Part shown: piece after piece, positions 1-51,090 of the stretch
Position numbering within the stretch: the stretch's first letter is position 1
Layout: every line of letters begins with the position of its first letter
From: Ignavibacteriales bacterium
Lineage (GTDB): Bacteria; Bacteroidota; Ignavibacteria; UBA10030; UBA8401
Assembly (NCBI GenBank): GCA_026390635.1
Contig: JAPLFO010000111.1
Coordinates: forward strand, 1-51,090
Direction of reading: 5' to 3'
Length of the DNA: 51,090 nucleotides
Notes under the pieces: generated by a model
Database searches by the model: none
What the model was told of the DNA's origin: nothing
The model's input: the letters and a program-made list of their open reading frames with translations, nothing else
Translations under genes and position numbers: made by a program

Positions 1-50
1 CGAGGTCCCTTACAGATAGCCACAGAGAGATGCCTGAAACGCAACTCGAT

Positions 51-2588
51 CTATCGCTCGATCCATGATGCACGGCCGGCTTCGAAGTCAGGTTTAGTAA
101 TCGAAAACGGGTATGGCTTCACGGACGCCTTCAGCCACTGAGCATCGGCGAACGAGGCGGATTTCCACTCCGGAGCAGGATTCGTGCTGAGCGTCCAGCT
201 CGAATCGGTCATAATCCTCTGCACGGCACCGCTTTTATTTTTGACTTCCGCGTAGATGTTCACTCCGGCAGACGCCGTGGGTGCAAACGCTTCCGCCTCA
301 ATCGCAATCACGTTCAGTGAATCGGCAAGGAACGGCGTGATATCGAACACCTTCACGCGCTGATGTTCCAGCAAGAGGGAGATCGATCGACGTGCGTACA
401 CTTCACCGACAGGCTTCCCGTTAACGGAGCAGGATGCATGCGTATCGCCGATCAACTGCAGTTTCGCCGATTGCACGTCCTTTGGAGTGATGAATGTTTT
501 ACGGAAGCACACTTTTTTCACCTGCACAGAATCCGCGCCGGGATGCGCATCCGGATGGTAGATCCACTCACTTTCGATCAACGGATTGAGAACAAGATCT
601 CCACGCTTAAGCTGTCCGACAATATCTTCCCATGCAGCAATCTGCCGGTCATACCGCTTCATGAGATATTCGATGCCGGCCGCCTTGTTGGTGAGAAGCC
701 AGAGGCGTTCGAACGAGTATTTTAGGGTTGTGAGTTCTGCAACCAGATCCGAGCATCGCTTTTGAAATCCAAGCCTCACCGTATCTTTCGCCGGTATGTT
801 TGCCGCGAATCGCCTCACTTCTTCCTGCAGTGTCAACTTCTTCGCAAACCAGAGATTCAATCGCGCAACAAATTCAAGGTATTGAATATGGTCGCGATTC
901 TGCTTCACCTTGGCAGTTGCCTCCGCCAGTAAGTTCTGCACCAGCGGCATTGTCGAGACAATACTCTGCCCGCGAAGTGGAAGCGATGGACGATCTTCCC
1001 GGGACGGTGCACGCAGTGTCACCAGTGGATGGCGCCAGAGTTCATTCCAGTGATATTGATTGGTGGGATCAGACAGCATCGCATACGCACTCATGATCCC
1101 CTGCACATCTTCCGTTCCGAAGAAATCCCTGAAGAATCCCTCCTGACAGCGCGCAGCATCAGCCTGCCCGAGATTCCATGCACATTCGGCGGTCCAGGCA
1201 TAGCCGAGATAATTCAGTTCGCGCAGCGCTTCGCCGCCATAGTCATTCCAATTGGATGTCAGCAGCCCGAGCGATCCGCTCTCAACTCCATCGCGATTCA
1301 AGCGTTCGATATTGGCAAATGAATGCCAGTAATTCGGAAACGGTCCCGTAAAGCTCCATATCGCCGGACTCACCACGAATGGAAAACCCGCCTTCCGGAA
1401 GACGGTCGGGCTTGTATAGCGCTCCGCCAAGCTGTAATGCCAATCCACGACGGTTATATCTTTTGGTATCTTATCCAGTATCGCCGGATTATTCAGGATG
1501 ACATCTCCATACATCCAGGCTCTTTTGCCGTGTTTTTTCAGAATCGCCAGTACCCGCTTGTAATGCTCCGCATGGACGGTGGCAATATCGGATTTCTCGA
1601 CGCGACTTTTGCTGGCACCGAGTCCCACATCCCACGATTCATCCGCCGCCATATTGAAGACCGGTGATGAAAATGCTTCTGCCAATTCGCCGATCATTTC
1701 ATCCAACATCTTGTACGTGCGCTCATCGGAAACATTGAGCGTATGCGCTCCGGGAAACTCCCCGTATTCGACATATTCCGGCATCGCGAGAATATTCTCC
1801 CAGTGGCCAAGCGTCTCAAACACCGGGATCATCGCAACATGGAATTGTCCGGCATAGGCGTCCAGTTCCTTCACTTCTTTCGCCGTCAGCGCACCCCTCC
1901 CCTTGCCGATCAGCGGATGGCTTTTGAAAACAAACATGTCTTCGATGTACGGCGAATAGACGTTTAACTTGTAGCGCGCGAGTATTCGAATAATTTTTTT
2001 GAAGTTCTCCAGCGACGATACCTGGCCGCGGCTGATGTCATCCGAAATGCCGCGGATTTTTTCTGAAGGATAGTCGTGTATGGTAATTGCCGGAACAACG
2101 ATGCTGCGTTTTTCCTGACGGAGCAATTGCAGCAGCGACATGACGCCGTAGAATTTCCCCGCCTCCGATTCCGCCACAATGGTGATGCCGGCAGGGTCGA
2201 CGTCGAGGATATACCCCTCCGCCTTCATCGGCACAGTCAGGGCTTCCTTCCGGGCGGAGAGAAAGAGTTTTCCGTATTTCGACGAAGACGATCCGATAAA
2301 GATTGTGCTCGCTGGAAGTTTCCGGACCATTTTCTCCCCTGAAATCTTCAACTGCATTTCTTTCATCGTCCGCAGTTCGGCATCCAGGAGCGATGCAGCA
2401 AAGCGTTCATCTTTCGAATCGCTGCCGAGAACGATTCTCGTCGAAGACACGATCTTGAATATTCCCTTTTTGACCGTTAGGCGTTGCGGCTGCGGAACAA
2501 GGCGGATGGTTGTCTTGACCTCCTCCTGTGCCTGAAGAAAACCGGATACCAGCATCATGCAAACGGCAAGAATTGCGAAACGGGTCAT
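51..2588 (-). CDS. Secreted beta-N-acetylhexosaminidase, glycoside hydrolase family 20
   Basis: Predicted exported GH20 enzyme of 845 residues that removes terminal N-acetyl-hexosamine from glycans such as chitin or peptidoglycan fragments. The N-terminus (MTRFAILAVCMML...LQAQ) is a signal peptide. A GH20b-like alpha/beta domain covers roughly residues 25-150 and the catalytic barrel about 170-480. The family's adjacent Asp-Glu pair sits in the motif MAADESWDVG near residue 316, where Glu is the expected acid/base. The C-terminal third holds helices and a jelly-roll (VFDITPFLADSLNVIAIEA) like sugar-binding modules of other glycosidases. I chose the ATG at 2588 because AGAGGA lies 5-8 bases upstream. 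A longer reading from 2618 would start inside the predicted -10 element. It is a single gene with its own promoter. The exact substrate is not visible. Confidence 0.85.
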   Translation of the reverse strand: MTRFAILAVCMMLVSGFLQAQEEVKTTIRLVPQPQRLTVKKGIFKIVSSTRIVLGSDSKDERFAASLLDAELRTMKEMQLKISGEKMVRKLPASTIFIGSSSSKYGKLFLSARKEALTVPMKAEGYILDVDPAGITIVAESEAGKFYGVMSLLQLLRQEKRSIVVPAITIHDYPSEKIRGISDDISRGQVSSLENFKKIIRILARYKLNVYSPYIEDMFVFKSHPLIGKGRGALTAKEVKELDAYAGQFHVAMIPVFETLGHWENILAMPEYVEYGEFPGAHTLNVSDERTYKMLDEMIGELAEAFSSPVFNMAADESWDVGLGASKSRVEKSDIATVHAEHYKRVLAILKKHGKRAWMYGDVILNNPAILDKIPKDITVVDWHYSLAERYTSPTVFRKAGFPFVVSPAIWSFTGPFPNYWHSFANIERLNRDGVESGSLGLLTSNWNDYGGEALRELNYLGYAWTAECAWNLGQADAARCQEGFFRDFFGTEDVQGIMSAYAMLSDPTNQYHWNELWRHPLVTLRAPSREDRPSLPLRGQSIVSTMPLVQNLLAEATAKVKQNRDHIQYLEFVARLNLWFAKKLTLQEEVRRFAANIPAKDTVRLGFQKRCSDLVAELTTLKYSFERLWLLTNKAAGIEYLMKRYDRQIAAWEDIVGQLKRGDLVLNPLIESEWIYHPDAHPGADSVQVKKVCFRKTFITPKDVQSAKLQLIGDTHASCSVNGKPVGEVYARRSISLLLEHQRVKVFDITPFLADSLNVIAIEAEAFAPTASAGVNIYAEVKNKSGAVQRIMTDSSWTLSTNPAPEWKSASFADAQWLKASVKPYPFSITKPDFEAGRASWIER

Positions 2589-2618
2589 AGTAGTCCTCTG
2601 ATGGAAAAGTATTCGCAT

Positions 2619-2647
2619 AATATAGCGAATACATCATTCCCGGTCAA
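2619..2647 (-). promoter_or_regulatory. Sigma70-type promoter for the GH20 gene
   Basis: Reading the minus strand, TTGACC (2647-2642) is followed by exactly 17 bases and TATATT (2624-2619). Transcription would begin near 2612, about 24 bases before the ATG at 2588. Confidence 0.7.
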
Positions 2648-2806
2648 ATGACGGCGGAGCCGGGAGTCATTCTGTACGAGTTGTTAGAAAGGAGGTCGCG
2701 CGATCAGGTCCAACCTAGAGACTTTTTGTGTCACGGAAAAAACGAAGGTGATGTTCCTGACCAGCCTGTTGGTGCAGGATAACATCGGTAGGAAGACTTT
2801 GTTCTC

Positions 2807-3267
2807 CTACTCGGCCGCCACAACGTACTGCGGAGTGCCGCGATCAAAGGCAACAATATTCTCCACCGTCGTCAACAGGATGCGCTTCACCGCTTCGATC
2901 CTGTCAAAACCCATATGCGGCGTCAGGATGACGTTCTCCATTTTCATCAGAATATTACGCGACAGCGACAAAATGAGCGCAAACGTATGTTCCGCGACGG
3001 TGTTTTCATCGCAGTACGGAACATTCACCACCGTGATGCGGCGGCGGGCTTCTTTGACATTGATGTGATTGAAACCGGTACTTCGCGTGGCAATGAGGCG
3101 CAGATGCTTCATCTTCGCCATCAGTTCTTTCTTGAGAGGGGAGTAAATAAAGACGGACACGGCATCCGCTTTCGAGAATTCGGCAGGCGGTACGTTTTCG
3201 CAAGCCGTTTGCGGAGGAAAGATTCTTCCGCCTGCGTTGTTTCGAAGAACGCGATGTGCTTCATCAT
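2807..3267 (-). pseudogene. Decayed D-lactate dehydrogenase-like (2-hydroxyacid dehydrogenase) gene
   Basis: Pieces of one D-isomer-specific 2-hydroxyacid dehydrogenase remain. An N-terminus (MMKHIAFFETTQAEESFLRK) starts at 3267. After a frame change near 3190-3210 comes ADAVSVFIYSPLKKELM, then LRLIATRSTGFNHI and ENTVAEHTFALILSLSRNI, and finally the C-terminal part NVILTPHMGF...IVAFDRGTPQYVV. The middle is gone: LSRNILMK runs straight into ENVILTP, so the NAD-binding glycine motif and the catalytic Arg/Glu segments are deleted. About 150 codons remain of the usual 330-340. The start overlaps the stop of the upstream NtrC-type regulator as ATGA, so it was probably once translated with that gene. 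Confidence 0.8.
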
Positions 3268-4634
3268 GGCTGTTTTACCGGAATGTGGAGTTCGTCCATT
3301 TTCCGGTACAACGATGAGAGGCTGATACCGAGTTCCTTTGCCGCCGCCTCTTTGTCGGACACGTGGCGTTGAAGCACCTGAAGAATATGCCGCCGCATGA
3401 AGTTCTTCGTTGCGTCCTTCAGGGAAGCTCCGAACGACGGCTCCAGACCGGGTTCATTGGAGAGCGTATGCATGTAGTCCGGCAGGTGCTGCACATCGAT
3501 ATAGTCCGAATCGCAGAAGATAATGGCACGCTCGATGACGTTCTGAAGTTCGCGGACTTCTCCCTTCCATTGATAGTGCATCAGCACATTCATGGCTTGA
3601 TTGGTCACGCCCTTGATGTTTTTCCCCATCTGGTTCCGGTACAACTCGATGAAGTGGTTGATCAACAGAGGAAGATCATCCGCCCGCTCTGTCAGACTCG
3701 GCAGATGAATTTCCACGACATTCAGACGGTAGAAAAGATCTTCCCGGAAGCGATTGGCGGCAACCTCTTCGCGAATATTCTTGTTCGTCGCGGCGACGAG
3801 GCGCACATCGATCTTTATCGCATCATTCCCGCCGATCGGAAAAATCTCCCGCTGTTCGAGCGCACGAAGAAGTTTCACTTGCAGGTGGAATGGTATTTCC
3901 GTCACCTCGTCCAGCAGGATGGTCCCGCCTTCCGCAACTTTCAGAATGCCGTCCTTGTCCGATACGGCGCCGGTAAATGACCCTTTCTTGTGTCCGAACA
4001 ATTCACTTTCAAACAGCGTTTCGACGATGGCGCCGCAATTAATGGCTGCGAATCGTTTATACTGTCGTTTACTGTTATAATGAATCGCGCGAGCCACCAG
4101 TTCCTTTCCCGTACCGCTCTTACCGCTGATCAACACCGTGCCTTCGCTCTTCGCAACCTTCTGAATCACGTCGAACACCCGCTGCATCGCCGGGCTGCTG
4201 CCGATGATCTGATGAAAATCATACTGCCGGTTGATCTCCTTCCGCAGGAGTGAGTTCTCCAGCGCCAGATCCCGGTGGTCCAGAAGTTTTTTGACGCGAA
4301 TGAGCATATTGTCAAACTCGATCGGCTTCAGGATGTAGTCGTATGCGCCCTTGCGAAGCGCATCAATAGCGGTCTCGATGGACCCATACGCTGTGATAAT
4401 AATGACAAAAGTCTGCGGCGATCGGGCGGCAATTTTTGCAAGGAGCTCCGTTCCGCGCATTTCCGGCATCTCGATATCAGTGATAACGATGTCGTATGAA
4501 ATTGCAGAGACTTTTTCAAATGCCTCCTGGCCGTTCTTCGCCTCATCGACTTCGTATCCTTCTTTCCGGAGAATAAATGTCAATGAATCACGAATAATTT
4601 CCTCATCATCCACAACCAGAATTCTATCCGACAT
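3264..4634 (-). CDS. NtrC-type sigma54-dependent response regulator (receiver-AAA+-Fis HTH)
   Basis: Transcriptional activator of 456 residues. The receiver domain (1-120) has the phospho-acceptor D53 (ITDIEMPEM) and K103 (ILKPIEF). The AAA+ domain (about 140-380) has Walker A GKSGTGKE at 171-178. The sigma54-contacting loop reads GSFTGA (218-223) where most family members have GAFTGA; this conservative change is seen in functional members. A Fis-type helix-turn-helix (DKEAAAKELGISLSSLYRKM) ends the protein. The ATG at 4634 has AAGGA 8 bases upstream and overlaps the kinase gene by 11 bases, so the two form a cognate pair. The target promoters are not evident. Confidence 0.92.
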   Translation of the reverse strand: MSDRILVVDDEEIIRDSLTFILRKEGYEVDEAKNGQEAFEKVSAISYDIVITDIEMPEMRGTELLAKIAARSPQTFVIIITAYGSIETAIDALRKGAYDYILKPIEFDNMLIRVKKLLDHRDLALENSLLRKEINRQYDFHQIIGSSPAMQRVFDVIQKVAKSEGTVLISGKSGTGKELVARAIHYNSKRQYKRFAAINCGAIVETLFESELFGHKKGSFTGAVSDKDGILKVAEGGTILLDEVTEIPFHLQVKLLRALEQREIFPIGGNDAIKIDVRLVAATNKNIREEVAANRFREDLFYRLNVVEIHLPSLTERADDLPLLINHFIELYRNQMGKNIKGVTNQAMNVLMHYQWKGEVRELQNVIERAIIFCDSDYIDVQHLPDYMHTLSNEPGLEPSFGASLKDATKNFMRRHILQVLQRHVSDKEAAAKELGISLSSLYRKMDELHIPVKQP

Positions 4635-6057
4635 CTGCAGTTCCTTTCAATGGCAGTTCTATGGTAAACGTACTTCCTGTTCCCGGCTGACTTTCCACAC
4701 GGATATCGCCGCCGAAATTCTTGACGATGCCGAGGCTGACCCAGAGGCCAAGCCCCGTTCCTTTTCCCACTTCTTTTGTGGTGAAGAAAGGGTCAAAGAT
4801 TTTATTTCGATCCTCTTCGGCAATACCATGTCCGTTGTCCTGAATGGTCACGGCGATGGCGCCGCCGATGTTTCTGCTCACAATGCGGATGTGTCCCTTA
4901 TTCAAAGCGCAAGCGTCCACCGCGTTCATAAGAATATTGAGAAACACCTGCACCAGTTGATCCGGCACAACGGCAATGTGCGGAAGAGGGTCATCCAATT
5001 CCAGCTCAAAAATGAAGTCGTGTACTTTCTTTCCGTACTGCACAATATTCATCGCATCGCGGATGATCGCGTTAACATTGGACAGTTTCACCTCATACGC
5101 CGACGGCCGGGAGAAATCAACCAGTTCGCGTATGATTTTTGCAATACGGTTGACTTGATTTTTCACGAGTTCGAGTTTCTCCTGCGCGAATTCGTCCTTA
5201 CTCGTGCGTTGAATCACCTGCACGATAGATGAAATCGATGTCAGGGGATTGCCGACTTCATGTGCAATGCCGGCGGCAAGTGTTCCGAACGTTTCCAGTT
5301 TCTGCGAACGGACAAGCTGCTCCTCGAGCATTTTCTGTTCCGTAATATCCCGGTGCGCACCAAGAAATCCCACCACTTTGCTGTAGTCATCAATGATGGG
5401 CGAGATGACTAACTCCGTGTAAAATAGCTCCCCGCTTTTACGCTTGTTTTGAACCTGGCCCACCCATTCCTTACCGTCAAGAATTGTCTCCCAAATGGCT
5501 TTCCAGAATTCGTGACTGTGCTTGCCGCTGTTGAGAAGACCGGGATTCTTTCCGAGAAGTTCCTCCTGGGTATAGCCGCTCACCCGCTCGAATGCGGGAT
5601 TCACAAAAATGATGCGGCCGCTGGCATCGGTTATCTCGATCGGGTTGACCGTATGCTGCATCACTTCCGAGAAACGCAGCAGGTCCAGCTCTTTTCTCCG
5701 TTGATCTGTGATATCTTTTGCAAATAGGACCACAAGCTTTTTGCCATTTGAACTGAGGCGCCGACAAAGGATCTCTACATCGAGAGGAGCGATTCCGTCC
5801 AAAACCCACGTCGATCGCAACGAAAGCTCGTCCCCCTGGAATGACAAGAGACGGGCACAGCGCTCCCTTTCTTCGGGAACAAAAAGATCAAAAACTGTTG
5901 AAATCGGAGCATGAGTTGGCGCACGGCTGAGCAAAGACTCGAGCGCATTGTTCGAGTCGATGATTAGTCCCCGATCATTTGTCACCAAAATATATTCAGA
6001 GAGGAGATCGAAGATCTTACCATACCGGGAACTGCGCGCCGCTGCTTTGGAAGGCAT
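4624..6057 (-). CDS. PAS-domain sensor histidine kinase
   Basis: Predicted cytoplasmic sensor kinase of 477 residues. Two PAS-like domains (about 11-120 and 130-240; the second ends with the PAC-like GFLGAHRDITEQ) precede a HisKA dimerisation domain. The phospho-acceptor H256 lies in GIAHEVGNPLTS. The HATPase domain has the N box (NILMNAVDA), G1 (DNGHGIAEED), F box (FDPFFTTK) and G2 (GKGTGLGL). No membrane segment is seen, so the signal is probably intracellular, for example redox state or a small ligand. It should phosphorylate the overlapping NtrC-type regulator. I chose the ATG at 6057 because it lies about 40 bases after a good promoter and starts close to the first PAS domain; the Shine-Dalgarno sequence is weak. 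An in-frame ATG at 6198 lies upstream of the promoter and is unlikely. Confidence 0.88.
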   Translation of the reverse strand: MPSKAAARSSRYGKIFDLLSEYILVTNDRGLIIDSNNALESLLSRAPTHAPISTVFDLFVPEERERCARLLSFQGDELSLRSTWVLDGIAPLDVEILCRRLSSNGKKLVVLFAKDITDQRRKELDLLRFSEVMQHTVNPIEITDASGRIIFVNPAFERVSGYTQEELLGKNPGLLNSGKHSHEFWKAIWETILDGKEWVGQVQNKRKSGELFYTELVISPIIDDYSKVVGFLGAHRDITEQKMLEEQLVRSQKLETFGTLAAGIAHEVGNPLTSISSIVQVIQRTSKDEFAQEKLELVKNQVNRIAKIIRELVDFSRPSAYEVKLSNVNAIIRDAMNIVQYGKKVHDFIFELELDDPLPHIAVVPDQLVQVFLNILMNAVDACALNKGHIRIVSRNIGGAIAVTIQDNGHGIAEEDRNKIFDPFFTTKEVGKGTGLGLWVSLGIVKNFGGDIRVESQPGTGSTFTIELPLKGTADVG

Positions 6058-6100
6058 TAAAATGTGCCTGAATCGATGAATTCTCTGTTTTAGTAAAGCA

Positions 6101-6129
6101 AATGTACTACTTCTAATATTGGGAAACAA
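6101..6129 (-). promoter_or_regulatory. Sigma70-type promoter for the PAS kinase/NtrC pair
   Basis: On the minus strand TTGTTT (6129-6124), 17 bases, then TACATT (6106-6101). The predicted start, near 6094, leaves a leader of roughly 40 bases before the kinase ATG at 6057. Confidence 0.55.
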
Positions 6130-6160
6130 GGAGGAGGCGGGATGGTGGTGAAGCCAGAAC

Positions 6161-6187
6161 GGGGTGTGAGTATCGTTCCCACACCCC
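6161..6187 (-). terminator. Hairpin downstream of the yceI-like gene
   Basis: Perfect 8-bp inverted repeat GGGGTGTG/CACACCCC with an 11-base loop, 36 bases after the yceI-like stop codon and just before the kinase promoter. The tail after the stem on the minus strand is not a true U-run, so this may be a weak or factor-assisted terminator. Confidence 0.45.
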
Positions 6188-6222
6188 ACATTCTGCATTT
6201 TCAGCTGGAAGATCGGGAAATA

Positions 6223-6816
6223 CTAAACCTGCTGAACAAGTTCAACGGTCAGCACCAATTCCACTTCCTGTCCAACCAAAAATCCACCGGCTTCCAATGC
6301 TTTGTTCCATTTCAATCCCCAATCCTCGCGATTGATTTTCGTTGCCGCCCGGAATGCTGCAACATTCTGTCCCCAGGGACTCTTTGCAGAACCCTTGAAT
6401 TTTGCATCCAAGACAACGTCTTTGGAAACTCCATGCATGGTCAACGTCCCTGCAATCTGATAGGTTCCCTCGCCGGTTTTCTTCATACCGGTGCTGTTGA
6501 AGGTTGCCTCAGGGAATTTCTCGACATCGAAGAAGTCAGCGCCCTTAAGATGGGCGTCGCGCTTTTCGTTCGAGGTGGTGATGCTTCCCGCTTTGATGAC
6601 GACATTGACAGAGGCACCGTTAAAATCGGGACTCTTTGATACAACTGAACCGGTGAAATCAGGGAACTTTCCGCTAACCTCGGAGATGACCATGTGCGAA
6701 ACTGTAAACTGAATGGAACTGTGGGAGACGTCGAACTTCCACTTGGTCTCGCCGTTGTCTGCCGCAAATACCGTCGCACCGATGAGAAGCAATGCTGAGA
6801 GAATATAGTTACGCAT
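6223..6816 (-). CDS. YceI-family secreted lipid-binding protein
   Basis: Secreted protein of 197 residues with a signal peptide (MRNYILSALLLIGATVFA). The mature part follows the YceI lipocalin-like pattern: KWKFDVSHSSIQFTVSHM at the start, then GSITTSNEKRDAHLKGADFFDV, GTLTMHGVSKDVVLDAKF and REDWGLKWNKALEAGG. In the family this barrel binds isoprenoid or amide lipids in the periplasm; the ligand here is unknown. The ATG at 6816 is set by GGAGG 5 bases upstream. The region above it is very AT-rich with several TATATT-like elements, but no well-spaced -35 box is obvious. It is a single gene followed by a hairpin. Confidence 0.9.
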   Translation of the reverse strand: MRNYILSALLLIGATVFAADNGETKWKFDVSHSSIQFTVSHMVISEVSGKFPDFTGSVVSKSPDFNGASVNVVIKAGSITTSNEKRDAHLKGADFFDVEKFPEATFNSTGMKKTGEGTYQIAGTLTMHGVSKDVVLDAKFKGSAKSPWGQNVAAFRAATKINREDWGLKWNKALEAGGFLVGQEVELVLTVELVQQV

Positions 6817-6837
6817 TAAAACCTCCTGAAATGGTTG

Positions 6838-7181
6838 GATGATGAGCATATATTTCAAATTCAAAATATATAACGCAAAAGAAATCAGGAGAGTTCCCCT
6901 AATCCGCATCCGGATTTTTTGGCAGCCCCGACAAGGTGGTTTGGTTTTTGGGGGATAGGAAAGTTGCCGTTTTTCGAACAGATTCGGCATATCGGAGAAT
7001 ATTTCTGCTTAAGAAAGGCCTTTGCCTTTGGGCTGAAATTGAGTCTGGATATTCCGGGATCCTCGCCCCAATATAGCCCGCAAGATTACATTCTGCCACA
7101 ACGGGATCCGCCGAAAGCAAAAGGCAAGGACACAGGAAAGTTCCGTTCAACTACTGTCATTCTCTGTGCACTCGTACTGCA
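6838..7181. other. Intergenic region without a recognised gene
   Basis: About 340 bases between the second M16 peptidase and the yceI-like gene. It should hold the yceI promoter: AT-rich stretch 6850-6880, plus a TATATT at 7070-7075 on the minus strand lacking a good -35. A 6-bp hairpin with a short T-run at 6901-6920 points in the plus direction, where no gene precedes it. No convincing coding remnant was seen in any frame. Confidence 0.5.
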
Positions 7182-8483
7182 TCACGGGTCGATCAAGTCT
7201 TCCTTCTTTATCACCCGAATTGAGATTGACGAATCCAATGCTGTGAGAATCGGCGCCAGTCTATCGCTGTCACCGTAGAAAACCATGAACATCCGGCGTG
7301 GAGTAATGACATCATCAAGCACTTTACGTGTTGTCATAGGAGTCACCGCGTCAATGCGTTCATAATACTCCTCGCGGGATAGAATCGGAATCCCGAACAG
7401 ATCGCGATGCAACTGTGCCGATAACTTGAATTTTGGATCGAGTTGATAATTATATCTGTTCTTGAAAGTCATTGGACGCTGTATGAATCGTTCCTTGTAT
7501 TCTTCAGCGTCGGGAAATGTCTCGATGAGTTGCATCATCGCCGGGATCAGTTTTGACGAATTATTCCGGGACGGATCCGCGTAGTATCCCACGCGCCCGG
7601 GACGAATCGTCGCATTCATCTGAAAAGCGTAGGCGCCATAGCACCAGCCGTTCTTGTTCCGCAGTACATCGAACAAATATCCTTCAAAACTTCCGAAAGC
7701 ATCGAGTGCCAGTCCGAGATCGAAACGGCGATCGTCGTTGGCGGCAAGAGCAGAGTGGCTCCACAATAACCGATCATTTGCCGCCTCATCCGATCGAACG
7801 AGAAGCGCCTTACGTCCGTCGGCCAACGCATACTCCTCTTCGGGCTTCAATACAAACCCGGTCCTGGTCCGCCCCTCCGAAAGCCGGTCCAGTTTACGCC
7901 GGATTTCTTCCTCCGGCAGATCGGTCAAAGCAGAACGGTACATCACGCTGCATGTTCGCACCATCCGGTAGAAATCGACGACCTGCTGCCGCGTGATATT
8001 CTTGGTCGCAGACCGTGAACCGATCATCCCCATTCTTCCGCCGTCGAACAGGGTATACGAATGTGCCTGCATTAGAACACGTTCCGGCTCTTGCAGCGAG
8101 GCTTCCATGCTTTGAAGCTGCTGCTGTTTCACCAGATCGAGTTCTTTTTCCGGAAACTGTGCATTGTTGAGAACTTCGAAAAAGAGATCAAAAAGCGCAT
8201 CGATATTTTTCGAAAATCCGGAGAGCGTGATGAAGAATTCCGTCTCGGTGACCGATGCGGACACGTCCGCACCGAGAATTTCGAAAGCACGCGCCAGTTC
8301 TTCCCGATTGCGTGTGCGCGTTCCCCGGAAGAGCATTTTTGCCGTGATACGCGCCAGCCCGGCCGTCTCATCGGTTTCCTGCTGATAGCCGCCGCCAAGA
8401 AACGCCAGGGTCACCGATGTCATCGGTGTCCGCGAATCCTGTTGATAAAAAAGCTGCTGGTCCACAATCGACGGCAGATTCAT
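7182..8483 (-). CDS. M16-family peptidase-like protein lacking the zinc motif
   Basis: Protein of 433 residues with the fold of the M16 (pitrilysin / processing-peptidase) family. The region that should carry HxxEH instead reads TAGLARITAKMLFRGT, so zinc ligands are missing and it is presumably not catalytic alone. The C-terminal M16 half (for example FGSFEGYLFDVLRNKNGWCYGAYAF) is intact. It overlaps the catalytic M16 gene by 4 bases (ATGA). Known two-subunit M16 enzymes pair an active and an inactive subunit into one chamber, and this pair probably does the same. No signal peptide is obvious on either subunit. No terminator was seen after the stop. Confidence 0.88.
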   Translation of the reverse strand: MNLPSIVDQQLFYQQDSRTPMTSVTLAFLGGGYQQETDETAGLARITAKMLFRGTRTRNREELARAFEILGADVSASVTETEFFITLSGFSKNIDALFDLFFEVLNNAQFPEKELDLVKQQQLQSMEASLQEPERVLMQAHSYTLFDGGRMGMIGSRSATKNITRQQVVDFYRMVRTCSVMYRSALTDLPEEEIRRKLDRLSEGRTRTGFVLKPEEEYALADGRKALLVRSDEAANDRLLWSHSALAANDDRRFDLGLALDAFGSFEGYLFDVLRNKNGWCYGAYAFQMNATIRPGRVGYYADPSRNNSSKLIPAMMQLIETFPDAEEYKERFIQRPMTFKNRYNYQLDPKFKLSAQLHRDLFGIPILSREEYYERIDAVTPMTTRKVLDDVITPRRMFMVFYGDSDRLAPILTALDSSISIRVIKKEDLIDP

Positions 8484-9784
8484 GTGCGCGCTCCTTCTTC
8501 GGGAAGCACATGGCCGAGCGTCGACTTTGCGTCCAGGATGTACTGTCGTGCGACGCGCCGGATGTCAGCAACCGTTGTGTGTTCGGTTCTCTTCATGAAT
8601 GAGAACTGCATCGCCAGATTATCCGCCATGATATAGCCCTCACCGAGATTACGGGCCAGATTTGACTGCGAGAGTATGGATTGATACAGTCCCCGCTGCA
8701 GATTGTTCTTAACAACCTGCATCTGGTCATCGCTGATGCGGCCAAGCGCCAGTTCTTCGACAGCGGCGAAGAATATATTCTGCACATCGTCGTAGGGAAT
8801 CCCGTCGACAAGTTGCACGAGGAACTCAAACATTCCGGAATCACGCGAATTGAATGCATCAGCCACCAGCTCGGTGACCTTTGCGCTGTACACAAGCCGT
8901 TCCCGCAATATGGCGCTCTTTCCGGATGTCAGAATGCGGCCCAGAACTGCAAGCGCCGGATAGTCCGGATGTTCCACGCTCGGCACATGCCACAAGCGTG
9001 CGGAAATCGGTTTCACTGCCTTGGGATGAGTAATGGTAATAGAACGATCTTCTTTCTGCGGAGGCTCCTGCATCGAGAGACGCGACGGTGTCGGTGCCAG
9101 CGGGATATTCCCATACTTTTCACCGATGATGCTCATCACCTCTTCCGCCCAGACGTCCCCGACGACGATCACGAGCGCGTTGTTCGGCGCATAATATCGG
9201 CGATAGAATTCCTCTGCTTCCTGCACCGTAAAACTCTTGATCGTCTCAATATCACCGATGGTCGTGTACCGGTAATTGTGGGTAGTGTAGGCCTCTTTGT
9301 ACAACACATCCCACAGGGCTCGCATCGGATCGTCGAGGGTGCGGTTCTTTTCCGCCAGTACTGCTCCTTTTTCGATTTCAAACGTCTCTTCATCGATAAT
9401 GAGATTCTGCATACGGTCGGCTTCCAGGTCCGCTGCAAGTTCCAACTTCTCCACAGGAAACGTAAAATGATAGACGGTCTGATCGCGGGCGGTGTACGCG
9501 TTGAGGTCTGAGCCGCCGCTGAAATTGACCTCCTGATCGAAAACCCCCGTATTCCTTCGCGATGTTTTACGGAACATCATGTGTTCAAAAAGATGGGCCA
9601 ATCCCTGCCGTCCGGCGGGTTCGTCAGCAGACCCAACTTTGTACCACGTTTGATAGGCAAAAATCGGAGTTGTGTGATCCTCAACGACAGCAACGGAAAG
9701 TCCGTTCGCCATCCGGAATCGTTGCGCACGGAGGGAGCCCACGAGCGGATATTCCGCGACAAATTCATAACCGTTCATAGACAT
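8480..9784 (-). CDS. M16-family zinc peptidase, catalytic subunit
   Basis: Zinc metallopeptidase of 434 residues. The inverted zinc motif HLFEH is at 64-68 and the third ligand E145 (AVLAEKNR) is at the expected distance of about 76 residues. The usual second domain follows (about 180-430; DVWAEEVMSIIGEKYG, ARLWHVP). The family degrades peptides or processes proteins; the substrate here is not known. Two starts are possible: the ATG at 9784, or the in-frame ATG at 9778, which has AGAGGA 5 bases upstream and may be the better one. It is the first gene of a two-gene unit with the inactive partner and lies after the terminator that closes the recD2-HIT-M28 unit. Confidence 0.9.
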   Translation of the reverse strand: MSMNGYEFVAEYPLVGSLRAQRFRMANGLSVAVVEDHTTPIFAYQTWYKVGSADEPAGRQGLAHLFEHMMFRKTSRRNTGVFDQEVNFSGGSDLNAYTARDQTVYHFTFPVEKLELAADLEADRMQNLIIDEETFEIEKGAVLAEKNRTLDDPMRALWDVLYKEAYTTHNYRYTTIGDIETIKSFTVQEAEEFYRRYYAPNNALVIVVGDVWAEEVMSIIGEKYGNIPLAPTPSRLSMQEPPQKEDRSITITHPKAVKPISARLWHVPSVEHPDYPALAVLGRILTSGKSAILRERLVYSAKVTELVADAFNSRDSGMFEFLVQLVDGIPYDDVQNIFFAAVEELALGRISDDQMQVVKNNLQRGLYQSILSQSNLARNLGEGYIMADNLAMQFSFMKRTEHTTVADIRRVARQYILDAKSTLGHVLPEEGART

Positions 9785-9882
9785 CCTCTTTCTTCCTGCT
9801 CGTTATCGTCCAGGAAACAACTGCCCGGATTGATTCTGTTTCCACAACCGCTCAAGGGACTATTGACAGAGCGCTTTGCCAT

Positions 9883-9951
9883 AGAGAAAAGAAGAGAAAG
9901 AAAAGAGGACACAGAGAGTTTGTCTCAAGACGAATACTTCTCTATGTCCTC
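9883..9951 (-). terminator. Rho-independent-type terminator after the M28 peptidase
   Basis: On the minus strand GAGGACATAGAG (9951-9940) pairs with CTCTGTGTCCTC (9916-9905), 12 bp including one U-G wobble. It is followed by a pyrimidine-rich, U-rich tail (about 9904-9883). The stem contains the GACACAGAG word also found in the interspersed repeats of this window. No gene is seen between 9785 and 10034. Confidence 0.55.
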
Positions 9952-10034
9952 ATCTTATTCTTCCGAAGGATCCAGTTGGGACGGGACTGTGACCTGCGTC
10001 GCCAAGGTCTTCACGTCGGTGATTGCCGTGCCGG

Positions 10035-11402
10035 CTAAATTCCCTCTTGAGCAATCATCATGGCCAGTCCTGCAAGTGCTATGGCCCCAAGCTCCAATTC
10101 TCTCGGATGCACTTTGTCAACCGTATCGTTCGCGGAATGATGATAATCGAAGTACCTCTGACCGTCGACATTCAAACTGATCATCGCTTTGCACTGTGCG
10201 CTCAGCGGTGAGATGTCCGCGCCGCCGCCGCCTTTTCGTATGCGATCCGCACCGATGGATTCGAAAATAGACGACCAAGACTTGATTGTTTCAAACGCGA
10301 GCGAATCCGTACTGACGCCGAATCCACGCGGCGTAAATCCGCCCGCATCGGTTTCTATGGCAGCAATGTGGTGCTCATTTTTTCGCCGGGGCTCAGCGGC
10401 ATAGGCCTGCCCGCCTTTCAAACCGTTCTCTTCATTGATATAGAGCACTGCGCGAACCGTTCTTTTCGGATGGATGTCTGCGTGTTTGAGAAGGCGCAGC
10501 GCTTCGACAACATGCACGCAGCCGGCTCCGTCGTCATGTGCACCTGTCCCTTTGTCCCAACTATCTGTATGGGCAGCAAGTACGATAATATCCTTCGGGA
10601 ATTCTGAACCACGAATCTCGCCGATCACGTTGGCAGACTCCACATCCGGAAGCGTTCGGCAATCGAGACGCATCGCAACACGCACACGCTTTGAGGAATG
10701 AAGTATCTCGCTCAATTTGTCCGCACTGCGGCAGCCCAATGCAGCAGCGGGAATTATTTTCACGCTGTCGTCAAAATGCGTTGATCCGGTATGCGGAACA
10801 TCGTCGCCGCTCATTGTCATGGAACGGACCAGCACCCCGACAGCGCCCAGACGCGAAGCCATGTTCGCTCCACTGCCCCTTTGACCCACAGCTCCGCCAT
10901 ATGCCTCCCCCGGCGAAAATTTGGATCGATCCATCGGACGATTGTAGAAAACAATCTTTCCCCGTACGGCCTCACCCAATGCTTTTGCCTCATCAATGGA
11001 ATGTACTTCGATAACGTCAGCCACAATGCCTCTCGGCGACGTTCCCCCGCTGCCGCCGAGGGCGCACATGGACAGTGCTATTGATTTTCTTCCTGAAACT
11101 GACACACGCGCGCGCTCAACACGGCCCCGCACCCAATGAGGAACCATCACCGGTTCAGTCCACACAGAATCACATCCGCTAGATTTCAGAGCATCTTGGA
11201 GCGATTCAATCGCTCGTGACGATTGTTCGGAACCCGAAAGGCGAGGACCTCCCGCAGTCAGGTCAGAAAGAGCGCTGAAAGCTCCGAGAGACGAGAGACC
11301 GTCTTTTGTCATGCGCTGCACAAGTTCCCGGTATTGCAGCCCGGGGTCTCCGGCCGCAAGCGCTTGTGCGATAAATACCAGAGCGAGGGCAATTCTTTTC
11401 AT
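10035..11402 (-). CDS. Secreted M28-family zinc aminopeptidase/carboxypeptidase
   Basis: Exported metallopeptidase of 455 residues. Signal peptide MKRIALALVFIAQALAA. Residues about 125-250 form a protease-associated (PA-like) insert. The M28 core has all five metal-ligand motifs: H278 (LAAHTDSWD), D290 (GAHDDGAG), E324/E325 (INEENG), D352 (ETDAGG) and His 421/422 (YHHSANDT). It resembles plasma glutamate carboxypeptidase-like enzymes that cleave short peptides. The ATG at 11402 overlaps the HIT gene stop (ATGA); longer readings upstream lie inside the HIT gene and lack a signal peptide. It is the last gene before the hairpin terminator. Confidence 0.9.
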   Translation of the reverse strand: MKRIALALVFIAQALAAGDPGLQYRELVQRMTKDGLSSLGAFSALSDLTAGGPRLSGSEQSSRAIESLQDALKSSGCDSVWTEPVMVPHWVRGRVERARVSVSGRKSIALSMCALGGSGGTSPRGIVADVIEVHSIDEAKALGEAVRGKIVFYNRPMDRSKFSPGEAYGGAVGQRGSGANMASRLGAVGVLVRSMTMSGDDVPHTGSTHFDDSVKIIPAAALGCRSADKLSEILHSSKRVRVAMRLDCRTLPDVESANVIGEIRGSEFPKDIIVLAAHTDSWDKGTGAHDDGAGCVHVVEALRLLKHADIHPKRTVRAVLYINEENGLKGGQAYAAEPRRKNEHHIAAIETDAGGFTPRGFGVSTDSLAFETIKSWSSIFESIGADRIRKGGGGADISPLSAQCKAMISLNVDGQRYFDYHHSANDTVDKVHPRELELGAIALAGLAMMIAQEGI

Positions 11403-11920
11403 TGTTTTCCCTTCCGCCGGTTTCTGCTCTTGAGACATCGAAGAATTCTCTTGTATGTGGACTGCATCGACTCCGAAACGACTTTTGTATCTGCGAGCGT
11501 TGGCATAAAATTCGAATCGCCATTCCATCGCGGAACGATGTGAAAATGGATATGTTGGTCGATTCCCGCTCCGGCAACGCGGCCGAGATTGGCTCCGAGA
11601 TTGAATCCATGCGGCTGCATAGCGTCCTTCAATACATCCATCATCAATGCCGTGATGCTCATAATTTCTGCATGTTCCCTTTTTGTCAGCGCTCCAAGAT
11701 CCGCTGTATGCCGGTACGGGATGACCATCAGATGCCCGCTATTATACGGGTAAAGGTTCATCATTACCATGCACGTTTCATACCGGGCCACGACGAGAGC
11801 ACGTTTGTCTCTGCGTTGCTGTGCAACGTCACAGAAAAGACAGGTCTGATCATCCGATTTTTTTAAATCGGAGAAACTTGCAATATAGACTGAACGCCAG
11901 GGGGAAAAGAGTCGTTCCAT
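11399..11920 (-). CDS. HIT-family nucleotide hydrolase/phosphorylase
   Basis: Histidine-triad protein of 173 residues. The triad HIHFH is at 123-127 (DQHIHFHIVPRWNGD). The N-terminal CLFC (27-30) is typical of the bacterial branch related to Ap4A phosphorylases and HinT, in which it can bind zinc. Such enzymes split dinucleoside polyphosphates or nucleoside phosphoramidates in the cytoplasm. The ATG at 11920 has GAAAGG about 6 bases upstream. The gene follows recD2 by 25 bases and overlaps the M28 peptidase gene by 4 bases, so the three are probably co-transcribed. Confidence 0.88.
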   Translation of the reverse strand: MERLFSPWRSVYIASFSDLKKSDDQTCLFCDVAQQRRDKRALVVARYETCMVMMNLYPYNSGHLMVIPYRHTADLGALTKREHAEIMSITALMMDVLKDAMQPHGFNLGANLGRVAGAGIDQHIHFHIVPRWNGDSNFMPTLADTKVVSESMQSTYKRILRCLKSRNRRKGKQ

Positions 11921-11945
11921 AGAGGCCTTTCTTTCCCATGCGAGG

Positions 11946-14096
11946 TTACAGCGCTTCGATCAGCCGTTGCCGCAGCATGGTATTTCTTAGTTTGACATCA
12001 GCGTTGTTAATGGCGACCGCCAGCGCTCTTTTTTCTCCGACGAGAATAATCAGTTCCCGTGCGCGCGTTACCGCCGTGTAGAGAAGATTCCTTTGCAGCA
12101 TAATATAGTGAGACATGGACATCGGCACAACCACCGCTTTGAATTCATTTCCTTGGCTCTTGTGTATCGTCATCGCGTAGGCGAGTGTCAATTCATCAAG
12201 ATGTTCAAAATCGTACTCGATCTGTCTGCCGTAGAAATCGACGATCAACAGCCCTTCTTCCGGATCGACACCGCAGACACGGCCTATATCGCCGTTGAAG
12301 ATGTCTTTGTCATAGTTGTTCATTGTCTGCATCACCTTGTCGCCCATCAGGAATTTCCGGTCACTGCCCTGCCAGCACATTCGGGCGTGACCATTCAACG
12401 CCTTCTGCAATTCGCGATTGAGGTCCTTCACCCCCGTTGGAGAATTGTGCATGGGTGATAGCACCTGAATGTCCGCGAATGGATCATAGCGGTGATTCGT
12501 CGGCAAAATGGTGGCGCAGAGGCTGACAATCGCCGCCTGGCTTTTTGTCTGATCGTCCTCCGCCATGAAGACAAAATCGGGAGAAAAGTGAGGCTGCTCG
12601 CCCCGGTTGATGCGATGGGAATTTGTGATGATCGTGCCCTGTCCGGATTGCCGGAAAATCGTGTCGAGGCGGACTGTTGGAATTCGCTTTGAATCAATGA
12701 GATCCCGAAGAACCTGGCCCGGTCCAACCGACGGAAGCTGGTCCACATCGCCCACCAGCACAAGCTGCGATTCCGGCTTGACTGCGCTCAACAGGGCGGC
12801 AAACAACTGCACATCAACCATCGAGACTTCATCGACGATCACCATATCCGCTTCAATCTGCGTTTCGATATCTTTGCGGAAGAATCCCGTCGATGGATCG
12901 AACTCCAGCAAACGGTGAATTGTCCGCGCTTCGCGCCCTGTCAGTTCCGACAACCGTTTCGCCGCACGTCCTGTCGGTGCACACAGCGAGTATGTCAGTC
13001 CGACTTCGTCGGCAAGTTCGATGATGCCGTTGACGCACAACGTTTTCCCGGTACCCGGCCCGCCCGTAAGAATGGTCACCGGCTGTTGTACTGCATGCAA
13101 AATTGCTTCACGTTGTTTCTTGTCGAATGTAATCCCCCGGCGGCGTTCAATGACGGTAAGCGAACGCAGCAACTTGTCATCGCCGAACGGCTGCGATGTT
13201 TTGCGCATCAGCAGTTCCAGCCGACGTGCAGCTTCCAATTCTGCCACCTGCAGCGCATACGGAAAGAGCTTGTCTCCTTCGGAGGCAAGCAGCGATCCAT
13301 CGATACTTCGCGTTGTCGCGCGGGATACCAGCCCTTCATCAACGGCGAGCAGTTCGGCGGCGCGGCGTTCCAGTTCCTCCCGGTCCAGATAGCAATGACC
13401 GGACTGACGGCAGGCGTCGTTCAGCACATAGCTCAGGCCGGCTTCCAGACGATACATGCTTTCGCGCTCGACCCCGACTTTCTGTGCGATCGTATCAGCG
13501 ATTTGAAATCCGATCCCGGTCACATCCTGAATCAATTGATAGGGATTGTTCTTCACAACACCGATGCTGCTCTTGCCATACGTCCGGTAGATCTTGATTG
13601 CCGCACCGGTGGGAATGTTGTGCGATTTGAGAAATGACATCACTTCCTGCATATCCTGCATCGCGGCGGCGGCGGCGGTAATGTCTTTCAGCTTTTTCCT
13701 GCCGATTCCCTCGACCTCCAGCAAACGATCCGGATCGTTGTTCAGGATGTCGAGCGTCTTCGGGCCGAATTGCTTCACAATCCGGGAAGCGAGATGAGGG
13801 CCGATTCCTTTGATCAAGCCGGAGGCAAGATATTCTTCTATGCCGTGGAGTGTTGTCGGCGCGATCAGATCCGCACTCTCAAACTTGAATTGCTCTCCGT
13901 ATTTGGCGTGCGTCGTCCAGCGGCCTGCGAGTTCATATTCATCGCCCTGACGGGGCTCCAGCATGTTTCCCACGACGGAGATCGTCTTGCCGCCGGTTTT
14001 GAACAGGGCGATGAGATATCCATTCTCATTGTTGTGATATATCACCTTGAACAACGAACCACGCATTTGTACATCGGCCGGCTTGAATTGGGTCAT
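11946..14096 (-). CDS. recD2: RecD2-type ATP-dependent DNA helicase
   Basis: Superfamily 1B 5'-3' helicase of 716 residues, like RecD2 of bacteria lacking RecBC partners. An N-terminal domain and helix-hairpin-helix repeats (LLEVEGIGRKKLKDI, IGVVKNNPYQLIQDVTGIGF) precede the motor. Walker A is TGGPGTGKT, Walker B DMVIVDEVSM, and later motifs are LVLVGDVDQLPSVGPG and LAYAMTIHKSQGNEFKAVVV. The role is DNA repair and replication-fork processing. The ATG at 14096 overlaps the upstream lipoprotein stop by 4 bases and has GGAG close upstream; in-frame ATGs at 14108 and 14120 are alternatives. Length and motif order are normal for the family. Confidence 0.93.
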   Translation of the reverse strand: MTQFKPADVQMRGSLFKVIYHNNENGYLIALFKTGGKTISVVGNMLEPRQGDEYELAGRWTTHAKYGEQFKFESADLIAPTTLHGIEEYLASGLIKGIGPHLASRIVKQFGPKTLDILNNDPDRLLEVEGIGRKKLKDITAAAAAMQDMQEVMSFLKSHNIPTGAAIKIYRTYGKSSIGVVKNNPYQLIQDVTGIGFQIADTIAQKVGVERESMYRLEAGLSYVLNDACRQSGHCYLDREELERRAAELLAVDEGLVSRATTRSIDGSLLASEGDKLFPYALQVAELEAARRLELLMRKTSQPFGDDKLLRSLTVIERRRGITFDKKQREAILHAVQQPVTILTGGPGTGKTLCVNGIIELADEVGLTYSLCAPTGRAAKRLSELTGREARTIHRLLEFDPSTGFFRKDIETQIEADMVIVDEVSMVDVQLFAALLSAVKPESQLVLVGDVDQLPSVGPGQVLRDLIDSKRIPTVRLDTIFRQSGQGTIITNSHRINRGEQPHFSPDFVFMAEDDQTKSQAAIVSLCATILPTNHRYDPFADIQVLSPMHNSPTGVKDLNRELQKALNGHARMCWQGSDRKFLMGDKVMQTMNNYDKDIFNGDIGRVCGVDPEEGLLIVDFYGRQIEYDFEHLDELTLAYAMTIHKSQGNEFKAVVVPMSMSHYIMLQRNLLYTAVTRARELIILVGEKRALAVAINNADVKLRNTMLRQRLIEAL

Positions 14097-15475
14097 CGTC
14101 TCCGCCATCGATCGACGCACGAGCGCCAGAAGAAGTCATTGGTAGAAAACGGAACGATCCGGTAGAATGGCTCCTCATCGTCCGCGTGATAGTCTGAACG
14201 GAAACTCACTGCCGCCGTTTGATTCCCTGCTCCGTAGTACCACACTTCGCTCAAGCCCCCCTGACACTCCACATAGTCGGGGGTGCCGCACACGATAAGC
14301 GCAGCACCCATCGGAGTCCGCCATCCCTCCGTGTACGCTGTGAAGAGCTCGTTTGCCTCGCGAACTCGATCTTCATATTCACGCCGGCGCTGCGGGCCGC
14401 CGTGCGCTTCCCAGAATTTCGAAACGCGCAGCAGCTTGTCGGCCGGCGTAACACCGAGTGACAGCGAATCGCGCTCATCATCTGTGACGATATACGCAAG
14501 GATTTCCGGATTCATCGGCTGCGATGAACGCCCTGTCGGCACCGGCTCGGCAACCAGCCACGACCGCTGTTGCTCCACTTCCTGTTTTGTACCCGATCGC
14601 TGGAGAACAATATGGCGACGGAATGTTGTGTAGCCGCGTCGCGGCGGACAGAAGAACTGGAGCATCCGCACTGTTCCGATTCTCTCGACGACGAAGAGGG
14701 AATCTTTCTGATAGTAGGACGAGTCATTTTCTTTTTCCGGCATTGCCCCGGATGACCAAAAGAGTGGACGATAAATCATTCTGTCCGATTCGGAAAATGA
14801 CCGATTGACTGAATACGAAAATGAAAGTCGGAGGGAATCACCCGGCAGCAGATCGTATATTTCCTGAAACAGCCCGAGAGAATCACCATCACTTCTCAAT
14901 TGCGAGGGAAATTGAGGACGCAGCACAACTCCCCGTGCGTCGGCAACGGCATGTTCCAGAAGAAGAAAATCTCCCGCCCCAAGTGATGTTTGTTGAAAGA
15001 CAGGAATGGTCACGTGTTTCTGTACGGTTGAGTGGAGACCGGAACCGTCATCTACCAGGTGAACGTCAAGTCGGTACACACCCGGTGGAAGATCAAACGA
15101 TTCCATGAACGCATCATAACCGGCGGATGTTGTCCTCTCATAGCTCGCGGCCGCAAGCGAGCGACTTGTCTCCCGGTTTAGAACAATTTGGCCATCATTG
15201 TCCCGTAGAATGAACGTAACGCTGTAGGAGCCTCGATAATCGTCGCCGTTTTTTTGAAAACGAATCCGATTATAGGGAACGAGCACATACGCATCTATGC
15301 GACCGCTTGTCTTCCCCTTCACCGCCACGGGATAGCAATCGAAAAGCGGGAGTGCGCGCAACCGGTACTTTGCCGAAAAATAGCACTCCACAATATTTTC
15401 GGAGCTTGCGGCGCATCCGGTGAGACCAGTCGCCATTGCAAAAATGATAACGGCACCACAGACAAGCTTTTTCAT
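14093..15475 (-). CDS. GWxTD-domain lipoprotein
   Basis: Outer-envelope lipoprotein of 460 residues with a lipobox (GLTGC, lipidated C21). The middle is beta-rich (about 60-330). The C-terminal part follows the GWxTD domain of Bacteroidota/Chlorobi relatives: FWEAHGGPQRRREYEDRVREANELF, then a GWRTP (384-388) in place of GWKTD, a VCGTPD turn and EVWYYG. The family has no proven function. The ATG overlaps the stop of the membrane gluzincin gene by 4 bases, and its own stop overlaps recD2 by 4 bases. The position suggests a partner role with the membrane metalloprotease, but that is inference. Confidence 0.82.
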   Translation of the reverse strand: MKKLVCGAVIIFAMATGLTGCAASSENIVECYFSAKYRLRALPLFDCYPVAVKGKTSGRIDAYVLVPYNRIRFQKNGDDYRGSYSVTFILRDNDGQIVLNRETSRSLAAASYERTTSAGYDAFMESFDLPPGVYRLDVHLVDDGSGLHSTVQKHVTIPVFQQTSLGAGDFLLLEHAVADARGVVLRPQFPSQLRSDGDSLGLFQEIYDLLPGDSLRLSFSYSVNRSFSESDRMIYRPLFWSSGAMPEKENDSSYYQKDSLFVVERIGTVRMLQFFCPPRRGYTTFRRHIVLQRSGTKQEVEQQRSWLVAEPVPTGRSSQPMNPEILAYIVTDDERDSLSLGVTPADKLLRVSKFWEAHGGPQRRREYEDRVREANELFTAYTEGWRTPMGAALIVCGTPDYVECQGGLSEVWYYGAGNQTAAVSFRSDYHADDEEPFYRIVPFSTNDFFWRSCVDRWRRR

Positions 15476-17754
15476 CGCATCGCCTCTGCGATGAAGTCAC
15501 ATCGCTCAATCCACTCCTGCAGCAACTCCCGGCGCAGCGGCGATTCGGTGTAGTTGTTTGCCTCCCAAAACAGCGCTTTTGATTTTTCAAAATCCCCGTT
15601 GCGATACAAGGCATCTGCTGCGTGAAGCGTTGCCGCCAGCCGGAGCGTCTTCTCGTCAAGGCCTGCGAAAGTTTTTTGCCATGCATCCGCCGCTTTATCT
15701 GCTGAGGAATCAACAGACGCGTACAGCGCGTGAAGATACAATGCTGCGGGTCTGTATTTTCTGTCCACACTCAATGTTCGTATCCATGCATCCTTTGCAG
15801 AATCACTCAGCGATCCATACAGTAAGGTTCCAAAGGCCCTTCCTGAATTAGACAGCGGTATGATCATCAATCGCAATGCCGCCGCCTCATTGTACGCACT
15901 GTGATAGTTCATTGCCAGCAGCGAACGATGGAGATGCAGCGCTGTTTCGATTTCTCCACTCAGCCATGCAGCATCGCCGGCTGCAAGCAGAATTGAAGGC
16001 TGAATGGTCAGTGACGAATTATTTCCCAGACGGTGAAAGCGATCGGCGATATCGGCATATTTTCCCTGGTGAAGCTGCGCCTGAAACAGCCCGCGCAGTG
16101 CCCCTGATGACGGAGCGTCATTGTAAGACCATTCAAATTCTTTTTCTGCAGAGGCATAGTCTTTGGACCGAAATGCCCGTGCCGCAACGGCGTTTTGAGC
16201 AGCGACAACGCGCGCGCAGGTTTTACGGAAAATCGGGGTTTGGAGGTAGCGCACGCGGACCGCCTCTGGCGTGACATCGCTGATGTCGATCGTCGAGAGA
16301 AATTTTTTCCAGTCGACGATTAACGCCGGCAGGGATGAACCATACTCCGACTGAAAGTCTCCCGACCGGAAGAGAGCCTTCACGTGCGATAGCCCGTACC
16401 GGTCTATCAGGTAGCGGGTGAAAGATCCGACTACCGTATATGCATACGAGCTCGATTGCAGAGCGAACCCGGTGTAGGAAAACAGCGATTCAACATCATA
16501 CAGCAGTGAATCCCTGTCCAGCGCCGCAGCGTACTGATGCAGGGATATCTCATCTCCCGTCCAATCGACGGCGCCGGCAACTCCTTCGTTTAATCCCATC
16601 CACAGGCTGGCCTTGATCACGGGAACGCCGAAGTTGGCGGCCATCACATGCACCAGCTCATGGCGGAAGACATCGTCAAATGATCCAAGCAGGATGTGGA
16701 TTTCCCGCCGCCACGGTTTCGTTATTTCTGTGTTCGCGGAGCCGATCAGAAGTCGTTTTGTCGCCTGGTCTGGATAAACATAGACTGTTATCTTTTCGTT
16801 TTCGCCGATGCGTTCGTGCAGCCGTGAAGCGACCACTTGGTAGTGAAATTCTGCTTCCGCTTTCTTCATTGCAAGCTCACGAGCAGTCAGCGCCCCTAGC
16901 GGGTAGTAGAGAACGAAGTGTTTTGTCAGCGCAACGCCGCCCAGCCGTCGCTGAACATCCGCGCTGGAATGCTCGATCCCCAGCGCCGACCGTTGATCAT
17001 GGCCGATCAGCAACAGTATCATAAACACAGACGCAGCGATCCCCACAATTCTATCCCGCTGCGAAAACTGAAGAGAACGAAAGTTATTCAGAAGAGATCG
17101 TTCGGGCCGAAACTGCGTCACCACAAAAATGAAAACGACGGAAAGGAGTAATGATGCAACCGTTGTGAATTCACGATAGAGCATCAGCGGCGTAAGATCT
17201 GCCAGAGTTTCATCGTAGGTGATGCCCGGAAAGTAACCGAGAATGGGATTGAATGCAAAAAGCTGCGGTTGAACATATGTCACCGCAAGGATCTGCGAGA
17301 GAATGGCGAGGACAGCAAGGCTGTAAAGAACCCTTGCATGTCGTGTCAGCGTCGCGATCAGGACGGCCAGTGGAACGCAAAAGAGCATCGTGCCGTACGG
17401 GAGCAGAAGATAGTAGACAATGCCGCGCACCATCGAACAATTCTTCACGGCGAATGCGTTCACCATCATCACTGCCATCGGAATCAGGAGCAGCGCCGCA
17501 TTGACAACAACGTAGGAGAAGAACCCGGACATCCAGATTTTCCGCGAGAGCTCAAACCTCCGGTGCAGGCGGAAAAGTTCGATCGCAAGAAAACCTCCGA
17601 TGAAAGCCGCCGGCAACGTCATCGCAGCCGAGAATTCATAGCCGAGATAATTGAACAGTGGAACCTGTGTGAGCACTCCCGCGGCGAGAAAATAGATGAT
17701 CGCCGCGGTTCGTACCGAAGGCAGCCTGCTGTATGCGATGAGAATGGCAAGCAT
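15472..17754 (-). CDS. Polytopic membrane protein with gluzincin-like peptidase domain and TPR-like tail
   Basis: Unusual protein of 760 residues. The first 255 residues hold about six to seven hydrophobic segments, resembling a small permease-like bundle. An extracytoplasmic-type domain follows, with the zinc motif HELVH at 365-369 (DVFRHELVHVMA). The downstream Glu (E390 in WMGLNEGVAGAVDW) sits where gluzincins of the peptidase_MA/M1-like group place their third ligand. The last 230 residues are helical repeats resembling TPRs (AFRSKDYASAEKEFEWSYNDAP, ALYRNGDFEKSKALFWEAN). It shares a TGATG junction with the nucleoside phosphorylase gene upstream and overlaps the lipoprotein gene downstream. 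I cannot name a specific family; the peptidase assignment rests on the motif. Confidence 0.72.
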   Translation of the reverse strand: MLAILIAYSRLPSVRTAAIIYFLAAGVLTQVPLFNYLGYEFSAAMTLPAAFIGGFLAIELFRLHRRFELSRKIWMSGFFSYVVVNAALLLIPMAVMMVNAFAVKNCSMVRGIVYYLLLPYGTMLFCVPLAVLIATLTRHARVLYSLAVLAILSQILAVTYVQPQLFAFNPILGYFPGITYDETLADLTPLMLYREFTTVASLLLSVVFIFVVTQFRPERSLLNNFRSLQFSQRDRIVGIAASVFMILLLIGHDQRSALGIEHSSADVQRRLGGVALTKHFVLYYPLGALTARELAMKKAEAEFHYQVVASRLHERIGENEKITVYVYPDQATKRLLIGSANTEITKPWRREIHILLGSFDDVFRHELVHVMAANFGVPVIKASLWMGLNEGVAGAVDWTGDEISLHQYAAALDRDSLLYDVESLFSYTGFALQSSSYAYTVVGSFTRYLIDRYGLSHVKALFRSGDFQSEYGSSLPALIVDWKKFLSTIDISDVTPEAVRVRYLQTPIFRKTCARVVAAQNAVAARAFRSKDYASAEKEFEWSYNDAPSSGALRGLFQAQLHQGKYADIADRFHRLGNNSSLTIQPSILLAAGDAAWLSGEIETALHLHRSLLAMNYHSAYNEAAALRLMIIPLSNSGRAFGTLLYGSLSDSAKDAWIRTLSVDRKYRPAALYLHALYASVDSSADKAADAWQKTFAGLDEKTLRLAATLHAADALYRNGDFEKSKALFWEANNYTESPLRRELLQEWIERCDFIAEAMR

Positions 17755-19091
17755 CAGTTTGTCAAAGAGAATTTCCTTACGCCGTGCCGATCCACCTGGC
17801 TGATGACGATCGGTCCTGCCTCCGGCGCTTTGTCACCCACCGTATAGGCGCGACGAACGCGGTCGGCCACCGGTCCTATTGCTTCCTCTTTGTCGGTGGA
17901 GATGGTGGCAAGAACATCACCCGCTGCAACCTGATCACCGGCTTTCTTCGCAAGAAGAATGCCTGCCTTCGGATCGATGACATCGTCCACCGTCGTCCGT
18001 CCGGCGCCGAGTAAAATAGACGAAAGTCCCAGTTCCAATGAATCGATGGATGTCACGACGCCGGATGCTTCCGACATCACCGGCACAACATAGCGGGACA
18101 CCGGATAACGTTCCGGGTGATCGAGATATTCCGGATTGCCGCCCTGTCGTCGGACGAGATCGACCAGCTTGGCATATGCACTGCCGTCAGCGACCGTCGC
18201 TTTGCACGCTTCGATGGCTTCCTGCATACTGCCGGCCTTCCCGCCCAGCATCACCATTGCCCCGCTGAGCACGTACGTCAACTCCATGATGTCGGGAAGA
18301 TCGCGGCCGCGCAGCCCTTCGACGGATTCCACAACTTCGTTCCAGTTCCCGATGGCATAGCCGAGCGGCTGATTCATATCGGTGATAAAACCGATAGTTT
18401 CTTTGCCGAAGCTGTTGCCGATATTCACCAGCGTCTGTGCCAGTTCCACTGATCGTTCATAGGTCGGCATGAATGCACCGCGCCCGGTCTTGACATCGAG
18501 TACCAGCGCATCGATGCCTTCTGCCAGTTTCTTGCTCATGATGCTTCCTGCGATGAGTGGAATGCATTCCACGGTCGCCGTCACGTCACGTAACGCGTAC
18601 ATTTTCTTGTCGGCGGGGGCTATTTCTTTTGTTTGACCGATCATGACAACGCCGATCTCTGCGATGACCTTCTTGTATTCGTCGATGGATAGCGATGTAT
18701 TAAAACCCGGTATCGATTCCAATTTATCCAGCGTCCCCCCCGTATGGCCGAGTCCGCGTCCGCTGATCATCGGCACCGGCACGCCGCACGCCGCGACAAT
18801 CGGGGCCAGCAATAGGGAAATTTTATCGCCCACCCCGCCGGTGGAGTGTTTGTCCACTTTGATTCCTGGAATGCCGGACAGATCCACAACGTCGCCGGAG
18901 TGCAGCATCAAATCGGTAAACGTAATCGTCTCCACAGAACTCATCCCGCGAAAGAAAGTCGCCATCAAAAATGAAGACATCTGATAGTCGGGAATTGCGC
19001 CTTTCACATAGCTGTCGATGAGAAAGTGGAATTCTTCTGCGCTCAGGGAATTGCCGTCACGCTTTTTTCGGATCAATTCTGTCGCCGTCAT
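17754..19091 (-). CDS. pdp: Pyrimidine-nucleoside (thymidine) phosphorylase
   Basis: Enzyme of 445 residues that splits pyrimidine nucleosides with phosphate into base and (deoxy)ribose-1-phosphate. The family signature reads SGRGLGHTGGTLDKLESIPG. Other conserved parts are DKHSTGGVGDKIS (phosphate binding), KKMYALRDVTATVECIPLI and the C-terminal domain ending IDPKAGILLAKKAGDQVAAGDVLATI. The ATG at 19091 (MTATELIRKKRDG) overlaps the HAD gene by 4 bases and is the usual N-terminus of the family; the longer frame upstream is within the HAD gene. deoA-type and pdp-type enzymes cannot be separated by eye; the symbol is tentative. Confidence 0.9.
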   Translation of the reverse strand: MTATELIRKKRDGNSLSAEEFHFLIDSYVKGAIPDYQMSSFLMATFFRGMSSVETITFTDLMLHSGDVVDLSGIPGIKVDKHSTGGVGDKISLLLAPIVAACGVPVPMISGRGLGHTGGTLDKLESIPGFNTSLSIDEYKKVIAEIGVVMIGQTKEIAPADKKMYALRDVTATVECIPLIAGSIMSKKLAEGIDALVLDVKTGRGAFMPTYERSVELAQTLVNIGNSFGKETIGFITDMNQPLGYAIGNWNEVVESVEGLRGRDLPDIMELTYVLSGAMVMLGGKAGSMQEAIEACKATVADGSAYAKLVDLVRRQGGNPEYLDHPERYPVSRYVVPVMSEASGVVTSIDSLELGLSSILLGAGRTTVDDVIDPKAGILLAKKAGDQVAAGDVLATISTDKEEAIGPVADRVRRAYTVGDKAPEAGPIVISQVDRHGVRKFSLTN

Positions 19092-19741
19092 ACCTGGTCC
19101 ACAATCGATAAAATGTCTGGAAATGCGTCTATGATCCATGTTGGATCCAGCGCCGTAAGTTGCTCCCGTGAAAATGAACCGTACGTCACACCGCACGATT
19201 GAATAGAAGCGTTTTTTGCCGCACCAATGTCCTTGTCCGTATCTCCGACCATCACGGCCGCGACGCGGTCCCACCCCTGCTCAATGAGAATTTTATTGAT
19301 GATGAACGGATCCGGCTTGGCCGGCGTCTGGTCCGTGCCCTGTATCTGGCAGAAGAAATGTTCGATACCGAAATGACGGAGCATCATCGTTGTTGTTTGC
19401 GTCGATTTCGTTGTCGCAACGGCCAGCAGGGAGCCGCAACGCCTCAGCTGCTCCAACGATTCCGCCACACCGGGAAATAGTCGTGTGGTATCGAATGCAT
19501 GCGCGAGGTAATGCTGGCGATAGATCAGCGCTGCTTCGGGAATCCGTGAATGCATTTCCACGGGCAGCAAGAATTCGAACGTCTCACGCATCGGTTTACC
19601 GATATTCGGGTAGATATCCTCCGCCGAAAACCCGGCGATGCCGAGCTCGTTGAGCGTCAACAGCTGTGCATGTGCGATGTCGCGCCTGGAATCGAACAGT
19701 GTTCCGTCAACATCAAAAATGAAATTTCGAATACCTTTCAC
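19088..19741 (-). CDS. HAD-superfamily phosphatase, Gph/PpaX-like
   Basis: Cytoplasmic hydrolase of 217 residues. Motif I is FDVDGTLFDS, motif II VATTKST, and motifs III/IV are KPDPFIINKIL and MVGDTDKDIGAAKNA. The helical cap lies between residues 15 and 85. The family removes phosphate from small metabolites such as phosphoglycolate, pyrophosphate or nucleotides; the substrate is not evident. I chose a GTG start at 19741, with GGAG five bases upstream. Upstream ATGs in the same frame lie inside the interspersed repeat at 19767-19941, so the longer reading is an artefact. Confidence 0.87.
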   Translation of the reverse strand: MKGIRNFIFDVDGTLFDSRRDIAHAQLLTLNELGIAGFSAEDIYPNIGKPMRETFEFLLPVEMHSRIPEAALIYRQHYLAHAFDTTRLFPGVAESLEQLRRCGSLLAVATTKSTQTTTMMLRHFGIEHFFCQIQGTDQTPAKPDPFIINKILIEQGWDRVAAVMVGDTDKDIGAAKNASIQSCGVTYGSFSREQLTALDPTWIIDAFPDILSIVDQV

Positions 19742-19766
19742 AGCAACTCCATTTGGAATAAAAACC

Positions 19767-19941
19767 TTGCCACAGAGACCACAGAGTCCATCGGCGCGTC
19801 CGGCTTTCGCCGGACTCGCTCGGGATGACGTAAATAATATTTCGTGATGGTGAGCGAGTCCCGAAGGGACGAGTCGAACCATTCTCTGTGTCCTCTGCCC
19901 GCTTCGCCGAGCTCAGCGAGGCGAGTGATCTCTGTGGCAAA
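19767..19941. repeat. Interspersed repeat, copy A, with 12-bp terminal inverted repeats
   Basis: The ends are perfect inverted copies: TTGCCACAGAGA (19767-19778) and TCTCTGTGGCAA (19929-19940). Bases 19893-19941 are identical, in reverse complement, to 25636-25684 of copy B (49 bp). Inside are further inverted parts (for example ccggctttcgccgg, and gcgagtcccgaagggacgagtcg). It sits between the MscS-like gene and the HAD gene, both on the minus strand, and contains no credible gene. Confidence 0.85.
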
Positions 19942-19956
19942 TAAAACACTCAGCGA

Positions 19957-21093
19957 CTATCTTTTTTTCGCAACTGTGCCTTTGTTCCTCCGGCCTTCGT
20001 TTTCTGCAATGGTGATTGTCTGCTGCTGCGTGGCAAATTCAATGCCCGCCTTTTTAAAAACATCAATCACCTGCATGCGAAGCGCTTCGGCTGTCGCAAA
20101 CTGTTCGCCCACGTGTGCCACACGGCACACCAGACGGAAGTGCAGGGCATAGTCGCCGAAGCGGATCAAGAACACCTCCGGTGCCGGTGTTCGTAGTACA
20201 GACGAATGATCTGCGGCCATTTTTTTGAGGACGCGTTTGACATTTTCCGCATCGGTGCTGTAGGGAACCGCCACGTCCACAACAACCCGCACGACCGGAT
20301 CGGGGAATGTATAGTTGATAATTTTTGTTTTGATCAGTTCGTTATTGGGAACGATCAGCATATTGTTGTCAAAATCGAGGATCTTCGTACTCCGGACGCC
20401 GATTTCGAAGATATCGCCCTCTTCATTTGTCGGAAGCTTCACCCGATCGCCGACACGGAACGGGCGGTCGATCATGATCACAAAACCCGCAATCATGTTC
20501 GAAATCGTGTCCTGTGCCGCCAAGGCGACCGCCAACGAACCAACGCCGAGGGATACCAGAAGCGTTGAAATGTTCTGGTTGAAATGGTCGAGCACGACAA
20601 TGAATGCAACCGCAATAATCACAATATTGACAACACGATTGATGAGCGGCGCAAGTTCCTGATCGAAATTGGTTGCACCCTTCTGTGCCACACGCTGTAA
20701 CCCCTGCCGGACAAACGTATCGGCAATTCGGATGGCTACGGCAGAGAGCACAAGCGCCATCAAGACAAACAATGCGCCGTTGGAATACTCGAGCAATGCA
20801 TGAACTGCAGTCGGCCGTTCGGGCAGTCCTGTACGCAGTTGAAGCAGTCCGCAGTACATCGCCGTAATGGCCGTGATCGACATCAGGCGATCAAGCACGA
20901 TACCGAGAATCTTGTCGTCAAGATCATTGCGGGTTTTCGAAATCAGTTTTCGTCCGATTGTATTCAGCAGGAACTTGAGCGATTTCCCGATGAGCAGCAC
21001 AAAGAGAATAATGAGGACCCCTTTCACGGCGTGAAAAAGAATTCCGCCCCCCAGAAAGGAATCAAGCTGCATAAAGAATTGTCTCAGCATCAT
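19957..21093 (-). CDS. MscS-family mechanosensitive channel
   Basis: Small-conductance mechanosensitive channel of 378 residues in the inner membrane, releasing solutes on osmotic downshock. Three or four N-terminal hydrophobic segments (about 20-45, 70-90, 105-130, 155-185) precede the pore-lining TM3 (SLGVGSLAVALAAQDTISN) with its Gly/Ala packing pattern. The cytoplasmic beta domain follows (IDRPFRVGDRVKLPTNEEGDIFEIGVRST, LIVPNNELIKTKIINYT). The ATG at 21093 overlaps the pyrE stop (ATGA). A second ATG directly follows, so the start could be three bases lower. The repeat element begins 16 bases after its stop. Confidence 0.9.
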   Translation of the reverse strand: MMLRQFFMQLDSFLGGGILFHAVKGVLIILFVLLIGKSLKFLLNTIGRKLISKTRNDLDDKILGIVLDRLMSITAITAMYCGLLQLRTGLPERPTAVHALLEYSNGALFVLMALVLSAVAIRIADTFVRQGLQRVAQKGATNFDQELAPLINRVVNIVIIAVAFIVVLDHFNQNISTLLVSLGVGSLAVALAAQDTISNMIAGFVIMIDRPFRVGDRVKLPTNEEGDIFEIGVRSTKILDFDNNMLIVPNNELIKTKIINYTFPDPVVRVVVDVAVPYSTDAENVKRVLKKMAADHSSVLRTPAPEVFLIRFGDYALHFRLVCRVAHVGEQFATAEALRMQVIDVFKKAGIEFATQQQTITIAENEGRRNKGTVAKKR

Positions 21094-21671
21094 TGGAGCC
21101 CCCTGCTGCCCGGTTTGATGGCTGCACTCCCGGACGCACAGAGCGGACATTGCTCCGGCGTGTAGGTCGTCACTGCCAGCGTCAACACCGGAAATGTTTT
21201 TGCATCGAATTGAACTTTGCCGTTGCTGCGATCAACGATGTAGCCCACTCCCGCCAGTCTTGCACCGCCCGCGTGTACAAGCTGGACAATTTCCTTAACG
21301 GAGCCTCCGGTCGTCACCACATCTTCTACAACAAGCACGCGCTCGCCTTTCTTAATCTCAAAACCACGGCGTAGCTTTATGTCTGTCCCTTCGCGTTCAC
21401 CAAAGATGGTTCGCACACCCAGCACGCGTCCGACTTCCGTTCCGACCACGATGCCTCCGACCGCCGGTGAAATAACCAGCTCGATATCACTGTACTCGAA
21501 ATGCTTTGCAATTTCCCCGGCAAACAGATGAAGATATTTTGGATACTGCAGCACCTTCGCACATTGGAAATAGTTCGGACTGTGCAGACCGGACGTCAAC
21601 AGGAAATGTCCTTCCAGTAATGCATTGGTCTGCCGGAAGATTTCCAGAATTTCTTCTTTGGGAAGCTTCAT
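21090..21671 (-). CDS. pyrE: Orotate phosphoribosyltransferase
   Basis: Enzyme of 193 residues that joins orotate and PRPP to give OMP in de novo pyrimidine synthesis. The PRPP-binding motif is VLVVEDVVTTGGS, and the family's catalytic loop region reads FGEREGTDIKLRRGFEI. The N-terminus LEGHFLLTSGLHSPNYFQ is typical of the long bacterial/archaeal form. It overlaps the radical SAM gene upstream and mscS downstream by 4 bases each. A C-terminal CPLCASG segment is slightly unusual but within the variation of this branch. Confidence 0.93.
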   Translation of the reverse strand: MKLPKEEILEIFRQTNALLEGHFLLTSGLHSPNYFQCAKVLQYPKYLHLFAGEIAKHFEYSDIELVISPAVGGIVVGTEVGRVLGVRTIFGEREGTDIKLRRGFEIKKGERVLVVEDVVTTGGSVKEIVQLVHAGGARLAGVGYIVDRSNGKVQFDAKTFPVLTLAVTTYTPEQCPLCASGSAAIKPGSRGLQ

Positions 21672-22669
21672 GCTGTGTTCCTCTCCGTGATAAAGGGGGA
21701 TATTTTGTTGCTGAAGTCCGGGCGATAGAAATCGCTGCTGTCAAATTCCTGTGTCCAGCCGTTCTGCAGGCCAAGCCGGTCCATTATGGCAAGAACTTTT
21801 TCGTATTCACGTTCACGAAGTCGTCGGTCAAGCAACTCGATCTTCGGTGCTTTGTGTGCCGGATAGTATTGCGCCATGAGGCTCACCGTCACGCGTGGAT
21901 CCAATGCGGCGGCAATCCACCGCAGCACTTCCTCGGTCATCGCAAGATCGTTCGGCAGCACAAGATGCCGGATGATAAGTCCGCGATTGATCAGATCATT
22001 CCCATCCGTGACAATTGCGGCACCAACTTGACGGTACATCTCTGCAATGGCAGCGTGAGCAATCTCCGAGTACGAACGGATGCCGGAATACTGAAACGCA
22101 AATTCGTCATCCCCATATTTCAAATCCGGCAGATAGATGTCGATGATGCCGTCCAACAGCCGGAGAACCTGGGCGCTGTCAAAGCCATTCGAATTATAAA
22201 TGAGAGGAAGATGAAGACCGCATGTTGCAGCCAAATGTACCGCGCGCACAATCTGGGGAACGAAATGGCTTGGCGTCACTAAGCCGATGGCCCGTGAACC
22301 GGCGCTCTGCAGTTCGAGCATCATATCCGCCAGACTTTCGATCGATATCTCGTTCTTTTCTTCCGCCTTCCAATTCTGGCTGATCTGATGATTCTGGCAA
22401 AAGACGCACTGCATTGTGCAGTTCGAAAAAAAGATATTCCCGACTCCATCCAGCCCGCCGAGTGCAGGTTCTTCGCCAAAATGCCGACATGCCGTGGAAA
22501 CGATCGGCAGGCGTCCCGAATGACAGCGGGCGAGCTCATTTTGCAGGCGATTGTTTCCACAATTGTGCGGACACACAGTACACGCCAGCAATAACGCTTC
22601 CAGGGAATCTGCCCTTTTTTGAAGTTCTCCGGAGTGGAGAAGCGGTATGTAAGAAGGTCCAGATTGCAT
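21668..22669 (-). CDS. COG1313-type radical SAM protein (PflA/PflX-like)
   Basis: Radical SAM enzyme of 333 residues. The cluster motif CTMQCVFC (C84, C88, C91) follows GNIFFSN. The N-terminal region carries extra cysteines (C30, C33, C37, C49 in CTVCPHNCG...ARCHSG), a mark of the COG1313 group resembling pyruvate formate-lyase activase. Its substrate is unproven. No partner glycyl-radical enzyme is nearby. I chose the ATG at 22669, immediately downstream of a -10 element. An in-frame upstream start at 22735 would precede the promoter. It is the first gene of the pyrE-mscS unit and diverges from the thioredoxin-like gene. Confidence 0.82.
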   Translation of the reverse strand: MQSGPSYIPLLHSGELQKRADSLEALLLACTVCPHNCGNNRLQNELARCHSGRLPIVSTACRHFGEEPALGGLDGVGNIFFSNCTMQCVFCQNHQISQNWKAEEKNEISIESLADMMLELQSAGSRAIGLVTPSHFVPQIVRAVHLAATCGLHLPLIYNSNGFDSAQVLRLLDGIIDIYLPDLKYGDDEFAFQYSGIRSYSEIAHAAIAEMYRQVGAAIVTDGNDLINRGLIIRHLVLPNDLAMTEEVLRWIAAALDPRVTVSLMAQYYPAHKAPKIELLDRRLREREYEKVLAIMDRLGLQNGWTQEFDSSDFYRPDFSNKISPFITERNTA

Positions 22670-22679
22670 GAGAATATAT

Positions 22680-22708
22680 AATATAGCGAAATCGCATGAT
22701 GAATTCCA
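22680..22708 (-). promoter_or_regulatory. Promoter upstream of the radical SAM-pyrE-mscS unit
   Basis: Minus-strand TATATT (22685-22680) in the context TTCGCTATATT, as at two other genes here. The matching -35 position, 17 bases upstream, reads TGGAAT and is poor. The ATG is only 10 bases after the -10 box, so the transcript would have almost no leader. Confidence 0.45.
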
Positions 22709-22728
22709 GGTTTGGCTGCTCTGCCGGG

Positions 22729-22757
22729 TTGACAAAACATGGATGGGGTGCTATATT
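22729..22757 (+). promoter_or_regulatory. Consensus sigma70 promoter for the thioredoxin-like gene
   Basis: TTGACA (22729-22734), 17 bases, TATATT (22752-22757). Transcription would start near 22764, about 20 bases before the ATG at 22784, leaving room for the AGGAG Shine-Dalgarno at 22772-22776. Confidence 0.8.
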
Positions 22758-22783
22758 GAAGCATTCACTTCAGGAGATTTTTC

Positions 22784-23278
22784 ATGAAAACCGTGTCGTT
22801 GGTAGTCGTTTGCCTCTTTCTCAGCTTGGGCACGGCGACGGCAGAGATAAGAGATACCACACAAAGCCAAATTCAGAAATTCGATCCTGTCCGGAACCCC
22901 GACCACGACCTGGACAGTGTTAAAGTGCTTGCCAAACAAAGTGGAAAACGCATCCTGTTGGACGTCGGCGGTGAATGGTGCAAATGGTGCCAATTTCTCG
23001 ATTCTTTTTTCGAGCAGAATGCTGATGTTGCCCGCTTTTTGCGGCGGAACTACATCGTAGTGAAGATCAACTTCAGTAAAGAGAACAAGAACGAGGCATT
23101 TCTGTCGAAATATCCGGCAGTTGCCGGATATCCGCATTTTTTCGTGCTTGACAGCGAAGGCAAACTCCTTCATTCGCAGGATACCGGGGCATTGGAAAAC
23201 GGCAGTAAGGAAAACCCCGGACACGATCATGACAAAGTCCTTGCCTTCCTGAAAGAATGGGCACCCAAATGGAAGTAG
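22784..23278 (+). CDS. Secreted thioredoxin-like protein (thioredoxin_7 type)
   Basis: Exported protein of 164 residues. Signal peptide MKTVSLVVVCLFLSLGTATA. The redox motif WCKWC (C66, C69) follows ILLDVGGE, then the thioredoxin fold with a cis-proline segment (AVAGYPHFFVLDSEGKLL). Proteins of this type act in periplasmic disulfide or thiol exchange. AGGAG lies 7 bases before the ATG. It has its own promoter, and no close operon partner is seen. A small hairpin (CGGCT-AACA-AGCCG, 23296-23309) follows the stop without a U-run, so the terminator is uncertain. Confidence 0.88.
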   Translation: MKTVSLVVVCLFLSLGTATAEIRDTTQSQIQKFDPVRNPDHDLDSVKVLAKQSGKRILLDVGGEWCKWCQFLDSFFEQNADVARFLRRNYIVVKINFSKENKNEAFLSKYPAVAGYPHFFVLDSEGKLLHSQDTGALENGSKENPGHDHDKVLAFLKEWAPKWK

Positions 23279-23426
23279 GTTCCGAACGCCTGCAGCGGCT
23301 AACAAGCCGTTGCCGGCATCTCGTGTGATCACCAATACCTTCGCTCCGACAAAATTCTCCTGTCCGCCGCCCCAAAGGGATCGCTCCGCTATTTCACCTA
23401 AAAGTTGAGCGAAACCCGCAAATTCA

Positions 23427-23455
23427 TTGACTAATCAATCATTTATCCTTAAATT
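23427..23455 (+). promoter_or_regulatory. Sigma70-type promoter for purN-purH
   Basis: TTGACT (23427-23432), 17 bases, TAAATT (23450-23455). The predicted start, near 23462, excludes a TTG codon at 23456 as start and supports the GTG at 23486. Confidence 0.65.
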
Positions 23456-23485
23456 TTGACATTCTTACGTACAGAGCGCTATCTC

Positions 23486-24083
23486 GTGCTGAATATAGCT
23501 GTTTTTGCATCCGGTCGTGGTTCAAATTTTCGCGCTCTGATCGATTCTTTGCAAAGCGATCCTATCGATGCGAAGATTGTTCTTCTCGTTAGCAATAATT
23601 CGAATGCAGGTGCGATGGAGTTGGCGCGATCTGTTGGAATTCCGGCGATCCATCTCAGTAGAAGAAAAAATTCCGGTGAACCGGAATTTGTGCACGAGAT
23701 GATCGAGACACTCCGTCGTTTTGATATCGGATTAATTGTTCTCGCAGGATACATGAAGAAGATCCAAAATTGTCGCCGCATATCACGATCGGATCATCAA
23801 CATTCATCCGGCATTACTTCCCGCGTACGGCGGCCATGGAATGTTCGGACATCATGTGCACGAAGCGGTACTCGCTGCAGGGGAACACTTCTCCGGAGCA
23901 ACCGTTCACTATGTCGATGAAGAATTTGATCGCGGAAAGATTCTTCTTCAGGAACGTGTTGCCGTGATGAACGATGATACGCCCGATACCTTGGCGGCGC
24001 GCATCCTTGAGGTTGAACACAAACTACTTCCGATGGCGGTCAGACACATCGCAGCTCTACAGCATAATCACATTCAGGGATAA
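23486..24083 (+). pseudogene. purN: Phosphoribosylglycinamide formyltransferase, frameshifted in this sequence
   Basis: The gene encodes the formyl transfer from 10-formyl-THF to GAR in purine synthesis, but is split between two frames. The first part (VLNIAVFASGRGSNFRALI to IVLAGYMKKI) reads from the GTG at 23486. At 23762-23766 the frame changes and continues KIVAAYHDRIINIHPALLPA, HHVHEAVLAAGE and VHYVDEEFDRGKILLQE. The catalytic Asn/His (NIHP) and Asp (VDEEFD) are all in the second frame, so the first product alone would be inactive. The change is a net +1 (or -2) next to CCAAAA. Everything else is well conserved and purH follows by three bases. A recent mutation or a sequencing/assembly error is therefore as likely as true loss. 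Confidence 0.88.
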
Positions 24084-24086
24084 CCG

Positions 24087-25631
24087 GTGTTACAGATTCG
24101 ACGGGCATTACTGAGCGTTTCAGATAAAGAGGGTCTCCTCGAATTTGCTGCCGGACTGCATGCGCTGGGTGTTGAATTGATCTCAACCGGCGGCACACAT
24201 GCGCTGCTCGCATCGAATGACATTCCCGTCAAGCAGGTATCTGAGATCACCGGTTTTCCGGAAATTCTGGATGGCCGCGTCAAGACGCTTCATCCGTTGG
24301 TGCATGGCGGCCTGCTTGCCGTACGCGACAATCCGCTGCATCGTAAACAGTTGGATGAACTCGCGATTGTACCCTTCGACATGGTGGTGGTGAATCTGTA
24401 TCCCTTCGAAGCAACGATTGCAAAGCCGAACGTTTCGCTGGAGCAGGCAATCGAGAATATCGACATCGGCGGGCCAGCGATGCTCCGGTCGGCAGCGAAG
24501 AACTATCGCTTCACCGCAGCGGTGACGAGTCAGTCGCAATACAATGCCCTGCTCGCCGAACTGCACGAACGCAACGGCGCACTCAGTGAGGAAACAAGCT
24601 ACCGGCTCGCAAGAAAAGTCTTTGTCCATACGTCGCAATACGATGCGGCAATCGCGGACTATCTTTCGCTTCAACAAGATGACGGCAACGACGGACAAAT
24701 GACGGATGTGCTTCGCTTCTCGCTCCGGAAAGAAATGGATCTGCGCTACGGCGAAAATCCGCATCAACGTGCGGCGTTGTACGGCAATTTCCTTCAGCAT
24801 TGCAAGCCGTTGCATGGCAAAGAACTATCCTACAATAATATTCTGGACACGGACGCCGCCGTGCGCCTCGTGTCGGAGTTCGATACGCCGGCGGTGGTGA
24901 TTGTGAAGCATATGAATCCATGCGGTGTCGGCACTGGTGCAACATTGCTGGAGGCATATCAGAAAGCACTCGCAACAGACCGGCAATCCGCGTTCGGCGG
25001 CATTGTCGCCTGTAATCGCCCGTTGGATACTGCGACGGCAAAAACGATGAACGAGATATTTTCCGAAGTGATCGTTGCACCGGAGTTTCCCTCCGAAGTT
25101 CTGCAATTGATGACCGTGAAAAAAGACCGCCGGTTGCTGCAGCATACTCCCGCCGCGGCACCTGCTTTTGAGTTGCGGAGCGTCACGGGCGGTGTGCTGG
25201 CACAAACCGTCGATGCAGTGCGCGAAAACGAAATGGCCGGGATGTTCGTTGTGACGCAGCGGCAACCGACCGATACGGAAAAGCGGGCGTTGATGTTCGC
25301 TTGGAAGGTTGCAAAACACGTAAAATCGAACGCCATCGTGTATGCAGCGGAAGACCGGACGCTTGGTATCGGAGCGGGCCAGATGTCCCGTGTGGATTCT
25401 GCCCGCGTCGCCGTCGCGAAAGCGGCAGAAGCAGGCCTTTCATTGAAAGAATGCGCCGTTGCATCGGACGCTTTCTTCCCCTTTGCCGATGGCCTGCTTG
25501 CAGCGGCTTCCGCAGGTGCCACGGCGGTGATACAACCGGGAGGCTCCAAACGGGACGAAGAGGTTATTGCCGCCGCGAACCAGCACAACCTGGCAATGAT
25601 CTTCACCGGCGTTCGGCATTTCAGGCACTGA
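24087..25631 (+). CDS. purH: Bifunctional AICAR transformylase/IMP cyclohydrolase
   Basis: Protein of 514 residues for the last two steps of IMP synthesis. The IMP cyclohydrolase domain (1-200) shows ISTGGTHALL, GRVKTLHPLVHGG, VVNLYPFEA and NIDIGGPAMLRSAAKN. The AICAR transformylase domain (about 200-514) shows LRYGENPHQ, KHMNPCGVGTG with the catalytic Lys-His, and SAFGGIVACNRPLD. The start is a GTG three bases after the purN stop, so co-translation with purN is expected. Length is normal. A repeat element follows 4 bases after the stop. Confidence 0.96.
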   Translation: MLQIRRALLSVSDKEGLLEFAAGLHALGVELISTGGTHALLASNDIPVKQVSEITGFPEILDGRVKTLHPLVHGGLLAVRDNPLHRKQLDELAIVPFDMVVVNLYPFEATIAKPNVSLEQAIENIDIGGPAMLRSAAKNYRFTAAVTSQSQYNALLAELHERNGALSEETSYRLARKVFVHTSQYDAAIADYLSLQQDDGNDGQMTDVLRFSLRKEMDLRYGENPHQRAALYGNFLQHCKPLHGKELSYNNILDTDAAVRLVSEFDTPAVVIVKHMNPCGVGTGATLLEAYQKALATDRQSAFGGIVACNRPLDTATAKTMNEIFSEVIVAPEFPSEVLQLMTVKKDRRLLQHTPAAAPAFELRSVTGGVLAQTVDAVRENEMAGMFVVTQRQPTDTEKRALMFAWKVAKHVKSNAIVYAAEDRTLGIGAGQMSRVDSARVAVAKAAEAGLSLKECAVASDAFFPFADGLLAAASAGATAVIQPGGSKRDEEVIAAANQHNLAMIFTGVRHFRH

Positions 25632-25635
25632 AATA

Positions 25636-25774
25636 TTTGCCACAGAGATCACTCGCCTCGCTGAGCTCGGCGAAGCGGGCAGAGCAAGCCTTCCAGCAAG
25701 CTGAACGATAGCAGTGTGGTCCAAATCGGATACTTCGCCAATTTCTTTGTGTCCTCTGTGATCTCCGTGGCAAA
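25636..25774. repeat. Interspersed repeat, copy B, with inverted ends
   Basis: The element begins TTTGCCACAGAGATCAC and ends GTGATCTCCGTGGCAAA, a 17-base inverted pair with one mismatch. Its first 49 bases equal the reverse complement of 19893-19941 in copy A. The middle differs. It lies between purH and mreB and starts 4 bases after the purH stop, so it could act as an intra-operon hairpin or terminator. Confidence 0.85.
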
Positions 25775-25790
25775 GAAGCTCTTATGATTT

Positions 25791-25819
25791 TTCAGATTCT
25801 TTTCAACATCATTTAATTT
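25791..25819 (+). promoter_or_regulatory. Possible promoter for mreB-mreC
   Basis: TTCAGA (25791-25796), 17 bases, TAATTT (25814-25819), 20 bases before the mreB ATG. The -35 match is partial, so this is tentative. Confidence 0.35.
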
Positions 25820-25838
25820 TTCGGAGTTTCTAACTTCC

Positions 25839-26864
25839 ATGGCATTTTATTCGCCTTTTTCCGCGGACCTCGCGGTCGATCTGGGGACAGCAAACACTCT
25901 TATCCACATGAAGGGCAAGGGGATTGTCCTGAATGAGCCTTCGATCGTCGCGTTCGACCGCAACACAAAGAAAATTGTTGCCATCGGCAACGAGGCCCGC
26001 GAGATGCTCGGCCGGACTCATCGGGACATACGCACCATCCGGCCGATGAAGGACGGCGTGATCGCCGACTTCGAAATTGCCGAAGGGATGCTCCGGGAAT
26101 TTATCAAAAAGATTCACGTCAACTGGATTCCCAGCCGGCGCATTGTTGTTTGCGTGCCGAGCGGTGTTACAGAAGTGGAAAAGCGTGCCGTGCGCGATTC
26201 TTGCGAACATGCGGGCGCGAAAGAGGTGCATCTGATTGCAGAACCAATGGCGGCCGCGATCGGCATCGGGCTTGATGTTGACGCCCCCGTCGGCAATATG
26301 GTCGTGGATATCGGCGGCGGCACGACCGAAATCGCCGTCATCGCCCTGTCCGGCATTGTCAACGAGGAGTCCATCCGCATCGCCGGCGACGAAATGAATT
26401 CCGCCATCATTCAATTCTTCAAGAAGAATCACAACATTCTGATCGGCGAACGTACCGCCGAAGCGATCAAATGTGAAGTCGGCTCCGCCATGCCGTTCAA
26501 GGAAGAGATCACGATTCACGTCAAAGGCCGCGATCTTGTCAACGGCATTCCGAAAACGACCGAAGCGAGCTCCGAAGAAATCCGTGAGTCGCTCAACGAG
26601 TCTGTACAAGCGATCGTCAATGCGGTGAAGTTGACACTGGAGCGCACACCGCCAGAACTTTCGTCGGACATTCTCGATCGCGGAATCATGTTAAGCGGTG
26701 GGGGGGCATTGTTGAAGGGACTGGACGAGCGCCTGCGCCTCGAGACGAATCTTCCCGTCCACGTCGCCGAAGATCCGCTGACCGCTGTCGTACGCGGAAC
26801 CGGCAAGGTGTTGGAAAATCTAAACCAATATCTCAAAGTCGTCCTGAAGAGCAGACGGTACTAA
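25839..26864 (+). CDS. mreB: Rod-shape-determining actin-like protein MreB
   Basis: Bacterial actin of 341 residues that forms membrane-bound filaments guiding lateral cell-wall synthesis. The N-terminal phosphate-1 region reads AVDLGTANTLI, then RPMKDGVIADF, phosphate-2 VVDIGGGTTEIAVI and the adenosine motif IMLSGGGALLKG. The length is normal. GGAG lies 12 bases before the ATG. mreC follows by three bases. Placement after purN-purH matches a known arrangement in Bacteroidota and Chlorobi relatives. A rod or elongated cell shape is therefore likely. Confidence 0.97.
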   Translation: MAFYSPFSADLAVDLGTANTLIHMKGKGIVLNEPSIVAFDRNTKKIVAIGNEAREMLGRTHRDIRTIRPMKDGVIADFEIAEGMLREFIKKIHVNWIPSRRIVVCVPSGVTEVEKRAVRDSCEHAGAKEVHLIAEPMAAAIGIGLDVDAPVGNMVVDIGGGTTEIAVIALSGIVNEESIRIAGDEMNSAIIQFFKKNHNILIGERTAEAIKCEVGSAMPFKEEITIHVKGRDLVNGIPKTTEASSEEIRESLNESVQAIVNAVKLTLERTPPELSSDILDRGIMLSGGGALLKGLDERLRLETNLPVHVAEDPLTAVVRGTGKVLENLNQYLKVVLKSRRY

Positions 26865-26867
26865 ATC

Positions 26868-27692
26868 ATGCATCGGCTCTACAGGCTGTATCTTTCGTTC
26901 AAGGAATACGTCATCTTCTGGGGATTGGTGATCGTCTCACTGATCCTCCTGTCGATGAACGATAACCCACAGATACGCATGATCCGCTCGATCACGATCA
27001 GCAGCGTCGGCGCATTCCAAAGCGCTTTCTCCTTTCTTCCCAATTTCTTTTCTCTGCAGGCTGAAAACGACGGGCTTCGCCGGATCAATGTTGCTCTTGC
27101 GGACGAGGTCAACCAGCTGCGCGAGGCCCGCCTGGAAAATATCCGGCTGCGTTCCATGGTGGCGCTGAAGGAAAGCTGTACCACAAAATTGGTTCCAGGC
27201 AAGGTCGTCGGAAAAAATCTGACACTGCTCCGCAATACGGTGACACTGAGCGTCGGCACCGACGATGGTCTCTCGGTTGGAATGCCTGTGGTGACGGGTG
27301 AGGGGTTGGTTGGGAAGATCATCGCTGCCAGCGGCGGCTATTCGATCATACAGATCCTGTTGAACGTCGATTTCCGTGCGAGCGCCAAAGTACAGCGCAG
27401 CAGGGTTGATGGTATCCTGGCCTGGGACGGCAAAGTCGTTCTGTTAAAGAACGTTCCTAAATCGCTTGATGTGCGTCCCGGAGACGCGGTGATCACCTCG
27501 GAATATAGCAATGCATTTCCGGCAGGCATCAAAATCGGCGTCGTCGCATCGGTGCGCGAGCTGCCGAACAATCTCTTCACTCACATCGAAATCATGCCGT
27601 CCGTCGATTTCACCCGCATGGAAGAAACATTCGTCCTTTCCTACCTTCCCAGCCTGGAAAAGTTCAAACTCGAAGAGAAACACCAGAAATAA
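26868..27692 (+). CDS. mreC: Rod-shape-determining protein MreC
   Basis: Membrane-anchored protein of 274 residues linking MreB to periplasmic penicillin-binding proteins. One N-terminal hydrophobic segment (about 13-30), a coiled coil (about 60-95; AENDGLRRINVALADEVNQL), then the beta-barrel MreC domain (TLSVGTDDGLSVGMPVVTGE, GDAVITSEYSNAFPAGIKIG). It follows mreB by three bases. No mreD follows: rluD comes in from the opposite strand 6 bases after the stop, so the usual mreD-pbp2-rodA genes must lie elsewhere or be absent. Confidence 0.95.
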   Translation: MHRLYRLYLSFKEYVIFWGLVIVSLILLSMNDNPQIRMIRSITISSVGAFQSAFSFLPNFFSLQAENDGLRRINVALADEVNQLREARLENIRLRSMVALKESCTTKLVPGKVVGKNLTLLRNTVTLSVGTDDGLSVGMPVVTGEGLVGKIIAASGGYSIIQILLNVDFRASAKVQRSRVDGILAWDGKVVLLKNVPKSLDVRPGDAVITSEYSNAFPAGIKIGVVASVRELPNNLFTHIEIMPSVDFTRMEETFVLSYLPSLEKFKLEEKHQK

Positions 27693-27698
27693 CAATCC

Positions 27699-28658
27699 CT
27701 ACGCTTTTCTCAAGCGGTTCAGTACCGCCTGCATGTCCTCGGGAAGCTCCGAGTCAAAACGCATCAGCTCTTTTCTGACAGGATGGACAAAACCGAGCTT
27801 CTTGGCATGCAGAGCCTGACGGCCGATGAGCGACATCAGGTTGGCAACTTCTGCCTTCCGCTTACCGTCCGTCCCACCGGCAACGATCTTGTCGCCGCCG
27901 TAGGTCGAATCGCAAAAAATAGGATGGTGCAGCGAGGCGAGATGAACGCGGATCTGATGAGTTCTGCCGGTACGGAGATGCAGCTTGACAAGGGAAAGAT
28001 ATTCGAATTGCTCGATCACCTCATATTCCGTCACTGCGGATTTGCCGTCTGCGATGATCGCCATTTTCTTGCGGTCGGCCTTGCTCCGTCCGAGCGGTGC
28101 ATCGATAGTTCCACTCGGTTCCTTGAACCGGCCCCAGACGATCGCCCAGTATTCCCGTTCGGATGTTTTCTGCGCGAACTGGCGCGAAAGCTTTTCGTGT
28201 GTCGATTCATTTTTTGCCACCACGAGCAGGCCGGAGGTGTCTTTGTCCAACCGGTGCACAATACCCGGCCTCATCGGATGCGGCTGTGAAAGCGAATCAC
28301 AATAATAAAGCAGTGCATTTACCAACGTGCCTGAATAGTGCTTGTATGCCGGATGTGTCACCATACCCGCCGGCTTATTGACGACCAGCAATGACTCGTC
28401 GTCATAGACAATCTGCAGAGGAATTTCTTCGGGAAGCACATCGGGCGGGGGCGGTGAAGACAGCTGCACTTCAATCACATCATTCGGCATCACCGGATAA
28501 CTCACTTTGACACAAGCTCCGTTGACACGCACCTCACCGGAACGAATTGCCTGCTGCACTTTGTTACGGGTGGCATTTTCCACGTGACCGGTCAGATAGA
28601 GATCCAACCGCTCTCGCTGCTGACCTGCCGGAATATGTATGGTGAAGTGATGTTTCAT
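27699..28658 (-). CDS. rluD: Ribosomal large-subunit pseudouridine synthase, RluD type
   Basis: Enzyme of 319 residues that converts uridines in 23S rRNA to pseudouridine. An N-terminal S4 domain (about 5-65; RNKVQQAIRSGEVRVNG) precedes the catalytic domain. The active-site Asp is in GIVHRLDKDTSGLLVVAK, and the RTGRTHQIRVH motif is present. The ATG at 28658 is preferred by homology to the usual N-terminus, but a GTG at 28685 is possible; neither has a good Shine-Dalgarno. It is the last gene of the yggS-to-rluD unit, adjacent to lspA as in many bacteria. Confidence 0.92.
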   Translation of the reverse strand: MKHHFTIHIPAGQQRERLDLYLTGHVENATRNKVQQAIRSGEVRVNGACVKVSYPVMPNDVIEVQLSSPPPPDVLPEEIPLQIVYDDESLLVVNKPAGMVTHPAYKHYSGTLVNALLYYCDSLSQPHPMRPGIVHRLDKDTSGLLVVAKNESTHEKLSRQFAQKTSEREYWAIVWGRFKEPSGTIDAPLGRSKADRKKMAIIADGKSAVTEYEVIEQFEYLSLVKLHLRTGRTHQIRVHLASLHHPIFCDSTYGGDKIVAGGTDGKRKAEVANLMSLIGRQALHAKKLGFVHPVRKELMRFDSELPEDMQAVLNRLRKA

Positions 28659-28718
28659 CAGGGCTTTTGCGGAAGGCCTTTTCACGAGCTGACGGCCTGC
28701 AGAAAATGCCGCTCTTGT

Positions 28719-29306
28719 TCAGGGGGCTACCGGTGGCAAGACGTCGGACTCGGGTCCCCCCGCCTTTCTCTGCGGACCGAAAGAACGGTAGAAGAAAAGA
28801 AGCAGCAGTACGCCGATCGTGACCGACGCATCGGCAACGTTGAATACAAAAAACCGGGTCATCTGAAAACCGAATATCTTGATGTGGACAAAATCCACAT
28901 CGATGAAATCGACGACCTTTCCGTATAAAAGCGGGGCTTCATGATACAAGACACCGTAGAAAACGCGGTCAATCAGATTTCCAATTGCGCCGCCCAGAAT
29001 TAGGGCGAGCGCAAGGCGAAATCCCAACCGCTCCGTGCGCATGGTATAGAGAAAAAAGAAAATACCGAAGGCAGCGACAATCGAGAAGATCGAGAGTACG
29101 GCTTTCAGCCCCAAATCGATGCCCATGGCCATGCCCGCATTTTCAATATAGGTCAGGCGGACAAAGTCCCCGATGACGTTAATCGACGTCCCGAGCGGCA
29201 GGCCCTTGACATCGATCGAAAGCCATGGGATGGAAAAGCCCTTGATAAACAACTTCGAGAGCTGATCACTCAGCACAACAAGTGCCGTGGCGTAAAGAAC
29301 TCTCAT
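28719..29306 (-). CDS. lspA: Lipoprotein signal peptidase
   Basis: Inner-membrane aspartic peptidase (signal peptidase II) of 195 residues that removes the signal peptide of prolipoproteins. Four hydrophobic segments are seen. Catalytic Asp motifs are GGAIGNLIDRV and VFNVADASVTIG, with the conserved YIENAGMAMG region. The ATG at 29306 overlaps the DksA-like gene by 4 bases. An insert of about 15 residues between the two Asp motifs (YHEAPLLYGKVVDFIDVDFVHIK) is common outside Proteobacteria. It would serve lipoproteins such as the one at 14.1-15.5 kb. Confidence 0.94.
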   Translation of the reverse strand: MRVLYATALVVLSDQLSKLFIKGFSIPWLSIDVKGLPLGTSINVIGDFVRLTYIENAGMAMGIDLGLKAVLSIFSIVAAFGIFFFLYTMRTERLGFRLALALILGGAIGNLIDRVFYGVLYHEAPLLYGKVVDFIDVDFVHIKIFGFQMTRFFVFNVADASVTIGVLLLLFFYRSFGPQRKAGGPESDVLPPVAP

Positions 29307-29824
29307 CGACCCTTCTTCAATTTGCAGCGAACACAGAGCTGGGCATGCGGCACGGCTTCCAGTCGTTCTTTTTCGATCAACTTTCCGCAATCCGTGCAGA
29401 AGCCGTATGTTCCTTTCTCAATGCGCTTCAGCGCGTCTTCAAGATAGTTCAGGAACTTGCCTTCGCGGGAAGCAAAGAGGAATGTCTTCTCGCGCTCCAT
29501 TGCATCCGTGCCTTGTTCCATATGCATCGAGTATGTGGAGTTCTCCGTCGCATATTCGCCGGTCGTCACATCCATCATGCTCTCTTTGAGGAGCTGAAGC
29601 TCGTCGAGTATCTCTTTTCGTTTTTCGAGAATGATGTTCTTAAACGTCTCAACATCCTTCACGTTGTATCCCTTTGGTTTCGGCGCCGGTTTTGCTGCCG
29701 CCGCAGCTTTCGGCTTGACAGCAGCTTTCTTCACTGCCGCTTTCGGCGCGGCCTTCTTCACCGGTTTTTTGGCTGCCTTTTTGACTGCGGCCTTCTTTTT
29801 CGGTGCCGCTGCTTTCTTTGCCAT
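29303..29824 (-). CDS. DksA/TraR-type zinc-finger protein with histone H1-like tail
   Basis: Protein of 173 residues. The first ~50 residues are almost only Lys, Ala, Pro and Val (AKKAAAPKKKAAVKKAAKKP...), like histone H1-type tails, and should bind nucleic acid non-specifically. The rest resembles DksA/TraR: a coiled coil (about 55-130), then a C4 zinc finger (CTDCGKLI...CVRC). Family members bind the RNA polymerase secondary channel and modulate transcription. I chose the ATG at 29824 because GGAG lies 7 bases upstream. The gene overlaps lspA by 4 bases. The typical DksA coiled-coil tip DxxDxA is not evident, so a direct stringent-response role is uncertain. Confidence 0.85.
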   Translation of the reverse strand: MAKKAAAPKKKAAVKKAAKKPVKKAAPKAAVKKAAVKPKAAAAAKPAPKPKGYNVKDVETFKNIILEKRKEILDELQLLKESMMDVTTGEYATENSTYSMHMEQGTDAMEREKTFLFASREGKFLNYLEDALKRIEKGTYGFCTDCGKLIEKERLEAVPHAQLCVRCKLKKGR

Positions 29825-29902
29825 AACATTGCTCCCTGGTATTGATGGAAAATACTGAACTCTTGTCTCCGCAGACGTCAACGACGGTCCCCTGCGGCGC
29901 TG

Positions 29903-32900
29903 CTATACACGGCCGATGCTGATTTCGCACGGCTCGCCGTTGATCGTGTCCTTCACTGTATTTTCTGTTGCTGCCAGTCCGCTCACTAGAACATCGGCAA
30001 GCGTCTCACTCATGACGTAGTCGCGCATTTGTTCCAGAGCAGCCGCGATGACGTCGCTGCCCGTGTAAGAAATGCGAATGCGGTCGATCACCTCAAAACC
30101 CGCATCTTTCCTCATGTTCTGAATGCGATTGACAAATTCCCGTGCAAAGCCCTCGGTGATAAGCGCCGGCGTCATTTCGGTGTCGAGCGCCACGGTAACG
30201 GTACCGTCAGTCTCCACCAGCCAACCGTGAAGGTCCTCGTGCTGCACCTCGATGTCTTCGACCGCCACGCTATACGGGGTACCATTCAGCTCAAAGATAG
30301 CCGTCCCGCCCCGTTGGAGCGCCGTTATCTCGGCGCTTGTCATTTCCCGCACACGCGCGGCAACGACTTGCACATTCTTTCCGTGCTTTTGTCCCAACGA
30401 CCGGAAATTCGGCTTCGCCTTCTTCCGGACAATATCGGACTCATCGTGCACAAACTCGATCGCTTTCACGTTGATCTCATCCATGATCACGTCCTGCATC
30501 GTCACGATGGATTGCTTCTGCTCCTCACTGGAGATGGGAACGATGATCTTCAGCAGGGGCTGACGCACCTTAAGGTTTGATTTCATGCGCATGGCACGCG
30601 CGATGCTCACAATCCTCATGGCGCGATCCATCCGCTCTTCGAGTTCGGTATCGATCACGGCCTCTTCCACGTCGGGAAGGGAAGCAAGATGCACCGACAC
30701 GGCGGCTTCCGTTCCGGTGGCGGCGTTCAGATTGCGATACAGTTCGTCCGCAAGGAACGGAGCGATCGGCGCCATCAGCTTTGACAGAGTCATCAGACAT
30801 TCATAGAGCGTCTGGTACGCAGCCGTCTTGTCCTTCCCTTTTTCACTCTTCCAGAAACGGCGCCGATTCCGCCGCACATACCAATTGGAGAGATGATCCA
30901 GCGTAAAGTCGCTCACTGCGCGTGCCGCTTTGGTGATATCGTACGCATTCATGTGTTGTTTGTACGTGCGGAGGAGCGTATTCAACGCCGACAGAATCCA
31001 ACGATCAATTTCGGCCCGTTCGTTGACGGGAATACGGCCTTCTTCGTAGGCAAACCCGTCGATATTTGCATAGAGCGAGAAGAATGAGAATGTGTTCACC
31101 AGTGTGCTGAAGAACTTGCGCTGCACTTCGCCGATACCGGTATCGTCAAACAATGTCGGCCGCCACACGGGGCTGTTCGACACGAGAAACCAGCGCGTGG
31201 CGTCAGCTCCGTATTTTTCAATCAGCATGAAAGGATCAACGGTGTTTTTCTTCGTCTTGGACATCTTCTGTCCCTGCTTGTCGAGAATGAGCTCGTTCAC
31301 TAGCACATTCTTGAATGCCGGTTTGTCGAAGAGAAATGTTCCGATCGAATGCAGCGTGTAGAACCAGCCGCGCGTCTGATCGATGCCTTCGGAAATGAAG
31401 TCTGCCGGATACGACCGGTCGAACCGCTCCTTGTTCTCGAACGGATAGTGCCATTGCGCGAAGGGCATTGCTCCCGAATCGAACCAAACATCGATCAATT
31501 CCGGAGTCCGCTTCATTGTGCCGCCGCAGGAACAAGTGAAGGTCACCTTGTCCACACTCGGCTTATGCAGATCGAGCGGCTCGGGGAAATTCGTGCCATC
31601 TTTCAACTCGGCAACACTGCCGACGCATTTCTGCTTCCCGCACTCTTGACACAACCAGATCGGAAGCGGCGTACCCCAGTACCGGTCGCGCGACAGCGCC
31701 CAGTCTTTGTTCTCTTCAAGCCAATTGCCAAACCGTCCGGAACCCACTTCCGGCGGGACCCAATTGATGGTCTTATTCAACTCGATCATCCTCGCCGCGT
31801 ACTTTGTAGTGCTGATATACCACGATTCGCGCGCATAGTAGAGCAGCGGGGATGAGCAACGCCAACAATGGGGATAACTATGTTGATACGCTTCTTTCCG
31901 ATAGAGGATATTGCGGTGTTTCAAATCCTGAATAATATCGACGTCCGCATCTTTCACAAACTTGCCCTTGAATGCAGTGACACTCCCGTCGAATTCGCCC
32001 GATTTGTTCACAGGATGGATTGTCGGCAGATTGTATTTCCGTCCGACCTGGTAATCATCTTCGCCATAGGCCGGCGCCATGTGCACAATGCCGGAACCGT
32101 CTGCCGTCGTGACGAAATCCGCTTCGACGACGTACCATCCCTTTTCCTTTGTCTCGTGGTACGAGTACATCCGCTCGTACTCCTTGCCCGCAAGATCTTT
32201 TCCCTTCATCTCCCCGACAATGGTGTACTGTTCTTTCAAAACGGACAGTCGCGCCTTCGCAAGAATCAACTTCTCGCCTGTCGGCAAGATGTGCTCTCCC
32301 TCACCCACCATCAGCGCAACCGTTACATAATCCACATCCGGATTGACAGCAAGGGCAACATTCGAAATTAATGTCCATGGAGTTGTTGTCCAGACGAGAA
32401 ACGAGGTGTGCGTCTCTCCCTTGACTTTCAGCTTGATATAGACGCTTGGATCTTTGACATCTTTATAGCCGAGTGCGACTTCATGGGACGACAGCGGCGT
32501 CTCGCAGCGCGGACAATAGGGCTGGATCTTGTATCCCTTGTAGATCATCCCAGCATCGAAATACTTCTTCAGCGCCCACCATATCGATTCCATATACTCG
32601 GGATGGAACGTGACATAGGGATCGGAAAGATCGACCCAGTATCCCATCTCACGTGTCAACAATTCCCAGTCGGCCTTGTATTTCCAGACGGACTTCTTGC
32701 ATTCCTCGTTGAACTTCTCGACGCCGTAGCTCAGAATCTCGTCCTTGTGCTTCATTCCCAAAGACTTCTCAACCTCGATTTCCACCGGAAGTCCGTGCGT
32801 ATCCCAGCCCGCCTTGCGATGCACTTGATAACCGGACATCGTCTTGTACCGGCAGATTGCATCCTTGAGCGTCCGCGCCATGACATGATGAATACCGGGC

Positions 32901-33058
32901 CGGCCGTTAGCGGTTGGCGGACCTTCATAGAATGAAAACTCCGGACATCCTTCGCGTGAAGTAATGCTCGCTTCAAAAATCTTATTCTCTTCCCAAAACT
33001 TCAGGATCTCGTTTTCGATTTCCGAGTAATTAATCTTGTCTGTCAGTTCTCTGAACAT
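29903..33058 (-). CDS. ileS: Isoleucyl-tRNA synthetase, long eukaryote-like type
   Basis: Class I aminoacyl-tRNA synthetase of 1051 residues. The HIGH motif reads GIHH (55-58, after PPTANGRP) and the KMSKS motif reads KMSKT (QGQKMSKTKKN). The editing domain has a TTTPWTL segment (about 225-235). C-terminal anticodon-binding and extra domains follow. The overall pattern (WDTHGLPVEIEVEKSLG, CWRCSSPLLYYARESWYI) is that of the IleS2/eukaryote-like group, whose members are typically insensitive to mupirocin. I prefer the ATG at 33058 (MFRELTDKIN); a GTG at 33073 is an alternative. It lies between punA and the DksA-like gene. Confidence 0.95.
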   Translation of the reverse strand: MFRELTDKINYSEIENEILKFWEENKIFEASITSREGCPEFSFYEGPPTANGRPGIHHVMARTLKDAICRYKTMSGYQVHRKAGWDTHGLPVEIEVEKSLGMKHKDEILSYGVEKFNEECKKSVWKYKADWELLTREMGYWVDLSDPYVTFHPEYMESIWWALKKYFDAGMIYKGYKIQPYCPRCETPLSSHEVALGYKDVKDPSVYIKLKVKGETHTSFLVWTTTPWTLISNVALAVNPDVDYVTVALMVGEGEHILPTGEKLILAKARLSVLKEQYTIVGEMKGKDLAGKEYERMYSYHETKEKGWYVVEADFVTTADGSGIVHMAPAYGEDDYQVGRKYNLPTIHPVNKSGEFDGSVTAFKGKFVKDADVDIIQDLKHRNILYRKEAYQHSYPHCWRCSSPLLYYARESWYISTTKYAARMIELNKTINWVPPEVGSGRFGNWLEENKDWALSRDRYWGTPLPIWLCQECGKQKCVGSVAELKDGTNFPEPLDLHKPSVDKVTFTCSCGGTMKRTPELIDVWFDSGAMPFAQWHYPFENKERFDRSYPADFISEGIDQTRGWFYTLHSIGTFLFDKPAFKNVLVNELILDKQGQKMSKTKKNTVDPFMLIEKYGADATRWFLVSNSPVWRPTLFDDTGIGEVQRKFFSTLVNTFSFFSLYANIDGFAYEEGRIPVNERAEIDRWILSALNTLLRTYKQHMNAYDITKAARAVSDFTLDHLSNWYVRRNRRRFWKSEKGKDKTAAYQTLYECLMTLSKLMAPIAPFLADELYRNLNAATGTEAAVSVHLASLPDVEEAVIDTELEERMDRAMRIVSIARAMRMKSNLKVRQPLLKIIVPISSEEQKQSIVTMQDVIMDEINVKAIEFVHDESDIVRKKAKPNFRSLGQKHGKNVQVVAARVREMTSAEITALQRGGTAIFELNGTPYSVAVEDIEVQHEDLHGWLVETDGTVTVALDTEMTPALITEGFAREFVNRIQNMRKDAGFEVIDRIRISYTGSDVIAAALEQMRDYVMSETLADVLVSGLAATENTVKDTINGEPCEISIGRV

Positions 33059-33106
33059 GGTACGCTGGTGCACTTCTCGATTATTGGTGATTGAGCAATT
33101 CTTCTC

Positions 33107-33928
33107 CTACAGGCGCCGGATCGTTTCCTTCATAATCGCTGTCAGCTTTGGCTCGGCGGTCGTTGCAGCTTCGATAACATCCACATGACTGAATGGCTGG
33201 AGCGTCTCTGGGACACATTCATCGGTGATGATCGAAATACCGAGGACGTCGATGGACATGTGAACGGCAACGATACACTCTGGAACGGTCGACATGCCGA
33301 CTGCATCTGCTCCGATACTGCGCAGGAATTTGTATTCCGCACGCGTTTCCAGATTCGGGCCGGTCACAGCGACGAAAACGCCCTTCTGCACACTTATGTT
33401 CAGCTCTGCTGAAACCTGTTCCGCAATGGCAATGAGTTTCCGCGAATAGGGTTCGGACATGTCGGGAAAGCGTGGTCCGAGCAAATCGTCATTCGGTCCG
33501 ATGAGCGGATTGTCGCCCAGGAGGTTGATATGATCAGATATCAGCATCACGTCACCGCGAGAGAAAGCAGGATTCATCCCGCCCGCGGCATTGGAAATCA
33601 GCAGCGTCCTTATCCCGAGCAGCTTCATCACTCGGACTGGAAATGTGATTTGCTGCATCGTGTATCCTTCGTAGTAGTGAAAGCGTCCCTGCATCACCAC
33701 TACTTTTTTGCTGCCCAACGTCCCGAAAATTAACTTGCCCTGATGTGATTCAACGGTGGAAAGAGGAAAATGGGGAATCTCTTGATAGTCGATCACCGTT
33801 TCAATGCCGATTTCCGTCACCAACCCGCCGAGTCCGGTACCGAGAATGATCCCGATTGCAGGCTCCGTCGTCGTCCTGGTTCGAAGAAAATTGATCGCTT
33901 CGTCCATCTGTTGTCTCATAAGAGACAT
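33107..33928 (-). CDS. punA: Purine-nucleoside phosphorylase (trimeric type)
   Basis: Enzyme of 273 residues that splits purine nucleosides with phosphate, for salvage. Typical motifs of the trimeric class are ILGTGLGGL (phosphate), [59 protein letters not shown] (base-site Glu in [11 protein letters not shown] and Met/Asn region). The ATG at 33928 has AAGG 8 bases upstream. It lies between divIVA and ileS in the same orientation. Confidence 0.95.
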
Positions 33929-33937
33929 GCATACACC

Positions 33938-34465
33938 TTAGAGCTTATTGACAATTTCGTCGATTGCGATACTTTCTTTTCCGGTTCCCTTGGAAAGATC
34001 GCGGTGAATTTCATCGTCGTCCAATTCCAGCGCTTTGAGCAATTCAATTTCCGAATTGAGAAGCACCTTCAGCCTGCTGACGAGCGATTCCTTTTTTGAT
34101 TTCAATGTCGCCACTTCGTCCTTGGCGCGCATGACGTCGTTCCGCGCCCGTTCGAGGAGTTGGTTGGCCTTGAGTTCCGCTTCCTGAAGCACTAATTGTG
34201 CTTCGCGTCTTGAATTCTCCGCCGCCTTTTCGCTTGATTCCTGCGCCTGCATCAGCGTCTGCTGCAGCGTCTTCTCCATCTGCTGAAAATCCCGCAACCG
34301 CGCTTCCACCTGCAGCAACTGATCCTTGACGTCATTATTCTCATGGATCAATTCTGCAAATTCATTCGACATCATCTGCATGAACGAATCGACTTCCACG
34401 GGATCGTAGCCGCGAAGAACTTTCTTGAATTCCTGTTTCTTGATATCGAGCGGTGTGATCTTCAT
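33938..34465 (-). CDS. DivIVA-domain cell-division/polarity protein
   Basis: Coiled-coil protein of 175 residues. The N-terminal DivIVA membrane-binding domain is clear (ITPLDIKKQEFKKVLRGYDP, VEVDSFMQMM), followed by a long coiled coil (about 35-150) rich in Gln/Glu/Arg. In the family it senses negative membrane curvature at poles or division sites. The ATG overlaps the yggS stop by 4 bases, an order (yggS-divIVA...ileS, lspA) also familiar from Gram-positive division clusters. Confidence 0.9.
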   Translation of the reverse strand: MKITPLDIKKQEFKKVLRGYDPVEVDSFMQMMSNEFAELIHENNDVKDQLLQVEARLRDFQQMEKTLQQTLMQAQESSEKAAENSRREAQLVLQEAELKANQLLERARNDVMRAKDEVATLKSKKESLVSRLKVLLNSEIELLKALELDDDEIHRDLSKGTGKESIAIDEIVNKL

Positions 34466-35166
34466 AGCGACGCTCCCGGTTTCTTCCGTGTACCAAAGAT
34501 CGCTGTGCCGATACGAACCATCGTTGCGCCTTCCTGGATGGCGACTTCAAAATCGTGCGTCATCCCCATGGAGAGGTGGCGCAGCGGCGCAGGTATCGAG
34601 GGCAGCGTGTTCGCCTCATCAAATATCGTCTTCAACATTTTGAATGCCGGACGGCTCGCCTCGGGATCCGGTTCAAACGGCCCGATGGTCATCACACCTT
34701 CCAGCCGGATGTTCCGAAAAACAGCAACGCCGGCAAGCAGCCCAAGAGCCTTCTCCGGCTTGACACCGAACTTCGACGACTCATCCGACGTGTTCACTTC
34801 AACCAATACGCCGACCGTTCTGCCGACTTTCTCCGCACGCTTCTGAATCTCTGAGGCAAGACCGAGTGAATCGACCGAATGGATTAAGTGAATCCATTCT
34901 GCCAGATACTTCACTTTGTTCGATTGCAGGTGGCCGATATAATGCCACCGTATTTCGGGATTTGAAACGTGTTCCCTCTTTCCCAACAACTCCTGAACGT
35001 AATTCTCGCCGATATCATGTACTCCCGCTGCGATCGCTTCTTTCACCAGTTCGGGACCGAACGTCTTCGTCACGGCGATGAGAGTGACCGCATCGGCGGA
35101 CCTTCCGGCAGCCGTGCAGGCTTCCTGTATCCGCGTCCTGATATGTCGGATATTCTCGGCTACCAT
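34462..35166 (-). CDS. yggS: YggS-family pyridoxal-phosphate homeostasis protein
   Basis: PLP-binding barrel protein of 234 residues that buffers free PLP; no enzymatic reaction is proven. PLP-binding Lys34 (LIAVTKTFG), then GENYVQELLGK, WHYIGHLQSNK, IHSVDSLGLA, VNTSDESSKFG, LSMGMTHDFEVAIQEGATMVRIGTAIFG. The ATG at 35166 follows a good promoter by 16 bases. It is the first gene of the unit running down to rluD. Confidence 0.95.
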   Translation of the reverse strand: MVAENIRHIRTRIQEACTAAGRSADAVTLIAVTKTFGPELVKEAIAAGVHDIGENYVQELLGKREHVSNPEIRWHYIGHLQSNKVKYLAEWIHLIHSVDSLGLASEIQKRAEKVGRTVGVLVEVNTSDESSKFGVKPEKALGLLAGVAVFRNIRLEGVMTIGPFEPDPEASRPAFKMLKTIFDEANTLPSIPAPLRHLSMGMTHDFEVAIQEGATMVRIGTAIFGTRKKPGASL

Positions 35167-35182
35167 CGCGTATAGGATTGCA

Positions 35183-35211
35183 AATATAGCGAACTACACT
35201 CTGAAAAACAA
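35183..35211 (-). promoter_or_regulatory. Sigma70-type promoter for the yggS-divIVA-punA-ileS-dksA-lspA-rluD unit
   Basis: Minus-strand TTGTTT (35211-35206), 17 bases, TATATT (35188-35183) in the context TTCGCTATATT. The transcript would start near 35176, about ten bases before the yggS ATG. Confidence 0.65.
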
Positions 35212-35249
35212 GGAAGAGAAAATGGCGTTTTCAGTTCGGGAAAAGCATT

Positions 35250-35400
35250 TTAGTGCGCGGACATTCGATTGGCAATGCCGACCGGCAGCGGATTGCTCAA
35301 TCCACCAAATATCGCCCATGACGATGGACGGGCCGAAAGACTGCCGGAATGGCGATACTTGCGAGGATCGCATCGGCGAGATGCGAGAGAGGCTTCTCAT
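35250..35400 (-). pseudogene. Remnant of a patatin-like phospholipase (C-terminal fragment)
   Basis: Directly after folA, the minus strand encodes in one frame LADAILASIAIPAVFRPV and GRYLVD, then, after a frame change, GLSNPLPVGIANRMSAH and a stop at 35250. Together they match the region of patatin-type lipases around the catalytic Asp (D-G-G/A), with a few bases lost exactly at that Asp-Gly-Gly. The nucleophile elbow (GxSxG) and oxyanion hole are absent, so only about 45 codons of the 3' end survive. Confidence 0.65.
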
Positions 35401-35900
35401 GCCCCATCGTTTTCCGCGGAGGCCAGTCGGATGTAATCCTGAAAGCTGAATCCCTTGTGCTTCTCCTCACCCACAAACCGGTACATCGTGCCGATCAGAT
35501 GCTCATATTCGGGGAAGTACGTGTCGCCGGGCGCTTCCTGCTCGATCATTGTCAGATGCATAGCGTCCGCACGTTCGATCAACTGCGCATAGATCGTGCC
35601 GCCCCCGACAACGAAGACTTTTTCCCGATCTTGCAGTTCCAGCAACGCCTCTTCCAACGTGGGATAGATGATGACGTCGGCGCCGGTTGGAATTGCAATT
35701 TTTGATTTTGTAATGACGACATTCGTCCGTCCGGGAAGAGGCTTTCCAAGAGATTCGTACGTCTTCCTTCCCATGAGCACCGTCTGTCCGATGGTCAATC
35801 GCTTGAATCGCTTGAGATCTTCAGAATAGTGCCACGGGATCGTGCCATCGTTACCGATAACTCTGCCGGGGGTCAACGCTGCGATAATAATGAGTTTCAT
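35397..35900 (-). CDS. folA: Dihydrofolate reductase
   Basis: Enzyme of 167 residues reducing dihydrofolate to tetrahydrofolate with NADPH. Motifs: IIAALTPGRVIGNDGTIPWH with the conserved Trp, the folate-site DLKRFKRLTIGQTVLMGRKTYESLG, and VFVVGGGTIYAQLI. It follows thyA by five bases; the pair regenerates the folate consumed by ThyA. It ends the guaB-to-folA unit, just before the patatin relic. Note that the acidic active-site residue is Glu/Asp at EDLKRF as expected. Confidence 0.95.
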   Translation of the reverse strand: MKLIIIAALTPGRVIGNDGTIPWHYSEDLKRFKRLTIGQTVLMGRKTYESLGKPLPGRTNVVITKSKIAIPTGADVIIYPTLEEALLELQDREKVFVVGGGTIYAQLIERADAMHLTMIEQEAPGDTYFPEYEHLIGTMYRFVGEEKHKGFSFQDYIRLASAENDGA

Positions 35901-35905
35901 AATGG

Positions 35906-36718
35906 TCAGACTGCGACTTCAAATTTGATGGGATCGTCGTAAACATAGCCGGAGAGTTCGAAGTCTTCGAACCGGAGTTCACCGATCGGTTTTCGCGCTA
36001 TGGTAAGCGTGGGGCGCGGCTTCGGAGTGCGCGTCAACTGCAATTTCAATCCGTCAATATGATTGATGTAGATATGAGCATCGATGATCGTGTGACTGAA
36101 AAAACCGGGAACGAATCCCGTTTCCTGTGCGATAATCTGCGTGAGCATGGAATAGGCGGCGATATTGAATGGGATACCCAGCGCAATATCGCCGGAGCGC
36201 TGGGTCAGATGACAATTCAAATACTCGCCGGAAACATTAAATGCATATGTGTAGTGACAGGGCGGCAGTTTGCTGAACAATGCGTTCCCCGGCTCCCACG
36301 CGCTAATCACCATCCGCCGCGACTCGGGTGCGGTTTTTAACAAACGGATGACTTCGCCAACTTGATCAATTTCTTTCACCTCGTACTGGCCGGTTGCAGG
36401 GTTGATCTGCGCACTCGGAAATCTCCGCCAGTAGCGGCCGTACGCCGTTTCCAGATTTCCGTCGGCGTCCGCCCAGGCGTCCCATATTTTTGTGTGCTGC
36501 CGGAGGTTCCGGATGTGATCTTCACCCGAAAGATACCAGAGCACTTCATGCAGCATTGATTTGAAATTCACTTTCTTCGTTGTGACCAGTGGATATCCCT
36601 GTCGGAGATCAACAGTATAGTGTTCTGCAAAACAGGAAATAGTATCGACGCCGGTCCGGTTCTTTTTCCGGATTCCATTCGTCAGCACGCGATCCACAAG
36701 GTCCAGATACTCTCGCAT
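35906..36718 (-). CDS. thyA: Thymidylate synthase
   Basis: Enzyme of 270 residues converting dUMP to dTMP with methylene-THF. Catalytic Cys154 is in KLPPCHYTYAF, the phosphate-binding Arg motif in ESRRMVISAWEP, and the C-terminal LTQRSGDIALGIPFNIAAYS and HIYINHIDGLKLQL motifs are intact. I chose the ATG at 36718 because GGGAG lies 6 bases upstream; the ATG at 36730 overlaps that site. It is followed by folA, a common pair. Confidence 0.96.
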   Translation of the reverse strand: MREYLDLVDRVLTNGIRKKNRTGVDTISCFAEHYTVDLRQGYPLVTTKKVNFKSMLHEVLWYLSGEDHIRNLRQHTKIWDAWADADGNLETAYGRYWRRFPSAQINPATGQYEVKEIDQVGEVIRLLKTAPESRRMVISAWEPGNALFSKLPPCHYTYAFNVSGEYLNCHLTQRSGDIALGIPFNIAAYSMLTQIIAQETGFVPGFFSHTIIDAHIYINHIDGLKLQLTRTPKPRPTLTIARKPIGELRFEDFELSGYVYDDPIKFEVAV

Positions 36719-36756
36719 ATCAACTCCCATTATCCCTTCTGTTCAGAATTATCTTT

Positions 36757-37473
36757 TCAGCGAACAGCGCCATCCCGACCGAGCACATCGGACGGCATCG
36801 CCGCCGGGTCATCCAGCAGCAGCAAACCGAAACGCCGTCCGAGCGCATTTGCCAATCGATCCCGAATATCATCCCTGCCGCCTACGACAAAACTTTCTTC
36901 ACTGACTTCGATCCCATTGCCCAGACACTCTGCCAACACATCCGATCTGCCGACAAAGGCCAGATATGCCGATCCAAAAAAATGCTGCAACTTGTCCCTG
37001 TCATTCGCGCTACGCGCCGCGGAGTCTCGCAAAACGGATGACGGCAGATTGTTGTATCGCAGCCGAAACTCTCCGATTGATTCCAGAGTCAGCGGAAGAT
37101 TCAGCACACCCAACACCGGAATTCTCAGTCCAAGTTTGAAGTGCTCAATTACTCCTCCGGCGGCAGCCAGCAAAGCCGCCGCGGCCCTGCCCTCTGTTAA
37201 AAACAAAGCCTCGCGATAGATTCCGTCGATCGCCGCTGCATCCCCATACTCCCGGCGAAGATGGAGAAAGACTGAGTCACGTACATACTCCTGAACGAGT
37301 GCAGACGTTCGAACCGGCTTCGGTGAAAGATATTTCAGAAGATCGAATGATGTCTCTGGTTCAAAAATCCATTTGTCCAGGACGTCACTCCGATCCTGTC
37401 CAAATACCGTCGCAGAGAAAAGAATAAGAGCCGTCGCAATGAATTTTGTGCGACCGGGAAGGGGGCTATTCAT
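36757..37473 (-). CDS. Secreted protein with a YfiM-like DKxxHF motif
   Basis: Exported protein of 238 residues of unknown function. An N-terminal signal sequence (about 8-26, FIATALILFSATVFG) is followed by a helical mature part. A segment DRDKLQHFFGSAYLAF (158-173), then a downstream GGRDDIRDRLANALGRRFG (198-216), resembles the arrangement in YfiM/DUF2279-type proteins, where a DKxxHF is followed by a late Asp-rich DxxAN motif. The resemblance is by eye only. The ATG at 37473 overlaps the meaB stop by 8 bases; longer frames lie inside meaB. thyA follows 38 bases later. Confidence 0.7.
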   Translation of the reverse strand: MNSPLPGRTKFIATALILFSATVFGQDRSDVLDKWIFEPETSFDLLKYLSPKPVRTSALVQEYVRDSVFLHLRREYGDAAAIDGIYREALFLTEGRAAAALLAAAGGVIEHFKLGLRIPVLGVLNLPLTLESIGEFRLRYNNLPSSVLRDSAARSANDRDKLQHFFGSAYLAFVGRSDVLAECLGNGIEVSEESFVVGGRDDIRDRLANALGRRFGLLLLDDPAAMPSDVLGRDGAVR

Positions 37474-38407
37474 CCCCGGCAACGAGCGCTTGCGCAACAT
37501 CATACGGCGTGACCTCAAAACGAAGGGCACCGGCGACACCGTCGCGCAGGAGCGCACGTCGCGCGTCATTCCAGAATTCCTTCTTTAACCGATCCTGCAC
37601 GAGTTCTATGATGCGGTCACTCATATGCTTTCCGCGGCGGGCTTCAAACAGCGCATGATCCTTCAGATGTGCCCGGTGCCGATCAACGGCATCGATAATT
37701 TCGGCGACACCCCGTCCGTCGCTTGCGACCGATTGAAGAACAGGCGGCATCCATGTTTTTTCGTCGTGGGGCCGAAATCCAAGAATGAGCTTGATCGACA
37801 TGACCGCCTGGTCCGCACCGGGCCGGTCCGCCTTGTTCAGCACAAAGAAATCGGCAATTTCCATCAATCCTGCCTTCATCGCCTGGATGCCGTCACCCGA
37901 CTCGGGAACGAGTACCACGATCGTCGTATCCGCGGCTCCGGCAACGTCAAGTTCGGATTGGCCGACACCGACTGTCTCCAGCAGAATAATATCCGCACCG
38001 CTTGCGTCCAGAACATCGGCTGCTTCGCGCGTTTTCTTGCTCAGGCCGCCAAGACTTCCGCGCGAGGCCATGCTGCGTACAAAAACGCCTTCATCGAGCT
38101 CCACATCCATCATCCGGACACGGTCTCCCAGCAGCGCGCCTCCAGTGAAGGGACTAGTCGGATCGACGGCAATGATGCCGACGCGAAGATTCTTTTTCCT
38201 ATACTCCAGCGCCAGCCGGTTCGTCAGCGTACTCTTGCCCGCTCCCGGAGGACCGGTAATACCGATGCGATATGCTTTTCCCGTGCGCGGAAAGATCGCA
38301 GCCAGCAGAGCAGCACCTTCCGGGGCATCATTCTCGATCAGCGAAATGGCGCGGGCCACCGAGCGTCGGTCGCCCTGCAATATTTTTTCAAGATCCGGTG
38401 TGGTCAC
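37466..38407 (-). CDS. meaB: MeaB-type GTPase (cobalamin-mutase chaperone)
   Basis: G3E-family GTPase of 313 residues (ArgK/MeaB) that protects and loads B12-dependent acyl-CoA mutases. Walker A GITGPPGAGKST, switch II-type ETVGVGQSELDVAGAADTTIVV, and the G4 motif FVLNKADRPGAD are present. No mutase gene is in the window, so its partner must be encoded elsewhere. It overlaps the epimerase gene by 4 bases and the DUF gene by 8. Confidence 0.93.
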   Translation of the reverse strand: MTTPDLEKILQGDRRSVARAISLIENDAPEGAALLAAIFPRTGKAYRIGITGPPGAGKSTLTNRLALEYRKKNLRVGIIAVDPTSPFTGGALLGDRVRMMDVELDEGVFVRSMASRGSLGGLSKKTREAADVLDASGADIILLETVGVGQSELDVAGAADTTIVVLVPESGDGIQAMKAGLMEIADFFVLNKADRPGADQAVMSIKLILGFRPHDEKTWMPPVLQSVASDGRGVAEIIDAVDRHRAHLKDHALFEARRGKHMSDRIIELVQDRLKKEFWNDARRALLRDGVAGALRFEVTPYDVAQALVAGDE

Positions 38408-39333
38408 TGATGCTGATGTTTCGACTTGAAATAGTCAACGGTGAGGCGCAGTCCTTCTTCCACCGTGACTGTCGGCTCCCATCCGAGATTTTTTTTCGCC
38501 TTTGCATGATCGATAACGCTGCGCATCTGTTCGCCGGCTTTTGCCGGTACATGCTTTTCTTCGCAGGTTGACCCGGTCCACGTTTTAATGTGATGGAAAA
38601 GTTCATTGACATCGGTTTCAATGCCGGTGCCGATGTTGAAAATACCGGACTCCGGATAACGCAACGCAAGAAGGTTGGCGCGCACAACATCGCCGACAAA
38701 CACATAATCCCTTGTTTGTTTTCCATCGCCATTGATAACCGGCTGTTCGCCCTTCAACATTTTGCTCGCAAAGATGGCAACAACGCCTGCTTCACCGTGT
38801 GGATTCTGGCGCGGTCCGTAAATATTGGCATAGCGGAGGATAACATGTTCGATGCCGTAGGTCGCCTGGTAGTAGAAGAGGTATTTTTCCGTCGCCAGCT
38901 TTGTAATGCCGTACGGAGACAACGGGCGCAGAGGGTGTTGCTCATCCGCGGGGAAATAGTCCTGTTCACCGTAGATGGCGCCGCCGGTGGACGAAAACTG
39001 CACCTTCTTGATTTTATGTTTGATGCCGAGTTCCATCAGGTTCAACATACCGAGAATATTGACCGAGGCATCAAATTTCGGATCGGCCACAGACTTCCGT
39101 ACGTCCATCTGCGCTGCATGATGGCAGACGACATCGATCTTTTCCTTCTCGAAAATCAATTCCATCGCCGGGTCTTGGATATCATAGTGATAAAAATGCG
39201 CCTTGGAATTCACGTTTTCACGTTTGCCGCTGGAGAGATCATCGACAATGGACACCGTATGTCCTTCTGCGATAAAAGCATCCGCGACATTCGATCCGAT
39301 GAATCCGGCACCGCCGGTGACAAGAATGTTCAT
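38404..39333 (-). CDS. NAD-dependent nucleotide-sugar epimerase/dehydratase (GalE-like)
   Basis: Short-chain dehydrogenase-type enzyme of 309 residues acting on nucleotide sugars. NAD-binding GGAGFIGS (7-14), catalytic YGITK with Tyr141 and Lys145, and STGGAIYGE. Substrate (UDP-glucose, UDP-GlcNAc or another) cannot be told. With the neighbouring glycosyltransferase it may serve envelope polysaccharide synthesis. It overlaps purD and meaB by 4 bases each. Confidence 0.9.
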   Translation of the reverse strand: MNILVTGGAGFIGSNVADAFIAEGHTVSIVDDLSSGKRENVNSKAHFYHYDIQDPAMELIFEKEKIDVVCHHAAQMDVRKSVADPKFDASVNILGMLNLMELGIKHKIKKVQFSSTGGAIYGEQDYFPADEQHPLRPLSPYGITKLATEKYLFYYQATYGIEHVILRYANIYGPRQNPHGEAGVVAIFASKMLKGEQPVINGDGKQTRDYVFVGDVVRANLLALRYPESGIFNIGTGIETDVNELFHHIKTWTGSTCEEKHVPAKAGEQMRSVIDHAKAKKNLGWEPTVTVEEGLRLTVDYFKSKHQHQ

Positions 39334-40640
39334 ACACTGCCCTTCAGTTGAGATAAAAGATACCGTACTCCCTTGCTGCCGATGTCGCTTCGGTAGTAGG
39401 CACCGTCAAACGCTATGCGGTGAACTGCGGAGTATGCAGTCCGGATTGTTTTTTCCAATTCATTGCTGTAACCCACTGCCGTCACACCGAGTACCCGTCC
39501 GCCAGCCGTAAGAATTTGTCCATCTACTTGTTTTGTTGCAGCGTGAAATGCCACGACACCATCCTCGGCAGAAAGCGCATCGAGACCTGAAATCGGCTTC
39601 CCGGTTTCATAGGCATCGGGATAACCGCGCGATGCCATTACCACACAAACCGCTGTGGCCGGATGTTCAGGACACTGAACCGTGTGCAGCGTCCGGCTGG
39701 CACACGCCATCAAAATTTCGCAGAGATCTCCATCGATCAACGGGAGAACAACCTGCGCCTCTGGATCTCCAAACCGGCAATTGAATTCGACAACTTTCGG
39801 CCCGTCCTGTGTCAACATCAGCCCGACGTAGAGACAGCCGCGGTAAGGCTTTCCTTCCTGCCGCATTCCCTTGAGCACGGGAACAATTATTTTTTGCTCT
39901 ACCGCGCTCAGGATATCGGGCGTCACAATTGGGGCGGGGGCGTACGCCCCCATCCCGCCGGTGTTTTTGCCGCAATCGCCGTCCAAGATGTTCTTATGAT
40001 CTTGCGCAGGAGCAAGAATCCGGTACTGTTCGCCATCCGTCAGCACAAACACCGATGCCTCTTCGCCTCTCATAAATTCTTCAATGACAACCGTCTTTCC
40101 GGCATTCCCAAGAGCGCTCTTTTCGAAAAAATCATGAAGCGTCGTGTGTGCATCGCCGATCGTCTGGCACACGACGGCACCCTTGCCTGCAGCGAGCCCG
40201 TCTGCCTTGACAACGATGGGTGCTGTGCATGATTCAAGATGCCGCTTTGCTTCTGAATGCTGCTCGTGTGAAAACACGGCAAAGCGCGCCGTTGGAACGC
40301 GGTGCTTTTCCATAAAACGCTTTGCGACAACTTTGCTTCCTTCCAGCTCCGCAGCAGCCCGCGACGGTCCAAAAATGCGGAGGCCCTGTTTTTCAAAAAG
40401 ATCGACGATGCCATTTACCAGCGGATCTTCCGGACCGACAACTGTCAGATCGATCTTTTTCTTTTTTGCGAATTGAAGCAAGCCGTCGATATCGCTCCCC
40501 TTGATCGGGACACATTCAGCGAGCGTGGCAATGCCGGCATTTCCGGGAGCGCAATAAATCGTTCCCGCTTGCGGGCTTTGCTTCAGCTTCCACACAAGGG
40601 CATGCTCACGTCCACCAGATCCAATGACAAGAATATTCAT
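39330..40640 (-). CDS. purD: Phosphoribosylamine-glycine ligase
   Basis: ATP-grasp enzyme of 436 residues for the second step of purine synthesis (PRA + glycine to GAR). N-terminal ILVIGSGGREHALVWKL, ATP-grasp ADGLAAGKGAVV and VIEEFMRGEEASVFVLTDG, plus EFNCRFGDPEAQVVLPL. The ATG at 40640 lies four bases after the glycosyltransferase stop; a TTG at 40664 would overlap it and is unlikely. It is the third pur gene of the window and part of the guaB-to-folA unit. Confidence 0.95.
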   Translation of the reverse strand: MNILVIGSGGREHALVWKLKQSPQAGTIYCAPGNAGIATLAECVPIKGSDIDGLLQFAKKKKIDLTVVGPEDPLVNGIVDLFEKQGLRIFGPSRAAAELEGSKVVAKRFMEKHRVPTARFAVFSHEQHSEAKRHLESCTAPIVVKADGLAAGKGAVVCQTIGDAHTTLHDFFEKSALGNAGKTVVIEEFMRGEEASVFVLTDGEQYRILAPAQDHKNILDGDCGKNTGGMGAYAPAPIVTPDILSAVEQKIIVPVLKGMRQEGKPYRGCLYVGLMLTQDGPKVVEFNCRFGDPEAQVVLPLIDGDLCEILMACASRTLHTVQCPEHPATAVCVVMASRGYPDAYETGKPISGLDALSAEDGVVAFHAATKQVDGQILTAGGRVLGVTAVGYSNELEKTIRTAYSAVHRIAFDGAYYRSDIGSKGVRYLLSQLKGSV

Positions 40641-40644
40641 GGTA

Positions 40645-41907
40645 TTAATCGATGAGATGTGCAAACATCTTGGCGAGTTCGCCGGTCAGTATTTTTCTAT
40701 TGTATTTGTCCACGATATCGGGGCGCGGTCCCCGTAATTCATGGTGCTCAAATTGTTCAAACAACAAAACGATCGCAGAGGCAATCGCCGGGACGTCGGT
40801 GGGATCTACGCAAAGGCCGCCTGCTTCCTCCACCGTGGAGCGCATGAATCCCTTCGGCAAGCATCCGAGAATTTTTTTCTGGGCGCCGATGTATTCATAG
40901 ATTTTTCCGGGGGAGCTCCGGTCATCCTGCATCATCAACCAGAGTACGTCCGAAGCCATCACATACTTCAGACATTCCTGATGCTCCAGATAGCCGAGGA
41001 TGTTGACCTCGTTCTGCAAGGCGAGACGATTAATGATATTTTTGTGCTCGTTGCGAAAGACGCCGACAAAGCAGGCTTCTATTCTGCCGCGCATTCGCGG
41101 ATTCTTTTTCAACACCAATTGCAGTGCTTCCAGAAAATAGACCGGCGTTCTATTTTCATAGAACACCCCTGAATACGTAATGCGCATCTTGTCGGTACGT
41201 GGAAGCACCGCCGTATCCGGCGCATTCATATCTTCGGGATCGTATCCCTGCGAAATGATCGACACGTCATTATACGTCAGATAGGGATATCTGCGGACAA
41301 GCAGTTCTTTGGTTACCCGGCTTGCAACCACAATTGCATCGGAAGCTTTCAGAACTGTTTTTTCCAGCTTACTGTTCAGATAGCGATGCAGCGGCGTTGG
41401 ATAGAATTTAAACGGGTAGTCGACCCAGGGATCGCGGTAGTCGAGCACCAGCGGCAGACCGAAAATTTCCTTGAGTTTTTTGCCGATCAGAAAAGCGGTC
41501 TGCGGCGGCGCGGTGGCGAAGATGACATCGAATTTCTCTTTGCGCAGCAATTCGGCGGCAGCACGCACTGCCGGCCGCTTCCATCCGATCTTGTTGTCGG
41601 GGATGAAAAACGTGTCGCTGATCCGGCTCAGAAATTTGCGAACCCGCTCGGACGGCATTTTCACCACCTGCTGTTTCTCAAACAATCGGAGGGGATCTAC
41701 TGAGGATGTCCGCAGCACCTTGATCTCCGTGCGCTCGATTTCTTTGAGCAACGATATATCCATAGCAAAATAGCCGGTGGTGGTTACTGTCATGATTGTC
41801 GGAGACCAGCCGTACAGCGGAAGGTATTTGGCGAACTTGAGTGTCCGCTGAACACCGCTGAATCCCAACGGAGGAAAATAGTATGCAACTATGAGAACTT
41901 TTCGCAT
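40645..41907 (-). CDS. Glycosyltransferase, GT4-like
   Basis: Cytoplasmic glycosyltransferase of 420 residues with two Rossmann-like halves. The acceptor half begins VLIVAYYFPPLGFSGVQRTLKFAKYL, as in GT4 enzymes of Bacteroidota; the donor half has MRITYSGVFYENRTPVYFLEAL and the sugar-nucleotide region SDVLWLMMQDDRSSPGKIYEYIGA. Donor and acceptor are unknown. Neighbour of the epimerase, so probably envelope polysaccharide. Confidence 0.85.
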   Translation of the reverse strand: MRKVLIVAYYFPPLGFSGVQRTLKFAKYLPLYGWSPTIMTVTTTGYFAMDISLLKEIERTEIKVLRTSSVDPLRLFEKQQVVKMPSERVRKFLSRISDTFFIPDNKIGWKRPAVRAAAELLRKEKFDVIFATAPPQTAFLIGKKLKEIFGLPLVLDYRDPWVDYPFKFYPTPLHRYLNSKLEKTVLKASDAIVVASRVTKELLVRRYPYLTYNDVSIISQGYDPEDMNAPDTAVLPRTDKMRITYSGVFYENRTPVYFLEALQLVLKKNPRMRGRIEACFVGVFRNEHKNIINRLALQNEVNILGYLEHQECLKYVMASDVLWLMMQDDRSSPGKIYEYIGAQKKILGCLPKGFMRSTVEEAGGLCVDPTDVPAIASAIVLLFEQFEHHELRGPRPDIVDKYNRKILTGELAKMFAHLID

Positions 41908-41910
41908 GGC

Positions 41911-42963
41911 CTACAAAATTAGAAGTTGCTTTGGTGATGACGTCAGAAGTGTACAGCCGTTTCGATTGATAACCACATCATCTTCAATCCGAATGCCGAA
42001 TTTTCCGGGAAGATAGACGCCCGGTTCGATCGTGACGACATTTCCTTCCTGCAGTGTATGAGTGCTGATCGCCGATACCTTCGGATAGGCATGCACTTCA
42101 AGGCCCAACCCATGGCCCAAGCCATGGCCGAAATATTTTCCGTATCCCTGTTTTTGGAGGTAGCCGCGCGCAACCCGGTCCAGTGATCGTGCGGCCATAC
42201 CGCTGCGGGCAGCGTCAATCGCGCGTCGCTGCGCATCCAGAACGAGTCTGTAAACACGCCGCATCTCGCGTGATGCACTACCGACGGCAATTGTTCGCGT
42301 GAGGTCGCTGTTGTAGCCACGATAGAGGCAGCCGAAATCAAGGGTGACAAATTCTCCCGCCGCGATTTTCTTGGTGGAGGCGCGCCCGTGCGGCAGCGAA
42401 CCCCGTACCCCGCTTGCGACGATTGATTCAAATGCGTCGCCTTCGGCGCCTCTTTGCCGGTGAAGAAAGGAAATCTCTCCCGCGATTTCGCATTCGGCAA
42501 TACCCGGCTTGATGACCCCGAGCAATGCGGTGAAGACGCTGTCGGTGATGGCGGCCGCCTGTCTAATGCATTCAATCTCAGCGGGTTCCTTGATTGATGC
42601 AAGCTCTTCAACAAGTCCCGACGTTTCCCTAAACTTGATCCGTCCGAAAGACGAACGAAGCTCACTCAGCAGGCTGACTGGACAGTGTTCCGCTTCGATG
42701 CCTGCTTTCTTCCCGGCTGCGAAAGATTTCTTTCCGGCTGCCGCCGCGACCAGACTTCCCCTTTGTATGAACGTCGCGTCGGCAACGACTTCAGTTTCTA
42801 TCTGGGATGCATACCGAAAGTCTGTTCCGAAAACAACCCGTTCGGGTGCAACAATGCAAATCCCATGTGATCCGGAATATCCAGTCAGGTAACGAAGGCT
42901 CGGACCGTACGTTGTCACAAAGGAATCGAGACCAAGTGCCGTCAGGCTGCTTCGAAGCCGCAC
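41911..42963 (-). CDS. Xaa-Pro aminopeptidase-like M24 peptidase
   Basis: M24 'pita-bread' metallopeptidase of 350 residues with an N-terminal creatinase-like domain (about 1-120). All five metal ligands are visible: Asp in TLDFGCLYRGYNSDLTRT (two), His in GHGLGHGLGLEVH, Glu in VVTIEPGVYLPG and Glu in GIRIEDDVV. The start is a GTG at 42963. In-frame codons upstream (DYQARI) look homologous too, but no ATG, GTG or TTG is seen before the guaB stop, so an unusual start codon is possible. The gene follows guaB by about 30 bases. Confidence 0.88.
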   Translation of the reverse strand: MRLRSSLTALGLDSFVTTYGPSLRYLTGYSGSHGICIVAPERVVFGTDFRYASQIETEVVADATFIQRGSLVAAAAGKKSFAAGKKAGIEAEHCPVSLLSELRSSFGRIKFRETSGLVEELASIKEPAEIECIRQAAAITDSVFTALLGVIKPGIAECEIAGEISFLHRQRGAEGDAFESIVASGVRGSLPHGRASTKKIAAGEFVTLDFGCLYRGYNSDLTRTIAVGSASREMRRVYRLVLDAQRRAIDAARSGMAARSLDRVARGYLQKQGYGKYFGHGLGHGLGLEVHAYPKVSAISTHTLQEGNVVTIEPGVYLPGKFGIRIEDDVVINRNGCTLLTSSPKQLLIL

Positions 42964-42994
42964 GATCCTTGCCTGATAATCATAGTGCTGATTG

Positions 42995-44553
<1,559 letters not shown>

Positions 44554-44581
44554 GTACACGGCACCTGTGTGCTTGCCATGA

Positions 44582-45751
44582 TCAATTGAATGCGGGAAAT
44601 CCGGTAATGTCCTCGCCAATGATCAGCGTATGCATTTCGTGTGTTCCTTCATACGTCTTGACCGATTCCAGATTTGCCGCATGCCGCATGACCGGATATT
44701 CATCCAGAATTCCATTGGCACCGAGAATCTCACGTGCAATGCGCGCGATCTCCAAGGCATGATGCACATTGTTGCGCTTCGCCATTGAGATGTGTGTGAA
44801 TTTTGCCTTGTTCTGATCCTTGAGTCGACCGAGCTGGAGGCAGAGAAGTTGTCCTTTGGTGATTTCAGTCACCATGTGTACCAGCTTCTCCTGTGTCATC
44901 TGATACGCCGCGATCGGCTTGTCAAATTGAACGCGGGAGATGGCGTACGTCAGCGCCGCATCATAGCAGGCCATCGCGGCTCCGAGCGCACCCCACGCTA
45001 TTCCGTAGCGCGCCTGACTCAAACACATCAAGGGCGATTTCAAGCCTTTGGAGAGCGGCAGAATATTCGTCGCCGGAATCCAGCAGTCTTCAAAAACGAG
45101 TTCCGATGTAATCGACGCGCGGAGCGAATGCTTTCCATGCATCTCTGGAGCGGAATAACCGTCCGTTCCTCGTTCCACCAAAAATCCGCGGATTTCGCCA
45201 TCCAGTTTTGCCCAGACAACGGCAACATCAGCGATCGTGCCGTTGGTGATCCACATCTTGGCACCATTGAGAAGATATCCGCCGTCTTTTTCTTCGGCTT
45301 TTGTAATCAGCCCGCCCGGATTTGATCCAAAATCCGGTTCTGTCAATCCGAAGCAGCCGATTTTTTCCGCACTCGCCAATCTTGGAAGCCAGAAATCCTT
45401 CTGTTCTTCCGACCCGAACGTAAATAGCGGATACATCACCAGACTGCTTTGCACCGATGCGAAGCTGCGGATGCCGCTGTCCCCCCGCTCCAACTCCTGC
45501 ATCATCAAGCCGTATGCAACATTGTTCAACTCCGCACAGCCATACTTTGCCGGAAGCGTGGCACCGAACAGCCCCAGATCGGCCATCGGTCGCACTAGAT
45601 GAGCTGGAAACCGGCCCTCGCGGTTATGCTTTTCGATAACGGGAATCACTTGATCGTCAACAAAATCACGTACAGTATTGCGTACCATGATTTCATCTTC
45701 ACTCAGAAGAGAGTCCATGTTATAATAGTCAACACCTTGGAATTTTGCCAT
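44582..45751 (-). CDS. Acyl-CoA dehydrogenase, glutaryl-CoA dehydrogenase-like
   Basis: FAD enzyme of 389 residues. It is strikingly close in pattern to glutaryl-CoA dehydrogenases: SVQSSLVMYPLF, CFGLTEPDFGSNPG, ARYGIAWGALGAA, LQLGRLKDQNKA and the catalytic Glu in TYEGTHEMHTL. Glutaryl-CoA is turned to crotonyl-CoA in lysine/tryptophan breakdown. No other gene of that pathway is nearby, so the substrate is likely but unproven. I chose the ATG at 45751 (AAGGA 7 bases upstream). It has its own promoter and a terminator. Confidence 0.9.
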   Translation of the reverse strand: MAKFQGVDYYNMDSLLSEDEIMVRNTVRDFVDDQVIPVIEKHNREGRFPAHLVRPMADLGLFGATLPAKYGCAELNNVAYGLMMQELERGDSGIRSFASVQSSLVMYPLFTFGSEEQKDFWLPRLASAEKIGCFGLTEPDFGSNPGGLITKAEEKDGGYLLNGAKMWITNGTIADVAVVWAKLDGEIRGFLVERGTDGYSAPEMHGKHSLRASITSELVFEDCWIPATNILPLSKGLKSPLMCLSQARYGIAWGALGAAMACYDAALTYAISRVQFDKPIAAYQMTQEKLVHMVTEITKGQLLCLQLGRLKDQNKAKFTHISMAKRNNVHHALEIARIAREILGANGILDEYPVMRHAANLESVKTYEGTHEMHTLIIGEDITGFPAFN

Positions 45752-45783
45752 CAAAAGTCCTTTGACTGCAATAAGTTGTTGAG

Positions 45784-45812
45784 AAATTACCAAAAAAAGG
45801 CGCTAAAGTCAA
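45784..45812 (-). promoter_or_regulatory. Sigma70-type promoter for the glutaryl-CoA-dehydrogenase-like gene
   Basis: Minus-strand TTGACT (45812-45807), 17 bases, TAATTT (45789-45784), about 30 bases before the ATG at 45751. Confidence 0.7.
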
Positions 45813-45827
45813 TTTCGCCGATAGAGC

Positions 45828-45865
45828 AAAAAAAAGGCTGTTTCGCGGCACTTGCGAAACAGCCT
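45828..45865 (-). terminator. Strong rho-independent terminator after the HEAT-like gene
   Basis: Perfect 12-bp stem AGGCTGTTTCGC/GCGAAACAGCCT (45865-45854 with 45846-45835), 7-base loop, then eight U residues (45835-45828, one shared with the stem). It begins 19 bases after the stop of the HEAT-like gene on the minus strand. Confidence 0.92.
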
Positions 45866-45884
45866 AGTGGAAAAGAAGCGAAAC

Positions 45885-46328
45885 TTAGTCGGTTATCGAG
45901 GAGGCAATTGCATCAACAGCTTTCCTGTTGGAGATATCGAGTAATGCATCGCAAAACTTGGCAACCCTGTCACTGCCATCGTATAACGCCGCATCCTGCA
46001 CGGCCGAGAGACCTTCATTGATGCCAATTGTCACCAACGCATAGGCAGCGGCCATTCTGAGAGACTCATTCCTATCATTTTGCAGGATCGTGATCAATTG
46101 TTTGCAGGTTCCTGCGAGCCTGTACTTTGCGACGAGCTGAACGGCACTCTGGCGGACGCCGACATTATCGGAATTCAGTGCGGCAATATAGTTAGATTCA
46201 GCCCGCTTCCAATTGACATCGGCATTTTTTGATGTTGATGGAGGAGCGGCGAATGCAGTGCAAGTAATGATGATGCTCGCAAGAGCAATCAGACTTACGC
46301 TGGCCGTGGTAGAGAAAGAACGTTTCAC
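45885..46328 (-). CDS. Secreted HEAT-like repeat protein
   Basis: Exported protein of 147 residues. Signal peptide ends near TCTAFA. The mature part has two to three HEAT-type helical pairs (NSDNVGVRQSAVQLVAKYRLAG, DRNESLRMAAAYALVTIG, GSDRVAKFCDALLDISNRKA), probably a small protein-protein binding scaffold in the periplasm. No enzyme motif. The GTG at 46328 has GGAG six bases upstream; a TTG further up is rejected. It is a single gene between the NtrC-type regulator and the strong terminator. Confidence 0.75.
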   Translation of the reverse strand: MKRSFSTTASVSLIALASIIITCTAFAAPPSTSKNADVNWKRAESNYIAALNSDNVGVRQSAVQLVAKYRLAGTCKQLITILQNDRNESLRMAAAYALVTIGINEGLSAVQDAALYDGSDRVAKFCDALLDISNRKAVDAIASSITD

Positions 46329-46440
46329 AATGAGCTCCTTACACAATAATGATGATGGCTACAGCGTTGATTGCGGGACATCATCATATTCGAGTACCGA
46401 GCTCGCAAAGTTTCACGGAACAGAGTGCGGAGGGAAGGAA

Positions 46441-47820
46441 TTAATCTCCGGAGGGAGGCACAATCTGAAACTTTTTGATTTTTGCATAGAGTGTTTTTGG
46501 GGTGATCCCGAGCGCTTCGGCGGTTTTGCCGCGATTGTAGTTGAACCGCCGCAGGGCACGTTCAATGTGGAGTTTTTCCATTTCATCAATGGAAAGAATT
46601 CCATCATTGCTCGACGTGTCGGACTGGATTGCAGGACGTCCAGAACTAACCGACGCACCGATGGAAAGATCACCCGGTCGAATGACATTCTCGTGAGAGA
46701 GAATGATTGCACCTTCGATGACATGCTCGAGTTCGCGGACATTGCCGGGCCAATCGTAATCCATCAGCCGTTCGAGCGCCTCGGGTGCAATGGTTTTTGC
46801 CGTTCGTGTTTTCACTTTGCTGCGTAAGAAATGCTGGACCAGCAACGGAATGTCTTCTTTCCGATCCTTCAACGACGGAATCCGAAGCGTCACGACATTC
46901 AGCCGGTAAAGCAGATCCTCACGGAAGCGACCGGCATCCACTTCTTTCTGCAAATCCTTGTTGGTCGCGGAAAGGATACGAACATCCACCTTCATCGCAT
47001 TCGTGCCACCAACGCGGCGGAATTCTCCGGTCTCCAGAAAACGGAGAAGTTTCGGCTGAATCATCGGGCTGATATCGCCGACTTCGTCCAGGAACAGTGT
47101 ACCGTTGTTCGCCACTTCGACCAAGCCCTGTTTCATGTTGACGGCGTTCGTGAAGGCGCCTTTTTCGTAACCGAACAGCTCACTTTCAAGAAGTGTATCC
47201 GGAATGGACGCACAGTTCACCACCATGAACGGGCCATTTTTTCTCCGGCTCTGGTCGTGAAGGAGCTGCGCGATCAATTCTTTGCCCGTGCCGCTGGGTC
47301 CGTGAATGTGGACGATGGACTCGCTCGCCGCAACTTTCTGCGCCATACGCACAACCGCCTGCAATGCTTCGCTCTTACCTACAAGTTCACGAACGACTCC
47401 CTTGCGGGACAATTCGTATTTCATCAACTCGTTGTCGATCGTAAGGCGCCGCAATTCAATGGCGCGTTCCAGCGTCGCGATAAGCTCCTCGCGCGTATAA
47501 GGTTTGCCGACAAAATCGTACGCGCCCAGTTTCATGGTTTCAATAGCAGTTTTCACATCGGCATAATTTGTAAGCATGATCACTTGTGTTGTCGGATGAT
47601 GCTCACGGATGTACTTGAGCACTTCGATACCGCTGATGCGCGGCATCTTGACATCCAGCAACACAATATCAAAGGGAATGGTTTCGAGAAGATTGATTGC
47701 CTCGCTTCCGTCGAGGGCCGTCATGACGGAATACTTGCCAAGATCCAAGAGCTCTTCTTTGAGGAGAAAGACTACGCTCGGCTCATCGTCGACAATCAGA
47801 ATGTTGTAACTACGAGCCAT
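46441..47820 (-). CDS. NtrC-type response regulator with GAFTNA variant
   Basis: Protein of 459 residues: receiver (1-120) with D56 (IVLLDVKMPR) and K107 (FVGKPYT), AAA+ domain with Walker A GPSGTGKE (174-181) and Walker B-type LFLDEVGDI, and a Fis-type helix-turn-helix (NYNRGKTAEALGITPKTLYAKI). The sigma54-binding loop reads GAFTNA (221-226) instead of GAFTGA. Other Gly-to-Asp/Asn variants exist in the family, some of which no longer need sigma54. The gene lies 8 bases after the single-domain receiver gene, whose sequence is closely similar to this receiver, and forms one unit with it. No histidine kinase with an ATPase domain is adjacent. Confidence 0.92.
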   Translation of the reverse strand: MARSYNILIVDDEPSVVFLLKEELLDLGKYSVMTALDGSEAINLLETIPFDIVLLDVKMPRISGIEVLKYIREHHPTTQVIMLTNYADVKTAIETMKLGAYDFVGKPYTREELIATLERAIELRRLTIDNELMKYELSRKGVVRELVGKSEALQAVVRMAQKVAASESIVHIHGPSGTGKELIAQLLHDQSRRKNGPFMVVNCASIPDTLLESELFGYEKGAFTNAVNMKQGLVEVANNGTLFLDEVGDISPMIQPKLLRFLETGEFRRVGGTNAMKVDVRILSATNKDLQKEVDAGRFREDLLYRLNVVTLRIPSLKDRKEDIPLLVQHFLRSKVKTRTAKTIAPEALERLMDYDWPGNVRELEHVIEGAIILSHENVIRPGDLSIGASVSSGRPAIQSDTSSNDGILSIDEMEKLHIERALRRFNYNRGKTAEALGITPKTLYAKIKKFQIVPPSGD

Positions 47821-47828
47821 GGTATAAA

Positions 47829-48200
47829 TTATTCGCCGGATAGAACCCGTTCAATGGTCGTCAGGAGATCGACAAGGTCATATGGTTTGCTGACAAAATC
47901 CTCCGCTCCCAATTTCTTGGACTCGATGGCATTCTTGAGATCGGCAAAGCCGGTCAGCATGATCACTTTGGTTGAGGGAAATCTCTCTTTGATGAAACGG
48001 AGCACTTCAAAACCGTCCACACGGGGCATTTTGATATCCAGCAGCACAAGATCAAATGTCCGCTCACGCAGAATATTGATCGCGTCATCTCCGTCTCCCG
48101 CCGAGGCGATGGTGTACCCCTCATTCTCAAGTTCGCTGCTCAAAACAGTACGTAGCGCTTCCTCATCATCAACAACCAGAATACTGCTTTTTTCTGCCAT
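47829..48200 (-). CDS. Single-domain response regulator receiver (CheY-like)
   Basis: Stand-alone receiver of 123 residues with no output domain. Acidic pocket DDEEAL (11-12), phospho-acceptor D55 (LVLLDIKMPRVDG), Thr in MLTGFAD and Lys in VSKPYDL. The surface helices are very similar to those of the adjacent NtrC-type receiver, so both may take phosphate from one source. GAGGAG lies just upstream of the ATG at 48200. It shares an intergenic region of 135 bases with the divergent pseudo-receiver/HisKA gene. Confidence 0.93.
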   Translation of the reverse strand: MAEKSSILVVDDEEALRTVLSSELENEGYTIASAGDGDDAINILRERTFDLVLLDIKMPRVDGFEVLRFIKERFPSTKVIMLTGFADLKNAIESKKLGAEDFVSKPYDLVDLLTTIERVLSGE

Positions 48201-48234
48201 GGGTGCTCCTCTTTAAGATACTTCGGCGTGAAGA

Positions 48235-48263
48235 ATTATAGACAAACAACGGATTAAAATCAA
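48235..48263 (-). promoter_or_regulatory. Consensus-like sigma70 promoter for the receiver-NtrC unit
   Basis: Minus-strand TTGATT (48263-48258), 17 bases, TATAAT (48240-48235), about 34 bases before the ATG at 48200. Confidence 0.75.
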
Positions 48264-48279
48264 CTGGAAAATGAGGATA

Positions 48280-48308
48280 TTGCTTCCTTCAAAAAGATAT
48301 GCTACCTT
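48280..48308 (+). promoter_or_regulatory. Promoter for the pseudo-receiver/HisKA-ispE unit
   Basis: TTGCTT (48280-48285), 17 bases, TACCTT (48303-48308), 27 bases before the GTG start at 48336. It diverges from the receiver promoter only 16 bases away, so the two may be regulated together. Confidence 0.5.
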
Positions 48309-48335
48309 GAATCTGAGAATTTTGGCGGATATAAC

Positions 48336-48968
48336 GTGCAATTGCAGCATCTGACAATACTGATCATCAGCGCAGACCGTACGGTTCGGGAATCGCTGAC
48401 GTCTCTTTTGAATGGGACTGGCGGGGCACAATTTACGCTGCTCATCGAAAGAGAACCCGCCGCGGCACTCGAGCGTTGCGCGGAAGCCGAAACAATCGAT
48501 GCAGCGATCGTCGTTGGCAGAGACGGCCTGGCAGCCGCCAGTGCCCTTCGATCGTCCGACATTGGCGTCCCAATGATCCTCGTCTGCGACAAAGAAGACT
48601 TTGATATTGCCGTTGAGGCTCTCCGGCTCGATATCCATGACTATCTGGTTCTCAATCAATCCGGCGGCGAGCGCCTTGCACACACCATACGGAATGCCAT
48701 CAACCGCTCGCGAACCCGCATAAAGATCGCCCAGACCGAGCGCACACGATTGCTGGCGCAGAAGAAACAGGAAGCGATCGCCGAACTGATCGTGACGATT
48801 TGTCACGAATTCAATAATCCTCTCGCAGCCATCAAGATTAGCACCGATATCATTTCACGGGAAGACGTTCGGGAGAAGGACCGGATCATTCTTCAGGAAA
48901 TCGAACAGACGATTCAGTCCGTGGAAAAAAAAATATCCCGCTTGCGCGACCTCAATCCCTCCGCATAA
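48336..48968 (+). CDS. Pseudo-receiver plus HisKA dimerisation protein without an ATPase domain
   Basis: Protein of 210 residues. The first ~125 residues have a receiver fold, but the phospho-acceptor position is not Asp (AAIVVGRDGL, where kinases' partners have LLD) and the conserved Lys is replaced (LVLNQSGG), so it is a pseudo-receiver. A linker helix leads to a HisKA domain with the H box H157 (VTICHEFNNPLAAIKI). The protein stops after the second HisKA helix (KKISRLRDLNPSA); no HATPase follows, as ispE begins at its last stop base. It could serve as a phosphotransfer protein or dimerisation partner. The start is a GTG. Confidence 0.82.
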   Translation: MQLQHLTILIISADRTVRESLTSLLNGTGGAQFTLLIEREPAAALERCAEAETIDAAIVVGRDGLAAASALRSSDIGVPMILVCDKEDFDIAVEALRLDIHDYLVLNQSGGERLAHTIRNAINRSRTRIKIAQTERTRLLAQKKQEAIAELIVTICHEFNNPLAAIKISTDIISREDVREKDRIILQEIEQTIQSVEKKISRLRDLNPSA

Positions 48969-49816
48969 TGCTCATTTACGCTTACGCCAAAATCAATCTC
49001 GGCCTTCGTATTCTCGGTAGGCGAAGCGATGGATTTCACGATATTGAAACAATTTTTCATCGTGTTAATCTTTACGACAAAATTTCGCTGGAGAAGACCG
49101 ATGGAAATATCTCCCTTACAGTGAGTCAGAAAAACGTACCAGCGGACCGCAGTAATCTCTGCTGGCAAGCCGCCGCACTTCTCAAAGAACGCACCGGTAC
49201 CCGATCGGGTGTATCTATCACGCTACAGAAGAATATTCCCAGCGGTGCCGGACTCGGCGGAGGCAGCAGTGATGCAGCGGCGATGCTTCGTGCATTGGCG
49301 CGCCTCTGGCTTGTGGAATTTGACCAGACGCTGCTCATATCGATCGCCGAAACACTCGGTTCGGACGTTTCCTATTTCTTGCGTGATAATTCCGCCTATG
49401 CAACCGGCCGCGGAGAGCAACTGGCCTATTTTCCCCTCTGCCTTCCCTATTGGATTGTGCTCGTGTGTCCGCCTGTTCATGTTTCCACACCCTGGGCGTA
49501 TGCCGAGTATTCAAAGGTACTTGCGGGCACAACCCGGACAGCGTTGCCCTTGTACGATACGGCGACCGGTACGCCCGCAGATTTTAAGACAATGCTCCGG
49601 AATGACTTTGAGGAAGTTGTTCTGCCCGCCCAACCCGCGGTGCGCGCAGTGAAGGATCGTTTGACTGCCCTCGGCGCTGAATATGCCTTGATGTCCGGCA
49701 CCGGTGCCTCTGTCTACGGACTATTTAATGATGAAAACTCTGCCAGCGAAGCAGCCGCATCATTTGATGCATCGCATACCGTCGCGGTGACACCACCGCA
49801 TTTTCAACCGGAGTAA
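48968..49816 (+). CDS. ispE: 4-diphosphocytidyl-2-C-methyl-D-erythritol kinase
   Basis: GHMP-family kinase of 282 residues in the MEP pathway to isoprenoids. N-terminal YAYAKINLGLRILGRRSDGFHDIETIF, GHMP glycine loop PSGAGLGGGSSDAAAML, and C-terminal ALMSGTGASVYGLF. The catalytic Asp/Lys region is as in the family. The ATG overlaps the previous stop by one base (TAATG), so it is co-translated with the HisKA protein. The presence of ispE indicates the MEP rather than the mevalonate route. Confidence 0.95.
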   Translation: MLIYAYAKINLGLRILGRRSDGFHDIETIFHRVNLYDKISLEKTDGNISLTVSQKNVPADRSNLCWQAAALLKERTGTRSGVSITLQKNIPSGAGLGGGSSDAAAMLRALARLWLVEFDQTLLISIAETLGSDVSYFLRDNSAYATGRGEQLAYFPLCLPYWIVLVCPPVHVSTPWAYAEYSKVLAGTTRTALPLYDTATGTPADFKTMLRNDFEEVVLPAQPAVRAVKDRLTALGAEYALMSGTGASVYGLFNDENSASEAAASFDASHTVAVTPPHFQPE

Positions 49817-49817
49817 C

Positions 49818-51090
49818 ATGTCTGCACGTATCCCCAATATTCTCTTTCTGATGGAATTGATTGCTTCCGGCATCCTTGCGGCGCAACCGTTGGACTCCAC
49901 AGCAATTGTGCGGAAGGTATCGACGATGGTGCAGGATTCTCTGACCGCTGCACGGAGGGATTCGACAATGGCGAAAGATTCCCTGATAGCGGTGCATCCG
50001 ATTCCGCTTGCGGGTGCGCTCGAGCCGCGCTGCGATTCTTCGCGATCGATCACAGCCGGAGATATCACTTGGATGGAATACCGGTACATCGGAGATCTTC
50101 TGGCGCACAGACCAGGAGTCTTCATCCGCGATATGGGAAGTCCGGGACAGAGCAACGCATTGACATACGGCGGCGCCGATGCCCGTTCAGTTGCCTTCCT
50201 GACAGACGGACGTCCGATGAACGATCCGATCAGCGGCACCTACAACATGATGCTGTATCCTGTCGATAATATTCAGCGAATCGAATTTATCACCGGACCC
50301 CGTGCAATGCTCTACGGGTTGAATTCGACCGGTGCCGCCGTCAATATCGTGACGAAGGAATTTTATACCAACAAACCGTACTCACGGCTCCGGTACAGCC
50401 AAGGTATCGACGATTACGCTCAAACCGATGCGCTCTTCAGCCAGAATCTCTACAGGGGATTGAACTTCACATTCGGGCTCTCCCGGTTTACGATTGGAAC
50501 GAACACTCAGGCAAAGAATTTCCGCGGACACTATCCCAATGGCGAGGACGATGCGTGGTCCTTCCGTACGACTCTTCGTTACGCCCGGCCCAATTCCATC
50601 AATATTGTTTTTTCGCATTTGTATCACCAAACGATGACCGGCCTCAACGGCGGGGTGGATTTCCTGCAGACGCCAGCTGGACTGGTTTTCAACGAGTCCG
50701 GCGCAACGATGAGCAACTATGACGCGTACGAAAAAACCTACAATCATAATTTCGACCTGACTGCGCTGACGTACCACGGGAAGGATAGCTCACGCATCAC
50801 AGCCTTGACGGCGTACTATTCCCGCCATCAGCGGCTATACCGCGACGAAGAAAATCGTCAGCAAACCAACGGCATCTTCAGAGCGATTGACCTTCAGAGC
50901 TCATCTCGCGGAATGCTGGTGAAACATACTTGGGAGACTCCCGTTCAACACCTGCTTGCAACTCTGCGGGCTGAGCAGGTTCAGGTCGAATCCGGCGCCT
51001 CTATCGGGATGATCACTATCAATAGTTTCAGCGGTTCTGCAAAGGAGGAACTCACCATATTCGACTGCTGCACGGCGGCCGTGTTCGGCC
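49818..51090 (+). CDS. TonB-dependent outer-membrane receptor (5' part; cut by the window edge)
   Basis: Reading frame from the ATG one base after the ispE stop, open to the end of the window (424 codons seen). A hydrophobic signal-like start (MSARIPNILFLMELIASGILAA) is followed by a short repetitive Asp/Ser-rich linker (MVQDSLTAARRDSTMAKDSL). The plug domain has the usual TonB-receptor pattern: DLLAHRPGVFIRD, YGGADARSVAFLTDGRPMNDP, DNIQRIEFITGPRAMLYG and GAAVNIVTKE. Beta strands with aromatic ends follow (LRYSQGIDDYAQ, FTFGLSRFTI). No carboxypeptidase-like N-terminal domain of the SusC type is present. The ligand is unknown. Confidence 0.85.
   Translation, partial: MSARIPNILFLMELIASGILAAQPLDSTAIVRKVSTMVQDSLTAARRDSTMAKDSLIAVHPIPLAGALEPRCDSSRSITAGDITWMEYRYIGDLLAHRPGVFIRDMGSPGQSNALTYGGADARSVAFLTDGRPMNDPISGTYNMMLYPVDNIQRIEFITGPRAMLYGLNSTGAAVNIVTKEFYTNKPYSRLRYSQGIDDYAQTDALFSQNLYRGLNFTFGLSRFTIGTNTQAKNFRGHYPNGEDDAWSFRTTLRYARPNSINIVFSHLYHQTMTGLNGGVDFLQTPAGLVFNESGATMSNYDAYEKTYNHNFDLTALTYHGKDSSRITALTAYYSRHQRLYRDEENRQQTNGIFRAIDLQSSSRGMLVKHTWETPVQHLLATLRAEQVQVESGASIGMITINSFSGSAKEELTIFDCCTAAVFG

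Follow-up and report, generated by a model that had tools for sequence, protein, structure and literature searches.

Gene-less palindromes in an Ignavibacteriales genome as probable relics of a small hairpin-armed mobile element with a GxxExxY nuclease gene

What is a palindrome without a gene of its own doing between two genes of one strand, and where did it come from? The question is raised by copy A, a repeat in the window (the whole stretch of DNA analysed, 51,090 nucleotides of an Ignavibacteriales genome), and again by copy B, which shares an arm with it. An earlier note, made from the letters of the window, took copy A for a MITE-like or REP-like mobile element. We consider it probable that both copies are relics, i.e. 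non-autonomous copies, of a small hairpin-armed mobile element with a single gene.

Position and anatomy of copies A and B

Copy A lies between mscS and a HAD gene, both on the minus strand, and thus splits a same-strand pair, as the earlier note had said. The following features were distinguished.

19766..19941, no strand: copy A, a palindrome that has no gene and contains nested modules (delimited by the C136 copy and others)
19767..19786, plus strand: left arm of copy A, TTGCCACAGAG-AC-CACAGAG
19787..19882, no strand: module Y, palindromic, nested in copy A, with paired hairpins ...GGACTCGCTCGGGATGAC...GTGAGCGAGTCC...GACGAGTCGAACCAT
19884..19941, minus strand: right arm of copy A, CTCTGTG-TC-CTCTG (28-nt module X) TG-AT-CTCTGTGGCAAA
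19898..19925, no strand: module X (CCCGCTTCGCCGAGCTCAGCGAGGCGAG), 28-nt near-palindrome inside one CACAGAG unit
19742..19882, minus strand: spurious N-terminal stretch of the HAD ORF, derived mostly from copy A
25636..25774, no strand: copy B, a palindrome without a gene in the purH-mreB interval (last base of the purH stop 25631, first base of mreB 25839)
25636..25684, plus strand: left arm of copy B, with module X inside at 25652-25679
25745..25774, minus strand: right arm of copy B, CTTTGTGTCCTCTGTGATCTCCGTGGCAAA

The 12-bp inverted ends claimed for copy A are exact (TTGCCACAGAGA, 19767-19778, and TCTCTGTGGCAA, 19929-19940), and the element holds no gene, as claimed. The arm said to be shared with copy B is indeed 100% identical, but over 50 bp (19893-19942) rather than 49. 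The mscS stop codon has its last base at 19957, 15 nt from the end of copy A. In the list of open reading frames the HAD ORF begins at 19882, with its first residues encoded by the element and the spacer; translation from the GTG at 19741 yields VKGIRNFIFDVDGTLF. The listed N-terminus is therefore false, as had been suspected. A strong RNA hairpin is also predicted, copy A folding at -86.2 kcal/mol (z -6.87 against shuffles). The predicted fold of copy B is at -54.3 kcal/mol (z -3.85).

A second full-length copy of A, 97% identical, is present at C136:1388-1563 in the same genome. With a 2071-bp query, homology to this copy runs exactly from 19766 to 19941 and ends at the arms. Other A-like copies are 77-94% identical over 121-167 bp, and module Y is common to A-like copies at other places. 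The only two relatives with both neighbouring genes matched on one contig (G015 and G005) have more intervening DNA at the copy A junction.

At the purH-mreB junction, CACAGAG/CTCTGTG is absent before mreB in 23 of 23 relatives. The end of purH could be read in 22 of them; all are armless, with spacers of 8-130 bp versus 207 bp here. Since every readable relative is armless, copy B is, judging from this sequence comparison, an insertion.

Repeat family in the genome

A search of the genome (3,980,580 bases, 202 contigs) for TTTGCCACAGAG, one mismatch being allowed, gave 170 matches (89 + 81), versus 19 (9 + 10) for the reversed pattern. A stricter two-unit pattern gave 70 matches versus 0 for the reversed control. 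The idea that the identity of A and B reflects a local duplication only clearly fails in the face of so many other copies. Each end of a family member is an arm built of tandem 9-mers, GCC-CACAGAGNN-CACAGAG, and the two arms are inverted relative to each other; the copies read show this plan, with GCC followed by the 9-mers and the inverted form at the opposite end. The smallest complete copies measure 70, 71, 78 and 84 bp and differ in their loops. Module X adjoined CACAGAG units in 21 of 22 matches within the fetched stretches of this genome, a count made on both strands in which some matches may appear twice.

The consensus of the arm end, TTT/TTA-GCCACAGAG, was derived from 47 ends in this genome and 140 in others. 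Outside the arms, the flanks are A-rich before the element and T-rich after it. When ORFs of at least 100 aa were taken as genes, 75 of 82 element ends lay outside long ORFs and 7 inside; on the outer side, 38 ends faced a gene stop at a median distance of 22.5 nt, and 37 faced a gene start at a median of 50 nt. The target-site duplications that the earlier note had proposed to look for were not found: no excess of 3-9-bp direct repeats was seen at offsets from 0 to 21 in 18 pairs of ends from this genome and 63 from others. The element therefore has no exact junction signature. Promoter and terminator scans returned no hits, and Rfam had no match in 19500-26100 at E <= 0.1.

The strong folds of copies A and B, the A-rich and T-rich outer flanks, and the placement of ends outside long ORFs and close behind stops would fit arms that are a host feature, i.e. 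terminators or RNA hairpins under selection, into which a gene was captured. The terminator scan found none, and this reading does not lead one to expect the lineage burst, the empty sites and the sharing of letters across phyla described here. We consider it very improbable. A terminator effect of the arms may be secondary.

A GxxExxY gene enclosed by the arms

At C23:54782-55307 of the same genome, the arms enclose an intact gene for a 120-aa GxxExxY protein (PF13366, PD-(D/E)XK nuclease). Its family membership is clear (TIGR04256, 132.8 bits with a cut-off of 35; PF13366, 129.1 bits with a cut-off of 22). The genome contains five PF13366 matches, and CACAGAG arms occur only at this one. The C198 gene has CACAAAG-like arms, the C64 gene ATGATT-type arms and the C116 gene none; the C73 gene has CGCAAAG-like arms by eye and a low automatic flank score of 7.5. 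CACAGAG-armed genes were also found in L157 (Acidobacteria) and in L257 and L266, from the same family as the window, and L107 (Planctomycetota) has an N-terminal GxxExxY remnant within CACAGAG arms. The genome of L107 (G112) has 12 GxxExxY matches, several of them short N-terminal fragments (profile positions 3-32, 3-47, 3-50 and 3-54), which look like the outcome of internal decay.

The linkage of gene and arms was quantified by a flank score that compares the upstream flank with the reverse complement of the downstream flank. It was computed for 65 GxxExxY genes, 35 of the order (5 from this genome and 30 others) and 30 of other genomes; the loci were drawn from the high-scoring genes rather than from all matches, and the 30 of other genomes came from a set chosen for carrying the repeat. 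A score of at least 13 was reached by 45 of the 65 genes, versus 0 of 34 neighbouring ORFs and 2 of 10 Y1 genes. Against a control of 4160 mismatched flank pairs, 36 of the 65 exceeded the 95% level (3.3 expected) and 19 the 99% level (0.65 expected). For high-scoring GxxExxY genes drawn evenly from Planctomycetota, the phylum of one genome chosen for the repeat, the score was at least 13 in 22 of 29, with 19 above the 95% level. Scores under 13 were obtained for 20 of the 65 and 7 of the 29. Nine of the 50 genomes selected for the repeat, mostly draft MAGs, had no GxxExxY match, and phage records had none at E <= 1e-5.

By eye, the arms lie 0-100 nt outside the gene. They share a common grammar of (A/G)CC followed by units of about C-R-C-N-R-A-G/T separated by one or two spacer bases. 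Arm similarity tracks protein identity (r 0.39, 990 pairs from 45 armed loci), also when only pairs between the order and other genomes are considered (r 0.36, 504 pairs, p 0.0005). With the proteins of the CACAGAG-armed Betaproteobacteria loci L302 and L299, the C23 protein shares 63% and 59% identity, and with three other GxxExxY proteins of its own genome 34-40%. The CACAGAG-armed L301 protein is only 35% identical to it, indicating that arm flavour and protein are not strictly coupled. The arms and the nuclease gene are probably one unit, inherited and horizontally moved, of which copies A and B would be gene-less members.

The protein is predicted to be a nuclease. The C23 model has a pLDDT of 95.6, and its best fold match was 4ic1 (SSO0001, a Cas4), with a Foldseek E of 9.1e-4 and, over 100 residues, Z 9.5 at an rmsd of 4.2; the next entry had Z 7.4. 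A single chain of the 990 in the structure search reached Z 8, so that the absence of other families from the list is uninformative. A sequence search of the PDB found no match at E <= 1. In 63 aligned GxxExxY proteins, G22, E25, Y28, E35, Y53, D64, E74, Q88, Y92 and N105 are invariant, and K76 is present in at least 90%; D64 and E74 are the predicted catalytic residues. This alignment omits two of the 65 genes, L228 with an internal stop and L213 with a degenerate active site. A D...ExK motif together with QxxxY marks RecB/Cas4-type nucleases. The C23 model has both the fold and these residues, which points to a RecB/Cas4-like PD-(D/E)XK enzyme. It resembles the Cas4/RecB-type nucleases in these respects and differs from them as a stand-alone predicted nuclease of 120 aa between inverted arms.

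Full-length, decayed and empty states at orthologous sites

The site between a glnD-like gene and murI was read in 18 genomes, one of which (G008) was left without an assigned state. A full-length element is present in two, with an open gene in G002 and one in-frame stop in G019. Three retain left-arm remnants only (G016, G017 and, very short, G010), and G021 has a gene-less palindrome of another flavour. G011 has a CACGAAG-armed remnant with the 3' end of the GxxExxY gene (FNVPLIKKGIKRIIL, stop), the start being in another frame. Eight genomes are armless, and two have other kinds of repeats. A single orthologous site thus presents full-length, decayed and empty states.

Records of named isolates also contain the cassette, between fabD and fabG in Sphingomonas parapaucimobilis and between radA and the gene of an FAD-dependent protein in Bacteroides finegoldii. 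It is absent at the corresponding junctions in Sphingomonas paeninsulae and Parabacteroides distasonis. The radA junction of Phocaeicola was set aside because it holds another gene.

The differing flavours at the one glnD-like/murI site and the insertion between conserved gene pairs would agree with a homing-type nuclease that cuts empty alleles and in this way copies its element to the equivalent site in other genomes, solo palindromes being products of decay. Against this, a single genome has the repeat at roughly one hundred dispersed positions whose flanks are unrelated, which does not resemble homing to one site. We regard a homing mechanism as quite unlikely.

Spread in the order and in other phyla

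Among 98 genomes of the order, 16 contain the two-unit pattern, with 70 matches in the genome of the window versus at most 16 in any other; the reversed control gave 0 in all 98. To judge by these letters, the distribution appears patchy, with a burst in one lineage. GxxExxY genes are present in 15 of the 16 genomes with the pattern versus 50 of the 82 without it (Fisher p 0.0099), a co-occurrence that is weak because the relatives are not independent.

A three-unit scan of named genomes yielded at least 118 stretches. The 80 among the matches listed include loci from Planctomycetota, Acidobacteriota, Betaproteobacteria, Chloroflexota, Spirochaetota, Calditrichaceae, Aminicenantes and Latescibacterota, and also from a Peptococcaceae and a Methanosarcinaceae archaeon; nearly all are MAGs, in which binning errors could misplace some contigs. 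Among these 80 foreign loci, 59 have an inverted partner within 350 bases and 21 do not. In two of the latter, L146 and L157, a gene fills the gap.

Y1 transposases and known repeat systems

The genome has five matches to Y1 transposases. None of the three examined (C46, C92 and C159) adjoins CACAGAG arms, the nearest lying about 1.3 kb from the C92 gene. In relatives, 2 of 10 Y1 genes reached a flank score of 13 and none reached 15.

REP sequences form hairpins, are intergenic and are not known to have target-site duplications. The palindromes described here share these properties, Y1 genes occur in 34 of 41 related genomes, and an IS200-like transposase gene lies within CACAGAG arms in an Abditibacterium MAG (L146:580-1334). 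These observations, and the resemblance of module Y to sequence beside the C92 Y1 gene, would suit a RAYT or IS200-like Y1 transposase that moves the palindromes via hairpins, with GxxExxY as a passenger. The flank scores of the Y1 genes and the three armless Y1 genes of this genome speak against it, and coupling of the GxxExxY protein to arm flavour across phyla is not expected of a passenger. This makes a Y1 transposase an unlikely driver. RAYT in particular was rejected because no CACAGAG arms stand beside the Y1 genes examined and the enclosed gene is that of a GxxExxY nuclease. For the outer element, the REP-like reading with RAYT thus found no support.

Module Y (19787-19882) resembles a stretch just 3' of the C92 Y1 gene (L072:5233-5396). 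This likeness suggests that RAYT-type repeats may nest in the hairpin element, and by sequence resemblance a module of this kind may be nested inside copy A.

REP/BIME/REPIN sequences with RAYT are short intergenic palindromes with many copies in several phyla, and relatives of them flank a small gene; TIRtrons have inverted repeats around a gene (PMC3733652, consulted in part). As far as the same source goes, the likeness to REPtrons and TIRtrons consists in multicopy intergenic palindromes and in inverted repeats that flank the small gene of the element. The differences are arms of tandem 8-9-mers without a GTAG/CGTC end tag, and a PD-(D/E)XK nuclease in place of the Y1 tyrosine transposase. 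Since neither the end tag nor linkage to RAYT was found, the element is, by the tests run, not a REP.

MITEs resemble the element in terminal inverted repeats, small size and derivation by deletion from a coding element. Here, no target-site duplication and no transposase were found, and loops vary between copies. A coding parent with the same ends does exist, namely the C23 copy, alongside decayed copies, although its gene is not that of a known transposase. The MITE-like reading is thus right in broad terms, given that the palindromes are dispersed, relatives have empty sites and a coding form has left decayed derivatives. It does not hold for the target-site duplication, and by the tests run the element is not a classical MITE.

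The 23S rRNA intervening sequences with the S23 ORF (PF05635) are, in the part of the source consulted, small selfish elements of horizontal origin with one short ORF (PMC4990558), and in this they are alike. They sit in rRNA and carry PF05635, whereas copies A and B lie between protein genes and the protein belongs to another family. By the tests run, the element is not a 23S intervening sequence.

Proposed origin of the palindromes

The relic reading accommodates the observed dispersion and anatomy, the empty sites, the decayed derivatives, the linkage of gene and arms in many phyla and the co-variation of arm and nuclease. The complete form would be about 400-550 bp long and consist of an arm made of 8-9-bp units, two or three in tandem, a GxxExxY gene (PF13366/TIGR04256) of about 120 aa, and the inverted arm. 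Loss of the gene would leave a palindrome of about 70-250 bp that could still spread, presumably through nuclease acting in trans; A and B would be such palindromes, carrying other palindromic modules.

We infer that the nuclease moves the element. The RecB/Cas4-like PD-(D/E)XK enzyme would recognise the repeated units, which offer several binding sites per arm, and would cut the hairpin or cruciform that the arms form, possibly where replication forks expose single-stranded DNA. Annealing and repair by the host would then insert the released hairpin elsewhere, mostly between genes, and no target-site duplication would arise. Neither movement nor a new insertion between close strains was observed.

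No account of a link between GxxExxY and arms was found in the literature searched, a partial body that leaves most subscription journals and bioRxiv preprints outside. The passages on GxxExxY that it offered make no mention of repeats, and the repeat letters CCTCTGTGGC led to no related paper within it. Small selfish elements with hairpin ends are known as such, in REPtrons and intervening sequences.

A wider proposal seems to us evenly balanced between true and false: that many short palindromes of bacteria and archaea (CACAGAG, CACGAAG, CGCAAAG, CACAGAT and kindred) are relics of one minimal class of nuclease elements, and that PF05635 drives a parallel class with 7-bp units. If true, a common class of bacterial repeats would have a driver and an origin, and the known mobile elements would gain a member that is among the smallest and relies on a nuclease instead of a transposase. 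False ORFs and false N-termini in annotations would also be accounted for. Since nature offers many combinations of nuclease and arm flavour, the way in which DNA might be moved by a PD-(D/E)XK enzyme could be tested directly.

Additional observations

Another repeated hairpin (CGTTCCCAAGC...TTGGGAACG) is present in several copies near the Y1-type genes of C92 (L072:1798-2565, 4071-4097 and 8493-8518). The same locus encodes, at L072:8424-10118, a protein with an NPFNPSTTIRF-type C-terminal sorting-like domain, which would fit a host of the Bacteroidota/Ignavibacteria type.

PF05635 (S23/four-helix) was detected in 82 of the 98 genomes of the order. Genes of this family (L304-L333) have inverted arms of 7-bp units of the GGCAATA, CAGCAAT and TAAGTTA types. 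Of the 30 loci, 28 could be scored; 10 of these exceeded the 95% level of the mismatched-pair control, and 7 the 99% level.
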